Below are positions 1-64,000 of a stretch of DNA of 64,000 nucleotides, in pieces. Positions within the stretch are counted from its first letter, which is position 1. Every line of letters begins with the position of its first letter. A model generated the notes under the pieces. The model was given only the letters and a program-made list of their open reading frames with translations, was not told the DNA's origin and ran no database searches. Source of the DNA: Streptomyces erythrochromogenes (GTDB lineage: Bacteria; Actinomycetota; Actinomycetes; Streptomycetales; Streptomycetaceae); the NCBI RefSeq assembly GCF_036170895.1, contig NZ_CP108036.1, forward strand, positions 1,550,001 to 1,614,000, in the 5' to 3' direction. A program made the position numbers and the translations under genes.

Positions 1-90
1 CTGGCCCGCCCCTCGGCCTGGCGGGTCATGGACGGGCTGGTCGCGGCGACCATGGTCACGATGGGCGGCCTCCTCCTGGCCCGCGCGTAG
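1..90 (+). CDS. LysE/RhtB-type amino-acid exporter, C-terminal fragment (cut by window edge)
   Basis: The reading frame is open from the first base and stops with TAG at 88-90, leaving 29 residues. They contain Arg-Pro-Ser-Ala-Trp, then Met-Asp-Gly and a hydrophobic helix with Gly-Gly-Leu-Leu-Leu. This matches the last membrane helix of LysE/RhtB exporters, where a Trp-x-x-x-x-Asp-x-x-x-Gly pattern is common. These inner-membrane proteins export basic or neutral amino acids. The assignment rests on one helix only, so another small membrane protein is possible. Confidence 0.45.
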   Translation: MARPSAWRVMDGLVAATMVTMGGLLLARA

Positions 91-320
91 CCCTGCCGGA
101 GGGACCGCAGACGGACGACCGCGCGCCCGAAGCCCCGCAAGGACCGCCCGGGCCGCTCCGGCGCCCGGCAAGGCCGCAGGCTCAGCAGACCGCACGGCGG
201 CAGGCCGGGGGTCGGGGACCGGTCCGCCCGTCCCTCGGGGGGCCCGCATGTCGGCGGCGGCCGCCGGCCGCGGGCCCGGCATAGTGCTCCTGCCGACGAC
301 CCGAGCCCCAGGAGCCCGCC

Positions 321-1355
321 GTGCCCGACCGTCCCTCCCCCGACGCGGTGCGCGCGTACTACGCCGACCGGCCGGCGCCGCTCGTGGCCGCCACCGGGAT
401 CGTCCTGGACACCCGCGGGCGGGTCCTCGTACTGACCACTTCGTACAAGAGCGATCTGGAGCTGCCGGGCGGCACGGTCGAGGACACCGAGACGCCGGAG
501 CAGGGGCTGGCCCGCGAGCTGCGCGAGGAGTTGGACCTCGGCGTGCCCGTCGGCCGGCTGCTGGCGGTGGACTCGCGGCCGCCCGGCCCGCTCGGCCGCT
601 CCCTGATCGTGCACGTCCACCTCGTCGGGCCGCTCTCGCCGCAGGAGGCCGCGGCGATCTCCTTCGCCGACGGGGAGATCACGGCGGCGCGCTGGCTGCG
701 GCCGGAGGAGGCCTGCGCGGTCCTGCCCGCCCGTGTCGCGCCCCGGCTGCGCGCCGGGCTGGCCGCCCTGCACACCGGCTCCTTCGCACACCTGGTCGAC
801 GGCGTCCCCCAGCCCGGCTCGCCCGCCGGCCTCGATCCGGCCCGGCGCGCGGCCCTGGAGCATGCGGGCACCCTCGACGCCGCCAGCCACCGGGCCAGCC
901 GGCCGAAGGCCCTGACCGCGGCGAGCGTGCTGTTCACCGCCGCCGACGGCCGGATCCTGCTGGTGCAGCCCGCGTACGGCCGCACCGACCGCTGGCACCT
1001 GCCCGGCGGCGGCATCGACAGCGACCTCGGCGAGATCCCGCGCGCCGCCGCCCGGCGGGAGGTCCGCGAGGAGCTCGGCCTCGACCTGGCCCCGGGCCGC
1101 CTGCTCGCCGTGAACTGGTCGCACAAGCCCGGCCGTCCGGCCCGCATCCGCTTCCTGTACGACGGCGGCGTGCTCGACGCCCCCACCCTGGCCCGGATCC
1201 GGCTGAACCCGACCGAGCTCCTCCAATGGCGCACCGTCCCGCGCGAGGAGCTCCCCGCCCTGGTCAAGGGCGCCCTGCGGCGCCAGATCACCGCCTGCCT
1301 CGAAGCCCGGGCCAGCGGCGCCGGCCCGCTGGAACTCCACGCGGGCCGCCCCTGA
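321..1355 (+). CDS. Tandem double-Nudix hydrolase
   Basis: A 344-residue cytosolic protein with two Nudix domains in tandem. The first (about residues 20-150) has a complete Nudix box, LPGGTVEDTE then RELREELDLG. The second (about 200-335) has LPGGGIDSDLGE then RREVREELGLD. In the second box the spacing between the conserved Gly and the first Glu is one residue longer than the canonical GX5E, but the REVREELGL core that binds Mg2+ is intact. Nudix enzymes cleave nucleoside diphosphates linked to another group; the substrate cannot be told from sequence. Start GTG at 321 follows an AGGAG at about 310-314. It is an independent transcription unit 42 bp before the MFS gene. Confidence 0.85.
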   Translation: MPDRPSPDAVRAYYADRPAPLVAATGIVLDTRGRVLVLTTSYKSDLELPGGTVEDTETPEQGLARELREELDLGVPVGRLLAVDSRPPGPLGRSLIVHVHLVGPLSPQEAAAISFADGEITAARWLRPEEACAVLPARVAPRLRAGLAALHTGSFAHLVDGVPQPGSPAGLDPARRAALEHAGTLDAASHRASRPKALTAASVLFTAADGRILLVQPAYGRTDRWHLPGGGIDSDLGEIPRAAARREVREELGLDLAPGRLLAVNWSHKPGRPARIRFLYDGGVLDAPTLARIRLNPTELLQWRTVPREELPALVKGALRRQITACLEARASGAGPLELHAGRP

Positions 1356-1397
1356 CCCGCCCTGCGGGGGCGCGGAGCCCGGGTTACCGTCGGCGGC

Positions 1398-2588
1398 ATG
1401 GACGGTGATCGCCGAGGGTGGCGCCAGTGCTTGCTCAGCGGGGCGGTGTTCGCCGTGTGCATGGCCGGCACCACGCTGCCGACCCCCCTCTACGGCCTGT
1501 ACCAGGAGAAGTTCGGGTTCTCCGAGCTGGTGGTGACCGTCGTGTACGCCGTGTACGCCTTCGGGGTCATCGGCGTGCTGCTGCTGGCGGGCAACGCCTC
1601 GGACGCCGTCGGCCGGCGGCCGGTGCTGCTGGCCGGGCTGGGCTTCTCCGCGGCCAGCGCCGTCTGTTTCCTGTGCGCCACCGCGATGGGCTGGCTGTAC
1701 GCGGGGCGGCTGCTGTCGGGGCTGTCCGCCGGGCTGTTCACCGGGGCCGCGACGGTCTACGTGATGGAGCTGGCGCCGCCCGGCGGGGCCTCCCGGGCCA
1801 CGTTCGTGGCGACGGCCGCCAACATGTGCGGGCTGGGCTGCGGTCCTCTGCTCGCCGGTGTGCTCGCGCAGTACGCCCCCTGGCCGCTGTACCTGCCCTT
1901 CGCCGTGCACCTGTTCCTGGTGGCGGTGTCGGCCGCCGTCCTGCTGGGGCTGGACGAGACCGTACGGGAGCGGCGGCCGCTGAGCACGGTACGGCCGCAG
2001 CGGCCGGGCGTACCCCCGCAGGTGCGGTCGGTGTTCGGCCCCGCGGCGCTCGCCGCGTTCGTGGGGTTCGCCCTGTTCGGGGTCTTCACCTCGGTCAGCC
2101 CGGCCTTCCTCGCGGAGTCCCTCGACGTGCACGACCGGGCCGTGAGCGGGCTGGTCGTCGCGCTCGCCTTCTTCGCCTCGACGGCCGGGCAGCTGGCGGT
2201 GGGCCGGGTCGGGGTGGGGCGGTCGCTGCCACTGGGCTGCGCGGGGCTGCTGGCCGGGCTGGCGCTGCTCGCGGGCGCCCTGGTGGGGGACCTGCTGGCG
2301 CTGGTGGTGGCGAGCGCGCTGGTCGGCGGTTTCGGGCAGGGGCTGGCGTTCCGCGGGGCGCTGTCGGCGGTGGCCGGGGCGTCGCCGCCGGACCGGCGCG
2401 CGGCGGTGGTCTCGACGCTGTTCGTCGTGGCCTACGCGGGCATCTCCGTACCCGTGATCGGTGTGGGACTGCTCGTGGAACCGATCGGCCTGGAAGGCGC
2501 GGGGCTCGTTTTCATCGCGTGCATGGCCGCCCTGGTCGGGGCCGCGGCCGTCTACCTGCTGCGGCGGCCGGTGCGCGCGGACGCGTGA
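1398..2588 (+). CDS. MFS transporter (drug/metabolite efflux type)
   Basis: 396 residues with about 12 hydrophobic segments. The cytoplasmic loop between helices 2 and 3 (about residues 64-76) reads GNASDAVGRRPVL, the major facilitator motif A (G-x-x-x-D-x-x-G-R-R). Glycine-rich helix 5, with GLGCGPLLAG near residue 150, resembles motif C of proton antiporters, which suggests efflux rather than uptake. The substrate is unknown. The gene lies 42 bp after the double-Nudix gene on the same strand, and its end faces the GAPDH gene across a strong hairpin. Confidence 0.85.
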   Translation: MDGDRRGWRQCLLSGAVFAVCMAGTTLPTPLYGLYQEKFGFSELVVTVVYAVYAFGVIGVLLLAGNASDAVGRRPVLLAGLGFSAASAVCFLCATAMGWLYAGRLLSGLSAGLFTGAATVYVMELAPPGGASRATFVATAANMCGLGCGPLLAGVLAQYAPWPLYLPFAVHLFLVAVSAAVLLGLDETVRERRPLSTVRPQRPGVPPQVRSVFGPAALAAFVGFALFGVFTSVSPAFLAESLDVHDRAVSGLVVALAFFASTAGQLAVGRVGVGRSLPLGCAGLLAGLALLAGALVGDLLALVVASALVGGFGQGLAFRGALSAVAGASPPDRRAAVVSTLFVVAYAGISVPVIGVGLLVEPIGLEGAGLVFIACMAALVGAAAVYLLRRPVRADA

Positions 2589-2661
2589 GCGCGGGTCTGG
2601 CGCGGGGGCGCCCGCGGGGCGGGTCCTGGGGCGCGGGCCGGGGTACGCCCCTGGGGTACGA

Positions 2662-2707
2662 ACACCGCCGCCCCGCGGCGCGGAGCGGCGGGGCGGGGCG
2701 GCGGTGT
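2662..2707. terminator. Bidirectional terminator hairpin between MFS and GAPDH genes
   Basis: Perfect 15-nt arms, ACACCGCCGCCCCGC at 2662-2676 and its exact complement at 2693-2707, with 16 nt between them. It sits between two convergent genes. No T-tract is present on either side, which is usual for high-GC actinomycete terminators. Confidence 0.65.
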
Positions 2708-2726
2708 CGACACGGGTCGGGCGGGA

Positions 2727-4172
2727 TCAGACCGCCGGGACCGGGTAGGTCGGGTACTCCACGCCGGAGACGTGCTGGACCACGCGGATGACCTGGCACG
2801 AGTAGCCGAACTCGTTGTCGTACCAGAGGTAGAGGATCGCGTTGTCGCCGTCGACCTTGGTGGCGCCGGCGTCGACGATGGACGCGTGGCGCGAGCCGAC
2901 GAAGTCCATGGAGACGGCGTCGGGGGCCGTGGTGAAGTCGATCTGGCGCTTCAGCGGCGAGTTCAGCGAGACGTCGCGCAGGTGGTCGAGGACTTCCTCA
3001 CGGGTGGTCTCGCGGCCCAGGCGCAGGCTGAGGATGGCGATCGAGACGTCCGGGACGGGAACGCGGATCGAGCTGCCGGTGATGGGCGCCTTGAGGTCGG
3101 GCAGCGCCTTCGCGACGGCGGAGGCGGCGCCGGTCTCGGTGATGACCATGTTCAGCGGCGCGCTGCGGCCGCGGCGGTCGGCCTTGTGGTAGTTGTCCAG
3201 CAGGTTCTGGTCGTTCGTGAACGAGTGGACGGTCTCGACGTGGCCGCGCAGGACACCGTACTCGTCGTCCATGGCCTTCAGCGGCGGGACGATCGCGTTG
3301 GTGGTGCAGGACGCGCAGGACAGGATCCGCTCGTCCGGCTTGACGGTGTCGTGGTTGACGCCGTGCACGATGTTCGGGACGTCGCCCTTGCCCGGGGCGG
3401 TCAGGACGACCTTGTCGATGCCGGGGCGCAGGTGCTTGGACAGGCCCTCGCGGTCGCGCCACTTGCCCGTGTTGTCGATGAGGATGGCGTCCTTGATGCC
3501 GTACGCCGTGTAGTCGACCTCGGAGGGGTCGTTGGCGTAGATCACCTTGATCGCGTTGCCGTTGGCGACGATGGTGCTGTTGGCCTCGTCCACGGTGATC
3601 GTGCCCTGGAACTGGCCGTGGATCGAGTCGCGGCGCAGCAGCGAGGCGCGCTTGACCAGGTCCTGGTCGCCGCCGCCCCGGACGACGATGGCCCGCAGGC
3701 GCAGGCCCTTGCCGGAGCCGGCCTTCTCGATGAGCAGGCGGGCGACCAGGCGGCCGATGCGGCCGAAGCCGTACAGGACGACGTCGCGGCCCTCGCTGCG
3801 CTCCAGCTTGTTCTCGCCCGTGGCGCCGGCGACGGCCTGGGCGGTGAACTCCTCGACCGACAGGCCGTGGTCGTCGGCCTTGTAGGTGGCGGCGAGCATG
3901 CCGAGGTCGATCTGCGAGGGACCGAGGTCGAGCGCGGTGAGCGCCTGCAGGAACGGCATGGTCTCGGTGACCGACAGCTCCTCGCCGTCGATCTGCCGGG
4001 CGAAGCGGTGGGTCTTGAGGATGCTGACCACCGATTTGTTCACCAGGGAGCGGCTGTGGAGCAGGATGTTGACGTCCCGCTCCCGGTGCAGCTTCCCGAT
4101 GATCGGGATCATCGCCTCCGCGATCTCCTCGCGGTGGTTCCAGTTGGTGAACGAGTCCTCGTTGACAGTCAC
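2727..4172 (-). CDS. gap: Glyceraldehyde-3-phosphate dehydrogenase, long (481-residue) form
   Basis: Oxidises glyceraldehyde 3-phosphate to 1,3-bisphosphoglycerate with NAD(P)+, or the reverse. About 130 N-terminal residues precede the Rossmann fold, whose nucleotide site YGFGRIGRLVARLL lies at about 150-163. The catalytic Cys is in SCASCTTNAIVPP. GTG at 4172 is chosen because the protein then begins VTVNEDSFTNWN, as I recall for actinomycete homologues. The frame is open 15 codons further up, to 4217, with no better start. This long form is a separate lineage from the ~335-residue glycolytic Gap and is found in many Streptomyces; its physiological direction is not evident here. Confidence 0.93.
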   Translation of the reverse strand: MTVNEDSFTNWNHREEIAEAMIPIIGKLHRERDVNILLHSRSLVNKSVVSILKTHRFARQIDGEELSVTETMPFLQALTALDLGPSQIDLGMLAATYKADDHGLSVEEFTAQAVAGATGENKLERSEGRDVVLYGFGRIGRLVARLLIEKAGSGKGLRLRAIVVRGGGDQDLVKRASLLRRDSIHGQFQGTITVDEANSTIVANGNAIKVIYANDPSEVDYTAYGIKDAILIDNTGKWRDREGLSKHLRPGIDKVVLTAPGKGDVPNIVHGVNHDTVKPDERILSCASCTTNAIVPPLKAMDDEYGVLRGHVETVHSFTNDQNLLDNYHKADRRGRSAPLNMVITETGAASAVAKALPDLKAPITGSSIRVPVPDVSIAILSLRLGRETTREEVLDHLRDVSLNSPLKRQIDFTTAPDAVSMDFVGSRHASIVDAGATKVDGDNAILYLWYDNEFGYSCQVIRVVQHVSGVEYPTYPVPAV

Positions 4173-4299
4173 AGGCTTTATCTTTCGAGCTAGGCGGCGC
4201 TCATATGCTAACCCCACTACTCATTGACCGCTTAAGGGGTACCCGTCCATGGGGACGCCGCCCCGGTTCGACCCGGTTCACCCCGGTAGGCGGCCCTGC

Positions 4300-5967
4300 T
4301 CAGAACCTCCTGCGCATCCTCAGCCCCATCGGGCGGCCGTCCGGGTCGACCAGGACCCGGGCCAGCAGCCGGGCCGGCAGCCGCTGCCGGGCGGGCAGGT
4401 CCGGAGGGTCGTAGCCGCGCAGCCGCCCGGGCGGGCGGGGGCCCCGGCAGCCGTTCTCGTGCCAGGCGTCGAGCGCGGCGGCGGCCGCCCGGAAGGCCTC
4501 GAAGGCCTCCACGGGGTCGCACAGCGCCTGCTCCGCGGACCGCGCGCCGGCAGCGTCCGCGACCGTTCCCGTGGCCGTGCCCGTGTCCGCGTCCCCGTCC
4601 GGGTCCGCGAGGTCCAGGTGCTCGCGCATGAGTTCCAGGCGCAGCTCCCGGGCGAAGACGCGGGCGCCGTCCCCCAGGCCTCCCGGGTCGAGCGGAGCGC
4701 GCGGGTCCGGGCTCTCGTCGTGGACCGCGCAGCCGAGTTCGGAGTCGTGGGTCCACGAGCGGAGGTTGATGTTGTCCGACCCGACGGAGGCCCACACGTC
4801 GTCGATCACGCACACCTTGGCGTGGACGTAGACGGGGGTTCCGACGTGGTTCTCCAGGCCGTACACGGCGACCCGGTCGCCGCCGGCCCGGCGCAGCTCG
4901 GCCAGGGCGTTGATCCGCCCGATCAGGTTCATCGGCAGCGTGAGCCGTCCCTCTTGGTCCGGGAAGGTCGGGACGACGCCGATCATCCGAAGCCCCGGCT
5001 GCCTGCGCAGTGCCTCGGCGAAGCCGGCCACCACGCGGGGCGACCACAGGTACTGGTCCTCCAGGTAGATCAGCGCCCGGGCCCGCCGCAGCGACTTGAG
5101 GTAGCCGCGGGCGATGCTGCGCTCGCCGTCCGGGGCGAAGGGGTAGCCGAGCAGGAGGCGGTTCGGGTAGGTCCGCAGCAGTTGGACGGTGTGGGTGCCG
5201 CAGGGCGCCGGATCGGGTGTCTGCGGCGGCAGCCGGTCCGCGCTGACGTCCTCGCGGTGCATCCGCTCGCGCAGCCGGGTGAGCGGGCTGCGGCTGAGCG
5301 GCGCCGGGTCCTCCCAGCGTTCGCGGAAGACGGCCTCGACGTCGCCGACGACCGGGCCGCGCAGGGCGAGCTGGACGTCGTGCCACGGCGGGTGCGGCCC
5401 GTAGGCGGCGGCCAGGGGCAGCGACTGGCGGTCGCCGCGGTGCCGGGCGTCGTCGTTGCGGTTGTGGCAGAGGTCGATGCCGCCGACGTACGCGACGTCC
5501 CGCTCGGGACGGTCCCGGTGGCGCAGCACCACCATCTTCTGGTGGTGGGAGCCGCCGGGCCGGACCCGCATGTCGAGCAGGCATTCGCCGCCGGCGCGGG
5601 CGAGCTCCTCGCCGAAGCGGAGGTTCTCCTCCTGGCTGAAGTGGAGGCTGTCCAGGTGGGAGCGCCACAGCAGGCCCTTGACCATGACGCCGCGCTCGGC
5701 CGCCCGGCACAGGACCGTGCCGATCTCGGTGCCGGGGCCGTCGAGCCGCTCGTCGGGGTCTCCGCGCCAGTCGGTGAACAGGAGCAGGTCGCCCGCGCGC
5801 ATCGCGTCGACGGCCGCCAGGAGCTCGGCGAAGTACGTGGCCCCGTGGACCAGCGGCCGTGCCTCGTTGCCCCAGGACCAGGTCGCGCCGTCCGGGCGCC
5901 GGTCGTCCAGGCGCGTCGCGGGGTTGCCGCGTTCGCCGCGCACCAGGAGCCACTGCACGCGGGTCAT
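4300..5967 (-). CDS. Phospholipase D-like phosphatidyltransferase/hydrolase
   Basis: 555 residues with two PLD half-sites. The first half has SHHQKMVV (His142-x-Lys144) and the second has HAKVCVIDD (HxKxxxxD) followed by GSDNINLRS, the conserved Gly-Ser and Asn. The first HxK site has Arg where the motif Asp is expected. Such proteins transfer or hydrolyse phosphodiesters, for example in cardiolipin synthesis. No signal peptide or membrane helix is visible. The ATG at 5967 overlaps the stop of the upstream phosphatase gene (ATGA), so the two are probably translationally coupled. The substrate is uncertain. Confidence 0.85.
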   Translation of the reverse strand: MTRVQWLLVRGERGNPATRLDDRRPDGATWSWGNEARPLVHGATYFAELLAAVDAMRAGDLLLFTDWRGDPDERLDGPGTEIGTVLCRAAERGVMVKGLLWRSHLDSLHFSQEENLRFGEELARAGGECLLDMRVRPGGSHHQKMVVLRHRDRPERDVAYVGGIDLCHNRNDDARHRGDRQSLPLAAAYGPHPPWHDVQLALRGPVVGDVEAVFRERWEDPAPLSRSPLTRLRERMHREDVSADRLPPQTPDPAPCGTHTVQLLRTYPNRLLLGYPFAPDGERSIARGYLKSLRRARALIYLEDQYLWSPRVVAGFAEALRRQPGLRMIGVVPTFPDQEGRLTLPMNLIGRINALAELRRAGGDRVAVYGLENHVGTPVYVHAKVCVIDDVWASVGSDNINLRSWTHDSELGCAVHDESPDPRAPLDPGGLGDGARVFARELRLELMREHLDLADPDGDADTGTATGTVADAAGARSAEQALCDPVEAFEAFRAAAAALDAWHENGCRGPRPPGRLRGYDPPDLPARQRLPARLLARVLVDPDGRPMGLRMRRRF

Positions 5968-7109
5968 CGGACCGGCCTTCCCGCCTCGTCGCGCCGGTCG
6001 GCGAGGATCATCGCCACGTCGTCCGCCAGCCGGTCCCCGGTGTGGCGGACCAGTGCCTGGCACAGCCGGTCCAGGAACTGCCGGGGCCCGCTGTCGGGCA
6101 TCGCCTCCATGGCCTCCGGCAGGGCGAAGAAGGCGTTCGCGCTGTCGCGGGCCTCGTTGACGCCGTCGGTGTGGAGCAGCAGGCGGTCTCCGGGCAGGAA
6201 GGAGTAGGTGTCCATGGTGCCGGGCGGGCCGGCGATGAACTCGCCCAGGCCGAGCGGCGGCAGCGGACCGCTGGGCATCAGGGCCTGGACCTTGCCGTCG
6301 CGCAGCAGCAGCGGCGGCGGGTGGCCGCGGTTGACCACCTCGACCACGTGCCCGTCGGGCACCTGGGCCACCACCGCGGTGACGAAGCCCTCCACGAGCG
6401 CCTCCTCGTCGACCGCGCCGGGCACGGCCGCGTCCCGGCGCATGGCCTCCTCGCAGTGCCTGATGACGTCCACCAGGTCGTCCTCGTAGTACACGGCCTC
6501 CCGGAAGGCGCCGAGCACGGCCGCGGCCGTGCGTACGGCGGGCAGGCCCTTGCCCCGGACGTCCCCCACGATCATGCGGATGCCATACCGGGTCTCCATG
6601 GCCTCGTACAGGTCCCCGCCGATCTGCGCGCCCTTCTCGGCCGCCACGTACAGGCTGGCCGCGCGCAGCGGGCCCAGGCGCTCGGGGACGGGCCGCAGCA
6701 GCACCTTCTGCGCGGCCGAGGCGATCCGCCGGACCTGGCTCAGTTCGCTCGCGCTGCGGGCGCGGGCCATGCGGCTGGTCATCACGCTGGCCAGCGACAC
6801 CAGGAAGAGGGCGAGGAAGTTGCTGTAGACCTGCTGGCTGCCCCATGCCTGGTTGTACGTGGCCGTGGTCACGCTCACGGCCACGGCCAGGCCCGCCGCG
6901 GCGAGGGTTCCCGCGGGGCCCATCGTCACCGCGGCCAGTGCCGGCGTGGCCACCAGGAAGGGCCCGGTGTACAGGACGTGTGCGGGCGTGAACTCGATGG
7001 CCAGCACCAGGAGCGCGATCGCGAAGGGCACGCACTTCGCGAGGACGAAGAGGACCTGGTGGTGGCCGCCGCTTCCCGGTCCAGGAGGAGCGCGGTTGGG
7101 CACCCGCAT
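5964..7109 (-). CDS. Membrane-anchored SpoIIE-type PP2C serine/threonine phosphatase
   Basis: 381 residues. The N-terminal ~125 residues carry about four membrane helices. A short linker (about 125-150) leads to a SpoIIE/PP2C domain (about 155-375). Metal-binding acidic motifs are visible: GGDLYEAM, VGDVRGKG, HTDGVNEA and the terminal DDVAMIL. Proteins of this class usually dephosphorylate anti-sigma-factor antagonists; here the partner is not encoded next door. It is the first gene of a two-gene operon with the PLD-like gene, and faces the cyclase-family gene across about 190 bp. Confidence 0.88.
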   Translation of the reverse strand: MRVPNRAPPGPGSGGHHQVLFVLAKCVPFAIALLVLAIEFTPAHVLYTGPFLVATPALAAVTMGPAGTLAAAGLAVAVSVTTATYNQAWGSQQVYSNFLALFLVSLASVMTSRMARARSASELSQVRRIASAAQKVLLRPVPERLGPLRAASLYVAAEKGAQIGGDLYEAMETRYGIRMIVGDVRGKGLPAVRTAAAVLGAFREAVYYEDDLVDVIRHCEEAMRRDAAVPGAVDEEALVEGFVTAVVAQVPDGHVVEVVNRGHPPPLLLRDGKVQALMPSGPLPPLGLGEFIAGPPGTMDTYSFLPGDRLLLHTDGVNEARDSANAFFALPEAMEAMPDSGPRQFLDRLCQALVRHTGDRLADDVAMILADRRDEAGRPVR

Positions 7110-7300
7110 GCCTACAGCCTGCGCCGTCGGGGCTCGTCACCGCCACTCGCGGCCGGTCGAGGCCGGTCGCGCCCCCGTACGGCCGACCTTGCGGCGACCC
7201 CGGCGTGGCCCGGCGGCCCTGCGGGCATGTGCCCCCGTGCGCACACGGCGAACAGCACGAGCAGTCGAGGAGCGACAGGTGAGCGACAGGTGAGCAGCCG

Positions 7301-8272
7301 GTGAGCGGCAGTCACGCGGACGACGACCCGGGCCGCCCGGCGGACGCGGCCCCCGGCGGGCCCGCGGTGTCGCGTGCGGAGTTCGACTCCGTCTTCGCCG
7401 CGGTGAGCACCTGGGGCCGGTGGCCCGAGGCCGACCGCGGCGCCTGGAACCGGGTCACCGGGGACCACGTACGGCGGGCCGCCGCCCTGGTCCGGTCCGG
7501 CACGACGGTGCAGCTGGGCCTGCCGTGGAACACCCGTGCCGGACCGGACAACAGCAGGCCGGCCCTGCACTACATGTCCGACCTCGGTGACGTGGAGGCC
7601 CCGGAGCCCGCCACGCACAAGGACTTCATCGCCGCCGACTACCACGGCAAGGCCGTGAGCCACCTCGACGCGCTGTGCCACGTCGCCTACCGGGGCCGGC
7701 TCTACGACGGCCGCCCGGCACGGGAGTCCGTCGACGCCGGGGGCGCCCGCTTCGGTTCGGTGGAGGCCCTCGGCCCCCTGGTCACCAAGGGCGTGCTCCT
7801 CGACCTGCCGGCCGTCCTCGGGACGGACTGGCTGGAACCCGGCCACGCGGTCCGCGCGCGCGACGTCCTCGCCGCGGAGCGGGCGCTCGGGGTGACGATC
7901 GACGAGGGCTGCGCGGTGCTGCTGCGCTCCGGCCGCTTCCGCAGGCGGCGGGAGCTCGGCCCCTGGGACGCCGACGCGGCGTGCGCCGGCCTCCACGTCG
8001 ATGCCGTGCCGCTGCTGGCCGAGCGGGCGATCGCGCTGCTCGGCGGTGACGGGGACAGCGACGTACGCCCCTCGCCGGTCGAGGGCGTGCACTCCCCCGT
8101 CCATGCGCTGGCCGTCGCCGCGATGGGGGTGCCGCTGCTGGACAACCTCGACCTGGAGGCCCTCTCCGCCGCCTGCGCCGAGGCGCGGCGGCACGAATTC
8201 ATGATCGTCGTATCGCCCCTGAGGGTGCCCGGCGGGACGGGCTCGCCGGTCAATCCGGTCGCCGTCCTGTGA
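7301..8272 (+). CDS. Cyclase-family (kynurenine formamidase-like) metal-dependent hydrolase
   Basis: 323 residues. The metal motif near residues 108-120 reads YHGKAVSHLDALCHV. It fits the HxxxxxHxDxxxH arrangement of the cyclase family (PF04199), which includes kynurenine formamidases and polyketide-associated hydrolases. GTG at 7301 is chosen because two upstream GTG codons, at about 7280 and 7290 inside the repeated GACAGGTGAGC, run into stops within four codons. No tryptophan-catabolic gene lies nearby, so kynurenine formamidase activity is not supported by context. Confidence 0.8.
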   Translation: MSGSHADDDPGRPADAAPGGPAVSRAEFDSVFAAVSTWGRWPEADRGAWNRVTGDHVRRAAALVRSGTTVQLGLPWNTRAGPDNSRPALHYMSDLGDVEAPEPATHKDFIAADYHGKAVSHLDALCHVAYRGRLYDGRPARESVDAGGARFGSVEALGPLVTKGVLLDLPAVLGTDWLEPGHAVRARDVLAAERALGVTIDEGCAVLLRSGRFRRRRELGPWDADAACAGLHVDAVPLLAERAIALLGGDGDSDVRPSPVEGVHSPVHALAVAAMGVPLLDNLDLEALSAACAEARRHEFMIVVSPLRVPGGTGSPVNPVAVL

Positions 8273-8313
8273 GGTCGCGCGGCCGCGAGGAAAGGTCAAC
8301 ACTGCAAGAACGG

Positions 8314-8349
8314 ATTCCTCCGGACATATTGATTTAAAAGCGGAGGAAT
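8314..8349. promoter_or_regulatory. Inverted repeat in AT-rich promoter region of the 950-residue regulator gene
   Basis: ATTCCTCCG at 8314-8322 and its exact complement CGGAGGAAT at 8341-8349 flank 18 bp that are unusually AT-rich for this genome (CATATTGATTTAAAAG). The element lies 64 bp before the start of the next gene. It could be an operator or part of an mRNA leader; no binding protein is known. Confidence 0.4.
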
Positions 8350-8412
8350 ATACTCGGAAAGCACTCGTGCGGTGCGAACGTCCAGGCGCGGCAGGCGGCT
8401 CGGCAAGGGGAA

Positions 8413-11265
8413 GTGGTGCAGATGGGGGTCACGGGAGGCCAGATCAGCCCCGTACGCTCCCGTGAGCGATTCCTGCTGGGCGAGTCGGTCGAGGGCAGCG
8501 TCCGCGGCCCCATCCTGAACTCGTGGATGCGCAGCCGGATGCTGGGGCTCTCGCCGGAGCAGACGGACCTCCCCTACACGGACGACTTCGATCCCGACAG
8601 CCGGCTCGTCCGGGCGGCCGTGCCCGTCCTCGACCAGCTCCAGACCAGGTTCTCGGGCAGCCAGATGAACATCTCCCTCGCCGACGGGAACGGCACGGTG
8701 TTGCAGCGCCGGTTCGGGGAGCCCGCCCTGGCCGGCCGGCTGGCGCCCATCCAGAGCGTCCCCGGATTCGTCTTCGCCGAGCGCTACGCGGGCACCAACG
8801 GCATCGGACTCGCGCTCGCCGAAAGGCGGCTGTGCCAGGTCTACGGCGCCGAGCACTTCGCCGAGCGGTCCCAGTCGAACGCCTGCTCCGCGACCCCGAT
8901 CCGCGACCAGTTCAGCGGCCACGTCATCGGCGTCCTCTGCTTCGGCTATCCGCGCAGCTACGAGGACCCGGCCCTGCCCGTCCTGGTCCGCCGGGCGGCG
9001 GAGTCCATCGAGCGGCGGCTCATGGAGCAGAGCTCGGCGCGCGAGCGCGCCCTGCTGCGGACCTACCTCGACGCCAGGCTCCGCGCCCACACCGGGGAGG
9101 CCGCCGACGACGGCCAGGTGATCGGCCTGGACGAGCTCACCGACGGCGGGCTCGACCTGCAGGACCAGATGGTCCTCAAGGCGAAGGCCACCGAGCTCAT
9201 CTGCAACCCGCAGCGGGCCGCGGTCGAGGTGTCACTGTCCCACGGCCGGGGGGTCACCCTCCTGAGCAGCCCGGTCACGAGCCTCTCGGGCGTGGAGGGC
9301 GTCGTCGTCGAGGCCGTGCTCACCGGGGACTCCCCTCCGGCGCACCACCTCGCCGCCTCGAAGCCCACCGCCTCCGCCCTCGGCGCCCTGGCCCTCGCCG
9401 CGACGGAGCGCGCCGAATCACTGCCCTGGCACCTCGCCGACACCTCCGCCGCGGGCCGCGCGACCGCCGGCCCGGCCGAAGCGTCCGGTGCGGGCGGCGG
9501 CCGCCCGAGCGACGTCCGGGACGGAGCCCCCGGCACGGCCCGGGGCCTGGTGCTGGTGGGCGAGCCCGAGGTGGGCAAGTACGCCGTCGCCGCACGCCGC
9601 CGCCTGGAGCTGCTGGCCGAGGCCAGCACCCGGATCGGCACCACCCTGGACGTGAGCCGCACCGCCTGGGAACTCGCCGAGACGGCCGTGCCGCGCCTGG
9701 CCGACTACGTCACGGTCGACCTGCCCGGGGCCGTGCTGCGGGGCGAGGAGTCCGCCGACCCGCAGGCCGACCTGCACCGCACGGTGGTCCACGGCATCCG
9801 CGACGACTGCCCCTTCTATCCGGTCGGCCACCGGGTGCGGCTGGACCCCGGCACCCCCCACATGCGCTGCCTCGAGGGCGAGCCCGTCGTGCTGGAGACC
9901 GACCTCCAGGCCACCACTCCGGCCTGGATGGTCCCCGGTCTCGAACACGCCCGGGGAATCCTGGCCCACGACGTGCACTCCATGATCTGCGTCCCGCTGC
10001 TCGCCCGCGGCGTACTGCTCGGCATCGCCACCTTCTACCGCGCGCAGGACCCCGCCCCCTTCGGGGAGGACGACAGCCGACTGGCCCAGGAACTCGCGGC
10101 CCGCGCCGCGCTCTGCATCGACAACGCCCGCCGCTACACCCGCGAGCACACCCTCGCCCTGGCCCTGCAGCGCAGCCTGCTCCCGCGCGGCCTCCCCGCG
10201 CAGGGCGCCGTGGAGGTCGCCCACCACTACCAGCCCGCCGAGTCCGGGGTGGGCGGCGACTGGTTCGACGTCATCCCCCTCTCCGGCACCCGCGTCGCCC
10301 TGCTGGTGGGAGACGTCGTCGGGCACGGGCTGCACGCCGCGGCCACGATGGGCCGGCTGCGCATCGCCGCACGCAACTTCGCCGAGCTGGAACTGGCCCC
10401 GGACGAGCTGCTCACCCACCTGGACAACCTCCTGGTGCGCCTGGACCGGGAGGAGGAGGACGCGAGCGCCACGGGCAGCGACGGCATCGTCGGCGCCACC
10501 TGCCTGTACGCCGTCTACGACCCCACGTCGCAGGTGTGCACGATGGCCCGCGCCGGCCACCCCCCGCCCGCACTGGTCCACCCCGACGGCAGCGTGGCCT
10601 TCCCCGACCTGCCCGCCGGGCCGCCCCTGGGCCTGGGCGGCCTGCCCTTCGAGACCGCCGAGGTCCGGCTCCCCGAGCACAGCACGCTGGTCCTCTACAC
10701 CGACGGCCTCGTCGACGGCCGCCACCGCGACGTCGACGTGTCGCTCGACCAGCTGCGCCGGGCGCTCGCCCACCCGGACCGGAAACCGGAGGACACCTGC
10801 CGGGCCGTCATCGAGGCCGTGGCGCCCGAACACCCCGATGACGACATCGCGCTGCTCGTCGCCCGCACCCGTACCGTGCCCGCCGAGCGGATCGCCACGT
10901 GGGACCTGCCCCCGGACCCGTCCCTCGTCTCCGACATCCGGGGCGCCGCCACCCGGCAGCTCGCCGAGTGGGGGCTGGACGAACTCGCCTTCGCCGCCGA
11001 GCTGATGCTCAGCGAGCTGGTCACGAACGCGGTCCGGTACGGCAGCGAGCCCATCCAGGTACGGCTGATCCACGACCACGACCGCGCCCTGATCTGCGAG
11101 GTCTCCGACGGCAGCAACACCGCCCCGCACCTGCGGCGGGCCGCCACCACGGACGAGGGAGGACGCGGCCTGTTCCTCGTCGCGCAGCTCTCCCAGGCCT
11201 GGGGCGCCCGGTACACCACCCGCGGCAAGGTCATCTGGGCCGAGTGCGCCCTGGACGCGGCATGA
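8413..11265 (+). CDS. Multidomain regulator: GAF - GAF - SpoIIE phosphatase - HATPase (RsbW-like)
   Basis: 950 residues. Residues 1-210 resemble the N-terminal GAF sensor of AcoR-type activators (PGFVFAERYAGTNGIG, then QSNACSATPIRDQ), but no AAA+ or HTH follows. A second GAF occupies about 390-560. A SpoIIE/PP2C domain (about 585-800) has GVGGDWFDVIPL, VGDVVGHG, YTDGLVDG and DDIALLVART. A C-terminal GHKL ATPase (about 825-945) has LSELVTNAVRYG and GGRGLFLV. Fusion of phosphatase and anti-sigma kinase modules suggests control of a sigma-factor partner switch. The start is ambiguous: GTG 8413, GTG 8416 or ATG 8422 follow AGGGGAA at 8406-8412. Confidence 0.87.
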   Translation: MVQMGVTGGQISPVRSRERFLLGESVEGSVRGPILNSWMRSRMLGLSPEQTDLPYTDDFDPDSRLVRAAVPVLDQLQTRFSGSQMNISLADGNGTVLQRRFGEPALAGRLAPIQSVPGFVFAERYAGTNGIGLALAERRLCQVYGAEHFAERSQSNACSATPIRDQFSGHVIGVLCFGYPRSYEDPALPVLVRRAAESIERRLMEQSSARERALLRTYLDARLRAHTGEAADDGQVIGLDELTDGGLDLQDQMVLKAKATELICNPQRAAVEVSLSHGRGVTLLSSPVTSLSGVEGVVVEAVLTGDSPPAHHLAASKPTASALGALALAATERAESLPWHLADTSAAGRATAGPAEASGAGGGRPSDVRDGAPGTARGLVLVGEPEVGKYAVAARRRLELLAEASTRIGTTLDVSRTAWELAETAVPRLADYVTVDLPGAVLRGEESADPQADLHRTVVHGIRDDCPFYPVGHRVRLDPGTPHMRCLEGEPVVLETDLQATTPAWMVPGLEHARGILAHDVHSMICVPLLARGVLLGIATFYRAQDPAPFGEDDSRLAQELAARAALCIDNARRYTREHTLALALQRSLLPRGLPAQGAVEVAHHYQPAESGVGGDWFDVIPLSGTRVALLVGDVVGHGLHAAATMGRLRIAARNFAELELAPDELLTHLDNLLVRLDREEEDASATGSDGIVGATCLYAVYDPTSQVCTMARAGHPPPALVHPDGSVAFPDLPAGPPLGLGGLPFETAEVRLPEHSTLVLYTDGLVDGRHRDVDVSLDQLRRALAHPDRKPEDTCRAVIEAVAPEHPDDDIALLVARTRTVPAERIATWDLPPDPSLVSDIRGAATRQLAEWGLDELAFAAELMLSELVTNAVRYGSEPIQVRLIHDHDRALICEVSDGSNTAPHLRRAATTDEGGRGLFLVAQLSQAWGARYTTRGKVIWAECALDAA

Positions 11266-11270
11266 CCGAG

Positions 11271-11283
11271 AATGTCGGACATT
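11271..11283. promoter_or_regulatory. 13-bp palindrome upstream of the sugar-type ABC operon
   Basis: AATGTC-G-GACATT is a perfect palindrome around a central G, just after the stop codon of the upstream regulator gene and 77 bp before the ABC ATPase start. Its position suits an operator for the ABC operon. The 94-bp gap is short, so read-through from the upstream gene is also possible. Confidence 0.35.
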
Positions 11284-11359
11284 GAGAGATAAGTCCAAGT
11301 AGCATCCAGACTGTTCCGCATCGCAGCAAGACCTCCCCCAGGCGGCCCCGGAGAAGTCC

Positions 11360-12949
11360 GTGCATGACACTCCCGTCACCTCGATGAGCCCGCCCCCGCG
11401 CCCCGACGCAGAACCCCTCGTCCGGATACGCGGTCTCAGCAAGCGGTTCGGCGGCACCCTCGCCCTGGACTCGGTCGGCCTCGACATCCACGGCGGCAGC
11501 GTCCTCGCCCTCCTCGGGCCCAACGGGGCCGGCAAGTCCACCCTCATCAAGGTGCTCGCCGGGGTCCACCACGCCGACGCGGGCGAGGTGACGGTGGCCG
11601 GACAGCCGCTTCCCTCCGAGGCCGCCCTTCGCCACATGTCCTTCATCCACCAGGACCTGGGCCTCGTCGAGTGGATGACGGTCGCCGAGAACATCGCCCT
11701 GGGCACCGGCTACCCCCTGCGCCGCGGCCTGATCTCCTGGCGGCGGACCCGCGAGCGCTGCGACGAGGCCCTGCGGATCGTCGCCGGGCACCTGGACGCC
11801 GACGCCCGGATCGCCGACCTCGCCCCCGCCGAGCGGTCCCTCGTGGCCATCGCCCGCGCGCTGGCGAAACGGGCCCGGCTGTTCGTCCTGGACGAGCCGA
11901 CCGCCACCCTCCCCGCCGCCGACTGCGCCCGGCTCTTCGACGTCCTGCACGCCCTGCGCGACCGCGGGCACGGCATCCTCTACGTCAGCCACCGGCTCGA
12001 CGAGGTGTACGAGGTCGCCGACACCTTCGCCGTCCTGCGCGACGGCCGCCTCGTCAGCCACGGCCCCCTCGCCCCGTACTCCCCCGACCGCCTGGTGCGC
12101 GACATCGTGGGGCACGAACCGGCCCGCCGCCGGACCGCACCCGCGTACGCCGCCACGCCCGCGCCCCCGTCCGCGACGCCTTCCGCGGACCGCCGTCCGG
12201 CCGTCCTGCGCCTCGACGGCGTGTCGACCGCCCGCACCGGGCCCGTCACCCTGGACCTGCGCGAGGGCGAGATCCTGGGCATGGTGGGCCTGACCGGCGC
12301 CGGCCACATGCACCTGGGCCGCGCCCTCGCGGGCGCGCTGCCGCTCCTCGGCGGCCGGGCGCTGCTGGACGGCCGCCCGTACCGGCCGCACACGGTCGCC
12401 GCGGCCCTCCGCTCCGGCGTCGGCTTCGTGGCCGGCAACCGTCAGGAGGAGGGCTGCGCCGCCGATCTGACCGTCCGGGAGAACTTCCTGGCCAACCCGC
12501 GGGCCGCCGGTGTGCCCGGGTGGCGCTGGACCGGCCCGCGGCGCGAACGCGCCGAGGTCCGCGCCCTGATCGAACGGTTCTCGGTGCACCCCCGCGACAG
12601 CGAGGTGCCCATCGCCACCCTGTCCGGCGGCAACCAGCAGAAGGTGGTCGTCGGCCGGTGGCTGCGGGGGAACCTGCGCCTGCTGATCCTGGAGGAGCCG
12701 ACCGCCAGCGTGGACGTCGGGGCCAAGGCGGCGATCCACCGGATCCTCGACGAAGCGGTCGGGGCCGGCCTCGCGGTCCTCCTCATCTCCACCGATTTCG
12801 AGGAGGTCGCCGACCTCTGCCACCGTGCGCTGGTCTTCGGCCGGGGAACGGTGGCGGCCGAGCTGGCGGGCGTGACCCTGAACGTCACCGAGCTCACGCG
12901 CACCGCCTCGGCCCTGCCCGCGATCACCGGAAACGGTACGGGCCGGTGA
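11360..12949 (+). CDS. Ribose-type (CUT2) ABC importer, tandem ATP-binding subunit
   Basis: 529 residues with two fused ABC domains, as in RbsA/XylG. The first has Walker A GPNGAGKST (about 55-63) and Walker B LFVLDEPTA. The second has the degenerate Walker A GLTGAGHMHLG, the usual state of the second site in this family, signature LSGGNQQKVVVGRWL and Walker B LLILEEPTA. GTG at 11360 follows GGAGAAG at 11350-11356. The stop overlaps the permease start (GTGA). It energises uptake of a sugar or sugar-like compound. Substrate is unknown and no catabolic gene is adjacent. Confidence 0.9.
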   Translation: MHDTPVTSMSPPPRPDAEPLVRIRGLSKRFGGTLALDSVGLDIHGGSVLALLGPNGAGKSTLIKVLAGVHHADAGEVTVAGQPLPSEAALRHMSFIHQDLGLVEWMTVAENIALGTGYPLRRGLISWRRTRERCDEALRIVAGHLDADARIADLAPAERSLVAIARALAKRARLFVLDEPTATLPAADCARLFDVLHALRDRGHGILYVSHRLDEVYEVADTFAVLRDGRLVSHGPLAPYSPDRLVRDIVGHEPARRRTAPAYAATPAPPSATPSADRRPAVLRLDGVSTARTGPVTLDLREGEILGMVGLTGAGHMHLGRALAGALPLLGGRALLDGRPYRPHTVAAALRSGVGFVAGNRQEEGCAADLTVRENFLANPRAAGVPGWRWTGPRRERAEVRALIERFSVHPRDSEVPIATLSGGNQQKVVVGRWLRGNLRLLILEEPTASVDVGAKAAIHRILDEAVGAGLAVLLISTDFEEVADLCHRALVFGRGTVAAELAGVTLNVTELTRTASALPAITGNGTGR

Positions 12950-13962
12950 CCCGCCGGCGCGCCCACTTCATCGGCACCTACGGCCTGCTGACCCTCACGG
13001 TCCTGCTCTTCCTGGTCTTCTCCCTCGTCCTGCCGGACACCTTCCCGACGATGGACAACGTCTCCTCGATCCTGTCCAACCAGTCGATCCCCGCCATCCT
13101 CGCGCTCGGCGTGACGGTCCCCATCGCGGCCGGCCGGTTCGACCTGTCCATCGGCTACGGCCTGGGGCTGGCGCACGTCATGGTGATGTACCTGATCGTC
13201 GACGAACTCTGGCCCTGGCAGCTCGCCTGCGTCACGGTCGTCGTCGGCGGAGCGCTGGCCGGCGTCGTGAACGGGATCATCGTCGAGTTCGCGCGCATCG
13301 ACTCCCTCATCGCGACGCTCGGCACCGGCAGCATCATGTACGCCGCCACCGGCTGGATCACCGACGGCAGCCGGATCGTCCCGGGCCCCGAAGGCCTCCC
13401 GGCCGCCTTCACCGCCCTGTACGACTCCACGTTCCTCGGGCTGCCGCTGCCCGCCTTCTACGTGCTCGCCCTGGCCGCCGCCCTCTGGGTGCTGCTGGAA
13501 CGGCTGCCGCTCGGCCGGTACCTGTACGTCATCGGCTCCAACCCCCGGGCCGCCGCGATCCTCGGCATCCCCACCCACCGCTGCTCCGTCGCCGCCTTCG
13601 CCGCATCGGGCATGATCGTCGGTTTCGCCGGGGTCCTCCTCGCGGCCCAGCAGCAGATCGGCAACCCGAGCGTCGGCCTGGACTACCTGCTGCCCGCCTT
13701 CGTCGGCGCCCTCCTCGGTTCCACCGCGATCAAACCGGGCCGGGCCAACGCCCTGGGCACCCTCGTCGCCGTGGCCGTCCTCGCCGTGGGACTCGCCGGG
13801 ATCGGCCAGCTCGGCGCGCAGTTCTGGGCGACCCCGCTGTTCAACGGCGCCACCCTGCTCATCGCGGTCGGCCTGGCCGGCTACTCCGCCCGCCGCCGGC
13901 TGCGCGCCGGCGCGACCGGAGGGCCCGCGCGGACCCGGCACGGTCGGCAGGATGCCCCCTGA
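12946..13962 (+). CDS. Ribose-type ABC importer, permease subunit
   Basis: 338 residues, 8-10 hydrophobic helices, RbsC-like. Conserved patches include LGVTVPIAAGRFDLSIG (helix 3 region) and the family coupling sequence YVIGSNPRAAAILGIP near residues 190-205. The GTG start at 12946 overlaps the stop of the ATPase gene by four bases, showing translational coupling. The protein forms the transmembrane channel with the preceding ATPase and the following lipoprotein. Confidence 0.9.
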   Translation: MTRRRAHFIGTYGLLTLTVLLFLVFSLVLPDTFPTMDNVSSILSNQSIPAILALGVTVPIAAGRFDLSIGYGLGLAHVMVMYLIVDELWPWQLACVTVVVGGALAGVVNGIIVEFARIDSLIATLGTGSIMYAATGWITDGSRIVPGPEGLPAAFTALYDSTFLGLPLPAFYVLALAAALWVLLERLPLGRYLYVIGSNPRAAAILGIPTHRCSVAAFAASGMIVGFAGVLLAAQQQIGNPSVGLDYLLPAFVGALLGSTAIKPGRANALGTLVAVAVLAVGLAGIGQLGAQFWATPLFNGATLLIAVGLAGYSARRRLRAGATGGPARTRHGRQDAP

Positions 13963-13997
13963 GACCACCTCGCAGCGCACAGAGCGTCAGGAGCACC

Positions 13998-15134
13998 GTG
14001 TACCCCCACCGCAAGACCGCCCTCGCGGCCGCAGCCCTGCTCGCGGCGGCCGCCGCTGCCGTCGCCGGATGCGGCGGCGGCACGGCCGGCCCCACCGGGC
14101 CGTCGGCGGCCGGCTGCCCGGCCGTTCTCGAACAGGCCCGGGCCGACGTGCGCAAGGCCGAGAGCACCGACAGCTCGTGGACCGGCCCGACGACCGGCCC
14201 CGCCGCGGTCCCCGGCAAGAGCATCGTCTACGTCGCGCAGACCATGACCAATCCGGGTGTCGCGGGGGTCGCACAGGGTCTGCGGCAGGCCGCCGAGGCC
14301 ATCGGCTGGCAGGTCCGGGTGATCGACGGGGAGGGCAGCCCGGCCGGCATCCAGGCAGCGCTGAGCCAGGCCGTCACCCTCAAGCCCTCGGGCATCGTCA
14401 TCGGCGGCTTCGACCCCCGCCTGACCTCCCGGCAGGTGGCGCGGGCCGGGGCGGCGGGCATCCCGCTCATCGGCTGGCACGCGGTCGACTCGCCCGGCCC
14501 GAGCACGAACCCGCCGCTCTTCACCAACGTCACCACGAGGGTGCAGGACGTGGCGAGGATCAGTGCGGACTGGGTCATCGCCCGGTCCGACGGCGGAGCC
14601 GGCGTCGTCCTCTTCACCGACGACTCGATCCCCTTCGCCCGGACGAAGGCCGACCTGATCAAGCAGCGGCTCGCCGCCTGCCCCGGCGTGGAACTCCTGG
14701 CGTACGAGAACATCCCGATCCCGGACGCGAGCCGGCGCACTCCGCAGGAGGTCTCCTCCCTCCTGTCCCGCTTCGGGAAGAAGTGGACCCACTCGGTCGC
14801 CATCAACGACCTCTACTTCGCCGATGCCGCCCCCGCCCTGCGGGCCGCGGGGAAGCCCGGTGGCGGACCGCCCGCCAACATCGGTGCGGGCGACGGCGAC
14901 CCGTCCGCCTTCCAGCGCATCAACAGCAGGCAGTACCAGGCCGCCACCGTTCCGGAGCCGCTCTCCCAGCAGGGCTGGCAGATCGTCGACGAGTTCAACC
15001 GCGCCTTCGCCGGCCGGCCCGACAGCGGCTACGTCGCCCCCGTGCACGTCGTCACGGCCGACAACAGCGGCGGGGCCACGTCCTGGGACCCCCGGGGCTA
15101 CCAGGAGGCGTACGAGAAGATCTGGCGCGGGTAG
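13998..15134 (+). CDS. Sugar ABC transporter substrate-binding lipoprotein
   Basis: 378 residues. The N-terminus has basic residues, an alanine-rich hydrophobic stretch and a lipobox Val-Ala-Gly-Cys at residues 22-25, so it is a lipoprotein anchored outside the membrane. Residues ~75-370 look like a periplasmic-binding-protein type 1 fold: YVAQTMTNPGVAGVAQGL at its start and SGIVIGGFD at a strand end. GTG at 13998 follows AGGAG at about 13989. It is the third gene of the operon, 35 bp after the permease, and presumably sets transporter specificity. Confidence 0.88.
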   Translation: MYPHRKTALAAAALLAAAAAAVAGCGGGTAGPTGPSAAGCPAVLEQARADVRKAESTDSSWTGPTTGPAAVPGKSIVYVAQTMTNPGVAGVAQGLRQAAEAIGWQVRVIDGEGSPAGIQAALSQAVTLKPSGIVIGGFDPRLTSRQVARAGAAGIPLIGWHAVDSPGPSTNPPLFTNVTTRVQDVARISADWVIARSDGGAGVVLFTDDSIPFARTKADLIKQRLAACPGVELLAYENIPIPDASRRTPQEVSSLLSRFGKKWTHSVAINDLYFADAAPALRAAGKPGGGPPANIGAGDGDPSAFQRINSRQYQAATVPEPLSQQGWQIVDEFNRAFAGRPDSGYVAPVHVVTADNSGGATSWDPRGYQEAYEKIWRG

Positions 15135-15166
15135 CGTCCGGGTCCCGGGCCCCCGGCCGTGCCCGC

Positions 15167-16078
15167 TCAGGCCACCGGGCGGGCCTCGGCGCGTACCGGG
15201 CTCTGCCGCGGGACGTCCGCACGGTCCCGGCGGAAGACGATGTCGGCCATCCGGCGCTCCGGCCCGCGGCGGCGCAGGACCTGGTAGGCGACGAAGGCCG
15301 CCGGGCCGAAGAACACCTGGGCGGGGATGATGCCGGGGGCGTCCCCGGTGGCCGCCGCGATCAGGTGCAGGGCCGCCACGGGCGCCACGGCCCCGAAGAG
15401 CACCACCAGGGCGATCCCGGTCCGCAGCCCCGGCTTCCCGTACGCCTTGTAGGCGGTGGTGGTGAAGAGGGCGTAGGCCAGCAGGTCGCCCATGCCGACG
15501 ACGGCGCCGAGGTCCTCGCCGATGCGCAGGCCCGCGGCCGGTGCGTAGGGGTAGCCCTGGACGGCGTCGGCGAGCTCCTGGGTCAGCGGGACGACCCAGG
15601 CGAAGAAGGCGTCGTAGGCGGCGAGGGCGAGCAGGAACCACGCCACGTTCTTCAGCCGCATGCCGCCCTGGACGTTGAGGTTGGTGGCGGAGACGACGAC
15701 CAGGCCGACGACGCAGCTGTTCGCCACCCAGTACGGCGGCGCGGTCTCGCCGAAGGCCAGGTGCGCGACGAGCACGCTCGCGATCAGCGCGGTGATCAGC
15801 GCCCAGCGCAGCCGGCCGTTGCCGACGAGGGGCTGGTAGCCGACGGACAGTCCGCCGGCGAAGACCAGGGCGAGCACGACCGGGAGGACGACGCCGGGCA
15901 GCGCGAGGTAGACGTACGGCAGCGCGAGGACGAAGCCCATCATCATGAAGATGTCGCGGCCGTTGAAGACGCCGACGGGCGGCCTCGCGGTGCGGACGGC
16001 GCGGAAGTACGCGATGGTGCCGCCGACGACCGCGAGCGCGAGGGCCGCGGTGACCGCGAGCTGGAAGAAGACCGTCAT
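15167..16078 (-). CDS. Nine-helix presenilin/SPP-like GxGD intramembrane aspartyl protease (putative)
   Basis: 303 residues, nine predicted membrane helices (roughly 4-26, 43-60, 62-80, 91-108, 115-132, 145-165, 190-209, 221-241, 249-268). Helix 6 contains AAYDAFFAW with Tyr155-Asp156, helix 7 contains VVGMGDLLAY with Gly195-Met-Gly197-Asp198, and helix 9 contains GIIPAQVFFGP with Pro252-Ala253. These fall where presenilin and signal peptide peptidase carry their two catalytic aspartates (YD and GxGD) and the PAL motif; here PAL reads PAQ. Prepilin peptidases also have GxGD, but lack this nine-helix layout. The start overlaps the ligase stop (ATGA). The family assignment is mine from motifs and topology; the substrate is inferred to be the adjacent 29-residue peptide. 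Confidence 0.7.
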   Translation of the reverse strand: MTVFFQLAVTAALALAVVGGTIAYFRAVRTARPPVGVFNGRDIFMMMGFVLALPYVYLALPGVVLPVVLALVFAGGLSVGYQPLVGNGRLRWALITALIASVLVAHLAFGETAPPYWVANSCVVGLVVVSATNLNVQGGMRLKNVAWFLLALAAYDAFFAWVVPLTQELADAVQGYPYAPAAGLRIGEDLGAVVGMGDLLAYALFTTTAYKAYGKPGLRTGIALVVLFGAVAPVAALHLIAAATGDAPGIIPAQVFFGPAAFVAYQVLRRRGPERRMADIVFRRDRADVPRQSPVRAEARPVA

Positions 16079-17487
16079 GCGTGGCTCCGGGTGAAGGTGT
16101 GCTCCAACAGGTCACAGCGGAGGGGGAAGCGGCGTGCGGCGTCCTCGTCGTCCAGCGGCAGGACGGTGACGCGCGCGTCGATGCCGCGGGCCAGCAGCCG
16201 CTCGGTCACCCCGGCCGTGGTCGCGGTCCGCGAGGCGACCTCCACGTGGAGGCGGCCGTCGGCCGCGACCTCGGCCCGGTGGCGCAGCGGCCACGGCATG
16301 CCCGCAGTGCCGTCCAGGGCCTCCACGACGTCGCGCGGCGTGACGACCGAGGCGGCGGTGCGCAGCAGGGTGCCCGCCTTGCCGAGGATCTGCGAGACGG
16401 CGGGTACGGCGGCCAGCTCGCAGTCCGGTTCGCCCTCCAGGGTGCGCACGACGTCGCCGGTGTTGTAGCGCAGCACCGGCATGCATTCCCGGTAGGGGTA
16501 GTACGGCGTGACGGTCAGTTCCCCGAGCTGTCCGGGGGCGACGGGCTCGCCCGTGTCCAGGTCGAGCACCTCGGTGTAGCCCATGTTGGGGTCGATGTGG
16601 AGGTGGTGGCGGCTGCAGGTGCGGCCGCCGACCGGCAGCAGTTCGGTCATGCCGAAGTTGTCGCCGACGGTCTCGGCACCGAAGGTCTCGCGCAGGGCCT
16701 GGACGAAGGCCGGCGACACGATCTCGCCGCCCGCGTAGATCGACCGGAGGCCGAAGTCGTCGGGCCCGTATCCGCGCCGGCGGGCCGCGGTGAGCATCCG
16801 GGCCAGGTAGCTGGGGTTGCCGGTGAGCAGGGTGGGGCGGGTGCCGTTGCCGCCGAGCAGGTGCTCGACCGACTCCTCGGGCGGGACCTGGCCGACCACG
16901 TGGCAGGAGGCGCCGACCAGTCGGCAGACCTCGACGTCCTCCTGTACGGCGGCCGTCGCCCGGGAGCTGAGGTTGATCTGCATCCGGTCGCCGGGGCGGA
17001 TGTCGCCGCGCAGCACCACGGACAGGGCGATCAGTGCCGGCCAGAGCTCCATCTCGTAGCGGGAGAGCCACATCTGCACGGGACGGCCGGTGGTGCCGGT
17101 CGTCTGGGTCGCGAGGTAGGGGGTGCTGCACAGGAAGTCGGCGGGGCGCGCGATCAGGTCGGCCTTGCGGGTCACCGGGATCCGGGTGAGCGTCTCGGTG
17201 GTCAGGCCGTCGAGGTCGATGCCGGCGAGCCGCTCCCGGTAGAAGGGCGAGCGCTTGGCGAGTCTGCGCACGGTCCGCTGGAGCGCGCGGTTCTGCAGGT
17301 CGCGCCGCTCGTCCGGGTCGGCGAACGGTCCGTCGGCCAGTTCGTCGACGTCGTCGCCGAGTGAGCCGAACTCCTCGAGCGTGGCGAGGGCGTCGGCGAC
17401 CAGCCGCTCCACGGTCCGTACGTTCAGCTTCCGGCCGAACACCATGGCCATCGCCACCCGGACCTGCCGGACACCGGTCTCCAGCAC
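16075..17487 (-). CDS. PaaK/F390-synthetase-like adenylate-forming enzyme
   Basis: 470 residues, ANL superfamily, PaaK-like branch. The N-terminus has the family pattern LAKRSPFYRERLAGIDLDGL (about 76-95). The ATP loop is TTGTTGRPV (129-137), followed by NFGMTE (278-282 region) and YNTGDVVR (341-348). The C-terminal lid domain is short and divergent: ILGKAGTLLRTAASVVTP replaces the usual GRxDDxxxxxG region. Such enzymes activate a carboxylate as acyl-AMP and often pass it to a thiol. GTG at 17487 has a perfect AGGAGG five bases upstream. It is second in the operon between the peptide and protease genes. Inferred role: activating a carboxylate, perhaps the peptide C-terminus or a group attached to it. 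Confidence 0.8.
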   Translation of the reverse strand: MLETGVRQVRVAMAMVFGRKLNVRTVERLVADALATLEEFGSLGDDVDELADGPFADPDERRDLQNRALQRTVRRLAKRSPFYRERLAGIDLDGLTTETLTRIPVTRKADLIARPADFLCSTPYLATQTTGTTGRPVQMWLSRYEMELWPALIALSVVLRGDIRPGDRMQINLSSRATAAVQEDVEVCRLVGASCHVVGQVPPEESVEHLLGGNGTRPTLLTGNPSYLARMLTAARRRGYGPDDFGLRSIYAGGEIVSPAFVQALRETFGAETVGDNFGMTELLPVGGRTCSRHHLHIDPNMGYTEVLDLDTGEPVAPGQLGELTVTPYYPYRECMPVLRYNTGDVVRTLEGEPDCELAAVPAVSQILGKAGTLLRTAASVVTPRDVVEALDGTAGMPWPLRHRAEVAADGRLHVEVASRTATTAGVTERLLARGIDARVTVLPLDDEDAARRFPLRCDLLEHTFTRSHA

Positions 17488-17507
17488 TCGTGCCTCCTAA
17501 GGCGTGA

Positions 17508-17543
17508 AGAAAAGGGGTGGGGGCGGCACGCCGCCCCCACCCC
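17508..17543 (-). terminator. Strong hairpin plus T-tract between peptide and ligase genes (terminator/attenuator)
   Basis: On the minus strand a 13-14 bp G+C stem (17530-17543 pairing with 17514-17527) with a loop of about four bases is followed directly by TTTTCTTC. This is a textbook intrinsic terminator, rare in such a GC-rich genome. It lies after the peptide stop (17555) and before the ligase ribosome site (17497). It should end most transcripts after the peptide gene while allowing some read-through. Confidence 0.85.
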
Positions 17544-17554
17544 CCGAATCTGCG

Positions 17555-17644
17555 TCAGCTGGCAGAACAAGAACCGAAGAAGACGGCCGTCATGGCGCCC
17601 ATGACGTACTTGAACTGCTTGGCGCTGGTCTTGATCGCGCTCAT
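17555..17644 (-). CDS. 29-residue hydrophobic peptide, probable precursor of a processed product
   Basis: The peptide begins MSAIKTSAKQFKY and ends MTAVFFGSCSAS. It has a basic, Lys-containing N-terminal half (Lys5, Lys9, Lys12) and a hydrophobic stretch (about 13-24) that could enter a membrane, then Gly-Ser-Cys-Ser-Ala-Ser with a single Cys26. ATG at 17644 is preceded at ideal spacing by AAAAGGAGGAT, one of the strongest ribosome sites in the window. It is first in a three-gene minus-strand operon with an adenylating enzyme and a GxGD membrane protease, and is cut off from them by a terminator-like hairpin, an arrangement typical of precursor peptides. I recognise no known peptide family. 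With a single Cys and no lanthionine, radical-SAM or YcaO enzyme nearby, it is not an obvious known RiPP class. Confidence 0.78.
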   Translation of the reverse strand: MSAIKTSAKQFKYVMGAMTAVFFGSCSAS

Positions 17645-17761
17645 CGGATCCTCCTTTTGTCGCTCCTGGCGGACGGGCGTTCCGTGCCCCGCGAGGGGCC
17701 GGTCCGCTCGTCCCTGGGTGACAACACCCTGGCGCGATCGAGGTGTTGCGGGCAATGATCG

Positions 17762-17778
17762 GGTCCGTTCAACGGACC
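17762..17778. promoter_or_regulatory. Perfect 17-bp palindrome, probable operator between peptide and IclR-type genes
   Basis: GGTCCGTT-C-AACGGACC is a perfect palindrome with one central base, in the 241-bp space between the divergent peptide and IclR-type regulator genes. IclR regulators commonly bind 15-20 bp imperfect palindromes in such positions. Read on the minus strand it contains TTGAAC, which could serve as a -35 element of the peptide promoter, though I find no convincing -10 at 16-19 bp. A second, shorter inverted repeat lies at 17722-17748 (CAACACC / GGTGTTG). Confidence 0.6.
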
Positions 17779-17885
17779 GGCGGAAGCGGAGGGCGGCACC
17801 ACCGTTCTTGCTGATGAGCCGGGACGAACGGGGAGTTACGGGCACCATCCGACCGATGGCGTCCGTGCGAAAGGGGGATCCGCTC

Positions 17886-18689
17886 ATGGCCAGATCCGGC
17901 ACTGAGGGGCGGGGAGTACTGGAGGGCGCGTTCGCGCTGATGGAGGTGCTCGCGCAGGGCGACGAGGTCGGCCTGACCAGGCTGGCGGCGGACGCCGAAC
18001 TGCCGAAGGCCACGGCCCACCGGCTGCTCGGGCAGCTGGTCGCGCTGGGCGCGGTACAGAGCGTTTCGGGCCGCTACAGGCTGGGCCCGAGGACGTTCCG
18101 GCTGGGGCAGGCGTGGCATCCCGCGCGGGCGCTGAGGGCCGCGTCGGCGCGGCCGTTGCGCGAACTCGCCGCCGTCGGCGGTGGCAGGCTGAGTGTCAGT
18201 CTGTCGGTGCCCGAGGCGGGGCACGCCCTGGTGGTCGGGAGCACGCGCAGCGAGGTGGACGACGTGTTCGCGCTGTATCCCGGTGTCGTCCTGCCGGCCG
18301 GGAGCGCGGCCGAGCTGATCCTGACGGCGTCGGCTCCCGAGGCGGGCCCTGCGCAGGGGTGGTCGCGGGCCGCGTGGTCGCGGGAGGCGGCGCGGGCCAG
18401 GGAGCAGGGCATGGCCTTCCAGTACGGGCAGTGCGTGAGCGCGCTGTCGTGCGTGGCGGCGCCGGTGTTCTCCGAGGCGGGGCAGGTGGTGGCCGCCGTG
18501 GCGGCGACCTCGCTGGACGGCAAGCAGATCGCCCTGCTGGGTGAGGCCGCGGTCCGTACGGCGGCGATGGTCAGCGCCAACCTGTCCAGGCTGTCGGCGC
18601 CCGCGGCGCGCCCGCGCCGCGAGTGGGAGCCGGTGCAGGGCCCGGCCGACCGGGCCGCCCGGCACGCCGTGATGGCGCGGCGGCGCTAG
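17886..18689 (+). CDS. IclR-like winged-helix transcriptional regulator
   Basis: 267 residues. The N-terminal domain has the IclR-type winged helix: GVLEGAFALMEVLAQGDEVG, then a recognition helix LPKATAHRLLGQLVALG (about 38-55) and wing GRYRLGPRTFRLG. The C-terminal ~180 residues resemble the IclR effector domain, with AAPVFSEAGQVVAAVAATS near 200-220. ATG at 17886 is preceded by AAAGGGGG at 17869-17876; an upstream ATG at 17856 lacks a ribosome site. It is divergent from the peptide-ligase-protease operon across a palindrome, so it probably controls that operon and itself. The effector is unknown. Confidence 0.82.
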   Translation: MARSGTEGRGVLEGAFALMEVLAQGDEVGLTRLAADAELPKATAHRLLGQLVALGAVQSVSGRYRLGPRTFRLGQAWHPARALRAASARPLRELAAVGGGRLSVSLSVPEAGHALVVGSTRSEVDDVFALYPGVVLPAGSAAELILTASAPEAGPAQGWSRAAWSREAARAREQGMAFQYGQCVSALSCVAAPVFSEAGQVVAAVAATSLDGKQIALLGEAAVRTAAMVSANLSRLSAPAARPRREWEPVQGPADRAARHAVMARRR

Positions 18690-18718
18690 GCCGTCTCTTC
18701 CGGATCCTGCCGGGGGTT

Positions 18719-18751
18719 CGGGCGGGTGGCGTGTTCCGTCGCCCCCGCCCG
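18719..18751. terminator. Hairpin between convergent IclR-type and GNAT genes
   Basis: CGGGCGGG at 18719-18726 pairs with CCCGCCCG at 18744-18751, extended inward by GGCG/CGCC after a mismatch. It lies between convergent stop codons. No T-tract. Confidence 0.5.
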
Positions 18752-18762
18752 TACGCGCCCGC

Positions 18763-19335
18763 TCAGCGCAGGTCGAGGCGCATCAGGACCCGGGGGTGAC
18801 CGGCCAGTACGGAGGTGGTGTCGGCGGCGTGCACGAAGCCGGCGCGTTCGAAGTTCTTCCGCAGACCCGCGTACGCCATCGTCAGGTCGGCCCGGGCCTC
18901 CCCGTTGTCGAGGGGGTAGGCCTCGACCGCGGGTGCGCCGTGGGCGCGGGCGAACTCGACCGCGCCGGCGATGAGGGTGTGCGAGATGCCCTTCTTCCGG
19001 TGGCCGGGGCGTACCCGGATGCACCACAGCGACCAGACCGGCAGGTCGTCGACGTGCGGGATCGTGCGGCTGCGGGCGAACGAGGTGTCCGCGCGCGGAG
19101 CCACGGCCGCCCAGCCGACGGGCTCGCCGTCCTCGTAGGCGATGACTCCCGGAGGGGTTGCGCTGCGGCACAGCTCGGCGACGTACTCGCCCCGGGCCGG
19201 ACCGCGCAGTTCGTTGTTGAGCTTCGAGGGGACGCGGTAGCTGAGGCACCAGCAGACGTTGGCCTCGGGGGACTTCGGGCCGAGCAGGGTACGCACGTCC
19301 TCGATGACCGATGCGGGGCGGACTTCGATGGTCAT
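18763..19335 (-). CDS. GNAT-family N-acetyltransferase
   Basis: 190 residues. The acetyl-CoA-binding motif is seen around residues 95-110 as WSLWCIRVRPGHRKKGISHTL (split here as strand plus RxxGxxG/A-type loop R-P-G-H-R-K-K-G). The C-terminal part has YAGLRKNFERAGFVHAAD, the usual last helix-strand of GNAT proteins. ATG at 19335 is chosen; upstream codons in this frame have no recognisable homology. The acceptor is unknown. It is divergent from the P450 gene with 233 bp between. Confidence 0.8.
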   Translation of the reverse strand: MTIEVRPASVIEDVRTLLGPKSPEANVCWCLSYRVPSKLNNELRGPARGEYVAELCRSATPPGVIAYEDGEPVGWAAVAPRADTSFARSRTIPHVDDLPVWSLWCIRVRPGHRKKGISHTLIAGAVEFARAHGAPAVEAYPLDNGEARADLTMAYAGLRKNFERAGFVHAADTTSVLAGHPRVLMRLDLR

Positions 19336-19568
19336 GGGACCACAGTGCCACGAGTGGCGGCGGACCACCGGCCGGCGGGGACCGGCCGGGGGGTCGTCCG
19401 ACAGCGGTAATATCCGTCGAACTTCCGCGTGAGGCACGGGCCGTGGTCGGATGGACGTCCGCTCGCCGCACGGACCGGTCGACGGCCGGCACCGTCCTCG
19501 GCCGGGTCGCCGAGCGCACCCACCCCCCCACTTCGCGCGATGCGCACCTTTCGAGAGGTAGCACCACC

Positions 19569-20810
19569 ATGCCCCTGGCAAATCCGCCCTTCAGTGTGCT
19601 GTCCGACGAGTTCGCCGCCGCGCCCCACCACTTCTACGCCCGGCTGAGGGAGCAGGCTCCGGTGCACTACGAGCCGGCGATCGACAGCTACTTCCTCTCC
19701 CGCCACCAGGACGTGAAGCGGGTGCTGACCGACCACGGGGCGTTCACCACCGAGATGCTCCAGGTGCGCGCCGAACCCGTGATGCGCGGGCGGGTCCTCG
19801 CCCAGATGACCGGCGCCGAGCACACCGCCAAGCGGAAGATCGTCGTACGCGGGTTCACCGGCTCCGCCCTCCAGGACCAGATGCGCGCCATCCACACCAA
19901 CGCCGCCGAACTCATGGCCCCGTTCCTCCCGCGGGGCCGGGTGGACCTGGTCAACGACTTCGGCAAGCCGTTCGCGGTCCACGTGGCCCTGGACGTCCTC
20001 GGCCTGGACAGAGCCGACTGGCAACAGGTGGCCGACTGGCACGCCGGGGTCGCCGAGTTCGTCACCAGCCTGACCCTCACCCCTGAGCGCCGCCGGCACT
20101 GCCTGGACTGCGCGGAGCGGTTGGAGGCCCATCTGGCCCCCGTGATCCGGCAGCGGCGCAGCCGGCCCGGCGAGGACCTGATATCGAAGCTGTGCACCGC
20201 CGAGTTCGACGGGGTCACCATGAGCGACCGCGATGTCACCGCCCTGATCATCAACGTGCTGGTCGCGGCCGCCGAGCCCGCGGACAAGACCATCGCCCTG
20301 CTCTTCAAGCACCTGATCGACCATCCCGGGCAGATGGCGCAGGTCTGCCGGGACCCGGACCTGCTGGCCGCCGCGATCGCCGAGACCCTGCGCTTCACCC
20401 CGCCCGTCCAGCTCATCCCCCGCCAGACGCAGGAGAGCGCCGTGTTCGCGGGCACCACCGTCCCGGCGGGTGCGACCGTCTTCTGCATGATCGGCGCGGC
20501 CAACCGCGATCCTGCCGCGTTCGCCGATCCGGACGCCTTCGACATCCACCGTGCGGACCTGGGCACGGCCCGCTCGTTCACCGCGGCCGCCCAGCACCTG
20601 GCGTTCGGTACCGGGCTCCACCAGTGCGTCGGCGCGGCCTTCGCGCGGGCCGAGATCGAGACCGTCGCCGCCCTGCTCCTGCCCCTGCTGGACGGGGTCC
20701 GCTACAGCCCCGGGTTCCGCTACCGGGAGACCGGCTTGTACACACGGGGCCCGGTCTCCCTGTCGCTGGACTTCACTCCCGTCCACCCAAGTGGAACGCG
20801 CCGTGGCTGA
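19569..20810 (+). CDS. Cytochrome P450 with atypical I-helix
   Basis: 413 residues, the usual length for soluble bacterial P450s. The K-helix ExxR is ETLR (272-275). The heme loop is FGTGLHQCVGAAFARAE, with ligand Cys353. In the I-helix (about 230-245) the sequence is LVAAAEPADKT. The acid of the (A/G)Gx(D/E)TT motif is present (Glu236), but both Thr positions are Pro237 and Ala238. ATG at 19569 follows GAGAGG. It is followed 104 bp later by an NTF2-like gene, with which it may act in tailoring. No ferredoxin gene is adjacent. Substrate is unknown. Confidence 0.9.
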   Translation: MPLANPPFSVLSDEFAAAPHHFYARLREQAPVHYEPAIDSYFLSRHQDVKRVLTDHGAFTTEMLQVRAEPVMRGRVLAQMTGAEHTAKRKIVVRGFTGSALQDQMRAIHTNAAELMAPFLPRGRVDLVNDFGKPFAVHVALDVLGLDRADWQQVADWHAGVAEFVTSLTLTPERRRHCLDCAERLEAHLAPVIRQRRSRPGEDLISKLCTAEFDGVTMSDRDVTALIINVLVAAAEPADKTIALLFKHLIDHPGQMAQVCRDPDLLAAAIAETLRFTPPVQLIPRQTQESAVFAGTTVPAGATVFCMIGAANRDPAAFADPDAFDIHRADLGTARSFTAAAQHLAFGTGLHQCVGAAFARAEIETVAALLLPLLDGVRYSPGFRYRETGLYTRGPVSLSLDFTPVHPSGTRRG

Positions 20811-20914
20811 CGGCCGTCTTGCAGGGCGGCCTCGGCCGGGGCGGGCAACACCCCGTACTGCCCGGTCGCGCAGGCCTGTTACCGCACCCCCCACCCCCCG
20901 AGGCGAAGACGACG

Positions 20915-21307
20915 ATGACATCGACCGACATCACCAGAGCCATCAACGACCTGCTGTTCACCCCCGGCCTCGACCTCGGCGAAGCCGTCGAGCGGCACTT
21001 CACCCCCGACTACCGCCAGCGCACCGACGGCGTGTGGAGCGACCGGGCCTCCTTCGTCCAGCACATGACGCGTCTGCGCTCCCTGGTCCGCAGCGGGGAC
21101 ATCGAGGTCCACGACGAGCTCCGCGACGGGCCGCGCTACGCCGACCGCCACACCGTCACCCTCACCCAGCACAACGGACGCACCTCCCGCACCGAGGTCT
21201 ACCTCTTCGCACAGATGGCCCCCGACGGCCGGTTCCAGTGCGTCGAGGAGACCACCCTCCTGGTCACCGGCCACCCCGACGACGGGAACCTCGGCAGCGT
21301 CAAGTGA
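20915..21307 (+). CDS. NTF2/SnoaL-like small protein
   Basis: 130 residues with the typical cone-fold pattern: helix ITRAINDLLFTPG, then HFTPDYRQRTDGVWSDRASF and strands ending FQCVEETTLLVTG. This family includes polyketide cyclases, limonene epoxide hydrolase-like enzymes and many hypothetical proteins. ATG at 20915 is chosen as the first codon of the conserved region. It lies downstream of the P450 gene on the same strand, so an oxidise-then-isomerise or hydrate pair is possible but unproven. Confidence 0.7.
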   Translation: MTSTDITRAINDLLFTPGLDLGEAVERHFTPDYRQRTDGVWSDRASFVQHMTRLRSLVRSGDIEVHDELRDGPRYADRHTVTLTQHNGRTSRTEVYLFAQMAPDGRFQCVEETTLLVTGHPDDGNLGSVK

Positions 21308-21425
21308 CGCGAACGCCGGGCTCCGCCAGGAGCGCCGACGGGGGAGTCCGAAGCGGAAGAGAGCGCTCTCTGAGCCTGCGGGCGCGGACAGCGCCGGTGC
21401 TGGAACAAGGAGGATGGGAGACGTC

Positions 21426-23429
21426 ATGGCGTCCGTAGGGGAAAGACTCAGCCGGGCCCGGGTGCAGGCCTTCATCGGCCGGGAGGAGGAACTCGGGCTC
21501 TTCGGCGAGGCGTTGGCCGGCGATGCGCAGGCTCCGTTCGCGTTCTACGTGTGCGGGCCGGGCGGTATCGGGAAGTCCACGCTGCTGAGGCGGCTGGCCG
21601 ACCACGCCCGCGCGGCGGGCCGACTGCTCGTCGAACTCGACGGCCGGTTCGTCAGCCGGGACCCGATCGATTTCGAGCATGCCGCCGGACCGTTCCTCGA
21701 CGTCCCGGGCACGGTCCTGTTCGTGGACTCCTTCGACCACTGCCAGTGGCTGGAGAGCTGGCTGTGGCACCACTTCCTGCCCCGCGCCGCGGAGGACACC
21801 CTGGTCGTGCTGGCCGGACGGCGCGCTCCGCAGCCCCAGTGGACCGCCGACCCGGCCTGGTCCGGGCTCCTGCGCGTGACCGAACTGGAGCCGTTCTCCG
21901 AGGACCAGGCCCGCAGCCTGCTGGTGGCGGCGCAGATCCGGCCCGAACTGCGCGACCGGGTGCTGCGCTTCGCCGGCGGCAACCCGCTGGCCCTGTCCCT
22001 CGCCGCCGCGGCGGGATCGGCGGGCTGCGCCCGGGAGGAGATCTGGGCCCCGTCGGCGGACGTCCTGCGCACCCTGCTGGCGGGGCTGGTCGGCGAGGTC
22101 CCCACGGCCGCCCACCGCCGCGCCCTGGAGGTGGCGGCCCAGGCGCACTCGACGTCCGAGGAACTGCTGTCCTCCGTACTGCCCGGAGAGGACGCCCACC
22201 TGCTGTTCTCCTGGCTGAGGGACCTGCCCTTCATGGAGTCCACGCACCGGGGTCTCCACCCGCACGACGCCGCCCGCGAGACGCTCGCCGCCGACCTGCG
22301 CTGGCGCGCGCCCAACGCGTTCGAGGCGATCCGGGCGCGCCTGGCGGACGAATACCTGCGCATCCTGCGCGAGGCGCCCGAGGAGCGGGTGTGGACCGTC
22401 ACCGACGAGCTCTTCTACCTGTTCCGGGAGGGCGAGACCCTGTCCCGGCTGCGCACCTGGTCCCGCGACGAGGAGATGCACGACCGTCCGCTGCACCCGG
22501 AGGACATGGACGTCGTCCTGCGGATGGCCGAGGAGACCGAGGGGCCCGCCTCGGCGGAACTGGTCCGCTACTGGGCGCGGCGCCAGCCGCAGGCCTTCAG
22601 CGTCTACCGTCTCGTGAGCACGGGCCGGATCGTCGCCTTCACGGCCCGGCTCGCCCTGCCGGCCCCTCCCGACCCCGAGGACCTCGCCGCCGATCCCGTG
22701 GTCGCGGCCGCGTGGCGGTACACCGCTGCCACCGCCCCGGTGAGCCCCGGCGAGCACATCGGGATCAGCAGGTTCTCGGTCTACCCCGAGCGCTACCAGG
22801 TACCCTCGCGGGTCATCGACCTGAGCAGCTCACGGGCCCAGGCGGAGGCGGCCAGGGCCCGTGGCCGCGCCTTCGGCTTCGCCGTCTTCCAGGACGCCGA
22901 AGCCTGGGCCGAGCGGGTCAAGGGCACCCTGCGCGACACCGGGGAGCGCCCCCGGGTCGGCGAGCACACCTACGGGGTGTTCGGCGTCGACTGGCGCGAG
23001 GTCCCCGTGGAGAGGTGGCTCTTCCACTTCATATCGGCCCCCGAGGTACCGGTCCCCGCCGGGCCGGCGGCCGTCTCGCGCACCGCCTTCGACCAGGCCG
23101 TGCGCGAAGCGCTGGCGCACTGGCGCGACCCGAGCGCCTTCGCCGCCTGCGCCCTGATGCGCACGCGGCTCGCCGCCGACCTCGGGGATCCCGTCGAGGA
23201 GCTGCGCACGCTGCTGCGCCGGACCGTCGACGACCTCGCCCGTGACCCGCGCGGGGTGCGCGCCCGCGAGGCCCTGACGACGGGGTACTTCTCCGGTGTG
23301 CCGACCCAGGAGGGCGCGGCCCGCCGCCTCGGCCTCCCGTACGGCACCTACCGCCGCCATCTGCGCCAGGGCCTGGACCTGCTCTGCGAAGCCCTGTGGG
23401 AACTGGAGCTGCGGGGCCCGCGCCCGTAG
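21426..23429 (+). CDS. ATPase with C-terminal sigma-region-4-like helix-turn-helix
   Basis: 667 residues. The N-terminal ATPase (about 15-250) opens with FIGREEELGLF, has Walker A GPGGIGKST and Walker B TVLFVDSFD, and then LRFAGGNPLALSLAA, the pattern of STAND-type regulators. The middle (about 400-560) has the look of an acetyltransferase-like fold (SRFSVYPERYQ, RARGRAFGFAVFQ). The last 80 residues include TQEGAARRLGLPYGTYRRHL, a sigma-70 region 4-like HTH. ATG 21426 is favoured over ATG 21414 because the latter abuts AGGAGG with no spacing. Probably a signal-responsive transcription regulator; its target is unknown. Confidence 0.72.
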   Translation: MASVGERLSRARVQAFIGREEELGLFGEALAGDAQAPFAFYVCGPGGIGKSTLLRRLADHARAAGRLLVELDGRFVSRDPIDFEHAAGPFLDVPGTVLFVDSFDHCQWLESWLWHHFLPRAAEDTLVVLAGRRAPQPQWTADPAWSGLLRVTELEPFSEDQARSLLVAAQIRPELRDRVLRFAGGNPLALSLAAAAGSAGCAREEIWAPSADVLRTLLAGLVGEVPTAAHRRALEVAAQAHSTSEELLSSVLPGEDAHLLFSWLRDLPFMESTHRGLHPHDAARETLAADLRWRAPNAFEAIRARLADEYLRILREAPEERVWTVTDELFYLFREGETLSRLRTWSRDEEMHDRPLHPEDMDVVLRMAEETEGPASAELVRYWARRQPQAFSVYRLVSTGRIVAFTARLALPAPPDPEDLAADPVVAAAWRYTAATAPVSPGEHIGISRFSVYPERYQVPSRVIDLSSSRAQAEAARARGRAFGFAVFQDAEAWAERVKGTLRDTGERPRVGEHTYGVFGVDWREVPVERWLFHFISAPEVPVPAGPAAVSRTAFDQAVREALAHWRDPSAFAACALMRTRLAADLGDPVEELRTLLRRTVDDLARDPRGVRAREALTTGYFSGVPTQEGAARRLGLPYGTYRRHLRQGLDLLCEALWELELRGPRP

Positions 23430-24088
23430 GGAACGGCTGCCCGGTGGGACGGGGTGGACAGGTGCGGACAGCAGTGGACACGCCCCGTCCCCGCCGGGCC
23501 TGGAGAGTGGACACCGGTCGACGCGAGTCTGTGCGCCATGGACACAGCACGCACACGGACGGACCGGGCGGCGGGCCGGCCCCGCCGGCCGGGGCCGGCA
23601 CTCGCGGCACCCGCCGCGGCCCGGTTCCGGTCGGGCTCGCGCCCTCACCCCTGTACGCGGCCCCGGCGCAGAGGCTTGCCGGGGCCGTCCATGCCCTGCT
23701 CGCGGGCGCCCAGCTCGCGGCCGGGCCGGGCCACAACCGGCCGCGGGACCGGGTGGCGCGACCTGCTGGGCACCTGCGCGGTCACCCTCGTCGCGTACTC
23801 GGGGCCCCTCCCTCCCGCCGCGTGTCCCGGCGCACGGCGCCGACGGGAACCACCCGGCCTCCGCGCCCGGCCGGGGGCGGAGCATCGCCTGCGGCCGGCT
23901 CAGGGAACTCGCCGTGGACGGCGTCCGCGCCAGGACGCGGGGCCGGCGGACGGCCCGGTGAACACCACCCGGCACAGGTCCGCCGCGGTCCGGGCCGCGA
24001 CGTCCCTCCTCGTACCGCTCCCCACCCGCCCGACCGGGACCGGGCCCGGAGCCTCCCCTCCCGCACACCTCATGAAGGAGATCGCGTC
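23430..24088 (+). other. 659-bp intergenic stretch with no convincing gene
   Basis: Open frames cross this region, but their translations are Arg/Pro/Gly-rich without any recognisable domain, as expected for random high-GC sequence. The frame 23454-24092 overlaps the next start by ATGA, yet its composition is not protein-like. AAGGAG at 24075-24080 is the ribosome site of the downstream carotenoid oxygenase. The region may hold that gene's promoter or a decayed gene. Confidence 0.55.
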
Positions 24089-25450
24089 ATGACGACCGCG
24101 AAGCCGCCTTACCTGACCGGCCATTTCACCCCCGTCGCCGAGGAGGTCACCGCCACCGGCCTCACTGTCGAGGGCACCATCCCGCCCGAACTGTCCGGCC
24201 GGCTCCTGCGCAACAGCCACAACCCCAAACCCGGCATCACCCCCACCCACTGGTTCAAGGGCAGCGGCATGATCCACGGCATCCGCGTGCGAGACGGACG
24301 AGCCGAGTGGTACCGCAACCGCTGGGTCCACACCCCCGCCCTCGACGGCGCCCCCTACATGACCGAACACGGCCCCGACCTCGCCGCCAGCACCGCCGGC
24401 ACCCACATCATCGAACACGCCGGCCGCCTCCTCGCCCTCTGCGAAGCCAACCTCCCCTACGAACTCAGCCCCGAACTCGACACCATCGGCCCCCACGACT
24501 TCGACGGCAAACTCCGCACCGCCATGACCGCCCACCCCAAGGAAGACCCCGTCACCGGAGAACTCCACTTCTTCGGTTCCTCCCCCTTCCCCCCCTACCT
24601 CACCTACCACGTCGCCGACACCACCGGCACCCTCGTCCACACCGCCGAAGTCCCCGGAGCCACCGGCGCCCTCAAACACGACTTCGCCCTCACCCGCCGC
24701 CACATCGTCTTCATCGAAGGCAACGTCACCTTCGACCCCACCGAACACTCCGGCATCCCCTACGGCTGGAACGACCAACAGCCCTCCCGCATCGGCGTCA
24801 TGCCCCGCGGCACCGACGGACACCACCACATCCGCTGGTACTCCATCGAACCCGGCAACATGCTCCACGTCTCCAACGCCTACGAAGACGGCCAGGGCCG
24901 CATCGTCCTGGAAGGCCCCACCGTCGACCGCGAAGGCTTCCACCTCTCCTGGAACTGGTGGACAGGCACCCCCGGCCGCGGCAGCGAACCCGTCTCCCGC
25001 TCCTACACCCGCCGCTGGACCATCGACATGCACGCCCACACCGTCGACGAACACATCATCGACGACCTCCCCGTCGAGTTCCCCACCCTCAACGAGGACT
25101 ACCTCGGCACCGAGAACCGCTACCAGTACGCCATCGCCTTCCCCGACGAAAACGGCCTCGGCGGCTACGGCCTCGTCAAATACGACCGCACCACCGGCGC
25201 CCGCCGCATCCACCAGACCGGCGACGCACGCCTGCCAAGCGAAGCCGTCTACGTCCCCGCCCACAACGCCACCAACGAAGACGACGGCTACCTCCTCACC
25301 GTCGTTTCCGACCTCAAACAGGACGCCTCACAACTCCTCGTCCTCGACGCCACCGGCCTGGGCACCATCGCCACCATCCACCTCCCCCACCGCGTCACCG
25401 CCGGCCTCCACGGCTCCTGGATCCCCGACACGCCTCACAACGCGGCCTGA
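24089..25450 (+). CDS. Carotenoid oxygenase (carotenoid/stilbene cleavage dioxygenase family)
   Basis: 453 residues, close to the family's usual 450-500. Four His expected to hold the non-heme iron are visible: His149 (TAHPKED), His197 (LKHDFAL), His260 (MLHVSNAY) and His441 (GLHGSWIP). Such enzymes cleave double bonds of carotenoids, apocarotenoids or stilbenes with O2. ATG at 24089 has AAGGAG eight bases upstream. Codon use differs from neighbours: GAA, AAA and CTC are favoured over the GAG, AAG and CTG common elsewhere in the window. No carotenoid biosynthesis genes are present, so the substrate may be imported or made elsewhere. Confidence 0.88.
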   Translation: MTTAKPPYLTGHFTPVAEEVTATGLTVEGTIPPELSGRLLRNSHNPKPGITPTHWFKGSGMIHGIRVRDGRAEWYRNRWVHTPALDGAPYMTEHGPDLAASTAGTHIIEHAGRLLALCEANLPYELSPELDTIGPHDFDGKLRTAMTAHPKEDPVTGELHFFGSSPFPPYLTYHVADTTGTLVHTAEVPGATGALKHDFALTRRHIVFIEGNVTFDPTEHSGIPYGWNDQQPSRIGVMPRGTDGHHHIRWYSIEPGNMLHVSNAYEDGQGRIVLEGPTVDREGFHLSWNWWTGTPGRGSEPVSRSYTRRWTIDMHAHTVDEHIIDDLPVEFPTLNEDYLGTENRYQYAIAFPDENGLGGYGLVKYDRTTGARRIHQTGDARLPSEAVYVPAHNATNEDDGYLLTVVSDLKQDASQLLVLDATGLGTIATIHLPHRVTAGLHGSWIPDTPHNAA

Positions 25451-25463
25451 CACCGCGCACAAC

Positions 25464-25505
25464 GCTCAGGGGCCGTACCAGATCACTCTGGTACGGCCCC
25501 TGAGC
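25464..25505. terminator. Perfect 19-bp hairpin after the carotenoid oxygenase gene
   Basis: Arms of 19 nt, 25464-25482 and 25487-25505, are exact complements with a TCAC loop. It begins 13 bp after the stop codon. It lacks a T-tract but is the longest perfect stem in the window. It would also terminate transcripts arriving from the opposite strand. Confidence 0.75.
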
Positions 25506-25682
25506 TGCAACTTCACTGGAGATGGTGCCGGGCGGCGGTCAGCGGCCGGTTCCACCGAGGCCGGACGGCCCCTGCCAGGCACCGTTGCCGGCGTGCGACC
25601 GTGCTGCGACCGCCAGCATTCCGGGCATGGGAAAGGCCGTCCTCCCATGTGTGAGAGAACGGCCTCCGACCTGCGTAAACGC

Positions 25683-25759
<77 letters not shown>

Positions 25760-25863
25760 ATGCCCGCTGACCTGGGGTTTCCCCTGGCCGAACGCGCATG
25801 AGAACGATACCGCATTTCCGTGGGTGGTCGCGCGCGCCTTTCCGTCACCGGTTCACGATCAGG

Positions 25864-26226
25864 TCAGGCGGTGCCTGCCGTCAGCTCCGGATGGGCCGCG
25901 ACCAGGCGTTTCGGGGCCGCCTGGAGCCAGGAGTCGGTCAGGATCGAGCGCAGCTCGGCCTCGTCCTGCACCGCCGCAAGGCGGACCCGGATCCAGGCGT
26001 AGTTGTCGTCGTGACCTGCACGCATGAAGAACTTCTCCGGCTCCGCCGCGATCAGCTCGGCCCGTTCCTCCTTGGGACATTTCACCCCGATCGAGGTGTC
26101 GTCGTCGGCGAGGGCGGCGAAGATCTTCCCGCCCACCCGGAAGGTCGGCATGCCCCATGCCGGTTTCTCGCTGCTGTCCGGGAGGGACAGTGCGATCAGG
26201 CGGACGTCCTGCACGGTGGTGGCCAT
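25864..26226 (-). CDS. MmcQ/YjbR family protein
   Basis: 120 residues. Recognisable family features are LPDSSEKPAWGMPTFRVGGKIFA near the N-terminus (KPAWG and PTFRVGGK), KCPKEERAEL in the middle and YAWIRVRL near residue 90. This CyaY-like fold family has proposed DNA binding but no firm function. ATG at 26226 is preceded by AGGAG at good spacing; a 24-codon upstream extension shows no homology. Confidence 0.8.
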   Translation of the reverse strand: MATTVQDVRLIALSLPDSSEKPAWGMPTFRVGGKIFAALADDDTSIGVKCPKEERAELIAAEPEKFFMRAGHDDNYAWIRVRLAAVQDEAELRSILTDSWLQAAPKRLVAAHPELTAGTA

Positions 26227-26304
26227 CCCCGGGACTCCTCTCCAGCCTCCGGCTCCGGTGGATCCTCGTCCGACGACCGTAGCCCCCGCCACCGACAACC
26301 GTGC

Positions 26305-26850
26305 TCACGCGCGCCGGTCCTCCCGCTCGTGCAGCAGCGCCACCAGCTCCGCCGCCAGCTCCTTCGCGGTGGCGAGCCCCTCCGTCCCCCACCGCCGCGG
26401 CACCACGTCCACCGCGCACACCGTGCCCAGGACGATCCCGCGCCGGTCGGTCAGCGGTGCCCCCAGGTAGGAACGGACCCCGCTCTCGTCCACTACGGCG
26501 TTGCCGGCGAACCGGGCGAAGTCCCGCACGTCCTCCAGTACCAGCGCGCGCCTGCGCACCACCACGTGCGGGCAGTAGCCGTGGTCGCGGGCCAGGACCC
26601 GCGCCGGGTAGCCGCTCTCGGGAGCGTCGGGCGCGCGGTGCAGGCCCGCGAAGAACTGGCGTTCCTCGCCGACGAAGTTCACCCCCGTGTACGGGGCGTC
26701 GAGGACGTCCGCGACGCGCCGCGCGAAGGCGTCCAGTTCGGTGTCCACCCGCTCCCCCAGCCCCAGTTCGCGCAGCCGGACGGTTCGCGCGGGGGCCTCC
26801 CGGTCCACAGGCGTGAGCAGCAGGTGTCCGGTCGATTCGTAGTAGAGCAT
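26305..26850 (-). CDS. GAF-domain protein, fifth gene of the conservon
   Basis: 181 residues forming a single GAF domain (about 25-175): YTGVNFVGEERQFFAGL, then DHGYCPHVVVRRRALVLEDV and SYLGAPLTDRRGIVLGTVCAVD. The DxGxC pattern and FCxHV-like CPHVV resemble GAF proteins that bind small molecules. ATG at 26850 shares its A with the stop of the upstream GTPase-like gene (TGATG), so translation is coupled. Its place at the end of the conservon suggests a sensor or regulator within that complex. Confidence 0.82.
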   Translation of the reverse strand: MLYYESTGHLLLTPVDREAPARTVRLRELGLGERVDTELDAFARRVADVLDAPYTGVNFVGEERQFFAGLHRAPDAPESGYPARVLARDHGYCPHVVVRRRALVLEDVRDFARFAGNAVVDESGVRSYLGAPLTDRRGIVLGTVCAVDVVPRRWGTEGLATAKELAAELVALLHEREDRRA

Positions 26851-27470
26851 CACGTTTCCCCCGAGTCTGTTGACAGTGGCGTTGATGTCGTCGACATCGA
26901 TCGCGCCGCGGACGTGCACAGCAGGTGACGGACCAGGGAGGCCAGCGTCACCGTCCCGGAGCCGGTCAGGCGCGCGTCGCACCGTACGACGGGCACCTCG
27001 GGCCCCAGTCCCACCGCGTCCCGGACCTCCTCGGGCGTGTAGCGGTGGCAGCTGTCGAACTCGTTGACGGCGACGATGAAGCCGATGCCGCGCCGCTCGA
27101 AGAAGTCAACGGCCGGGAAGCAGTCCGCGAGGCGGCGGGTGTCCGCGAGCACCACGGCGCCGAGCGCGCCCGCGCACAGCTCCTCCCACAGGAACCAGAA
27201 ACGGTGCTGGCCGGGCGTACCGAAGAGGTAGAGCACGTGGCGGTCATCCAGGGTGATCCGGCCGAAGTCGAGCGCGACGGTCGTGGTGGTCTTGGCCTCG
27301 ACCCCGTGCAGCGGGTCGGCGCCGGCGCCGAGGTCGCTGAGCAGTTCCTCCGTGCTCAGCGGCTCGATCTCGCTCACCGCGCCCACGAAGGTGGTCTTCC
27401 CCGCCCCGAAACCCCCCGCGACCAGCACCTTCAGCGTCACGGGGGCGTCACAGTCGTTTGCGTAGGCCAT
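26850..27470 (-). CDS. cvnD: Conservon GTP/ATP-binding protein (CvnD-like)
   Basis: 206 residues, small Ras-like GTPase of the MglA-like actinomycete group. P-loop GGFGAGKTTFVGAV lies near the N-terminus, with switch elements TTTTVALDFGRI and LFGTPGQHRFWF and the base-recognition strand IVAVNEFD in place of NKxD. ATG at 27470 is used because family members start just before the DAPVTLKVLV strand; a start at 27500 is possible. It overlaps the CvnC end by 23 bp. In conservons this protein associates with the CvnA-C membrane complex. Confidence 0.9.
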   Translation of the reverse strand: MAYANDCDAPVTLKVLVAGGFGAGKTTFVGAVSEIEPLSTEELLSDLGAGADPLHGVEAKTTTTVALDFGRITLDDRHVLYLFGTPGQHRFWFLWEELCAGALGAVVLADTRRLADCFPAVDFFERRGIGFIVAVNEFDSCHRYTPEEVRDAVGLGPEVPVVRCDARLTGSGTVTLASLVRHLLCTSAARSMSTTSTPLSTDSGET

Positions 27471-27861
27471 CGAGCACCGCCAGGAGGAGGGACTGGTCAT
27501 CGGCGGCGAACGACCCTCCGCCCGGGAACCGCGGCGACTGCGCCATCACGGCCCCGTAATCCATGAGATCGGACAGCAGCACCTTGACCACCGCGGCGGG
27601 GAGCCGCAGCTGGCCCGCCAGCTCGGCGACGGTGACCGCCGCCGCGCCGGCGCACAAGCGCAGCGCGAGGGTGTGCTCGGCGCCGAGCGGCACACGCGGG
27701 CGCACGCCGGTCGCGGTCATCCGCGACAGCAGGTCGAGCGCGATGCCCGGTCTGGTCCGACCGCCGCTGGCGGTGTACGGCCGCATCACCCGCCCCGCCG
27801 AGTCGTCGAGCCACGGTGTGTCCCGCCCTTTCCCGTACGCCCCCCTGCCGTGGGCCCTCAT
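27448..27861 (-). CDS. cvnC: Conservon DUF742 protein (CvnC-like)
   Basis: 137 residues. Typical DUF742 features are VRPYTASGGRTRP-like MRPYTASGGRTRP, then LAGQLRLPAAVVKVLLSDLMDYG, a winged-helix-like segment. The start overlaps the CvnB stop by four bases (ATGA at 27858-27861). In S. coelicolor conservons the DUF742 protein binds the other Cvn proteins beneath the membrane. Confidence 0.9.
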   Translation of the reverse strand: MRAHGRGAYGKGRDTPWLDDSAGRVMRPYTASGGRTRPGIALDLLSRMTATGVRPRVPLGAEHTLALRLCAGAAAVTVAELAGQLRLPAAVVKVLLSDLMDYGAVMAQSPRFPGGGSFAADDQSLLLAVLDGLRKRL

Positions 27862-28292
27862 CGCTCCACGTTCGCGGCGGGCCGCCGGGGCGCGGCCGCG
27901 AGGTACGGGCGGACGCTCTTGACCAGCATCGCCATCTCATAGCCGAGGACGCCGGCGTCGGCCTCCCGGTCGGCGAGGACGGCCAGGCAGGTCCCGGATC
28001 CGGCCGCGGACACGAAGACGAGCGCGGTGTCGAGCTCGACGACGACCTGCCGTACCTCCGCCCCTTCGCTGAAGCGGGCGCCGGCGCTGCGGCCCAGCGA
28101 GTAGAGGCCGGAGGCGAGGGCCGCCATGTGGTCGGCGCTGTCGGGGTCCATGCCGTGTACGCAGGTCACGAGCCCGTCGGCGGTGAGCAGTACGGCACTG
28201 CGGGTGTAGGGCACGCGTTGGACCAGGCCGCTGAGCAGCCAGTCGAGATCCGAGAGCCGGCCACCGGTCTTCGTTGCCATTTCGCCGCTCAT
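27858..28292 (-). CDS. cvnB: Conservon roadblock/LC7 protein (CvnB-like)
   Basis: 144 residues, roadblock/LC7 fold: LDWLLSGLVQRVPYTRSAVLLTADGL at the N-terminus, HMAALASGLYSLGR and a C-terminal GYEMAMLVKSVRPYL. ATG 28292 is chosen because AAGGAG lies nine bases upstream. An alternative ATG at 28346 overlaps the CvnA stop (ATGA) and would add 18 residues. It acts as a small-GTPase partner or modulator in the conservon complex. Confidence 0.88.
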   Translation of the reverse strand: MSGEMATKTGGRLSDLDWLLSGLVQRVPYTRSAVLLTADGLVTCVHGMDPDSADHMAALASGLYSLGRSAGARFSEGAEVRQVVVELDTALVFVSAAGSGTCLAVLADREADAGVLGYEMAMLVKSVRPYLAAAPRRPAANVER

Positions 28293-28342
28293 GGGGGTGC
28301 GCTCCTTGCCGAGGTCGCTGAACGTGCTGGGGGTGCTGGGGG

Positions 28343-30250
28343 TCATACCTGGTTCTCCGACTGCGCGAGGCCGAAGCCCCGCTGGAAGGCGGCCATGAGG
28401 CCAGGGTCGTGCACGGGTTGCTCGGCGTCCGCAGGGCGCCGCGGGGCGGGTGCCTCGCGCAGCTGGGGCGCGAGGTGCTGCTGGGCGCTGCGCCGGGGCA
28501 GCACGGGCCGCTCGCCTCCGGCGGGCCCGCCGGACTCCCCCACCCGAGCCCCCGGCCGGGCATCCTCCACGGCCCCGGACCGGGCTGCCGCCCATGGCCC
28601 GCCCGACGCTCCTCCTCCGGGAGCGGACCAGGCATCGGCCGCCGCCCCGGGGCACGGCCCGCTCCCCGGTTGCGCATCCGCCCCGGTGCCGGGGTCGCCT
28701 GACGGCACGGACCAGGCATCCGCCGCAGAGTCGGACCCCGGCCCGGACGGCCCTCCAGCCGCCTGCACCTCGGCTGCCGGCTCGGCCCAGGTCCCGGGCT
28801 CGGGCGACGGCGCGCCGCCGGGTGGTGGCCACGCGTCCGGGGCGGGGCCGGGCGCAGCCCCCGGCCGGGCCGGCGGTGCGCCGCCGGTGACCGTGGTGGT
28901 TGCGTTCCAGGAGTCCGGCCAGGGGGTCGGGGCGGGTTCGGGGCGGGGGCCGGGGACGGTCGGGCCCGCCCTGCGGGGCAGCGGCATGCGGGCCGGCTCC
29001 AGCGGCGGCGTCACCCGCGAGCCCCCGGCCGCGTCGGCCGCCTCGGCAGCGCCCAGCAGCTCCTGCGGAAGCACCAGCACCGCGAGGACGCCGCCGTAGA
29101 TGTTCGACTTGAGCTCGACGGCGATCCCGTGCCGCCGGGCCAGCGCCGAGACGACGTACAGGCCGATCCGCCCGTCCGCGAGCAGGCTCCGGACGCTGAC
29201 CTGGTCGGGGTCCCCGAGCAGGGCGTTCATCCGGTGCTGCTCCTCGGCCGGCATGCCCAGTCCCCGGTCCTCCACCTCGACCGCGATGCCGGCGGTGACC
29301 CGCTCGGCGCGCAGCACCACGTCGGTGTCGGGGGCGGAGAACACCGTGGCGTTCTCGACGAGTTCGGCCAGCAGGTGCACCACGTCGGCGACGGCGTGTC
29401 CGCGTACGCTTCCGCCCGCCGGCGGCACGACCTTGACCCGCGTGTACTGCTCGACCTCCGCGACCGAGGAGCGGAGCACCTCGCTCAGGTCGATCGGCCG
29501 GCTCCACTGGCGGCGCGAGGCCGCGCCGCCCAGCACCGCGAGGTTCTCGGCGTGGCGGCGGATCCGGGTGGCGAGGTGGTCGACGTGGAAGAGGTCCCTG
29601 AGCAGGTCCGGGTCCTCGACCGTGTCCTCCAGGTCGTCCAGCAGCGAGATCTCGCGGTGGACCAGGGACTGGAGCCGGCGCGCGAGGTTGACGAAGACCT
29701 CGACCTTGCGCTCGCTGTCGGACGGGGCGGCCGGTGCGGCCGGTGCGGCCAGCCGTACCAGGGTCGTGTGGGCCTGTTCGCGGGCGCCGCGCAGTTCCTG
29801 GGAGAGCAGCCAGAACTCGTCCACGCCGGCCGGGTCGCCCCCGGTGAGCGGTGCGTTCGGCCCGCCCCGGACCGGCCGCGGCGGGGCCTCGCCGCGCTCC
29901 AGCCGGTCGGCGGCCGTCCGGAGCTCCTGGCGGCCGCGCACGCTGGAGCGGCGCAGCGCCTCGCACCGGTCCCGTACGGCCTTGGCCGCACGCTGCGCTC
30001 CGAGCAGTGCCGCGGCGAGGGCGCCGGCCGCGAGCAGGGCGCAGCCCGTGAGCACCGGCCAGAGCCGGGCGTCGCGGTCGCCGGCCCCGCCGCCGAGCTG
30101 GAGGGTGAAGATCACCGCTGCCGCGCCGCTGAGCGCCGCCGCCAGCGTGGGCAGGAGGGCGGCCCGCACCAGCTGGGGGCGTAACTGCCGGCCGGGACCG
30201 GTGACGGCGTGTCTCGACGGGGCGTGGCGGGCGGCGCGGAGTCCGGACAT
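28343..30250 (-). CDS. cvnA: Conservon sensor histidine-kinase-like protein (CvnA-like)
   Basis: 635 residues. Two membrane helices (about 28-52 and 64-86), a dimerisation-like helical region (about 170-240: SERKVEVFVNLARRLQSLVH) and a GHKL ATPase domain (about 270-400) with LLAELVENATVFS, DRGLGMPAEEQ and IGLYVVSALARRHG. The C-terminal ~210 residues are Pro/Gly/Ala-rich and probably disordered. As usual in CvnA, the phospho-acceptor His pattern is atypical. It is the first gene of the five-gene minus-strand conservon. Confidence 0.9.
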   Translation of the reverse strand: MSGLRAARHAPSRHAVTGPGRQLRPQLVRAALLPTLAAALSGAAAVIFTLQLGGGAGDRDARLWPVLTGCALLAAGALAAALLGAQRAAKAVRDRCEALRRSSVRGRQELRTAADRLERGEAPPRPVRGGPNAPLTGGDPAGVDEFWLLSQELRGAREQAHTTLVRLAAPAAPAAPSDSERKVEVFVNLARRLQSLVHREISLLDDLEDTVEDPDLLRDLFHVDHLATRIRRHAENLAVLGGAASRRQWSRPIDLSEVLRSSVAEVEQYTRVKVVPPAGGSVRGHAVADVVHLLAELVENATVFSAPDTDVVLRAERVTAGIAVEVEDRGLGMPAEEQHRMNALLGDPDQVSVRSLLADGRIGLYVVSALARRHGIAVELKSNIYGGVLAVLVLPQELLGAAEAADAAGGSRVTPPLEPARMPLPRRAGPTVPGPRPEPAPTPWPDSWNATTTVTGGAPPARPGAAPGPAPDAWPPPGGAPSPEPGTWAEPAAEVQAAGGPSGPGSDSAADAWSVPSGDPGTGADAQPGSGPCPGAAADAWSAPGGGASGGPWAAARSGAVEDARPGARVGESGGPAGGERPVLPRRSAQQHLAPQLREAPAPRRPADAEQPVHDPGLMAAFQRGFGLAQSENQV

Positions 30251-30474
30251 CGGCGTCCTCGGTACGTGGGGCCCGGCCCCCAGCGTTCCCGGGGCCCGGT
30301 GTTGATCACCGAATACCCACGCTAGACCCCGCTGTCCCGCCCCGGACTGCCAGTTGGAGAACTTCGCGGGGGTGCTTCCCGCTCCCGGTGGAGCGCTCGT
30401 ACTGCAGCCCGAATGCGCCGGTCAGGCCGTTCCGGCCGCCCGGCGGCGCCCCTCCTTCGCGCGCTCGTACGACG

Positions 30475-30505
30475 CCGGCCGCCCCGGTCCGGGAGGGGCG
30501 GCCGG
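30475..30505. terminator. Hairpin downstream of the MBL-fold gene
   Basis: CCGGCCGCCCC at 30475-30485 and its exact complement at 30495-30505 enclose a nine-base loop, 24 bp beyond the stop of the minus-strand hydrolase and upstream of the conservon. No T-tract. Confidence 0.5.
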
Positions 30506-30528
30506 TACCTGGTGCTCGAGGTCGCCCG

Positions 30529-31770
30529 CTACGACCCGACGGACTCCGGCTTCTCCTGCCCGCCGACTGCCGACGACGCCACGCGGGCCGCTGTCGCCGC
30601 TGCTCCGCCGGCCTCGTGCGAGGGCACGGCCGCAGGCCCGTCCACGGGCCCGCCCGCCGTCGTCCCGGCGACGAACGGACGCCACCACGGCTCAGCGGGC
30701 GCCCCCTCGGCGCCGGGCTCGAACGGCTGGCCCGGGATCGGCAGCGCGACGGGCGCTCCGGCCCCCTGGGCGGCGGCCAGCGTGCCCTCGCCCGGCTCGT
30801 CCCACGGGTGCAGGGCCAGGTTGAAGGTGCCCCAGTGGATGGGCAGCATCGTGCCGTGCGGGGTGCCGCCCTGGAGGTCGAGGTGGGCGCGCATGCCCTC
30901 CTCGGGGGTCATGTGGATGTCGGGCCAGTACTCCGAGTAGGCGCCGATCTGGATCATCGTGGCGTCGAAGGGGCCGTGCGCGGCGCCGATCTCCGCGAAG
31001 CCGGGGAAGTAGCCGGTGTCGCCGCTGTGGTAGATCCGGTGCTCGTCGCCCGCGACCACCCAGGAGGCCCACAGGGTGTGCTGCTGGTTGCGCAGGCCGC
31101 GGCCGCAGAAGTGCCGGGCGGGCGTCGCCGTGAGGGACAGCCCGGCGATCTTGGTGGTCTCGTTCCAGTCGAGCTCGCGCAGCCGGTCGGGCGACACGCC
31201 CCAGCGCTCCAGGTGCGCGCCGACGCCGAGCGGGACGGCGAACAGCGTGTCCGTACCGGCCAGCGCCTTGATCGTCGGCAGGTCGAGGTGGTCGTAGTGG
31301 TCGTGCGAGATGACCACGACGTCCACCGCGCCCAGTGCGGCCAACGGGACCGGCACCGGGTGCAGCCGCTTGGGGCCGGCGAAGGGGAAGGGGGAGCAGC
31401 GCTCGCCCCACACCGGGTCGAACAGCACCCGGTGCCCGTCGATCTCCGCCAGCACGCTGGAGTGGCCCATCCAGGTCAGGCGCAGACCGCTGACGGGCGG
31501 CTTCACCAGGTCCGCGAGGGTGGTCGGGTGCACCGGGATGGCCGCCGCGGGGCTGCGCCGCAGCCGCTGTTCGCGGTGGAAGTAGATCTTCGCGAACTCG
31601 GTCATCGACCCCGAGGGCCTGTTCCGGGCTCCGACCGGGTTCTGGAAGACGCCGTCGGCGAAGTTCGGCGAGCGGCGGATCCGCTCCAGCCTGGCGCCGG
31701 ACGGGTCCGCGCCGAAGGCTTCGGGCCGCAGGGCGCGCAGCCGCGGACGGAGGGGACGGGAGCCGGTCAA
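30529..31770 (-). CDS. Metallo-beta-lactamase-fold hydrolase (NAPE-PLD/UlaG-like)
   Basis: 413 residues. The zinc motif is SHDHYDHLD (HxHxDH), with GHSSVLAEIDG before it, HSGDTGYFPGF as the later His/Asp motif and PIHWGTFNLALHPWDEP near 320-336, as in NAPE-PLD-like hydrolases. The start is TTG at 31770 with GGAGG four bases upstream; no ATG/GTG fits the conserved N-terminus better. About 70 C-terminal residues are Ala/Gly-rich and probably disordered. Likely a phosphodiesterase; substrate is unknown. It may be co-transcribed with the SGNH gene upstream. Confidence 0.8.
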   Translation of the reverse strand: MTGSRPLRPRLRALRPEAFGADPSGARLERIRRSPNFADGVFQNPVGARNRPSGSMTEFAKIYFHREQRLRRSPAAAIPVHPTTLADLVKPPVSGLRLTWMGHSSVLAEIDGHRVLFDPVWGERCSPFPFAGPKRLHPVPVPLAALGAVDVVVISHDHYDHLDLPTIKALAGTDTLFAVPLGVGAHLERWGVSPDRLRELDWNETTKIAGLSLTATPARHFCGRGLRNQQHTLWASWVVAGDEHRIYHSGDTGYFPGFAEIGAAHGPFDATMIQIGAYSEYWPDIHMTPEEGMRAHLDLQGGTPHGTMLPIHWGTFNLALHPWDEPGEGTLAAAQGAGAPVALPIPGQPFEPGAEGAPAEPWWRPFVAGTTAGGPVDGPAAVPSHEAGGAAATAARVASSAVGGQEKPESVGS

Positions 31771-31882
31771 AGCGCCTCCAGGGAGGATGGGGTCGGTGCG
31801 GTCGTATCGCTACGACCATCCCAACGCACACCGGTCCCGAAGGATTCCGCCTGCCTCTCCCGCCCGCCTCGTCGTCCTGCGG

Positions 31883-32668
31883 CTACAGCGGCAGCAGGTC
31901 CGGCCGCTTCGCCTCGACGTGGTCGCCGGAGGACTCGCCGCGCAGCCGGCGGCCGATCCACGGCACCAGGTACTCGCGGGCCCACTGGATGTTGTCCCGG
32001 GTGACGTCCACCGAGCCGCGCGGGCGCAGCAGCGGCCACGGCTGGTCGGGGTCGGTCGGCACCTGCAGGCCGAGCACCTGCCCGGCGCGCAGGGCGACGC
32101 GGGTGTGGCCCTCGGGCGAGAGGTGGAGCCGGTCGGCGTCCCAGGCGCGCCGGTCCTGTACGGACTTCAGCGACCACAGGTCGAGCACCGGGCAGTCGTA
32201 GCGGTCGGCGATGGCGCGCACGTGCGCGCTGTACGTCGCGACCTTGCCCCGGATGTGTTTGAGGACCGGCACGCCGCGGGTGTCGAAGCCGGTGGTGATC
32301 ATGACGTGGCCGACGGCCCCGGTGAGGTCGGCCACGGCCGCCTCGAACCGTTCCGCCACGTCGTCCGGGTCGCTGCCGGGCCGGATGATGTCGTTGCCGC
32401 CCGCGCAGAAGGTGACCAGGTCCGGGGCGAGGGCCTTGGCTCTCGGTACCTGGTCCGCCACGATCTGGTCGAGGAGCTTCCCGCGCACCGCGAGATTCGC
32501 ATACCGGAAGTCGTGCTCCTCGCGCTGATCGGCCAGGAGCACGGCGAGCCGGTCCGCCCAGCCCAGAAAAGAATCCCCCGGCCCCGGGTCCCCCACGCCC
32601 TCGGTGAAGCTGTCCCCGATCGCCGCGTACGAGCCGATGGTCTTGAGTTTCGTCGTCGTCGCTGCCAC
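31883..32668 (-). CDS. SGNH/GDSL-family hydrolase
   Basis: 261 residues. Block I is YAAIGDSFTEG with the catalytic Ser, block III is CAGGNDI and block V is DRLHLSPEGH with the Asp-x-x-His pair. These residues are complete, so an active esterase or lipase is expected. No signal peptide is visible, suggesting a cytosolic enzyme. GTG at 32668 is used although its ribosome site is weak. The acyl substrate is unknown. Confidence 0.88.
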   Translation of the reverse strand: MAATTTKLKTIGSYAAIGDSFTEGVGDPGPGDSFLGWADRLAVLLADQREEHDFRYANLAVRGKLLDQIVADQVPRAKALAPDLVTFCAGGNDIIRPGSDPDDVAERFEAAVADLTGAVGHVMITTGFDTRGVPVLKHIRGKVATYSAHVRAIADRYDCPVLDLWSLKSVQDRRAWDADRLHLSPEGHTRVALRAGQVLGLQVPTDPDQPWPLLRPRGSVDVTRDNIQWAREYLVPWIGRRLRGESSGDHVEAKRPDLLPL

Positions 32669-32831
32669 GAGAACCCATACTTCACTCCCGTAACCAACCT
32701 ACGCCAACGTAATGAGGGGTTGACGGGCCGTGATCTGTACCACGCGGGAGATAAGGAATAAGTACACGTGGGGCCGGGACCCCCCTCGGGTCCCGGCCCC
32801 ACGCGTGTCCGCGCTCCGTCGGCGGCTGCCG

Positions 32832-33800
32832 TCAGAGGCTGGCGCCCTTCGAGCGGAGGTAGGCGATCGGGTCCATGTCCGAGCCGTAGGACGGGCTCGT
32901 GCGGATCTCGAAGTGCAGGTGCGGGCCGGTCGAATTGCCGGTGGAGCCGGAGAGGCCGAGGCTCTGGCCGGCGGTGACGCTCTGGCCGGAGGAGACGGAG
33001 AGCTGGGACAGGTGGGCGTACTGGGAGTACTTGCCGTCCGCGTGCCGGATGACGACCTCGTTGCCGTACGAGCCGCTCCAGCCGGCGGAGACCACGGTGC
33101 CCGCACCGACGGCCTTCACGGTGGTGCCCATGGGGGCGATGAAGTCGACGCCGGTGTGGTAGCCGGAGGACCACATGGCGCCCGCGACCTTGTACTGGGT
33201 GGAGATGCCACCGCTGACCGGGGCCACGAATCCGGAGGCGGCCGGCTGCGCGACGGGCGCCTCGGGGGCGGAGTCCTGCCGCGCCTGCGGGGCGGCGGGC
33301 TGTCCGGCCCGCTTCGACTCGGCCTTCGGGGCCGCCTTCGCAGCGGACTCGGGGGCGGTGCGCGGGGCAGGAACGGTGCGCGGGGCGGGGGCGGCGTCGA
33401 CCGGGGCGGCCTCGGCGCGGCCGCCGAGGGTCAGCTTCAGGCCGGGGTGGATCAGCGACGGGTCGCTGCCGACCGCCTCGCGGTTCTGCTCGTACAGCCG
33501 CTCCCAGCCGCCGGAGAGGTTGCGCTCGGCGGCGATCTCGGAGAGGCAGTCGCCCGGGACGACCGTGTAGACGGTCGGCGCTGCCTGCACGGCGGCCGCC
33601 GGGGCGGCCTGGAGGGCGGCGGGGACCTGCGGGGCCACGGCGGGTGCGACGGCGGTGGCCGCCGCAGGGGCGCCGGCCGCGTGGGCGCCGGCGGCGCCGA
33701 TCAGCGGCAGGGCGAGGGCCGCGCCGCCGGTGCCTGCGACCGCGAATCCGCGGGAAATGGAAAGGGACTTGGGACGGCGGTGCTTACCCTTTGCAGGCAT
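32832..33800 (-). CDS. Secreted LysM - M23 peptidase (cell-wall hydrolase)
   Basis: 322 residues. Signal peptide: MPAKGKHRRPKSLSISRGF, then a hydrophobic Ala/Gly stretch ending AHAAGA. A LysM domain follows (about 77-125: YTVVPGDCLSEIAAERNL to LKLTLGG), an Ala/Pro linker, and a LytM/M23 domain (about 190-318) with YHTGVDF and GPHLHFEIR, the zinc-binding HxxxD and HxH. It should cut peptidoglycan cross-links outside the cell. The long leader upstream looks like a c-di-AMP riboswitch, as on other actinomycete wall-hydrolase genes. Confidence 0.92.
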   Translation of the reverse strand: MPAKGKHRRPKSLSISRGFAVAGTGGAALALPLIGAAGAHAAGAPAAATAVAPAVAPQVPAALQAAPAAAVQAAPTVYTVVPGDCLSEIAAERNLSGGWERLYEQNREAVGSDPSLIHPGLKLTLGGRAEAAPVDAAPAPRTVPAPRTAPESAAKAAPKAESKRAGQPAAPQARQDSAPEAPVAQPAASGFVAPVSGGISTQYKVAGAMWSSGYHTGVDFIAPMGTTVKAVGAGTVVSAGWSGSYGNEVVIRHADGKYSQYAHLSQLSVSSGQSVTAGQSLGLSGSTGNSTGPHLHFEIRTSPSYGSDMDPIAYLRSKGASL

Positions 33801-33871
33801 GACGCATTCCTCTCCGGCGCCTGCGAGGTGAGCTGTCGGGTTCGGACTGGAGATGTCCGGCCGTACATGTA

Positions 33872-34040
33872 CGGGACATGAACGACTTCACCCCGAGCCA
33901 TATCGGAGAAAAGATCTCCGGTACAGCGGCTTACCTGGTTCCCCCGCTCCTGCCGCGCGAAATGGTTCGGTTGCGGTTTCCGGGCGGCGGCAGGATTCGG
34001 CGATCCACCCGGATCGATCGCGAAGGTAATCCCTTGCGGG
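33872..34040 (-). promoter_or_regulatory. Probable ydaO/yuaA (c-di-AMP) riboswitch in the M23 peptidase leader
   Basis: Reading the minus strand from about 34040: a CGATCC/GGATCG hairpin, GCCGAATCCTGCCGCC, GCGGCAGGAGCGGGGGAACC, AGGTAAGCCGC and finally GGCTCGGGGTGAAGTCG (near 33885-33900). The ordered elements CCGAATCCTG, GGGGGAACCAGGTA and GGGGTGAA are the signature of actinomycete ydaO leaders controlling wall hydrolases such as Rpf. Boundaries are approximate. In this class c-di-AMP normally switches expression off. Assignment is from remembered consensus, not a covariance search. Confidence 0.72.
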
Positions 34041-34294
34041 CACGCCGAACAAGCCGCGAATTCCCTGACGGATTCACAGACATGAGGGACCGCCGGAATT
34101 CCGGTCACCCTCCGTCCATTCCGCTCCGCCAACAGCCGCCCCCACCGGGCCATTCGGCTTTGACGATCAGGCACTCACGGTCACCGTATGATCTGGCTCA
34201 CGGGGCGGTGCCCGATCTCGCCTCCGGATATGGCAAGTTGGCGCCAAACGGCTCAATTCGGACAGACGCCCCAAGAGAAGGCGGAGGAGTTCCC

Positions 34295-35086
34295 GTGACC
34301 CAGCAGATACAGGAGCCGGAGCTGACCGGAGTGCGCAATTTCCGCGATGTGGGCGGATTGCCGACTTCTGATGGACGAAGGGTCGGGACGGGACGACTCT
34401 TCCGAAGCGGACATCTCGCACATGCCACCGAAACCGATGCAGAGTTCCTCGCTTCGCTCGGCCTCCACACCATCTTCGACTTCCGCAACGGCGCCGATCA
34501 CGCCCTGGAGGGCCCGGACGTCGAACTGCCCGGCGTGCGGAACGTCAACATCCCGCTCTCGGACCCGGCGGACGGGCGGGAGTTCTGGCGGCTCGTCCGC
34601 GACGGCGACCTCGACCAGCTCCGCTCGATCCTCGGTGACGGCAAGGCCGCCGCCCGGATGGCGAACTCCTACCGCGGGATCATCCGGACCCGCACCGCCG
34701 AGCACAGCCGGGTCGTCCACGCCATCGCCGAGGACAGCGTCCCCGCCCTGCTGCACTGCGCGGCCGGCAAGGACCGGGCCGGCCTCTCCGTCGCCGTCAC
34801 CCTGCTCGCGGTCGGCGTCGAGCGCGAGGCGATCGTGGCGGACTACCTGGAGTCCAACGCCCCGCACCGCCGCTACCGGGTGCGCCGCAGCTCCGAGTCG
34901 GCCGAGGCCCGCTCGCCCGAGGTGATGGAGCTGCTCGCGCCCCTCTTCGACGCCCGCGCCGAGTACCTGGTCGCCGCCTTCGACACCATCGACGAGGTCT
35001 GGGGCGGGGTGGACCGCTACCTGGCGGAGGGCCTCGGGCTGAAGCCCGAGACCCTCGACCGGCTCCGGGACCGGCTGTTGGTCTGA
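34295..35086 (+). CDS. Tyrosine-specific protein phosphatase (Y_phosphatase3 type)
   Basis: 263 residues. The P-loop is HCAAGKDRAGLS (HCxxGKDRxG), preceded by the family N-terminal motif NFRDVGGLPTSDGR and FRSGHL. This group dephosphorylates phosphotyrosine and sometimes phosphoinositides; MptpB of mycobacteria belongs here. GTG at 34295 has GGAGGAG at 34283-34289. Divergent from the M23 peptidase gene. The substrate is unknown. Confidence 0.9.
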   Translation: MTQQIQEPELTGVRNFRDVGGLPTSDGRRVGTGRLFRSGHLAHATETDAEFLASLGLHTIFDFRNGADHALEGPDVELPGVRNVNIPLSDPADGREFWRLVRDGDLDQLRSILGDGKAAARMANSYRGIIRTRTAEHSRVVHAIAEDSVPALLHCAAGKDRAGLSVAVTLLAVGVEREAIVADYLESNAPHRRYRVRRSSESAEARSPEVMELLAPLFDARAEYLVAAFDTIDEVWGGVDRYLAEGLGLKPETLDRLRDRLLV

Positions 35087-35100
35087 TCCGGGACGAGGGA

Positions 35101-35173
35101 CCCGGGACGAGGGCCGACGCCCGGGACCCGGGACGAGGGCCCCGGGACGAGGGGCCGACGCCCGGGACCCGGA
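35101..35173. repeat. Two ~33-bp near-identical direct repeats between convergent genes
   Basis: Copies begin at 35101 and 35141, each built from CCCGGGACGAGGG, CCGACG and CCCGGGACCCGG and differing mainly by one extra G. A third partial copy (GGGACGAGGGA) precedes them at about 35090. The unit is itself partly self-complementary (CCCGGG), so the block may act as a bidirectional terminator between the phosphatase and the hopanoid operon. Confidence 0.7.
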
Positions 35174-35208
35174 CCGGGGCCGGCCTCGGGCCGGGGGGAC
35201 GCAGGTCG

Positions 35209-36615
35209 TCAGCGCGCCGCGACGGCCTGCTTCACCAGCGTCCTGCCGAAGTCCCACATCAGACCCGACCCGCCGTGCGCCTCGTCCATCACCTCGCGGA
35301 AGGCGGCGACGAACCGGTCCACGTCCTGCTCGTCCAGGACCAGCGGCGGAATCAGCTTGATCACCTCCAGGTGGTCCCCGGAGACCTGGGTCAGGATCCG
35401 GTGCTTCTGCAGCAGGGGCACCACGACCATCTGCGCGAAGAGGCCCTTGCGGGCCGCCTGGAGCACGGTCCAGCGGCTGCGCAGCCCCAGCGAGGAGGGC
35501 CGCCCGAACTCGATGCCGATCATCAGGCCGCGCCCGCGCACCTCGTGCAGCAGCTCGTACTCGTCCACCAGGGCCGCGAGCCGCCCGCGCAGCAGGTCGC
35601 CGGTCGCCCGGGCGCGGGCCGCGAGCCCTTCGTCCTCCATGACGGACAGCACCGCCAGCCCGGCCGCCATCGCCTGCGCGTTGGAACCGAAGCTCGCGGA
35701 GTGCACGAGCACCCGGTCCATGGACGAGTAGACCTTCTTGAAGATCCAGTCCTTGCCCAGGGTCGCGCCGACCGGCACGTAGCCGCCCGACAGCGCCTTG
35801 GCCACGCACACCAGGTCGGGCTCCACACCCGGCTCGTGCTGGTACGCGTAGAAGTCCCCGGTACGTCCCAGACCGGTCTGCACCTCGTCCGCGATCAGCA
35901 GCGCCTTGTGGCGGTGCAGCAGCTCCTGCGCGGCGAGCAGGAATCCGGGCGGGGCCGCGAGGACCCCCTTGCCCTGGATCGGCTCGACGACGAAGGCGGC
36001 GACGTCGCCGCGCTTCAGCTCCCGCTCCAGGGCGGCCAGGTCGCCCAGCGCCACCCGGGTGTCGGGCAGCAGCGGTGCGAAGCCGTCCCGGAAGCCGCCC
36101 TCGCCGTTCACCGACAGCGAGCCGGTGGTCAGCCCGTGGAAGGCGTGGTCGCAGTAGAGGATCCTGGGGCGCCCCGTGGCGTACCGGGCGAACTTCAGGG
36201 CCGTCTCGACCGCCTCGGTGCCGCTGTTGCCGAAGAAGACCCGGTCCAGGTGGGGGCTGTACGAGAGGAGCTTCTCGGCCAGCAGCCCGGGCAGCGGCTG
36301 GCAGTCGAAGCGGGTGAGATCGGCGAGCTGGGCGTCCAGCACGTCGTGCAGCGCCCGCCGGACGACGGGGTGGTGGCGGCCCAGGCCCATCACCCCGAAG
36401 CCGGCCAGCATGTCGAGGTAGTCGTTGCCCTCGGCGTCCCAGAAGTGGGACCCCTCGGCCCGCTCGTAGACCTTGTCGAAGCCGATGGTGCGGAGCATCC
36501 GGGGCAGTTGGTGGTTGAGGTGGCGGGCGTGCAGCTCGTACCGCTCCGCCCCGCGCGCGGCCAACAGGGCGCCGAGGTCGAACCCGCCGCCCCGCCCCCC
36601 TTCCGCCGGGCTCAT
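35209..36615 (-). CDS. hpnO: Class III aminotransferase of the hopanoid cluster (HpnO-like)
   Basis: 468 residues, PLP fold type I. The PLP Lys is in CVAKALSGGYVPVG, the aspartate in LLIADEVQTGLGRTG, and FFGNSGTEAVETALKFAR marks the cofactor site. In hopanoid clusters this enzyme aminates ribosylhopane-derived aldehyde to give aminobacteriohopanetriol. The ATG at 36615 overlaps the hpnH stop (ATGA). It is the last gene of the operon. Assignment to HpnO is from context; the enzyme family alone would allow ornithine/acetylornithine-type substrates. Confidence 0.83.
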   Translation of the reverse strand: MSPAEGGRGGGFDLGALLAARGAERYELHARHLNHQLPRMLRTIGFDKVYERAEGSHFWDAEGNDYLDMLAGFGVMGLGRHHPVVRRALHDVLDAQLADLTRFDCQPLPGLLAEKLLSYSPHLDRVFFGNSGTEAVETALKFARYATGRPRILYCDHAFHGLTTGSLSVNGEGGFRDGFAPLLPDTRVALGDLAALERELKRGDVAAFVVEPIQGKGVLAAPPGFLLAAQELLHRHKALLIADEVQTGLGRTGDFYAYQHEPGVEPDLVCVAKALSGGYVPVGATLGKDWIFKKVYSSMDRVLVHSASFGSNAQAMAAGLAVLSVMEDEGLAARARATGDLLRGRLAALVDEYELLHEVRGRGLMIGIEFGRPSSLGLRSRWTVLQAARKGLFAQMVVVPLLQKHRILTQVSGDHLEVIKLIPPLVLDEQDVDRFVAAFREVMDEAHGGSGLMWDFGRTLVKQAVAAR

Positions 36616-37643
36616 GCCGACCTGTCCCGGTTGCCTCCGACCGTCTCCCGGGCGGCCCGCAGGGATTCCTTGAGGGAGCCCATGGTGGCGAGGACGGCGG
36701 TGGGCTCGTAGCCGCAGTGCGCCATGCAGTTCGCGCAGCGCGGGTCCTTTCCGCGGCCGTACTTGCTCCAGTCGGTCTCTTCCACGAGCTCCCGGTACGT
36801 CGGCACATAGCCGTCGCTCATCAGATAGCAGGGGCGCTGCCAGCCGAAGAGGGAGTAATTCGGAATGGCCCAGGCCGTGCAGGGGAAATCGGCCTTTCCT
36901 TCCAGGAAGTCCAGGAAGAGCGGGGAGTGGTTGAGCCGCCAGCGCCGCCGGTTGCCGCCCGCGAACGCCTTCCTGAAGAGTTCGCGGGTCTGGTCGACGC
37001 CCAGGAAGTGCTCCTGGTCCGGTGCCTTTTCGTAGGCATAGGCGGGCGAGATCATCATCTCGTCCACCTGCAGGTCGTCATTGAGGAAGTTGAGGACCTC
37101 GATGACCGTCTGCGGGGTGTCGGTGTTGAAGAAGGTGGAGTTCGTGGTCACCCGGAATCCACGCCTCTTGGCCTCCTTGATGGCCGCGACCGCCTCGTCG
37201 AAGACGCCTTCCTTCGCCACCGATTCGTCGTGGCGCTCGCGCAGGCCGTCGATGTGCACGGCGAAGGCGAAGTACGGGGAGGGCGTGAACTTCTCGATCT
37301 TCTTGCGCAGCAGCAGCGCATTGGTGCAGAGGAAGACGTACTTCCGCCGCGCCACCAATTGCCGCACGATCTCGTGGATCTGCGGGTGCATCAAGGGCTC
37401 CCCGCCCGCGATGGACACCATGGGCGCACCGGACTCCAGCACGGCCCCGACCGCCTGGGCCACCGGCATGCGCTGCTTGAGCACTCCTGCCGGGTGCTGG
37501 ATCTTCCCGCACCCCTCGCAGGCCAGGTTGCACGCGTAGAGGGGCTCCAGCTCCACGATCAGCGGGAACTTCTCACGCTTGCGGAGCTTCTGTTCGAGCA
37601 GATAGGTCCCGACCCTGATGGTCTGGCGCAGCGGCATGGCCAT
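36612..37643 (-). CDS. hpnH: Hopanoid radical SAM protein HpnH (adenosylhopane synthase)
   Basis: 343 residues. The radical SAM cluster motif is CNLACEGC (CX3CX2C) at about 38-45, followed by SIAGGEPLMHP, the SAM-binding GGEP loop. A C-terminal Cys-rich segment CANCMAHCGYEPTA is typical of HpnH. The enzyme joins the 5'-deoxyadenosyl group to diploptene, giving adenosylhopane. ATG at 37643 has AGGAGGTGA at 6-7 bp. Six bases separate it from hpnG upstream. Confidence 0.93.
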   Translation of the reverse strand: MAMPLRQTIRVGTYLLEQKLRKREKFPLIVELEPLYACNLACEGCGKIQHPAGVLKQRMPVAQAVGAVLESGAPMVSIAGGEPLMHPQIHEIVRQLVARRKYVFLCTNALLLRKKIEKFTPSPYFAFAVHIDGLRERHDESVAKEGVFDEAVAAIKEAKRRGFRVTTNSTFFNTDTPQTVIEVLNFLNDDLQVDEMMISPAYAYEKAPDQEHFLGVDQTRELFRKAFAGGNRRRWRLNHSPLFLDFLEGKADFPCTAWAIPNYSLFGWQRPCYLMSDGYVPTYRELVEETDWSKYGRGKDPRCANCMAHCGYEPTAVLATMGSLKESLRAARETVGGNRDRSA

Positions 37644-37648
37644 CTGGC

Positions 37649-38326
37649 TCACCTCCTGGGGAGCAGCGAAGAACGGTGCCATTCGAAAAACGCGGGCAGT
37701 ACGGCACGCAGAACACGGAAGGCCGATATTCCCCCGCGCAACGTGCCGATTCGGACGAGCTCGTGCTCCGGGGCGTCCACGATCACCCGGACGGCCGCAA
37801 CGGGGCGGTCGCCGCCCCGGACCGCGGCCCAGAGGGTCGCCGCGGATTCCATGTCGACCGCGACGGCGCCGGTGGCGCGCAGGTGCGCGCGCTCCTGGCC
37901 GCGGACGACGTGGTCGGACCCGGTCAGCGGGCCGGTGTGCACGGTCCGGCCGGGGACGGCCCGGGCCAGCGCCTCGGCGAGCAGCGCGGTCCCGGTGCAG
38001 GGGACGGTCCCCCGCGGGTCGCGGATCTCCTCCGCGACGACGAGGTCGCCCGGGTTCATGCCGGGGAGGAGCCCGGCGCAGAACCCGGTGGCGAGGACGG
38101 CGGCCCGCTCCGCCCCGGGCCGGTCGAGGGCCCGGCGGAGGGCCCGTTCGGCCGCGCGCGGGCCCATCCCGGTGCGCAGGAGGGTGTAAGCCCCGGCCTG
38201 CGCACGGTCCGTACCGTGTACGGAGCCGCGCCCCGCGCTGCGCAGCGCCACCTGCTCGATGCGCAGGGCGCACGCGACGAGCAGCGGGCCGGCCCGGTCC
38301 GCCCGGTCGCCCCCGGCGGCGGACAT
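37649..38326 (-). CDS. hpnG: Hopanoid nucleosidase HpnG (purine phosphorylase fold)
   Basis: 225 residues of the nucleoside phosphorylase/5'-methylthioadenosine nucleosidase fold. VAVDMESAA near residue 160 is the conserved purine-site acidic motif, and ATGFCAGLLPGMNPGDLVVA lies earlier. It removes adenine from adenosylhopane. The start shares a base with the shc stop (TGATG at 38324-38328). Gene order shc-hpnG-hpnH supports the call. Confidence 0.9.
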   Translation of the reverse strand: MSAAGGDRADRAGPLLVACALRIEQVALRSAGRGSVHGTDRAQAGAYTLLRTGMGPRAAERALRRALDRPGAERAAVLATGFCAGLLPGMNPGDLVVAEEIRDPRGTVPCTGTALLAEALARAVPGRTVHTGPLTGSDHVVRGQERAHLRATGAVAVDMESAATLWAAVRGGDRPVAAVRVIVDAPEHELVRIGTLRGGISAFRVLRAVLPAFFEWHRSSLLPRR

Positions 38327-40536
38327 CAGGGGTTCCCGGCGGGTGAGCCTGCCGGGGCGGACGGTTCCCCGTACAGGTAGCGGCCGAGCGCGGTCAGCGG
38401 GAACACCTGCCGGTACAGGTGGTAGTTGATGGAGAAGTCCCAGGGGAAGCCGGTGCCGGTGAAGTACGGCTCGTCCCAGGAGCCGTCCGCCCGCTGGGTC
38501 CGGACCAGGTGGGCGACGCCCCGTTCGACGGCCTTGCCGTCCCGTTCCCCGGCCGCCAGCAGGGCCATGAGCGCCCACGCGGTCTGCGAGGGCGTGGAGG
38601 CGCCCTTCCCGGCCCACGAGCGGTCCTTGTAGGAGCGCTGGTCCTCCCCCCAGCCGCCGTCGTCGTTCTGCACGGATTCCAGCCAGTGCACGGCCCGCCG
38701 GACCGCGGGGTGGCCCGGCGCGATGCCGGCCGCGGTGAGCGCGGGCACCACCGACCCGGTGCCGTAGACGTAGTTGGTGCCCCAGCGGCCGAACCAGCTT
38801 CCGTCCGGCTCCTGTGCGTCGAGCAGCCAGGCGATGCCGCGCCGGGTGCGGGCGTCGCCCGCCCGGCCCTCGAAGGCGAGCATCTCCACCACGTGGGCGG
38901 TGACGTCGGCCGACGGCGGGTCGATGACCTCGCCGAAGTCGCAGAAGGGCAGCCTGTTCGGGAAGGGGCTGGTGTTGTCGGCGTCGAAGGCGCCCCACGC
39001 GCCGTCCTTCGACTGCATGCCGAGGTTCCAGGACACGCCGCGGGCGATGGCCGCGTCGACCCGGACCGGGTCCGGGTGTCTGATCCGGCGCAGGGCGAGG
39101 ACGACTTCGGCGGTGTCGTCGATGTCGGGGTAGGTGTCGTTGTGGAACTCGAACGCCCAGCCTCCGGGCGCCAGGCCGGGCCGGCGCACCGCCCAGTCGC
39201 CGGTGCGGGTGATCTCCTCGCCGAGCATCCAGTCCGCGGCCTTGACCAGGGCCGGATGGTCGGGGCGCACGCCCGCGTCGGCGAGTGCGATCGCGGCGAG
39301 GCAGGTGTCCCACACGGGGGACTGGCAGGCCTCGATCATCCGGGCGCCGTCCTCGCGCCGGACCGCGAACCGGTCCAGGGATTCCAGTCCCGCGCGCATC
39401 ACCGGGTGCCCGAGGTCGTAGCCGAGCAGGTGCAGCGCGATGACGGAGTACACGGCGGGCGGCTGGATCCCGCCCCAGCAGCCGTCGTTCTCCTGGCGCT
39501 CGACGATCCAGCGGGCGGCGGTGCCCATGGCCGCCTTGCGCAGCCGGCGCGGGGCGAACCGGCGGTAGACGTGCAGGGCCCTGTCCATCCGCTGGAAGGC
39601 GCCGTCCCAACTGGTCAGCGGGGCCAGGCGGGGTGCGGGCCAGGGCGTCCGCGCGTCGGTGTGCAGCTCGTCGAGGGCGAAGGGGCCCGGGCGGACCGGG
39701 CGCAGCGCGGAGACCACGGTGAGCGGGACGATCGTCTGGCGGGCCCAGCAGCCGAAGTCGTAGATGTTCAGGGGCACCCAGGACGGCAGGAACACCAGCT
39801 CGGGCGGGAGTTCGGGCAGGTGGTCCCAGCTCCACCAGCCGAAGAGGGCGAGCCAGATCCGGGTGAAGACGCGGGCGGCGGCGATCCCGCCGTTGGCCCG
39901 GATCCAGGCCGAGGCACGGCTCATGTGCGGGGCGTCCGGCGCGTCCCCGGCCAGGCGCAGCGCGACGTAGGCCTCGATGGTGGCGGACAGTTCGGGCGGT
40001 CCGCCGTGGAAGGTGGCCCAGGTGCCGTCCTCGCGCTGCTCGCCGCGGATGAACAGGGCGGCGGCGTACGTGGTGGCCTCGTCCCGGATGCCGAGGAACT
40101 GGCGCAGCAGGAGGTCCTCGGCGTCCATGGTGACGTTGGTCTCCAGGTCGCCCTTCCACCAGCCCGCGGGGTCCTGGCGGTCCAGGAGGTGCCGGGTCGC
40201 GCGCGCGGTGGCCTCGTACACCTCGCGCGGGCAGCCGTCCGGCGGTTCGGGCAGGTCCGCCGCGGTGCGTCCCGCGCCTGGCGCACCCGGTTGCCGGTAG
40301 GCGGGCGGCGGGCCGGGTCGCCGGGCCGGGTCGGGCGGGGCGGCGATCCGCTCCGTGACCGCCACCGGTGCGGTGGGTGCGCCGCCGGCCGCCGGACCGG
40401 CCGGGTCGGGCGGGCCCGCGAGCCCGTACTCGGTCCCCGGGGCGGCCGCCCCGGCGGGGCCGGGCGGCGGGGCGCCCGGGGTGGATTCGCTGCCGGCGCC
40501 GGCGCTCTCCGCGCTGCCGTCGGTCGTCGCTGTCAT
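38326..40536 (-). CDS. shc: Squalene-hopene cyclase with long N-terminal extension
   Basis: 736 residues. The catalytic acid motif is DIDDTAE at 471-477 (DxDD). Several QW repeats are visible, such as QENDGCWGG, QSKDGAWGAF, QEPDGSWFG, QNDDGGWG and QRADGSWDEP. It cyclises squalene to hopene at the membrane. The first ~100 residues are Pro/Ala/Gly-rich and unlike the cyclase; the conserved protein begins near EVYEATARATRHLLDRQ. Bacterial homologues are usually about 630-680 residues. ATG 40536 is the only start with a clear frame, but a later start is not excluded. It lies in the hopanoid operon. Confidence 0.95.
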   Translation of the reverse strand: MTATTDGSAESAGAGSESTPGAPPPGPAGAAAPGTEYGLAGPPDPAGPAAGGAPTAPVAVTERIAAPPDPARRPGPPPAYRQPGAPGAGRTAADLPEPPDGCPREVYEATARATRHLLDRQDPAGWWKGDLETNVTMDAEDLLLRQFLGIRDEATTYAAALFIRGEQREDGTWATFHGGPPELSATIEAYVALRLAGDAPDAPHMSRASAWIRANGGIAAARVFTRIWLALFGWWSWDHLPELPPELVFLPSWVPLNIYDFGCWARQTIVPLTVVSALRPVRPGPFALDELHTDARTPWPAPRLAPLTSWDGAFQRMDRALHVYRRFAPRRLRKAAMGTAARWIVERQENDGCWGGIQPPAVYSVIALHLLGYDLGHPVMRAGLESLDRFAVRREDGARMIEACQSPVWDTCLAAIALADAGVRPDHPALVKAADWMLGEEITRTGDWAVRRPGLAPGGWAFEFHNDTYPDIDDTAEVVLALRRIRHPDPVRVDAAIARGVSWNLGMQSKDGAWGAFDADNTSPFPNRLPFCDFGEVIDPPSADVTAHVVEMLAFEGRAGDARTRRGIAWLLDAQEPDGSWFGRWGTNYVYGTGSVVPALTAAGIAPGHPAVRRAVHWLESVQNDDGGWGEDQRSYKDRSWAGKGASTPSQTAWALMALLAAGERDGKAVERGVAHLVRTQRADGSWDEPYFTGTGFPWDFSINYHLYRQVFPLTALGRYLYGEPSAPAGSPAGNP

Positions 40537-40656
40537 GGCTTCCCCTTAGAACAGTGTCCTGTGCTGTGCTGGGGTCTGCCGTCGGCCGGTGCGCGCCACG
40601 TTCAGGTGGCGGCGCCGGCCGGCGACTCGCGATTCATATCCGCTGTCGGGTGGCGG

Positions 40657-41841
40657 TCACCTCTTGCGTACGACGACGAAGTCGGCGAGGTCCACGAGCT
40701 GCTCGCGCACCCGCTGCGGCATGTCGACGTCGTCCAGGGCCCGGATCGCGACGGCGTGCTGGCGGCGCGCCTCGTCCGCGGTCCACTGGCGGCCGCCGGC
40801 CTCCTCGATGAGCGCCGCGCGGGCGGCGAACTCCTCCTCCGAGAAGTTCTCGAAGTCGCTGCTCTTGGCGTCGGCGGCGAGGAGTTCGGCGAGCTGCTCG
40901 GAGGCCGGCCCGCCGGCGGCGAGGGCGGCGACCACCGGCAGGGACTTCTTGCGCTGGCGCAGGTCGCTCCAGGTCTGCTTGCCGGTGGACTCCGGGTCGC
41001 CCCAGATGCCGAGGAGGTCGTCGACGGCCTGGAAGGCGAGGCCGAGGTGGTAGCCGTACTCCTCCAGCTTGTCGGCCGTGCGGTCGTCCGCGCCGCCGAG
41101 CACGGCGCCGATGGAGACCGCGCAGGCGAGCAGGGCGCCGGTCTTGTTGCCCTCCATCTCCAGGCACTCCTCGACGCTGACGCGCTCGCGGTGCTCGTAG
41201 GAGATGTCCTGGGCCTGGCCGTCGATGAGCTTGCGGCTGGCGGTGGTCAGGCGGCGGGTGGCGCGGCCGGCCTCGACGGTGCCGAGTTCCAGCAGGACCT
41301 CGTTGGCGAGGGCGAAGAGGGCGTCGCCGACCAGGATCGCCTGCGCCGGTCCGTGCACCTTCCACACGGTGTCGCGGTGGCGGCGCTGCTCGTCGCCGTC
41401 CATCAGGTCGTCGTGGAGCAGCGAGAAGTTGTGCACGAGCTCGACGGCGACGGCGCCGGGGATGCCGACCTCCGGCGCGGCGCCCGCGGCCTCGGCGGAG
41501 AGCAGGGCGAGGGCGGGGCGGACGGCCTTGCCGCCGTCGCCGTCGGCCGGGTGGCCCTGGGCGTCGATCCAGCCGAAGTGGTAGGCGGCGACGGTGTCCA
41601 TGGGCGCGGCGAGCCGGTCCACGGCCGCGCGGAGCGCGGGGGTCGACATCGTACGGCCGCGTTCCAGGAGGGCGACGGTGTCGGCCTTCTCCACGCCCCT
41701 TCCGGCTGCGCCCACACTGGCATCCGTGTTCTCGACAGCCGGATTCCCCGGGTTCACTGGCTCTCCTCTTGTTCCTGTACGTGCTGTGCTCGTGGTGCTC
41801 GTGACACCGGTGGTGCCGGTCGTCGTGGTGGTGGTCGTCAT
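40657..41841 (-). CDS. Polyprenyl (farnesyl/geranylgeranyl-type) diphosphate synthase
   Basis: 394 residues. The first Asp-rich motif is LLHDDLMDGD (DDxxD at 144-148). The second is AVDDLLGIWGD, the form usual in actinomycetes. A Thr-rich low-complexity tail (MTTTTTTTGT...) of about 25 residues precedes a further ~25 non-conserved residues. ATG 41841 overlaps the hpnE stop (ATGA), which supports it. Within this operon it most likely supplies farnesyl diphosphate for squalene synthesis; chain length cannot be read with certainty. Confidence 0.92.
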   Translation of the reverse strand: MTTTTTTTGTTGVTSTTSTARTGTRGEPVNPGNPAVENTDASVGAAGRGVEKADTVALLERGRTMSTPALRAAVDRLAAPMDTVAAYHFGWIDAQGHPADGDGGKAVRPALALLSAEAAGAAPEVGIPGAVAVELVHNFSLLHDDLMDGDEQRRHRDTVWKVHGPAQAILVGDALFALANEVLLELGTVEAGRATRRLTTASRKLIDGQAQDISYEHRERVSVEECLEMEGNKTGALLACAVSIGAVLGGADDRTADKLEEYGYHLGLAFQAVDDLLGIWGDPESTGKQTWSDLRQRKKSLPVVAALAAGGPASEQLAELLAADAKSSDFENFSEEEFAARAALIEEAGGRQWTADEARRQHAVAIRALDDVDMPQRVREQLVDLADFVVVRKR

Positions 41842-43217
41842 GCCGCCTCCTGCAGAGGGTGTTCGCGGTGGCGGCCGAGTGCAGCGAGGGCGGCCTGGGC
41901 CGCGCTCAGTCCGCTCCGGACGGCGCCCTCCATGGTCGCGGGCCAACCCGTGGCAGTCCACGCACCGGCCAGGTAGAGCCCCGGCGTGTCGGTCCGCGCC
42001 CCGGGGCGCAGCCGGCCGACCCCGGGTGTGGGCGCGAAGGTCGCCGTCCGCTCCCGGGTGACGAAGAAGTCCCGTACCTTGGCCCCGCGCGCGGCGGGCA
42101 GCAGCCGCTCCAGTTCGGGCAGGTACTTGGCGCGCAGCACCGAGACGGGTTCGTCGATGTCGTCCTGGGCGGCGGACTGGGACAGTGCCAGGTACTGGCC
42201 GCCGTCGGGCAGTCCGGAGGATTCGGTGCGGTCGAAGACCCACTGCACCGGGGAGCCGAGTGCGGCGAAGAAGGGCTGCTTGAGCACCTTGCGGTCGTAG
42301 ACGACGTGGACGTTCAGGATCGGCGCGGTGCCGATGTCGAGGAGCTTGTCGGGGTCGGCGAGGGCGCCGCTGGGCAGCAGCCCGTGCGCCTCGCGCTGCG
42401 GTACGGCGAGGACGACGGTGCCCGCTTCGAGGGACTCCTCCTCGGTGTCGACCCGCCAGGCCCCTTCGGGCGTACGGGTCACGGCCGTGGCGCGGGTGCG
42501 CAGCTCCGTCCGTACCCCGGCCGCGTCGAGCTGCTTGCGGGCGAGGGTGTCGTGGAGGTCGCCGAGCGGTACGTGGGCCCAGCCGATGTCCGCCGCGCTC
42601 TTCTCGGAGAGGAGGCCGGTCTTGAAGACCATGGCGGCCAGGCCCAGCGAGGAGTGTGCTGCGGTGGCGTTGAGGGTGGCGATGCCGACGAGGTCCCACA
42701 GGGCCTCGATGGTGCGGGCGGACTGCCCGTAGCGGCCGAGCCAGGTGGCGAAGTCCAGGCCGTCCAGGGCCGGGTCCGCCGGGTCGAGGCGGCGCAGGGC
42801 GAGGGCGGCGCGGCCGACGCTCGCGCGCTCGGCGAGGGACATGTGCGGGTAGCGGGCGAGTGCTCCGGCAAGGTGCAGGGGCACGGGCAGGCCGCCGCGG
42901 CGCAGCCGTCCCAGGCGCGGCCCGCCGGGGTGGGCGACGTCGAGGACGGGTACGTCGAGCCGGTCCTGGAGCGGGGCGAGGGCGGCGCCGTCGACGCGGT
43001 CGAGGAACCACCGGTAGGCCGTGCAGCACCGCAGGTAGACGTGCTGGCCGTTGTCGACGTTGAGGTCGCCGCGCTTGAAGGAGAAGGCGAGCCCGCCGAG
43101 CCGGGGGCGGCCTTCGAGCAGGGTGACGCGGAGCCCGGCGTCGGCGAGTTCGAGGGCGGTGGTGACGCCGGCGAGTCCGCCGCCGACTACGACGGCGTGG
43201 TCTTCGGTGCCCGTCAT
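41838..43217 (-). CDS. hpnE: Hydroxysqualene dehydroxylase HpnE
   Basis: 459 residues, FAD-dependent amine-oxidase/phytoene-desaturase fold. The dinucleotide site VVVGGGLAGVTTALELADAG lies at about 9-28, and the C-terminal FAD contact is LYLAGAWTATGWPATMEGAV. It removes the hydroxyl of hydroxysqualene to form squalene, acting after HpnD and HpnC. ATG 43217 follows GGGAGGG. About 200 bp without a recognisable gene separate it from hpnD. Confidence 0.92.
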   Translation of the reverse strand: MTGTEDHAVVVGGGLAGVTTALELADAGLRVTLLEGRPRLGGLAFSFKRGDLNVDNGQHVYLRCCTAYRWFLDRVDGAALAPLQDRLDVPVLDVAHPGGPRLGRLRRGGLPVPLHLAGALARYPHMSLAERASVGRAALALRRLDPADPALDGLDFATWLGRYGQSARTIEALWDLVGIATLNATAAHSSLGLAAMVFKTGLLSEKSAADIGWAHVPLGDLHDTLARKQLDAAGVRTELRTRATAVTRTPEGAWRVDTEEESLEAGTVVLAVPQREAHGLLPSGALADPDKLLDIGTAPILNVHVVYDRKVLKQPFFAALGSPVQWVFDRTESSGLPDGGQYLALSQSAAQDDIDEPVSVLRAKYLPELERLLPAARGAKVRDFFVTRERTATFAPTPGVGRLRPGARTDTPGLYLAGAWTATGWPATMEGAVRSGLSAAQAALAALGRHREHPLQEAA

Positions 43218-43416
43218 GCGCCCTCCCCCGTGGTGCGCTGGCCCTCCGGGCCGGTCGGCAGGCTCCGGTCCGCAGGAAGGGACGCGCCCGCCGTCGGCGT
43301 GGTTGCCCCGGCCGGCGCTCGGCCCGGACGGCACGCCGCGCCCGTGCGCCGGGCGCCGCCGGCGCACGCCGGGTGGGCGGTGGCGGCGCGCCGCGGGACC
43401 GCCTTCGTCCGGATCG

Positions 43417-44391
43417 TCACATCCGCCTCCGGACGGCCTGGCGGGACACGGTGCGCGCGTCGAGTCCGGACAGGCCGCGCACGGCCACGTACGCCTTCTC
43501 GTGCGGCGGCAGCGAGACGCGGCCGCGCAGGACCGCCTCCGGCTCCCGCTCGATGCGGTCGAGGAGGCGCCGGTAGATGCCGGCCATGGCGGCCACGCAG
43601 GCGCCGCTGCGCCGGTCGAGCATCGGCAGCAGCCGGTAGCCCTCGGCGAACAGCGAGCGGGCGCGCCGGACTTCGTGGTGGACCAGTCCGGCGAAGTCGG
43701 CGCCGGGGGCCGCCCGGCCGGCCTGGAAGCCTTCCGAGCAGCCGAACTTGGCCAGGTCCTCGGCGGGCAGGTAGGTGCGTCCGTTGCCCGCGTCCTCGCG
43801 AACGTCGCGGAGGATGTTGGTCAGTTGCAGGGCGAGGCCGAGCGTGTCGGCGTACTCGGAGGCGCGCGCGGCGTCGGGCGTGCCCGGCGCGTTGACCGTG
43901 CCGAAGACGCCGAGCGAGAGCCGGCCGATGGCGCCGGCCACGCAGCGGCAGTAGGTCTTGAGGTCGTCCCAGGTCTCGTAGGTCTCGCCGCGGACGTCCA
44001 TCAGCACGCCGTCGATGAGCTCGTCGAGGCCGCCGAGCGGGATCGGGAAGCGGCGGGCGGCGTGGGCCAGGGCGACGGCGACCGGGTCGGTGTCGTCCTC
44101 GTCGACCGCGCCGGCCCGGATGCGCCCGAGGACGGCCCGGGTCTCCTCCAGGCGCGCGAACTTCGCCTCGGTGGGCAGCGTTCCGTCGCCGATGTCGTCG
44201 ACCCGCCGGGAGAAGGCGTAGAGCGCGGACATCGCGTGGCGCTTGTCGGTGGGCAGCAGCCGGATTCCGTACGCGAAATTGCGCGCCTGTGAACCGGTGA
44301 CGGCCTCGCAGTAGCTGTAGGCCGCCGAGACCGGTGCGGAGACCGCAGTCTGTGCGGAAGCGTGTGTGGGGCCCTCCACGGTCGGGCTCAC
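43417..44391 (-). CDS. hpnD: Presqualene diphosphate synthase HpnD
   Basis: 324 residues, squalene/phytoene synthase fold. Asp-rich motifs are RRVDDIGDG and NILRDVREDAGNGRTYLP; the latter with YLPAEDL is diagnostic. It condenses two farnesyl diphosphates to presqualene diphosphate. GTG 44391 overlaps the hpnC stop (GTGA). It is paralogous to the upstream hpnC. Confidence 0.93.
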   Translation of the reverse strand: MSPTVEGPTHASAQTAVSAPVSAAYSYCEAVTGSQARNFAYGIRLLPTDKRHAMSALYAFSRRVDDIGDGTLPTEAKFARLEETRAVLGRIRAGAVDEDDTDPVAVALAHAARRFPIPLGGLDELIDGVLMDVRGETYETWDDLKTYCRCVAGAIGRLSLGVFGTVNAPGTPDAARASEYADTLGLALQLTNILRDVREDAGNGRTYLPAEDLAKFGCSEGFQAGRAAPGADFAGLVHHEVRRARSLFAEGYRLLPMLDRRSGACVAAMAGIYRRLLDRIEREPEAVLRGRVSLPPHEKAYVAVRGLSGLDARTVSRQAVRRRM

Positions 44392-45317
44392 CTCTTTCTC
44401 GGCGCTGTGCGCAGGACGGCGGCAACCTCGCGGAGCAGGCCGCTCTTGGTGGATTTGGGCGGGCCGGGGAGTACGTCGAAGCCGGCGGCGGTGACGGCTC
44501 GCAGGGCGGCGCGCCCCCCTCCCACGAAGCCCGCGAGCAGCAGCCGGAGTCTGCCGTGCACGCTACCCACGAGCGGGACGCCTTCATTCAGCAACGCGCG
44601 TGCGCGCTCTGATTCGAAGGCGACGAGGGCGCGTACGGAGGCGCCGGCGGACGGGGCCGCCAGGTCGGCCTCGGACACGTGGAAGCGCCGCATGTCCTCG
44701 GCGGGCAGGTAGATCCGGTCGCGGCCCAGGTCCTCGGCGACGTCCTGGACGTGCTCGACGATCTGGAGGGCGGTGCAGACGGAGTCGGAGAGGCGGATCC
44801 GTTCGGGGGTGCTGGTGCCGGTGAGGGACAGCACGAGGCGGCCGACCGGGTTGGCGGACAGCTCGCAGTACGCGACGAGGTCCGCGTAGGTCTCGTAGCG
44901 CGTGACGCGCTGGTCCTGGCGGTTGGCCTCGATGAGCCCGAGGAAGGGTTCGGGGGTCAGGCCGTGGGCGCGCACCACGGGCTGCAGGGCGAGCAGCAGC
45001 GGGTGGCGCGGGGGGCCGTCCGCGGAGCCGAACACGCGCAGCAGGTCGGTCTCGAAGGCGTCGAGCATGGCGAGCCGGTCGTCCACCGCTTCGGGTTCGA
45101 GGCCGAGCAGTACGGCGTCGTGTCCGCCGGGGGCGAGGTCGCCGTCGCCGATGTCGTCGACGAGGCGGGCGTATCCGTAGACGGCCGTCAGCCCGTCGCG
45201 CCAGGCGCGGGGCAGGAAGGCGGGGGCAACGGGGAAGTTCTCCGCCGTCGCCTTGTCGAGGGTGGCGCTCACGTGGACCGTGTCGGACAGGGGTCGGGTG
45301 CCGTGCCCCGGGTTCAC
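44388..45317 (-). CDS. hpnC: Hydroxysqualene synthase HpnC
   Basis: 309 residues, squalene-synthase fold. Motifs are ARLVDDIGDGDL and EHVQDVAEDLGRDRIYLPAED. ENFPVAPAFLPRAWR near the N-terminus is typical of HpnC and separates it from HpnD. It converts presqualene diphosphate to hydroxysqualene. GTG at 45317 gives the longest frame consistent with the family; a start at about 45266 is possible. It is the first gene of the eight-gene hopanoid operon. Confidence 0.92.
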   Translation of the reverse strand: MNPGHGTRPLSDTVHVSATLDKATAENFPVAPAFLPRAWRDGLTAVYGYARLVDDIGDGDLAPGGHDAVLLGLEPEAVDDRLAMLDAFETDLLRVFGSADGPPRHPLLLALQPVVRAHGLTPEPFLGLIEANRQDQRVTRYETYADLVAYCELSANPVGRLVLSLTGTSTPERIRLSDSVCTALQIVEHVQDVAEDLGRDRIYLPAEDMRRFHVSEADLAAPSAGASVRALVAFESERARALLNEGVPLVGSVHGRLRLLLAGFVGGGRAALRAVTAAGFDVLPGPPKSTKSGLLREVAAVLRTAPRKR

Positions 45318-45624
45318 CGCCCGCCGCCCGGGGCGGGGACGGCCGCCGTCCCTGGGGGCCGGAGAATTCCCGTAGCCATTGCCGTCACATCTCCCGTTCT
45401 ACACTGCCAACCCATTACATCCTATTTCGGACACGCCGCCGGGGTTTTCCCGGGGCTGCCCCAGGGCCGCTCACCTGCGGGGAATCGTCCCCTCTTGCTG
45501 CGATTCAGGACCGCCTCAGCTTACGCTGTAGAACGCCGCCGAGGCCGCTCGGGTATTCACCGCGCCACCGAATGTCGTCGCGCAATACGAGAACGCGCAT
45601 GCGACGTAATGCACGTACATGCTT
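45318..45624 (-). other. Upstream region of the hopanoid operon
   Basis: No gene seen. The segment 45400-45440 is less GC-rich. On the minus strand it contains TAGGAT (45424-45419), close to the -10 consensus of the principal sigma factor, but no clear -35 lies 17-18 bp upstream. The region should contain the operon promoter. Confidence 0.4.
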
Positions 45625-45657
45625 AAGGCCCCCGCCGCGCTGAGCGGCGGGGGCCTT
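45625..45657. terminator. Terminator hairpin after the TagH-like gene
   Basis: AAGGCCCCCGCCGC at 45625-45638 pairs exactly with 45644-45657 around a five-base loop. It lies 47 bp beyond the stop of the minus-strand ABC ATPase and before the hopanoid promoter region. Confidence 0.75.
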
Positions 45658-45703
45658 CGGTGAAGCGGGGAAGCGCCTCGGAGGGCGCCGCGCGGCCCGG
45701 AGG

Positions 45704-46486
45704 TCAGCCGTTGGTGGCCTTCTCGTATGCCGAGACGACTTCCTCCGTGGGCCCGTCCATCAGGAGCTCGCCCTTCTCCAGCCACAGCACCCGGTCGCAG
45801 GTGTCCCGGATGGACTTGTTGTTGTGGCTGACCAGGAAGACCGTGCCGGCCTTCTGACGGAGTTCCTTGATTCGGTTCTCCGAACGCACCTGGAAGGAGC
45901 GGTCACCGGTGGCCAGGGCCTCGTCGATCATCAGGACGTCGTGGTCCTTGGCCGCCGCGATGGAGAACCGCAGTCGCGCCGCCATGCCGGAGGAGTAGGT
46001 GCGCATCGGCAGCGAGACGAAATCGCCCTTCTCGTTGATGCCCGAGAAGTCGACGATGCTCTGGTAACGCTGCTTGATCTGCTCGCGGCTCATCCCCATG
46101 GCGAGACCGCCGAGGACGATGTTGCGCTCACCGGTGAGGTCGTTCATCAGCGCGGCGTTCACGCCCAGCAGCGAGGGCTGGCCGTCGGTGTAGACCTTGC
46201 CCTCCTCGCAGGGCAGCAGGCCGGCGATGGCGCGCAGCAGGGTGGACTTGCCGGAACCGTTGGAGCCGATGAGGCCGATTGCCTCGCCGCGGTAGGCGGT
46301 GAAGGAGACCCCGCGCACGGCGTGGACGCGGCGTACGCCCGGGGCGTCGCCCTTCTTCCGGCGGACTATCTTGCTGAGCGCGGCGGTGGCCGCGCCCTTG
46401 CCGCCGCTGCCGGTGTTGACGCGGTAGACGATGTGGACGCCGTCCGCGATCACTGTGGGGACGCGCCCCTGGGTGTTGTCAGCCAC
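45704..46486 (-). CDS. Polysaccharide/teichoic-acid-type ABC exporter ATPase (TagH-like)
   Basis: 260 residues. Walker A is GSNGSGKST, signature YSSGMAARL and Walker B DVLMIDE. The overall pattern (LTGERNIVLGGLAMGM, then MRTYSSGM) is that of ABC-2 exporters of O-antigen or teichoic acid. There is no C-terminal carbohydrate-binding extension. GTG 46486 overlaps the permease gene end by eight bases. It powers export of the product of the adjacent gene set. Confidence 0.88.
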   Translation of the reverse strand: MADNTQGRVPTVIADGVHIVYRVNTGSGGKGAATAALSKIVRRKKGDAPGVRRVHAVRGVSFTAYRGEAIGLIGSNGSGKSTLLRAIAGLLPCEEGKVYTDGQPSLLGVNAALMNDLTGERNIVLGGLAMGMSREQIKQRYQSIVDFSGINEKGDFVSLPMRTYSSGMAARLRFSIAAAKDHDVLMIDEALATGDRSFQVRSENRIKELRQKAGTVFLVSHNNKSIRDTCDRVLWLEKGELLMDGPTEEVVSAYEKATNG

Positions 46487-47408
46487 GGCCGTAACGCTCC
46501 TCAGACTTCCAGAAGTACACGAAGCCGCCGAGGCCGATCACCGCGGCCCAGCCCACGGCGAAGAGCCACACGTGCGGGGGCAGGTTGCTGCTCCCGTAGT
46601 CGTCGATCAGCGCGAAGCGGATCAGGTCCATGTAGATCGCGACCGGGTTCCACAGCAGCACGTCGCTGATCCACTGCGGGTGGTCCTTGAGGTAGATCCC
46701 GATCGGGAACATGACGCCCGAGGCGTACATCCAGGTGCGCATCACGAACGGCATCAGCTGCGCCAGGTCGGGGGTCTTGGAGCCCATCCGCGCGAAGATC
46801 ATGGCGAGGCCGGTGTTGAAGACGAACTGGAGCGCCAGGGTCGGGATGACGAGCAGCCAGGAGAGCTGCGGGTAGTTGCCGAACGAGACGGCGATCACGA
46901 AGACGACGATCATCGAGTACAGCAGCTGCTGGAGCTGCTGGAGCGAGAACGACACCGGCAGGGAGGCGCGCGGGAAGTGCAGCGCGCGCACCAGCCCGAG
47001 GTTCCCCGAGATCGCCCGGACGCCCGCCATCACCGAGCTCTGGGTGAAGGTGAAGACGAAGATGCCCATCACGAGGAACGGGACGTAGACGTCCTTGGGC
47101 ATCTCCTTGCCCGCGCCGAGGATCAGGCCGAAGATCAGCCAGTAGACGAGCGCGTTCAGCAGGGGGGTCGCCACCTGCCAGACCTGGCCGAGCTTCGCCT
47201 GGCTGTACTGCGCGACCAGCTTGGCCCGGGAGAAGGCCAGGATGAAGTGGCGCCTGCCCCAGAGCTGCCGCACGTACTCGCCCAGAGCGGGCCGGGCGCC
47301 GCTGACCGAGAGGCCGTACTTCCTGGCGAGCTCGGCGGCGCTGAGCCCCGCGTCTGCGGACGGCGGCCTGCTCGTGGCGAGGGCGCCGTCGTGGGTTGTG
47401 TCACTCAC
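46479..47408 (-). CDS. ABC-2 type exporter permease (TagG-like)
   Basis: 309 residues. A ~65-residue cytoplasmic N-terminus leads to FSRAKLVAQYSQAKLGQVWQ, the usual amphipathic segment of TagG/Wzm permeases, then six membrane helices. MYASGVMFPIG in helix 5 and WNPVAIYMDLIRFAL before helix 6 are family features. It forms the channel with the TagH-like ATPase. Start GTG at 47408. Confidence 0.88.
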   Translation of the reverse strand: MSDTTHDGALATSRPPSADAGLSAAELARKYGLSVSGARPALGEYVRQLWGRRHFILAFSRAKLVAQYSQAKLGQVWQVATPLLNALVYWLIFGLILGAGKEMPKDVYVPFLVMGIFVFTFTQSSVMAGVRAISGNLGLVRALHFPRASLPVSFSLQQLQQLLYSMIVVFVIAVSFGNYPQLSWLLVIPTLALQFVFNTGLAMIFARMGSKTPDLAQLMPFVMRTWMYASGVMFPIGIYLKDHPQWISDVLLWNPVAIYMDLIRFALIDDYGSSNLPPHVWLFAVGWAAVIGLGGFVYFWKSEERYGRG

Positions 47409-47502
47409 AAGTTGAAACTTTCGTCTTCAAGATGCGGCCAGGTGGGCATCAGGCTGGTGGCTCGAGGCCCGTGATCGCGCCATGTTCCCAGACGCGGGCT
47501 GG

Positions 47503-48396
47503 TCAGATGACGGGAGGTCGGCCCAGACGGGTCAACCGCCAGACCGTACGCCATCTCATCGGGCGGCGGGGTCCGCAGGGAGTGGTCCATCCCTCTCGGA
47601 ATCCGCCGAACCAGGCCTTGAGCGCGGGTCCCGAGGGCTTCCGTACGAGCGTCAGCAGGAGCCAGACGCCCAGGTAGACCGGTACCAGCGGTGCGGGCAG
47701 GTTGCGGCGGGCGAGCCACACCCGGTTACGGGCCACCATACGGTGGTAGACCGCGTGCCGGGAGGGGGCAGTTGTCGGGTGGAGCAGCACCATGTCCGCC
47801 CGGTAGTCGATCAGCCACCCCGCGTCGAGTGCGCGCCAGGCCAGATCGGTCTCCTCGTGAGCGTAGAAGAACTCCCCCGGCAGGACTCCGGCCTGCTCGA
47901 ACACCCTCGTGCGGACGGCGTTGGCACCGCCCAGGAAGGTGGTCACGCGCGAGGACCGCATCGGGTCCGAGGCCCGCAGCCGCGGCACGTGGCGGCGCTG
48001 CGTCTGCCCGGTGTCCGGGTCGGCGATCCGGAAGCTGATGATCCCGAGCGCGGGGTCCTCGGCGAAGGCCTGCCGGCACAGCTCGGCGGTGTCGGTGCGC
48101 TCCAGCAGCCCGTCGTCGTCGAGGAAGAGCAGCACGTCCACGTCACGGCCGCCGGGTCCGAAGGCCTCGATGCCGACGTTGCGGCCGCCCGGGATGCCCA
48201 GGTTCTCGGGCAGGTCGACGCAGCGGACCCCCGGCGGCAGGTCAGCCACCTCGGAGACCCGCACGCCCTGGCCCACGACGACGACCTCGACCGGGTCGCC
48301 GTCCTGGCGGGCCACCGAGTCGAGGAGCGCCTTGAGCTCGTCGGGCCGGTTGCCCATGGTGATGATCACGGCGCCCAGCCGCATCGCGGCGGTCAC
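47503..48396 (-). CDS. Family 2 glycosyltransferase
   Basis: 297 residues, GT-A fold. The N-terminal strand is GAVIITMGNRPDELKALLDS, the metal motif FLDDDGLL (about 92-99) and the acceptor-side motif HEETDLAWRALDAGW (about 170-184). A hydrophobic segment near 225-245 (LVPVYLGVWLLLTL) may anchor it. GTG 48396 overlaps the upstream stop (GTGA). It probably adds a sugar to the polymer or lipid exported by the neighbouring ABC system. Confidence 0.88.
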   Translation of the reverse strand: MTAAMRLGAVIITMGNRPDELKALLDSVARQDGDPVEVVVVGQGVRVSEVADLPPGVRCVDLPENLGIPGGRNVGIEAFGPGGRDVDVLLFLDDDGLLERTDTAELCRQAFAEDPALGIISFRIADPDTGQTQRRHVPRLRASDPMRSSRVTTFLGGANAVRTRVFEQAGVLPGEFFYAHEETDLAWRALDAGWLIDYRADMVLLHPTTAPSRHAVYHRMVARNRVWLARRNLPAPLVPVYLGVWLLLTLVRKPSGPALKAWFGGFREGWTTPCGPRRPMRWRTVWRLTRLGRPPVI

Positions 48397-49172
48397 TTGA
48401 GCCTGCTGGAGGCGAGGATCGACACCAGGTGCAGCACGGTCTGCAGCATCGCGATGCCCGCGAGCACGGCCACACCCACCCGGGACCAGTACAGGTCGCC
48501 GCGCATCTGGTCCAGGACGGCCAGGAACAGGATGAGCAGCGAGGCCTCGATGCCGAGGATCAGGCGGTGGAACTTGAGCGCGGCGGCGGCCCGGCGCGCG
48601 AGGGCCATGCCCTTGGCGCGCGGCTCGGCGGCCGCGTCCTTGACCACGGGCTTGCCGGCCTGGTGGCGGGCGACGCCGACCAGGTCGGTCTCGGCCTTGA
48701 TCAGGATGGCGCCGAGCGCGGCGAGCGTGCCGAGGAAGGCCCACAGCCAGTCGGCGCCTCCGGTGCCCCACAGGTCGGCGGCGCGCAGGCCGAAGCCGAC
48801 CAGGACCGCCGCGTCGCACAGGTAGGCGCCGACCCGGTCCAGGTAGACCCCGGAGAGCGAGTACTGCTTCTTCCAGCGGGCGACCTCGCCGTCGACGCAG
48901 TCGAGCAGCAGGTACATCTGGACCGCGACCACGCCGAGGACGGCGCCCAGGATGCCCGGCACCAGCAGGGCCGGGAGGGCGAGGACGCCGGCGAGGGTCA
49001 TCAGGTAGGTCAGCTGGTTGGGCGTGACCTTGGTGGTGACCAGGACGCGGGTGATGCGCAGGGAGATCTCGCGCATGTAGAGGCGCCCGCCCCAGTGCTC
49101 GCCGCTGACCCGGTCCTTCACACCCGCGGGGTGGACGACGGGCCTCAGTTCAGCTACGGATGGTCTTGGCAT
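48393..49172 (-). CDS. CDP-alcohol phosphotransferase family membrane protein (short form)
   Basis: 259 residues with about six membrane helices. The CDP-alcohol motif reads DCVDGEVARWKKQYSLSG, then VYLDRVGA. The D-G-x2-A-R-x8-G-x3-D part is intact, but the final Asp (D-x3-D) is Ala. Family enzymes join a CDP-activated alcohol to a second alcohol, as in phosphatidylglycerophosphate or inositol lipid synthesis. The changed last Asp, normally a metal or catalytic ligand, makes activity uncertain. It overlaps the neighbouring dehydrogenase gene (49150-49172). Confidence 0.78.
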   Translation of the reverse strand: MPRPSVAELRPVVHPAGVKDRVSGEHWGGRLYMREISLRITRVLVTTKVTPNQLTYLMTLAGVLALPALLVPGILGAVLGVVAVQMYLLLDCVDGEVARWKKQYSLSGVYLDRVGAYLCDAAVLVGFGLRAADLWGTGGADWLWAFLGTLAALGAILIKAETDLVGVARHQAGKPVVKDAAAEPRAKGMALARRAAAALKFHRLILGIEASLLILFLAVLDQMRGDLYWSRVGVAVLAGIAMLQTVLHLVSILASSRLK

Positions 49173-50211
49173 AGTCGGCGTATGCGTCCCTGATCTCGGC
49201 GGCGGACAGGTTGAGGTGCTCCAGGATCGTGAAGCGTCCCGGGCGGGTCTGGGGGGCGTACTCGACGGCCGCGACGAACTCGTCGATGCTGAAGCCGATC
49301 TCCTCGGGCGCGACCGGCAGGCCGTGCCGGCGCAGCACCTCGACGAAGTGGCCGGCGGCGTCCGCGGCCCCGCGCAGGTGCATCGCGAAGGCCGCGCCGA
49401 TGCCGACCTGCTCGCCGTGGAGCGCGGAGCGCCCCGGGTAGAGCAGGTCGAAGGCGTGGCTGATCTCGTGGCAGGCGCCGGAGGAGGGGCGGGAGTCCCC
49501 GCTGATCGACATGGCGATGCCGGAGAGCACGAGCGCCTCGGAGAGCACGGTGAGGAACTCGTCGTCGCCGCAGCCGCCCGGGTGGCGCAGCACGGATTCG
49601 CCCGCGGTACGGGCCATCGCGGCGGCCAGGCCGTCGACGGGCTCGCCGGTGGTCTTGTGCGAGAGCTCCCAGTCGGCGATCGCCGAGATGTTGGAGATCG
49701 CGTCGCCGATGCCGGCGCGGATGAACCGCACCGGGGCTTCCTTGATGACGTCGAGGTCGATCACCATGGCGATCGGCGTGGGGACGCCGTAGGAGCCGCG
49801 GCCGTTGTCGTTGTCCAGGATGGACACCGGCGAGCAGATGCCGTCGTGCGAGAGGTTGGTGGCGACGGCCACCATGGGCAGCCCGACCCGCGCCGCGGCG
49901 TACTTGGCCACGTCGATGATCTTGCCGCCGCCCAGGCCCACGACGGCGTCGTAGCGGCGGCCCTTTATGTCGTCGGCCAGCTTGACCGCGGAGTCGATGG
50001 TGCCGTCGACGACGGCGTACCAGTCGGCGTGCGGGAGCACGGGCTCCAGCTTGGCGCGCAGCGCCACGCCGGAGCCCCCGCTGATCGCGATGGCGAGCTT
50101 GCCGGAGGCGGAGATCCGCTGGTCTGCCAGGAGGCCGGCCAGGTCGTCCATCGCCCCGCGACTGATGTCGACGACGACGGGCGAGGGGATGAGCCTCGTC
50201 AGTACTGGCAT
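49150..50211 (-). CDS. sn-Glycerol-1-phosphate dehydrogenase-like enzyme
   Basis: 353 residues, iron-containing/dehydroquinate-synthase-like fold. The NAD site is VVGLGGGKIIDVAKY (about 92-106). Metal ligands expected for G1P dehydrogenase are present: Asp in NLSHDGICSP, His in CHEISHAFD and His in ALHGEQVGIG. This family reduces dihydroxyacetone phosphate to glycerol 1-phosphate, the archaeal lipid enantiomer; bacterial AraM does the same. It overlaps its neighbours on both sides, so it belongs to the CDP-alcohol/ABC operon and probably supplies the polyol phosphate used there. Confidence 0.82.
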   Translation of the reverse strand: MPVLTRLIPSPVVVDISRGAMDDLAGLLADQRISASGKLAIAISGGSGVALRAKLEPVLPHADWYAVVDGTIDSAVKLADDIKGRRYDAVVGLGGGKIIDVAKYAAARVGLPMVAVATNLSHDGICSPVSILDNDNGRGSYGVPTPIAMVIDLDVIKEAPVRFIRAGIGDAISNISAIADWELSHKTTGEPVDGLAAAMARTAGESVLRHPGGCGDDEFLTVLSEALVLSGIAMSISGDSRPSSGACHEISHAFDLLYPGRSALHGEQVGIGAAFAMHLRGAADAAGHFVEVLRRHGLPVAPEEIGFSIDEFVAAVEYAPQTRPGRFTILEHLNLSAAEIRDAYADYAKTIRS

Positions 50212-50948
50212 GCGATCGTCCGGCCCTTGGCGAGGTCCTCGTGGTTGTCGATCTCGACCCACTTGACGTCGCCGATGGGGGCCACGTCGACCACGAAGCC
50301 GTCGTTGACGAGCTGCTGGTAGCCGTCCTCGTAGTACAGGTCCGGGTCGCGCTCGAAGGTGGTCTTCAGCGCCTCGGCGAGGGCCTCGGCCGCCTCGGCC
50401 TCGATCAGGGTGACACCGATGTACTCGCCGGTGGCGTCGGCGGGGTCCATCAACTTGGTGATCTTCTGCACGCCGGTGTCGCCGACGACGACCTTCATCT
50501 CCTCGTCGGCCAGGACCTTGACGGTGTCCAGGGCGAGGATGATCTTCTGACCGTTGCCGCGGGCGGCGAGGAGGGTCTCCTCGACGGAGACCGGGTGGAC
50601 GGTGTCCCCGTTGGCGAGGATCACACCGCGCCCCAGCACCTCACGCGCGCACCACAGGGAGTAGGCGTTGTTCCACTCCTCGGCCTTGTCGTTGTCGATC
50701 AGCGTGATCTTCAGGCCGTACTTGGCCTCCAGCGCGGCCTGTCGCGCGTAGACGGCCTCCTTGCGGTAGCCGACGACGATCGCGACCTCGGTGAGGCCGA
50801 CCGCGGCGAAGTTGCCGAGGGTCAGGTCGAGGACCGTCAGGCTCTCCTCGTCGCCTTCGGGGCCGACGGGCACGAGGGCCTTGGGCAGGGTGTCGGTGTA
50901 GGGACGCAGGCGGCGTCCCGCACCGGCAGCGAGGACAAGGCCGATCAT
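50199..50948 (-). CDS. Sugar- or polyol-phosphate nucleotidyltransferase
   Basis: 249 residues. N-terminal GLVLAAGAGRRLRPYT and LPKALVPVG are the nucleotide-binding signature, ILANGDTVHP holds the metal-binding Asp, and WVEIDNHEDLAKG is the usual C-terminal motif. It forms NDP-sugars or CDP-alcohols. Position next to the G1P dehydrogenase-like and CDP-alcohol phosphotransferase genes makes a CTP-dependent polyol- or inositol-phosphate enzyme likely. The stop overlaps the downstream start. Confidence 0.85.
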   Translation of the reverse strand: MIGLVLAAGAGRRLRPYTDTLPKALVPVGPEGDEESLTVLDLTLGNFAAVGLTEVAIVVGYRKEAVYARQAALEAKYGLKITLIDNDKAEEWNNAYSLWCAREVLGRGVILANGDTVHPVSVEETLLAARGNGQKIILALDTVKVLADEEMKVVVGDTGVQKITKLMDPADATGEYIGVTLIEAEAAEALAEALKTTFERDPDLYYEDGYQQLVNDGFVVDVAPIGDVKWVEIDNHEDLAKGRTIACQY

Positions 50949-52732
50949 GCTGGTTCTCCTTCGTCATGTACGGCGGGTGCCCCGGAGGAGACCCAGAAGC
51001 GGATGCTCTCCACGAGCACCACCAGTGCCACGAACACGGCCAGGGCCGTGAGCGCGACGGGGAAGTCCGATGCGCGGTCCACGAGGACGGCGGCGAGGAC
51101 CGTGGTCAGCAGGACCCGGCCCTCGTGGCCGCCGATCGTCCGCACCAGCCAGTGCGGGGGCGCGCCGGTGCCGCCGCGAATGCGGTACACCGTGTCGTAG
51201 TGATGGTAGGCGACCGCCGCGATCAGGCCGAATGCCGCCGGAAGGGCCCCGGGGACGTCGGCCTTGGCGGCGAGCGCGAGGACCGTCACGTATTCGGCCG
51301 CGCGGAACAGCGGCGGGATCAGCCAGTCGAGCGCTCCCCCCAGCGGGGCTGCGACGGCGAGGCCGGCGGTCATGGCGTAGATCACGGCGACGGCGACGAG
51401 CCGCGGGTCGCCGAAGGGGAGGTACAGCGCGGCTCCGGCCATCAGCACGGTGCCGAGGGCGGCGACGTGGACGGATCCGAAGGATCCGGCGCGGCCGCGC
51501 AGCAGCCGGGCCTGGAGCTCGGCGAGCGGACCGGAGTCGGCGAGGTCGGCGAGCGCCTGGGCGGCGCGGTCGGTGCGCCGGGCCTTGCGGGTCAGCGACC
51601 GCAGGACGCGGCCCGCGGTGGTGTAGAGCGCGCCGAAGGCGCAGCCGACGATCAGGGCGTAGAAGACGATCCGGGGGGTGGTGAAGGCGGTCAGGACCGC
51701 GATCATCGCCCAGCGCTCGCCGATCGGCAGGATGATCATCCGCCGGACCCATACCGTCCAGCCGACGCTGTCGAGCCTGTCCGAGAGGGCGGCGGTCGGG
51801 CTCGTGTTGGCGGTGGCGTCGTGGTTGGCCTCGTTGAAGGAGAAGTCCACGACGTGGCGGCAGGTCATCAGGATCATGGCGCCGAGGGCGAGGCCCCAGA
51901 CGTCGTCCCCGTTCCGGGCGGCTCCGAGCGCGAGGCCGGCGTAGAAGGAGTACTCCTTGGCCCGGTCGAAGGTCGCGTCGAGCCACGCGCCCATCGTCGA
52001 GTACTGCAGGGAGTAGCGGGCGAGCTGCCCGTCGGTGCAGTCCAGGACGAAGGAGACGATGAGGAGCACGCCGGCCGCGACGTAGCCCCAGCGCTCGCCC
52101 GTGGCCGCGCAGCCGGCCGCGATCAGCGCGGTGATCAGCGAGGCGGTGGTGACCTGGTTCGGGGTCAGGCCGCGGCGCGCGCACCAGCGGGCGATGTAGC
52201 GCGAGTACGGGCTGATGCAGAAGGTGGTGAAGAACCCGTCGCGGGACTTCACGGCGGAGCGCAGCCGTACGGCCTCCTCGTCCACGGCGGCGACGGCGGC
52301 GGACGCCTCCGCGCGCTCGTCGGCGTCGGCGGGGACGGCGGCGACCAGGCTGCCGAGCTCGGGCCGCTGGACGGCGGTCCCGGCGGCCTCGACGGCGGCG
52401 GCGAGCCGGTCGGCGTAGGGGCCGGACCCGTGGGCGCCCTCGGTGGCGACGGCCTTGTCGAGGGCCTCGCGGGCACCCGCCTGCACGGAGAGGGCGCCGG
52501 TGACGGCACAGGCGTCGAAGCGCGGGTCGGTCAGCGCGAGCCGCAGCGCGTGCACGTGCCCGACGAAGGCGGCGTCCACGACGGCCACCCGCTGATCGAC
52601 GGGTACGCCGGCCAGCGCGGCGGCGGCGTCCTGGGGACCGGCGGCCGGGCGGACCTCGAAGCCGAGTGAGCGGAGCTCGTCCGCGAGCGGCGATCCGGGG
52701 ACCGGCAGGCCGGTGAGGATGACGGTCGGCAG
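50945..52732 (-). CDS. Large CDP-alcohol phosphotransferase (N-terminal extra domain), probable CTG start
   Basis: 595 residues if read from CTG at 52732. The C-terminal ~400 residues are a membrane enzyme with the complete motif DCTDGQLARYSLQYSTMG, then AWLDATFD, so all Asp are present. About 150 N-terminal residues form an extra soluble domain. ATG/GTG starts are missing for the conserved N-terminus: the in-frame GTG at 52588 would remove its first strand (PTVILTGLPVPGS). CTG lies nine bases after AAGGAG, and an in-frame TGA lies just upstream. The stop overlaps the nucleotidyltransferase start. First gene of the operon. Confidence 0.8.
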   Translation of the reverse strand: MPTVILTGLPVPGSPLADELRSLGFEVRPAAGPQDAAAALAGVPVDQRVAVVDAAFVGHVHALRLALTDPRFDACAVTGALSVQAGAREALDKAVATEGAHGSGPYADRLAAAVEAAGTAVQRPELGSLVAAVPADADERAEASAAVAAVDEEAVRLRSAVKSRDGFFTTFCISPYSRYIARWCARRGLTPNQVTTASLITALIAAGCAATGERWGYVAAGVLLIVSFVLDCTDGQLARYSLQYSTMGAWLDATFDRAKEYSFYAGLALGAARNGDDVWGLALGAMILMTCRHVVDFSFNEANHDATANTSPTAALSDRLDSVGWTVWVRRMIILPIGERWAMIAVLTAFTTPRIVFYALIVGCAFGALYTTAGRVLRSLTRKARRTDRAAQALADLADSGPLAELQARLLRGRAGSFGSVHVAALGTVLMAGAALYLPFGDPRLVAVAVIYAMTAGLAVAAPLGGALDWLIPPLFRAAEYVTVLALAAKADVPGALPAAFGLIAAVAYHHYDTVYRIRGGTGAPPHWLVRTIGGHEGRVLLTTVLAAVLVDRASDFPVALTALAVFVALVVLVESIRFWVSSGAPAVHDEGEPA

Positions 52733-52971
52733 ACGAACTCACTCCTTGTAACGGATTCCGAACGGGCGCGCCCGTGGGGCGGCACGTCGGCAGAGGCTAT
52801 CGGATGAAGGGAAGCAGGGGTTCATCACCCGTTTACGCCCTGATAAGCCGAATATCCCGGCTCCGGGCTGGGTCGCGATCATCATCGGTGATCACGACGC
52901 GGTACCACAAACGGCCTGGATGTTACGGTGGACACGCCCCTGAAGGTGTTGAGTGGAAACGAGGTGGGTTG

Positions 52972-53052
52972 ATGACCGTCGCAGTGGTCGCGGCCGAGCG
53001 CTGCGCACTCCGGTGCATCTCCCATTTCCCCCGGGCGACCGGCCGGGCCTGA
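52972..53052 (+). CDS. 26-residue small ORF upstream of the methyltransferase-GNAT gene
   Basis: ATG at 52972 is preceded by GAGGTGG at 52961-52967, a good ribosome site, and the frame stops at 53050-53052. The product starts MTVAVVAAERC and has two Cys spaced by three residues (RCALRC) and a basic end. It ends 17 bp before the presumed start of the methyltransferase-GNAT gene, so it may be a leader peptide whose translation affects the downstream gene. I do not recognise a family. Confidence 0.5.
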   Translation: MTVAVVAAERCALRCISHFPRATGRA

Positions 53053-53069
53053 TCCACCGTTTCCCCGGC

Positions 53070-54437
53070 ATGGGCCGAGGGGAACCCGCAGATCGGCCGG
53101 AGCCCCTTTTCCAAGGGTTCACGTTGACCGACGACTTCGGCGATGCCGGTAACACCGACAACGCCTTCTTCGAGGCTTTTCTCACTCTCCACCACGGACT
53201 GCCCCGACAGGCTCCGGGCTCCGACGCGAGCACCCGCGCCCTGCTGTCCCTGTGCGGACCGCTGCCCCGGCGGCCCCGCGTCCTCGACCTGGGCTGCGGT
53301 CCGGGCCGCAGCGCGCTGCTGCTCGCCGCCGAAGCGGGCGGGCACGGCCAGGACGGCGCCGAGGTGACCGCCGTGGACCTGCACGGCCCCTTCCTCGACG
53401 AGCTCCGCACGGCCGCCGCGGCCCGCGGGCTCGCCGACCGGGTCCGCACCGTCGAGGCGGACATGAACGCGCTTCCCGCCGAGGAGGTCGCAGAGGGCTC
53501 CTTCGACCTCGTGTGGGCGGAGGGCTCCGCCTACATCGCGGGCTTCGACACCGCGCTCGCGCGGTGGAAGCGGCTCCTCGCCCCGGGCGGCACCCTCGTG
53601 CTGACCGAGTGCGAGTGGACGGCCGCGGAGCCGTCCGCCGGAGCGCGCGCCTTCTGGGACGCGCAGTACCCGCTGCGCTCCACCGCCGCCAACGTCGCGG
53701 CCGCCCAGTCCGCCGGCTACCGGGTCCTCGGCGTGCACCCGCTGCCCGACTCCGACTGGGACGAGTACTACGGCCCGCTCGCCGAGCGGGTCCGCGACCG
53801 CGCCGGGGACGGCTCCCCCGCCATGGCGCGGGCGCTGGCCGCCACCCGCGAGGAGCTCGGCGTACGGGCCCGCCACGGGCACGAGTACGGCTACACCGGC
53901 TATGTCCTGCGGCCGGTGGAGGCCGGCGACGGCGCCGCCTGGCCGGCCCGGCCGGAGACCGCGGCGGACACCGCCGCGGTACGGGCGGTCAACCTGGCCG
54001 CCTTCGAGACCCCGCTGGAGGCGGATCTCGTGGACGCGCTCCGCGCGGACGGCTCCTGGCTGGCCGGGCTGTCGTACGTGGCCGAGGCCCCCGACGGGTC
54101 GGTCGCGGCGCACGCCCTGCTCACCCGGTGCGAGGTCGGCGGCGCCCCGGCACTGGCGCTCGCCCCGGTGGCCGTCGATCCGGCGTACCAGCGCTCGGGG
54201 GCGGGGAGCTCCGTCGTGCGTGCGCTGCTCGCGGCGGCCCGGGAGCGGGGGGAGTCGCTGGTGCTGGTCCTGGGGCACCCGTCGTACTACCCGCGCTTCG
54301 GCTTCACGGCGGCGTCGCGCTTCGGGATCCGGGCGCCCTTCGAGGTTCCGGACGAGGCGATGATGGCGCTGGTGCTGGACGGTTCCGTCCCGGTCCCGGC
54401 GGGAACGATCACGTATCCGGCTCCGTTCGGAGTCTGA
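53070..54437 (+). CDS. Class I SAM methyltransferase fused to GNAT acetyltransferase
   Basis: 455 residues. Residues ~60-200 form a SAM methyltransferase: VLDLGCGPGRSALLLA (motif I), VTAVDLHGPFLDEL (II) and LLAPGGTLVLTECEW. After about residue 290 a second domain begins: RPETAADTAAVRAVNLAAFE, ALAPVAVDPAYQRSGAGSSVV (acetyl-CoA loop) and LGHPSYYPRFGFTAA, a GNAT acetyltransferase. No frameshift separates them, so it is one fused protein. The start is uncertain: ATG 53070 has no ribosome site, and TTG 53124 after AAGGG is an alternative. Substrates are unknown. Confidence 0.8.
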   Translation: MGRGEPADRPEPLFQGFTLTDDFGDAGNTDNAFFEAFLTLHHGLPRQAPGSDASTRALLSLCGPLPRRPRVLDLGCGPGRSALLLAAEAGGHGQDGAEVTAVDLHGPFLDELRTAAAARGLADRVRTVEADMNALPAEEVAEGSFDLVWAEGSAYIAGFDTALARWKRLLAPGGTLVLTECEWTAAEPSAGARAFWDAQYPLRSTAANVAAAQSAGYRVLGVHPLPDSDWDEYYGPLAERVRDRAGDGSPAMARALAATREELGVRARHGHEYGYTGYVLRPVEAGDGAAWPARPETAADTAAVRAVNLAAFETPLEADLVDALRADGSWLAGLSYVAEAPDGSVAAHALLTRCEVGGAPALALAPVAVDPAYQRSGAGSSVVRALLAAARERGESLVLVLGHPSYYPRFGFTAASRFGIRAPFEVPDEAMMALVLDGSVPVPAGTITYPAPFGV

Positions 54438-54586
54438 CGCGCGTGAGCGCCGTGTGAGGTGATCCGCAGTGGTCCGCCCCCCCGCCTAGCACGCGGCGGG
54501 GGGCGGACATGCACGGATGTCCGAAGTGGGGACAAGCCTCTTTTGTACGGCAGACTGAAGGCCGAAGTCCGAAGCGAAGGATGGGT

Positions 54587-55186
54587 ATGCCGACCACACC
54601 AGCCACCGCCGCGAACAGCGCGTCCAACGGCACCGGTACTCAAGAACCGATCATGCTCGAACTGGTCGACGAGTCCGGCAACACCATCGGCACGGCGGAG
54701 AAGCTCTCCGCCCATCAGGCGCCCGGGCAGCTGCACCGGGCGTTCTCCGTGTTCCTGTTCGACGAGCAGGGCCGTCTGCTGCTCCAGCAGCGGGCCCTCG
54801 GCAAGTACCACTCGCCGGGCGTCTGGTCGAACACCTGTTGCGGTCACCCGTATCCCGGGGAGTCGCCGTTCGCGGCCGCGGCCCGGCGGACCCACGAGGA
54901 GCTGGGGCTGTCGCCCTCGCTGCTCGCGCAGGCGGGAACGGTTCGCTACAACCACCCGGACCCCGCGTCGGGCCTCGTGGAGCAGGAGTTCAATCACCTG
55001 TTCGTGGGACTTGCTCAGGCTGCCGTGCGGCCGGACCCGGAGGAGGTCGAGGACACCGCCTTCGTCACCTCCGAGGAGCTGGCGAAGCGGCACGCCGAGG
55101 TGCCGTTCTCGGCCTGGTTCATGACCGTGCTGGACGCGGCGCGGCCCGCGATCCGCGAGCTGACCGGCGACGCGGCGGGCTGGTAG
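54587..55186 (+). CDS. idi: Isopentenyl-diphosphate delta-isomerase, type I
   Basis: 199 residues, Nudix-like fold. The catalytic Cys is in SNTCCGHPYPGE, the Nudix-type helix is RRTHEELGL and the catalytic Glu lies in PEEVEDTAFV. It interconverts isopentenyl and dimethylallyl diphosphates, feeding isoprenoid synthesis such as the nearby hopanoids. ATG 54587 follows GAAGG by six bases; ATG 54581 is too close. The first ~20 residues are non-conserved. Confidence 0.95.
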   Translation: MPTTPATAANSASNGTGTQEPIMLELVDESGNTIGTAEKLSAHQAPGQLHRAFSVFLFDEQGRLLLQQRALGKYHSPGVWSNTCCGHPYPGESPFAAAARRTHEELGLSPSLLAQAGTVRYNHPDPASGLVEQEFNHLFVGLAQAAVRPDPEEVEDTAFVTSEELAKRHAEVPFSAWFMTVLDAARPAIRELTGDAAGW

Positions 55187-55225
55187 CCCCGTACGCCGCC
55201 CTCGCCGCTCCCCCGCCGTCCGCAG

Positions 55226-55247
55226 CCGTCCGCCGCTCAGCGGACGG
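55226..55247. terminator. Hairpin between idi and the convergent kinase-like gene
   Basis: CCGTCCGC at 55226-55233 pairs with GCGGACGG at 55240-55247 around six bases. It overlaps the stop codon of the minus-strand gene. Modest stem without T-tract. Confidence 0.35.
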
Positions 55248-55731
55248 TCGGCGGGGTGGCGAGCGGGAGGGCCGCCCAGATGACCTTGCCGCCGGTCGAG
55301 GTGTGCTCGACGTCGCAGACCCCGCCGGCCTCCAGGGTGATCTCCCGGACGAGCAGCAGGCCGCGGCCGCCGGTCTGGCCGAAGTCGGCCTCCAGCGCCT
55401 TGGGGCGGTAGGGGTGGTTGTCCTCGACGGCGACCCGTACCCACTCGCGGCCGATCGCGACCTCGACCGCGACCTCGGGCGAGAGCAGGGCGGCGTGCCG
55501 GACCGAGTTCGTCACCAGTTCGGAGACGATCAGGAGCAGGGAGTACACGAGGTCCTGATGGGCCGGCACCCCCTGGCGCCCGAGCAGGTCCCGGACGGCC
55601 CGGCGGGCCTGCGGAACGGATTCTTCTACGGCGGGAGCGGTGAACCTCCACACGCCCTCGTAGGCGAGGGGGTCTGCCGGGGCCTCCGGCAGACCTTCCC
55701 TGGCTCGTGGGCCGCTCCCGCTGGCGTCCAT
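55237..55731 (-). CDS. RsbW-like anti-sigma/GHKL ATP-binding protein
   Basis: 164 residues, a single GHKL ATPase domain: LLLIVSELVTNSVRHA (N-box), VAVEDNHPYRPKA and GGRGLLLVREI (G-box). Such stand-alone proteins are abundant in Streptomyces and usually act as anti-sigma factors or serine kinases of anti-anti-sigma factors. ATG 55731 is chosen; the frame stays open to 55827. No cognate sigma factor or antagonist is adjacent. Confidence 0.85.
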   Translation of the reverse strand: MDASGSGPRAREGLPEAPADPLAYEGVWRFTAPAVEESVPQARRAVRDLLGRQGVPAHQDLVYSLLLIVSELVTNSVRHAALLSPEVAVEVAIGREWVRVAVEDNHPYRPKALEADFGQTGGRGLLLVREITLEAGGVCDVEHTSTGGKVIWAALPLATPPTVR

Positions 55732-55861
55732 CTTCCGGCCCCCGTCTTCACGCTCGATCGTCTCCACGCGACAAGAGTGGGGAAGGGGTAGGTCCGGACC
55801 GGACTGCTGACCAGAAGTCAGCGTCAATCGGACGCTTTCTGACCGCTGGCGTATGACAGCG

Positions 55862-56512
55862 TCAGTTGTTGGTCTGTTCCTGATCTTCTGCCGGACGCTT
55901 CTCGTCCGCCTCGCGCGTCCCCTGCGCGGCGCCGGCTTCCGTCCCCGGCTCGTCTTCCCTGACCAACCCCAGGATGCGCCGAGCTCCCATGCCCATCGCG
56001 ATGAGGCTCAGGCCGTCGAACAGCAGGGCGAGCGAGAAGAAGGTTCCGATCACGTACAGACTGTTGCCGGGCCAGTTGGAGAGGATCAGGAAGCCCAGCA
56101 GCACGCCGAAGGCACCCTGGACGAGCGCGAGCCCGAAGTTGGCTCCGCGCACCACCAGCGCGCCGACCAGCCGGAACAGTCCCCCGGTGAGGAAGAGCAG
56201 GGCCGCGAACATGGTCAGCGCCTCGGCGCTCGCCTCGGGGCGCCGCAGGATCACGAAGCCCGCCGCGATGTTGATCGCAGCGACGATGACGGCGAGCCAG
56301 AAGTAGCTGCTCCCCCGCGACTGCACCGCCTGCACCAGCCCGACCACGCCGCCGATGAGCAGCAGCCAGCCGAAGAGGAACATCGAGGTGAGCGTGGCGA
56401 GGCCCGTGTAGACCAGACCGACCAGGCCGGCGAGCACGAGGAGCACCCCGAGCACGGCCATCAGCCCGAAGCTGCGGTTGACCTTCTTCTTCTCCTGACG
56501 GTCTGCGCCCAT
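55862..56512 (-). CDS. HdeD/DUF308 family membrane protein
   Basis: 216 residues with six membrane helices in three similar pairs, each holding Gly-rich patches such as LLLIGGVVGLVQAV, FLTGGLFRLVGAL and LLFDGLSLIAMGMGAR. This repeat pattern defines the DUF308/HdeD family. The acidic hydrophilic tail (about 190-216) is probably cytosolic. ATG 56512 is preceded by AGGAGGTGG at eight bases. Function is unknown; HdeD in E. coli is linked to acid resistance. Confidence 0.85.
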   Translation of the reverse strand: MGADRQEKKKVNRSFGLMAVLGVLLVLAGLVGLVYTGLATLTSMFLFGWLLLIGGVVGLVQAVQSRGSSYFWLAVIVAAINIAAGFVILRRPEASAEALTMFAALLFLTGGLFRLVGALVVRGANFGLALVQGAFGVLLGFLILSNWPGNSLYVIGTFFSLALLFDGLSLIAMGMGARRILGLVREDEPGTEAGAAQGTREADEKRPAEDQEQTNN

Positions 56513-56586
56513 GGACGTGCCACCTCCTCGCACCCCGACGGACTCCCTTGATCATAGGTTTCACCACCCGGGATAGCATCCGGCGC

Positions 56587-57339
56587 ATGGACGCAGCCCT
56601 GGAAGCAACCCTCCTGCACACGGTCTCCGACGGGGTCGCCACCGTCGTCGTCTCGCACCCCGCCAAGCGCAACGCCATGACCGCCGCGATGTGGCGGGCG
56701 CTGCCCGGGCTGCTGGACGGCCTGGCGGGCGACCCGGCCGTACGGGTGCTCGTCCTCACCGGAGCCGGGCCGACGTTCTGCGCGGGCGCCGACATCTCCT
56801 CCCTCACCGGCGGCGAGGACCCGCGGGCCCTCGCCGTGGCGGCCGAGGAGGCCCTGGCGGCCTTCCCGAAGCCGACGCTGGCGGCGATCCGCGGGTTCTG
56901 CGTCGGCGGCGGCAGCCAGCTGGCGGCCGCCTGCGACCTGCGTTTCGCCGAGGAGGGGGCGTCCTTCGGGGTCACCCCGGCGAAGCTGGGCATCGTCTAC
57001 CCGGCGTCCTCCACCCGCAGGCTCGCCTCCCTGGTCGGCCCGGCCTGGGCCAAGTACCTCCTCTTCTCCGCGGAGCTGATAGGGGCGGAGCAGGCGCTGC
57101 GCGCCGGGTTCCTGAACGAGCTGCTGCCGGCCGGTCAGCTGGACAAGCGCGTGGCCGAGTTCACGAGGGTCCTCGCCGCCCGCTCGCAGCTGACGCAGGC
57201 GGCGGCCAAGGAATTCGCCGACGGCCGCACGGACCGGGACGGGTACTGGGAGGAGCAGGCGGCCGGAAGCGACGACACCGCCGAGGGCGTCGCCGCGTTC
57301 CTGGAGCGCCGGGCGCCCCGCTTCACCTGGACCCCGTGA
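56587..57339 (+). CDS. Crotonase (enoyl-CoA hydratase/isomerase) family protein lacking both catalytic Glu
   Basis: 250 residues. The oxyanion-hole elements are present: TFCAGADISSL and GFCVGGGSQLAAACDLRF. In hydratases the two catalytic Glu lie in GGGxE and FGxPE; here they are Gln (GGGSQ) and Ala (FGVTPAK). The CoA-binding scaffold is intact, so it may catalyse another crotonase reaction or only bind acyl-CoA. ATG 56587 is used. It stands alone between divergent and convergent genes. Confidence 0.85.
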   Translation: MDAALEATLLHTVSDGVATVVVSHPAKRNAMTAAMWRALPGLLDGLAGDPAVRVLVLTGAGPTFCAGADISSLTGGEDPRALAVAAEEALAAFPKPTLAAIRGFCVGGGSQLAAACDLRFAEEGASFGVTPAKLGIVYPASSTRRLASLVGPAWAKYLLFSAELIGAEQALRAGFLNELLPAGQLDKRVAEFTRVLAARSQLTQAAAKEFADGRTDRDGYWEEQAAGSDDTAEGVAAFLERRAPRFTWTP

Positions 57340-57349
57340 CGGACGGCCC

Positions 57350-57979
57350 TCAGGCGGGCAGGTTGTTCCCCCGCAGCATCTCGACGAGGGCGGCCGGGGC
57401 CTTCTGGGGCGAGCCCGCGTCGTAGGGCGGCTGGGGATCGTACTCGGTCATCAGCTGCACCGCCCTGGCGAAGTCGTCGCCGGCGATCCGGCCGAGCAGG
57501 GTGAGCCCCATGTCGATCCCGGAGGACACCCCCGCGGCGGTGACGTACTTCCCGTCGAACACCACGCGCTCTCCGGTGGGCCGGGCCCCGTGCTCGGGCA
57601 GCTGTTCCAGGTACAGCCAGTGGCTGGTGGCCTTCCGGCCGTCGAGCAGCCCGGCGGCGGCCAGCAACAGGGATCCGGTGCACACGGAAGTGGTCCAGGT
57701 GGTGGTGGCGTCGACCGTGCGCAGCCAGTCCATGACCACGGGATTGGCCATCTCCCGCTCGGGATGCGGCCCGCCCGGCACGATGACGATGTCGGGCCGC
57801 GTGACCTCGTCGAGCCCCTTGTCGGCGACGAGCGCCAGCGCCCCGTTGTCGGTGCGCACCGGCCCGGGCCGCTCGGAGACGAAGACGACCTCGGCGTCGG
57901 TCAGCCGGCCGAGGGTGTCGAAGGGGCCGATGGCGTCGAGGGCGGTGAAGTGGTCGTAGAGAAGTACGGCGATCTGCAT
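57350..57979 (-). CDS. DJ-1/PfpI family protein (isonitrile hydratase-like)
   Basis: 209 residues. The nucleophile elbow is TTSVCTGSLLLAAAGLL with Cys near residue 101, and GPFDTLGRL near the N-terminus is typical of InhA-like and GlxA-type DJ-1 proteins. No AraC domain is attached. It lies 93 bp after a full DJ-1/AraC regulator on the same strand, with which it shares the fold. Confidence 0.85.
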   Translation of the reverse strand: MQIAVLLYDHFTALDAIGPFDTLGRLTDAEVVFVSERPGPVRTDNGALALVADKGLDEVTRPDIVIVPGGPHPEREMANPVVMDWLRTVDATTTWTTSVCTGSLLLAAAGLLDGRKATSHWLYLEQLPEHGARPTGERVVFDGKYVTAAGVSSGIDMGLTLLGRIAGDDFARAVQLMTEYDPQPPYDAGSPQKAPAALVEMLRGNNLPA

Positions 57980-58072
57980 GGCTACTCCGCAAGCGTCGGT
58001 CGGAACACGGCTACGCCCCGGCGGGGCGGAGCCTTCTTCGGGGTGCCCGGCTGCGCGGGCCGGGTCCTGCCC

Positions 58073-59044
58073 TCAGGAGCGGGACGTGCCGAAACGGCGC
58101 CGGTACTCGGCGGGCGGCTGGCCGAGGGTGCGCACGAAGGCCCGGCGCAGCGCCTCCGGGTTCCCGTACCCGCAGGCCCGGGCGATCTGTGCGATCCCTT
58201 CCCCGCTCTCCTCCAGCAGCCGCCGGGCGTGGTCCACCCGCACCCGTTCGACGTACCTTCCGGGCGTGACCCCGGTCTCCGCCCGGAAGGCCCGGGCGAA
58301 GTGCCTCGGCGACAGCCGGGCACGGGCGGCGAGGTGCTCGACGCCCAGCTCCTCCCCCGGGTGCTCGGTGATCCACTGCTGCACGTCCCGCAGCGGGTCC
58401 CGCCGGGCCGTCTGGGCCGCGAGCTGGGCGCTGAACTGCGCCTGGTTTCCGGGCCTGCGCAGGAAGACCACCAGGTGCCGGGCGATCGTCAGGGCGACGT
58501 CCTGCCCGTGGTCCTCCTCCACCAGCGCCAGCGCGAGGTCGATGCCCGCCGTCACCCCGGCCGAGGTGGCCACCGGCCCGTCCCGTACGTAGATCGGGTC
58601 CGGCTCGACGGCGACGGCCGGGTAGTCCTGCGCCATCCGCTCGCAGGCGTTCCAGTGCGTCGTCGCCCGCCGCCCGTCCAGCAGCCCCGCCTCGGCCAGG
58701 AGCAGTCCTCCCGTGCACACGGAGACCAGCCGCTCCGCGCCACCCCCGTGGGTACGGAGCCAGTCGGTGAGCCTGGGCTCGAAGTCCGCGGTGAAGCGTC
58801 CCCCGGGCACGAGCACCGTGGTCCCGGGCCCCGGCCGGGCGCCCTCCAGCTCCCCGTCCGGCAGCAGCGTCAGCCCGCTGCCGGTACGGACGTGCTCCCC
58901 TCCCGGCGACACCGTCCGGATCGCGTAGCCTGCCCGCCCGGGAAAGTGGGCGAGCGCGGCGAACACCTCCACCGGGCCGGTCACGTCCAGGCTCTGGACC
59001 CCGTCGTAGAGGAGGACGAGTACGTTGCGCGGCGATGACCCCAT
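58073..59044 (-). CDS. GlxA-type transcription regulator (DJ-1 domain + AraC HTH)
   Basis: 323 residues. The N-terminal DJ-1-like domain (about 8-180) has VLLYDGVQSLDVTGPVEVF and VSVCTGGLLLAEAGLL. The C-terminal AraC domain (about 215-318) has LAARARLSPRHFARAFRAE and IAQIARACGYGNPEALRRAF, both HTH motifs. ATG 59044 is used. Probably controls the DJ-1/PfpI gene downstream; the ligand is unknown. Confidence 0.9.
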   Translation of the reverse strand: MGSSPRNVLVLLYDGVQSLDVTGPVEVFAALAHFPGRAGYAIRTVSPGGEHVRTGSGLTLLPDGELEGARPGPGTTVLVPGGRFTADFEPRLTDWLRTHGGGAERLVSVCTGGLLLAEAGLLDGRRATTHWNACERMAQDYPAVAVEPDPIYVRDGPVATSAGVTAGIDLALALVEEDHGQDVALTIARHLVVFLRRPGNQAQFSAQLAAQTARRDPLRDVQQWITEHPGEELGVEHLAARARLSPRHFARAFRAETGVTPGRYVERVRVDHARRLLEESGEGIAQIARACGYGNPEALRRAFVRTLGQPPAEYRRRFGTSRS

Positions 59045-59145
59045 GGCTTCATGGTGTGCCGCCCCCGCGGTGGCCGCAATGACGTGCTTCCCACCTATCC
59101 GGCCACGTCGGGGTCGGGCCCGCGCGCCGATAGGATCGGCACATC

Positions 59146-60783
59146 ATGACTGCAACCCTCGTCGCCAAGAAGCTCACCGCCGCTCATGGTGAGCGCACGC
59201 TGTTCGCCGATCTCGACCTCGTCGTCGCGCCCGGCGACGTCATCGGCCTCGTCGGCGTGAACGGCGCCGGGAAGTCGACCCTGCTGCGCCTGCTCGCCGG
59301 GCTGGACACCCCCGAGACCGGGGAGCTGCGGCTCTCGCCGCCCACCGCCGCCGTCGGCCACCTCCCGCAGGAGCCGGAGCGCCGGCCCGAGGAGTCGGTC
59401 CGGGAGTTCCTGGCCCGGCGCACCGGCGTGGCCGCCGCCCAGGCGGAGCTCGACGCGGCGACGCAGGGCCTGGTGGACGGGACGCCGGGCGCGGACGACG
59501 CGTACGCGACCGCGCTCGACCGGTGGCTGGACCTCGGCGGCGCCGACCTCGACGAGCGCGCCGAGGAGGTCGCCGACGACCTGGGCCTGGCGGTGGGCCT
59601 CGACCTGCCGATGACGGCGCTGTCCGGCGGCCAGGCGGCCCGTGCGGGCCTGGCCTCGCTCCTCCTCTCCCGCTACGACGTCTTCCTGCTCGACGAGCCC
59701 ACCAACGACCTGGACCTGGACGGTCTGGAACGGCTGGAGCGGTTCGTCAAGGGGCTGCGCGCCGGAACCGTCGTGATCAGCCACGACCGCGAGTTCCTGA
59801 CGCGGACCGTCACCAAGGTGCTCGAACTCGACCTGGCGCAGCAGCAGATCAACCTCTACGGCGGCGGCTACGACTCCTACCTGGAGGAGCGCGCACGGGC
59901 CCGCAGCCATGCGCGCGAGGAGTTCGAGGAGTACGCGGACAAGAGGGCCGCGCTCGAGGGCCGGGCCCAGATGCAGCGCAACTGGATGGACAAGGGCGTG
60001 CGCAACGCCCGCCGCAAGGCCACCGACAACGACAAGATCGGCAAGAACCTGCGCGGCGAGTCCAGCGAGAAGCAGGCCGCCAAGGCCCGCCAGACGCAGC
60101 GCGCGATCGAACGGCTGGAGGTCGTCGACGAGCCCCGCAAGGAGTGGGAGCTGCGCATGGAGATCGCGGCGGCCCCGCGCTCGGGCTCCGTGGTGGCGAC
60201 CCTGCGCGAGGCGGCCGTCAAGCGCGGGGACTTCTCCTTCGGCCCGGCCAGCCTGCAGATCGACTGGGCGGACCGGGTGGCGATCACCGGGGCCAACGGC
60301 GCCGGCAAGTCCACCCTCCTCGCCGTGCTCCTGGGGCGGCTGGCCCCGGACTCCGGCTCCGCGACCCTCGGCTCCGGCGTTCTGGTCGGCGAGGTCGACC
60401 AGGCCCGCGGCCTGTTCCTGGGGGACGAACCGCTGCTGGAGGCGTTCTGCGCGGCCGTTCCCGACACCGAGCCCGCCGAAGTGCGCACCCTGCTGGCGAA
60501 GTTCGGCCTCAGGGCGGCCCACGTCCTGCGCCCGGCGGCGACCCTCTCCCCCGGTGAGCGCACCCGTGCCGCGCTCGCGCTGCTCCAGGGCCGCGGGGTC
60601 AACCTGCTGGTCCTGGACGAGCCGACCAACCACCTCGACCTGCCGGCGATCGAGCAGTTGGAGGCCGCCCTGGAGTCCTACGAGGGCACCCTCCTGCTGG
60701 TCACGCACGACCGCCGGATGCTCGACGCGGTCCAGGTGACCCGCCGCCTGCAGGTCTCGGACGGCAAGGTCACCGAGCTCTAG
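59146..60783 (+). CDS. ABC-F family ATPase
   Basis: 545 residues, two ABC domains without membrane helices. Walker A motifs are GVNGAGKST (about 40-48) and GANGAGKST (about 381-389), with ALSGGQAARAGLA and TLSPGERTRAALA as signatures. Walker B motifs are VFLLDEPTNDLD and LLVLDEPTNHLD. The interdomain linker (about 240-340) is basic and helical, as in translation factors and antibiotic-resistance proteins acting on the ribosome. ATG 59146. Its last 14 bases overlap the convergent gene. Confidence 0.92.
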   Translation: MTATLVAKKLTAAHGERTLFADLDLVVAPGDVIGLVGVNGAGKSTLLRLLAGLDTPETGELRLSPPTAAVGHLPQEPERRPEESVREFLARRTGVAAAQAELDAATQGLVDGTPGADDAYATALDRWLDLGGADLDERAEEVADDLGLAVGLDLPMTALSGGQAARAGLASLLLSRYDVFLLDEPTNDLDLDGLERLERFVKGLRAGTVVISHDREFLTRTVTKVLELDLAQQQINLYGGGYDSYLEERARARSHAREEFEEYADKRAALEGRAQMQRNWMDKGVRNARRKATDNDKIGKNLRGESSEKQAAKARQTQRAIERLEVVDEPRKEWELRMEIAAAPRSGSVVATLREAAVKRGDFSFGPASLQIDWADRVAITGANGAGKSTLLAVLLGRLAPDSGSATLGSGVLVGEVDQARGLFLGDEPLLEAFCAAVPDTEPAEVRTLLAKFGLRAAHVLRPAATLSPGERTRAALALLQGRGVNLLVLDEPTNHLDLPAIEQLEAALESYEGTLLLVTHDRRMLDAVQVTRRLQVSDGKVTEL

Positions 60784-61345
60784 CGGCTGCCGCGGCCTCC
60801 CGGGCGCAGCGTGCGCGCGCCTCGCCCACCCGCCCGGCGGCCTCGTCGTCGCCGGGCGGCAGCCACGCCGCCAACTCCTCGCCGACCGTGGTCAACAGCG
60901 CCCAGTAGCGGGCCGGGTCCCCTCGCTCGCGGACCGGTGCCCGTACGAGCAGGGCGTACGCCTCGGGCAGCCGGCCTGTGGCCAGCTTCCGGTGGAGGTT
61001 GAAGGCGACTCCGCCGGCGATGCCGCCCAGCGCGCCCACGGCCCGGTGCATCAGTCCGCAGATCCGCTCGCCGCGCTCGTCCAGGGTGGCGTGCACGTCG
61101 AACAGCCCGGCGAGGTCGAGGAGTTCCCCGACGAGCCCCTCCTCGCCGGGGCCGAACCCGTCCCACAGCTCCTCGCTGCCGCGCAGCCGCTGCTCCGCGT
61201 CCGGGCGCGGGATGCCGAGCGCGTCGCAGACCGCGAGGGCGACGCCCCGCAGGTCGGACGTGCCGGCCGCGAGTTCGACGTACACGTCGACGGGCCGCAG
61301 GCCGGACCGCAGGGCCTCGCGGGCCCGCTCCACGGTGCCCGTCAT
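60770..61345 (-). CDS. Conserved hypothetical protein, mostly helical
   Basis: 191 residues, Ala/Leu/Arg-rich, without signal peptide or membrane segments. Features include GSEELWDGFGPGEEGLVGELLDLAG and LLTTVGEELAAWLPPGDD. I recognise no family. It overlaps the SDR gene start upstream (ATGA at 61342-61345) and converges with the ABC-F gene, overlapping by 14 bp. Coupling to the SDR suggests co-expression only. Confidence 0.6.
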   Translation of the reverse strand: MTGTVERAREALRSGLRPVDVYVELAAGTSDLRGVALAVCDALGIPRPDAEQRLRGSEELWDGFGPGEEGLVGELLDLAGLFDVHATLDERGERICGLMHRAVGALGGIAGGVAFNLHRKLATGRLPEAYALLVRAPVRERGDPARYWALLTTVGEELAAWLPPGDDEAAGRVGEARARCAREAAAAARAR

Positions 61346-62121
61346 GCGTCCGGGTCGGCCGGCGGCCGGCGCTTGCGGGCCATCTTCCGGGCGACGAAGG
61401 CGCGCGGGAGGTGGCGGGCGGCGAGGGCGTAGGCCTGGTAGCGGCGGCCGGTGATGCTGACCGGGCGGCGCAGGGCCAGGTCTTTGAGCGCCTGCTCGAC
61501 GACGGCTTCCGGCTCCAGCCAGACCGCGTCGCGCAGCGCGCTGACGTCCATCCCGGCGCGTTCCTGGAACTCGGTGCGGGTGAAGCCGGGGACGACGGCC
61601 AGCACCCGTACGTTGTACGGCTCCATGTCCACCCGGAGGGATTCGCTGAACGCGGTGACCCAGGCCTTGGCGGCCCCGTAGGTACCCGTGGGCAGCAGTC
61701 CGGCCACCGAGGAGACGTTGACGACGGCTCCGCGGCGGCGCTCGCGCAGGCCGGGCAGCGCGGCGTGGGTGAGCCGCAGCGGGACCTTCACCAGGAGGTC
61801 GAGCATCCGCTCCTCGTCCTCGACCGGGTTGTACGGGAAGGGTGCGGGGAGCCCGAAGCCCGCGTTGTTGACCAGGATGTCCACGGGCCGGGCGCGGGCG
61901 GCGAGCCGCTCGGTGACCACCGCGAGGCCGCCCGCGTCCAGCAGGTCGGCGGGCAGCACCTCGGAGGCGGTGCCGTACTCGCGGGCCAGCGCCCCTGCGA
62001 CGTCGTCGAGCCGGTCCTTGTCGCGGGCGACGAGGACCAGGTCGCAGCCCTTGGCGGCGAATCCTCGGGCGAAGGCGGCGCCCAGTCCGGTGCTGGCTCC
62101 GGTGATCAGTACGGTGGTCAC
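61342..62121 (-). CDS. Short-chain dehydrogenase/reductase (SDR)
   Basis: 259 residues. The cofactor loop is TGASTGLGAAFARG (TGxxxGxG), then NNAGFG, the catalytic Ser in NVSSVAGLLP and YGAAK (YxxxK). A basic C-terminal tail (ARKMARKRRPP) follows LPRAFVARK, common in this DltE-like/FabG-related subgroup. The substrate is unknown. The start overlaps the upstream membrane-protein stop (62118-62121, ATGA). Confidence 0.9.
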   Translation of the reverse strand: MTTVLITGASTGLGAAFARGFAAKGCDLVLVARDKDRLDDVAGALAREYGTASEVLPADLLDAGGLAVVTERLAARARPVDILVNNAGFGLPAPFPYNPVEDEERMLDLLVKVPLRLTHAALPGLRERRRGAVVNVSSVAGLLPTGTYGAAKAWVTAFSESLRVDMEPYNVRVLAVVPGFTRTEFQERAGMDVSALRDAVWLEPEAVVEQALKDLALRRPVSITGRRYQAYALAARHLPRAFVARKMARKRRPPADPDA

Positions 62122-63305
62122 GGCACTTTCACTTCCTCGGTGGTGGCCGGCGAGGTGTAGGCCTCGGCGACGTCGACGAGGAACCGGGCCTCGTCCGCCA
62201 GGTCCCCGCCTGCGTTCGAACTCTGGATGGCCTCGGGCAGTTCCAGCCCGGCCGCCTCACCCGTCTGCCCGGGCAGGCCGGCGAGCTTGGCCCGCCGCGC
62301 GTCCTTCAGTACGCGGGCCAGCGCGGCCGCGGTGCGCCGCTGCTCGGGGATCCCGTGGCCGGCGACATGGCTGCGGGCCTGCTCCATTGCGCCCGGGCGG
62401 ACGTACTCCCCCAGGATCAGGATGGCGTCGCGCGTCTCGATGACCTTGCGGTAGACCAGCAGGTTGCGCGGGACCGGCGGCCACAGCAGCTCCATCACCC
62501 GGCCCGAGCGCGGCTCGTTGAGGGCGACGTGCGGGACCGCCTCGACGAGGTCGCGCCACAGCGGCCACAGCCGCCAGGCGGTGGCGATGTCGGCGCAGGT
62601 GCGGCGGAGGGTGAACAGGGTGGGAACGAGGATCGCGGCGGCGCGCAGCAGGCCGTGCAGGTTCATCAGCAGCGGGAGGGCGGGCATCGCCCAGGTGCTG
62701 GCGAACAGGGCCTTGAGCAGGTAGGCCAGCCAGAACAGTCCGGCGAGCGCGGTGCCCAGGCCGAAGAGGCGCAGGCCGGCGGCCAGTCCGCGGCTCTCGG
62801 TGCGCCGGCTGTAGCGCCAGCACAGGGACACGCAGACGGTGTTGGCGACCACGTGGGCCGAGATCAGCACGAGCCAGTACGCGAGGGACGGCACCGGGTC
62901 GCCGACCGGGGGCATGGCGTGGGTGCCGTGGCCGGCTGCCGCGGCGTCCAGGGCCACGAGTGCGCTCAGCCAGGCCGCGGTGGCGGCGCAGGAGGCGAGC
63001 TGGAGGCGGCGGCCGCGGGTGGTGGCGGCGACGAAGTAGAGCACGGCGCCCGCCGACAGCACTCCGATGAGGTTGCGGACGAGGCCGATGGTGTGGGCGT
63101 AGGCGGCGCCTCGGGTCATCGCGTAGGTGACGACGTCCGGCAGGTTCAGGGTCATCGCGGCGGCGGCGGTCGCGACGGCCAGCCACAGGCCGCGCTGTTG
63201 GGGCGAGCGCAGGGCGCCCGGGGCGCGCAGCAGGACGGCGAGCCACAGGCAGACCACGCTCGGGACGGCGAGCCAGTTGCCGAAGTCGGTCAGGTCAGCC
63301 GCCAT
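62118..63305 (-). CDS. MAB_1171c-like multispanning membrane protein
   Basis: 395 residues with about seven or eight membrane helices in the first 245, then a hydrophilic cytoplasmic region with LWPLWRDLVEAVPHVAL and VIETRDAILILGEYV. This architecture is what I recall for the MAB_1171c family of putative transporters. Those are usually found, as here, just downstream of an ImmA/IrrE-like gene (overlap 63295-63305). Function is unknown. Confidence 0.72.
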   Translation of the reverse strand: MAADLTDFGNWLAVPSVVCLWLAVLLRAPGALRSPQQRGLWLAVATAAAAMTLNLPDVVTYAMTRGAAYAHTIGLVRNLIGVLSAGAVLYFVAATTRGRRLQLASCAATAAWLSALVALDAAAAGHGTHAMPPVGDPVPSLAYWLVLISAHVVANTVCVSLCWRYSRRTESRGLAAGLRLFGLGTALAGLFWLAYLLKALFASTWAMPALPLLMNLHGLLRAAAILVPTLFTLRRTCADIATAWRLWPLWRDLVEAVPHVALNEPRSGRVMELLWPPVPRNLLVYRKVIETRDAILILGEYVRPGAMEQARSHVAGHGIPEQRRTAAALARVLKDARRAKLAGLPGQTGEAAGLELPEAIQSSNAGGDLADEARFLVDVAEAYTSPATTEEVKVP

Positions 63306-63795
63306 CGGTGCCCCGCTCGTACCCCATGGCGGACTCCAGCCGGGCCAGGGTGCCCCGGTCCCGGGCGGGGGTGCGCGGGCCGGCGTTCGCGGTACGGATG
63401 CGGATCATGCTCGCGAGCATCTCCGCCTCCTGCTCCTGGCGGGTCGTGTAGTTGGTGCGGCCGAGGACGACGGGGGCGTCGCCGCCGGTCTCCTCGCCCT
63501 CCAGCGAGTTGTGCCCGAAGAGGATGTGGCCGAGCTCGTGGAGGACGATGTGCTCCCGGTGCAGCGGGGTGGTCTGGGCCTCGTAGAAGACGTAGTCGAC
63601 GCTGGCGGTGCCCACCCACAGGCCGCAGACCCCGGATTCCGCCGCCTCCTTGGGGAGCGGGTGGAGCCGGATGGGGCGGCCGCGCTGCTCGGCTATCCGC
63701 CCGCACAGGACGTCGAGGGAGAACGGGTGGGTCAGATCCAGATGGCCGAGAATGTTCTCGCACCTTTTGCGAATGCTGAGTTGCCGGTGGGGCAT
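63295..63795 (-). CDS. ImmA/IrrE-like HExxH protein
   Basis: 166 residues. The zinc motif is VLHELGHILFG (HExxH). An upstream segment YVFYEAQTTPLHREHIV fits the ImmA/IrrE fold, and YTTRQEQEAEMLASMI supplies the third-ligand Glu helix. ATG 63795 follows GAGGGA; the frame continues upstream without homology. Typical relatives cleave a repressor; a partner XRE-type regulator would be expected beyond the window edge. It overlaps the MAB_1171c-like gene by 11 bp, so the two form an operon. Confidence 0.78.
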   Translation of the reverse strand: MPHRQLSIRKRCENILGHLDLTHPFSLDVLCGRIAEQRGRPIRLHPLPKEAAESGVCGLWVGTASVDYVFYEAQTTPLHREHIVLHELGHILFGHNSLEGEETGGDAPVVLGRTNYTTRQEQEAEMLASMIRIRTANAGPRTPARDRGTLARLESAMGYERGTDGG

Positions 63796-64000
63796 GTGAT
63801 CCCTCTTCGGACCCTTTCCGGGGCAGCGTCGGTAGGCGTGTGTGGGCATGGGCATGACGTCCTGTGCCTTCAAGGCGGCCTCGGGGAATGCAGTCCTGAG
63901 GGGGGAAACGCGGAAGCCCGTCCGCCGGGTGACGAACGGGCGTTCCACCATGCCTACAGATCTTGTACGGGAGTTGGCAAGGAAAGTCCCCAGGTGGGGA

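What the first reader, a model, noticed from the sequence alone, without database searches (positions are those of the whole stretch)
15167..18689. Candidate peptide-maturation system: short hydrophobic peptide + adenylating enzyme + GxGD intramembrane protease + divergent IclR-type regulator
Seen: a 29-codon gene with a near-perfect ribosome site, a terminator-like hairpin, a PaaK-like adenylate-forming enzyme, a membrane protein with YD, GxGD and PA motifs in nine helices, and a divergent IclR-type gene across a perfect palindrome. Known: presenilin/SPP enzymes cut peptides within membrane helices, ANL enzymes activate carboxylates, and precursor-peptide genes are often followed by attenuators. 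Inference: the peptide is inserted in the membrane, cut by the protease and activated or acylated by the ligase to yield a secreted signal or antibiotic-like product. I know of no described system with this set.
Basis: partly seen in the sequence, partly recalled or inferred. Interest (0 to 1): 0.92.

Follow-up and report, generated by a model that had tools for sequence, protein, structure and literature searches.

The report
Presenilin-type peptide-processing cassette in bacteria
A tiny membrane peptide, an ATP-using ligase and a relative of the Alzheimer's protease presenilin sit together as a three-gene set in Streptomyces and other soil bacteria, which suggests an undescribed way of making a small peptide product such as a signal.

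The parts
17555..17644 (-). small precursor-like peptide gene, 29 aa (MSAIKTSAKQFKYVMGAMTAVFFGSCSAS)
   Evidence: conserved; one match in the window's genome, E 8.8e-14 (its own sequence is in the profile)
17650..17656 (-). Shine-Dalgarno sequence AAGGAGG of the peptide gene, 5 nt before the ATG
17514..17543 (-). stem-loop between peptide gene and ligase gene (terminator-like; TTTTCTTC follows)
   Evidence: a stem of >=9 pairs in 30 of 41 loci against 105 of 820 shuffles
16075..17487 (-). PaaK-like adenylate-forming ligase, 470 aa, with an N-terminal extension (about 1-56) and a C-terminal RxDLxExxF motif
15167..16078 (-). presenilin/SPP-fold membrane protein, 303 aa, probable intramembrane aspartyl protease; start overlaps the ligase stop by 4 nt
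15611..15616 (-). YD motif (residues 155-156), probable first catalytic aspartate
   Evidence: 63 of 63, and 16 of 16 across both subfamilies
15485..15496 (-). GxGD motif (residues 195-198), probable second catalytic aspartate
   Evidence: 63 of 63, and 16 of 16 across both subfamilies
15317..15325 (-). PAQ motif (residues 252-254), the PAL-like element before helix 9
   Evidence: the proline is invariant in both subfamilies, PAQ is not (PLL or similar in subfamily II)
17762..17778 (.). 17-bp palindrome, possible operator of the IclR-type regulator
   Evidence: present in 13 of 14 Streptomyces upstream regions (perfect in 6, one mismatch in 6, two in L073); missing in L010, which has no IclR match
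17886..18689 (+). divergent IclR-type regulator, 267 aa; beside nearer Streptomyces cassettes only

Best explanation
This is a three-gene peptide-maturation cassette. Shown: the peptide, ligase and membrane-protein genes form one conserved, co-inherited set, and the membrane protein has the presenilin/SPP fold with YD, GxGD and proline motifs. Inferred: the 22-31-residue peptide inserts in the membrane with its charged N-terminus in the cytoplasm and its C-terminal tail outside. The protease cuts it within the helix, as signal peptide peptidase does with type II substrates (recalled). The short variable C-terminal piece is the product, most likely a cell-to-cell signal, comparable with the streptococcal SHP and enterococcal pheromone systems in which the membrane metalloprotease Eep is implicated. 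The ligase, which recognises the peptide's conserved part, activates a carboxylate to finish the product (cyclising, esterifying or capping it). In near Streptomyces an IclR regulator controls the operon. The hairpin after the peptide gene keeps the peptide in excess over the enzymes.
Against: No cut, modified or secreted peptide has been seen, and no tool here tests activity. No exporter, immunity gene or receptor was found conserved beside the cassette (simple gene caller). The ligase has no conserved lysine in its C-terminal domain, so its first half-reaction is in doubt; its place would be the cytoplasm, while the proposed tail lies outside. Tails share no residue across subfamilies, which also fits a tail that does not matter. 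Sequence profiles hardly support presenilin: 5 of 63 members hit PF01080, best E 0.019, while unrelated-looking models do as well or better (DUF3188 15 members, best 0.021; DUF6234 one member, 0.0027), and nothing matches in PDB sequences. The hairpin is weak in L015, and z is above -2 in L016, L021, L062, L067, L068 and L072; few hairpins are followed by a T run.
Confidence: 0.62

Rival explanations
1. Acylated-peptide variant: the ligase adenylates a small external acid (aryl or fatty acid, as PaaK relatives do) and the acyl group is put on the peptide or on its fragment; the protease then trims or releases the conjugate.
For: Solved relatives include PaaK1 with phenylacetyl adenylate, NatL2 with salicylic acid and ClxA with 3-amino-4-hydroxybenzoic acid. 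The peptide keeps an invariant tyrosine after a K/R that could be modified.
Against: No source of a special acid was found conserved nearby. The N-terminal extension and the co-occurrence with the peptide point to the peptide itself as substrate.
Confidence: 0.18
2. Regulatory-subunit reading: the peptide is not a precursor but a small membrane subunit that assembles with and controls the protease and ligase, whose real substrate is another membrane protein or metabolite.
For: The peptide core, not the tail, is the conserved part; small membrane proteins often act as subunits (recalled).
Against: The layout (strong ribosome site, hairpin before the enzyme genes) and the SPP-like orientation fit a substrate better. 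In Streptomyces two tail residues are held fixed among varying ones.
Confidence: 0.13
3. Toxin-like peptide: a short hydrophobic peptide that harms membranes, with the protease (and ligase) destroying or disarming it.
For: Size and hydrophobicity resemble type I toxin peptides (recalled).
Against: The three genes are co-directional with the peptide first; a detoxifier would not need an adenylating enzyme. An antisense RNA was not searched for, and there are no toxicity data.
Confidence: 0.05
4. Leader-peptide attenuator: the small ORF only regulates the downstream genes by its translation and has no product.
For: A stem-loop follows the ORF in most loci.
Against: The amino-acid sequence is conserved between phyla, with dN below dS, and no run of one amino acid is seen in the peptides.
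Confidence: 0.02

Closest known systems
Presenilin / signal peptide peptidase proteases (MEROPS A22; SPPL2a, PSEN1, archaeal PSH)
   Same: Nine-helix fold with YD in helix 6, GxGD at helix 7 and a proline motif before helix 9 of the model; peptide orientation as for SPP substrates (recalled)
   Different: Bacterial; about 10-15% identity; no match above Pfam or PDB-sequence thresholds; PAQ or PLL-like instead of PAL; a 22-31-aa peptide encoded beside it; Pfam's SPP family has no match in 198 Actinomycetota genomes
SHP/Rgg and enterococcal pheromone systems with Eep
   Same: Short hydrophobic precursor; mature SHP is its C-terminal part; a membrane protease is implicated (passages of PMC3679016 and PMC7117660); a putative terminator lies behind the prgQ region
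   Different: Eep is a metalloproteinase; mature SHPs start at an acidic residue; no ligase is mentioned in the passages seen; regulators are Rgg/PrgX, not IclR
TMcin RiPPs (TmcA/TmcP)
   Same: Membrane-inserted precursor peptide cut by an intramembrane protease of the same cluster (abstract, first part and discussion of PMC13252029)
   Different: TmcP is S2P-like (DUF3267); product keeps its helix and a disulfide; ABC transporter, DsbA-like and escort proteins; no adenylating enzyme in the parts read
PaaK family of ANL enzymes (PaaK1, NatL2, AjiA1, ClxA; BagE/FevW)
   Same: Fold, P-loop TTGxxGxP, T-E and YxTxD motifs
   Different: N-terminal extension of about 56 residues, no conserved C-terminal lysine, invariant RxDLxExxF; far below the NCBIfam PaaK and BagE cut-offs

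Membership tests
Presenilin/SPP (A22) proteases | YD and GxGD aspartate motifs in core helices | tested here: met
   63 of 63; 16 of 16 across both subfamilies (which held 9 of the 11 subfamily II proteins)
Presenilin/SPP (A22) proteases | nine-helix presenilin fold | tested here: met
Presenilin/SPP (A22) proteases | PAL motif at helix 9 | tested here: inconclusive
   proline invariant but PAQ (subfamily I) or PLL-like (II) instead of PAL
Presenilin/SPP (A22) proteases | sequence match above the curated family threshold (PF01080, PF06550) | tested here: not met
   none for the window protein; 5 of 63 members hit PF01080 weakly, best E 0.019, no better than other weak hits; PF06550 0 of 198 genomes including this one. 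Hence presenilin-like by fold and motifs, not a member of these Pfam families
Presenilin/SPP (A22) proteases | cuts peptide bonds inside the membrane | not testable with these tools
   needs an enzyme assay
Type IV prepilin peptidases (A24, also GxGD) | prepilin-peptidase fold | tested here: inconclusive
   none seen in the rows shown, which does not exclude it; motif order YD, GxGD, P fits A22
ANL / PaaK-like ligases | AMP-binding domain and P-loop | tested here: met
   PF00501 46.3 bits, cut-off 29.9; TTGxxGxP invariant 40 of 40; PaaK1 fold E 5e-23. The one subfamily II ligase scanned, L058, falls just under the cut-off: 28.4 bits
ANL / PaaK-like ligases | catalytic lysine in the C-terminal domain (A10 motif, recalled) | tested here: not met
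   beyond residue 360 the only column with lysine in 30% or more of 40 ligases is K370 (29 of 40), which I place before the C-terminal domain; R457, D459, E462, F465 are invariant
RiPPs | ribosomal precursor peptide encoded with dedicated enzymes | tested here: met
   41 of 41 testable loci and co-occurrence in genome samples; that it is a precursor is inferred
RiPPs | post-translational modification of the peptide | not testable with these tools
   needs mass spectrometry
SHP/Eep-type pheromones | metalloprotease (Eep) and Rgg-type receptor | tested here: not met
   the cassette's protein has GxGD and the presenilin fold; the regulator beside it is IclR-type. Eep or Rgg homologues elsewhere in the genome were not searched for
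IclR regulators | HTH_IclR and IclR_C domains | tested here: met
   44.3 and 28.2 bits against cut-offs 22 and 24

The most novel reading that the evidence does not exclude
Bacteria own a presenilin-clan protease whose dedicated job is to release a short peptide from a 22-31-residue membrane precursor, and an ANL ligase without the usual C-terminal lysine finishes it through its new or native C-terminus. This would be a separate class of ribosomal peptide product, probably a hormone-like signal, and a presenilin-type enzyme with its natural substrate encoded next to it.
Probability: 0.4. Interest if true: 0.94.

Novelty: new variant of a known kind. Interest (0 to 1): 0.86.

Why it matters
Presenilin and SPP are studied through eukaryotic enzymes or an archaeal homologue whose physiological substrates were called unknown in 2010 (passage of PMC2947513). 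A bacterial set in which enzyme and probable substrate are adjacent genes of about 300 and 29 codons would give a simple, genetically tractable pair for cleavage-site, inhibitor and processivity work. It would also add a peptide-maturation route in antibiotic-producing genera that homology-based cluster mining would probably miss, because the protease matched no family model above threshold here and the peptide is very short.

Tried and rejected
Known-family membership of the membrane protein by sequence: Pfam, NCBIfam and PDB sequences gave nothing above threshold; only the fold comparison placed it. Other conserved neighbours: clustering of genes called by my own simple caller in 31 loci found the ligase in 30 and the membrane protein in 28. 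The only further neighbour shared by many loci that I looked into is a cupredoxin-like gene in 9. The caller fails on the lower-GC locus L016 and missed known genes elsewhere, so absences mean little; other clusters of 3-6 loci were not inspected. Plasmids hold one partial relative, in an Embleya record. Papers: searches (the held open-access library only; listings and the passages named in this report) showed no description of a bacterial presenilin-type protease or of this gene set; subscription papers were not covered, and one relevant paper was not held.

Rejected: chance small ORF, leader-peptide attenuator, and IclR as part of the core system. Rows dropped before counts: L006 (contig begins 125 nt before the ligase, peptide not testable); L064 (truncated remnant, no ligase); loci judged the same by equal contig lengths (L069, L070, L071, L076-L079, L083); L009 from the ligase alignment only (its ligase frame is broken: two pieces, 294 aa; not mended); two of 11 subfamily II membrane proteins (L065, L068) from alignment A4. 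In one search the matches from E 0.03 upward (11 genomes without the cassette, and a second match in G959) were treated as noise; all cover only 13-17 of 29 positions. The peptide ORFs were picked by eye from the ORFs with a ribosome-site-like motif listed. In the genome search only a few best candidates per genome were scored (5, 7 or 9), so misses are possible.
Full report
What is there. On the minus strand of an 8.6-Mb genome (genus Streptomyces, inferred from 97% ligase identity to named Streptomyces) lie, in order: a 29-codon gene (17555-17644) behind a perfect AAGGAGG; a hairpin (17514-17543); a 470-residue PaaK-like ligase (16075-17487); and a 303-residue membrane protein (15167-16078) whose start overlaps the ligase stop by 4 nt. 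A divergent IclR-type gene (17886-18689) reads away across a 17-bp palindrome at 17762-17778.

Is the small gene real? Yes. A scan of named genomes with the ligase gave 23 loci. In 22 of them a 27-31-codon ORF with a ribosome site lies upstream of the ligase; in the 23rd, L006, the contig starts 125 nt before the ligase. The membrane protein follows in 23 of 23 (cut by the contig end in L023). Scans with the membrane-protein profile then gave a second, diverged subfamily (membrane protein about 30%, ligase 37-42% identical in the best segments). All 11 of its ligase-bearing loci again have a 22-26-codon ORF of the same kind. After removing duplicates, 41 of 41 testable loci, the window included, have the trio. 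Peptide codons vary mostly at silent sites: dN 0.03-0.16 against dS 0.36-0.68 in seven Streptomyces pairs. The peptide profile finds one place in the window's genome, E 8.8e-14.

Do the three genes belong together? Two calls drew 246 genomes of the window's genus, with the same handles as far as listed. The membrane-protein profile matched 16; the peptide profile matched 15 at E<=1e-4, and further matches start at 0.03 and cover 13-17 of 29 positions. The 15 are exactly the genomes with an intact membrane-protein gene; the 16th, G819, holds a truncated remnant without ligase and has no peptide. The profile contains the peptides of 5 of these 15 genomes, so the other 10, and the absence elsewhere, carry the weight. 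With the ligase profile, 42 of 209 genomes match at E<=1e-20; 14 matches are full-length (E<=1.1e-101), all in cassette genomes, and the next is at 2.8e-32 and begins at profile position 53. The set is patchy: 1 of 396 genomes in a phylum sample and 1 of 394 in a class sample (in both, only the window's own), 12 of 250 in a sample of the Nonomuraea family, 2 of 47 in the order of the Ktedonobacteria locus L019 (both known beforehand).

What is the ligase? Its nearest solved relatives are PaaK-type enzymes (4r1l E 5e-33; PaaK1 fold E 5e-23; own model pLDDT 76). TTGxxGxP and the T-E and YxTxD motifs are invariant in 40 of 40. But no lysine is conserved in the C-terminal domain, where ANL enzymes carry their adenylation lysine (recalled), and the window's protein has none after K370; RxDLxExxF is invariant instead. 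A conserved stretch of about 56 residues precedes the PaaK-like part. These mark a specialised subfamily, perhaps peptide-binding (inference).

Peptide anatomy. In 41 of 41: at least 2 lysine/arginine and no acidic residue up to a conserved [KR]Y; an F (L in L016) exactly ten residues later; then a tail of 4-8 residues. No K/R lies beyond the [KR]Y; D/E occurs there in 3 of 41. There are 24 distinct cores and 33 distinct tails. By the positive-inside rule the tail faces out, the orientation of SPP substrates (both recalled). In 14 nearer Streptomyces, Cys26 and the C-terminal Ser29 are fixed, the serine by two codon families, while the other tail positions change. This suggests that the tail is selected and is the likelier product, but outside Streptomyces the cysteine is often missing.

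Regulation. A stem-loop between peptide and ligase genes recurs: stems of >=9 pairs in 30 of 41 against 105 of 820 shuffles, z below -2 in 35 of 41. It is weak in L015, and z is above -2 in L016, L021, L062, L067, L068 and L072; few hairpins are followed by a T run, so termination is plausible but not general. The palindrome is kept in 13 of 14 Streptomyces upstream regions, perfect in 6; the exception, L010, has no IclR match. Close IclR matches adjoin 10 of the 23 loci; weak ones in L020 and L021 lie thousands of bases away.

How it probably works. Shown: gene set, fold, motifs, co-inheritance. Inferred: insertion, cleavage by the protease, release of the C-terminal piece, finishing by the ligase, export and sensing. 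The nearest working analogies are SHP and enterococcal pheromone precursors, for which Eep is implicated (passages; for SHP the paper says a direct role is not established), and TMcins, cut by an S2P-like protease (abstract, first part and discussion). In what I read of them none uses an aspartyl protease or an adenylating ligase. Rivals are an acylated peptide, a regulatory subunit and, less likely, a toxin or an attenuator.

Verdict. It is a new variant of a known kind (membrane-precursor peptide maturation) built on a protease fold that my searches did not find described in bacteria (open-access library only).

Noticed in passing
L013, L014, L015, L017, L018, L076, L077, L079, L080, upstream of the peptide gene: A cupredoxin-like gene (C-x-x-H-P-x-M-like copper ligands in most, hydrophobic N-terminus) sits on the same strand before the peptide in 9 loci outside Streptomyces (PF00127 23.0 bits against cut-off 21.2 for the L017 protein, no hit for the L013 protein). 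It could be a fourth cassette member.
   Followed up: partly
window 16075-17487 (ligase), residues 371-470: The ligase subfamily has no conserved C-terminal lysine and an invariant RxDLxExxF, 40 of 40.
   Followed up: partly
G1146: loci L081 and L067: One genome carries both subfamilies of the cassette at separate places, which suggests two distinct products.
   Followed up: no
L057-L063, L066, L067 membrane proteins, C-terminal end: Subfamily II proteins carry an extra C-terminal stretch with a W-x-x-x-x-x-G-x-x-x-G-x-G-like pattern; no Pfam match in the two scanned.
   Followed up: no
L064 (genome G819): Remnant of a subfamily II membrane protein without ligase or peptide: decay of the whole cassette.
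   Followed up: partly
window 8413-11265 and 21414-23429: A large GAF-SpoIIE-HATPase regulator and an AAA/NACHT-like protein (its matches are below the Pfam cut-offs) lie in the flanks; relatives of the latter occur beside 3 of the 23 loci, all near Streptomyces.
   Followed up: no
NZ_CP108777.1 (Embleya, 3.1 Mb record listed as plasmid), 884136-884636: A partial relative of the protease (60.7% identity over 55% of the query) with no annotated gene listed under it.
   Followed up: no
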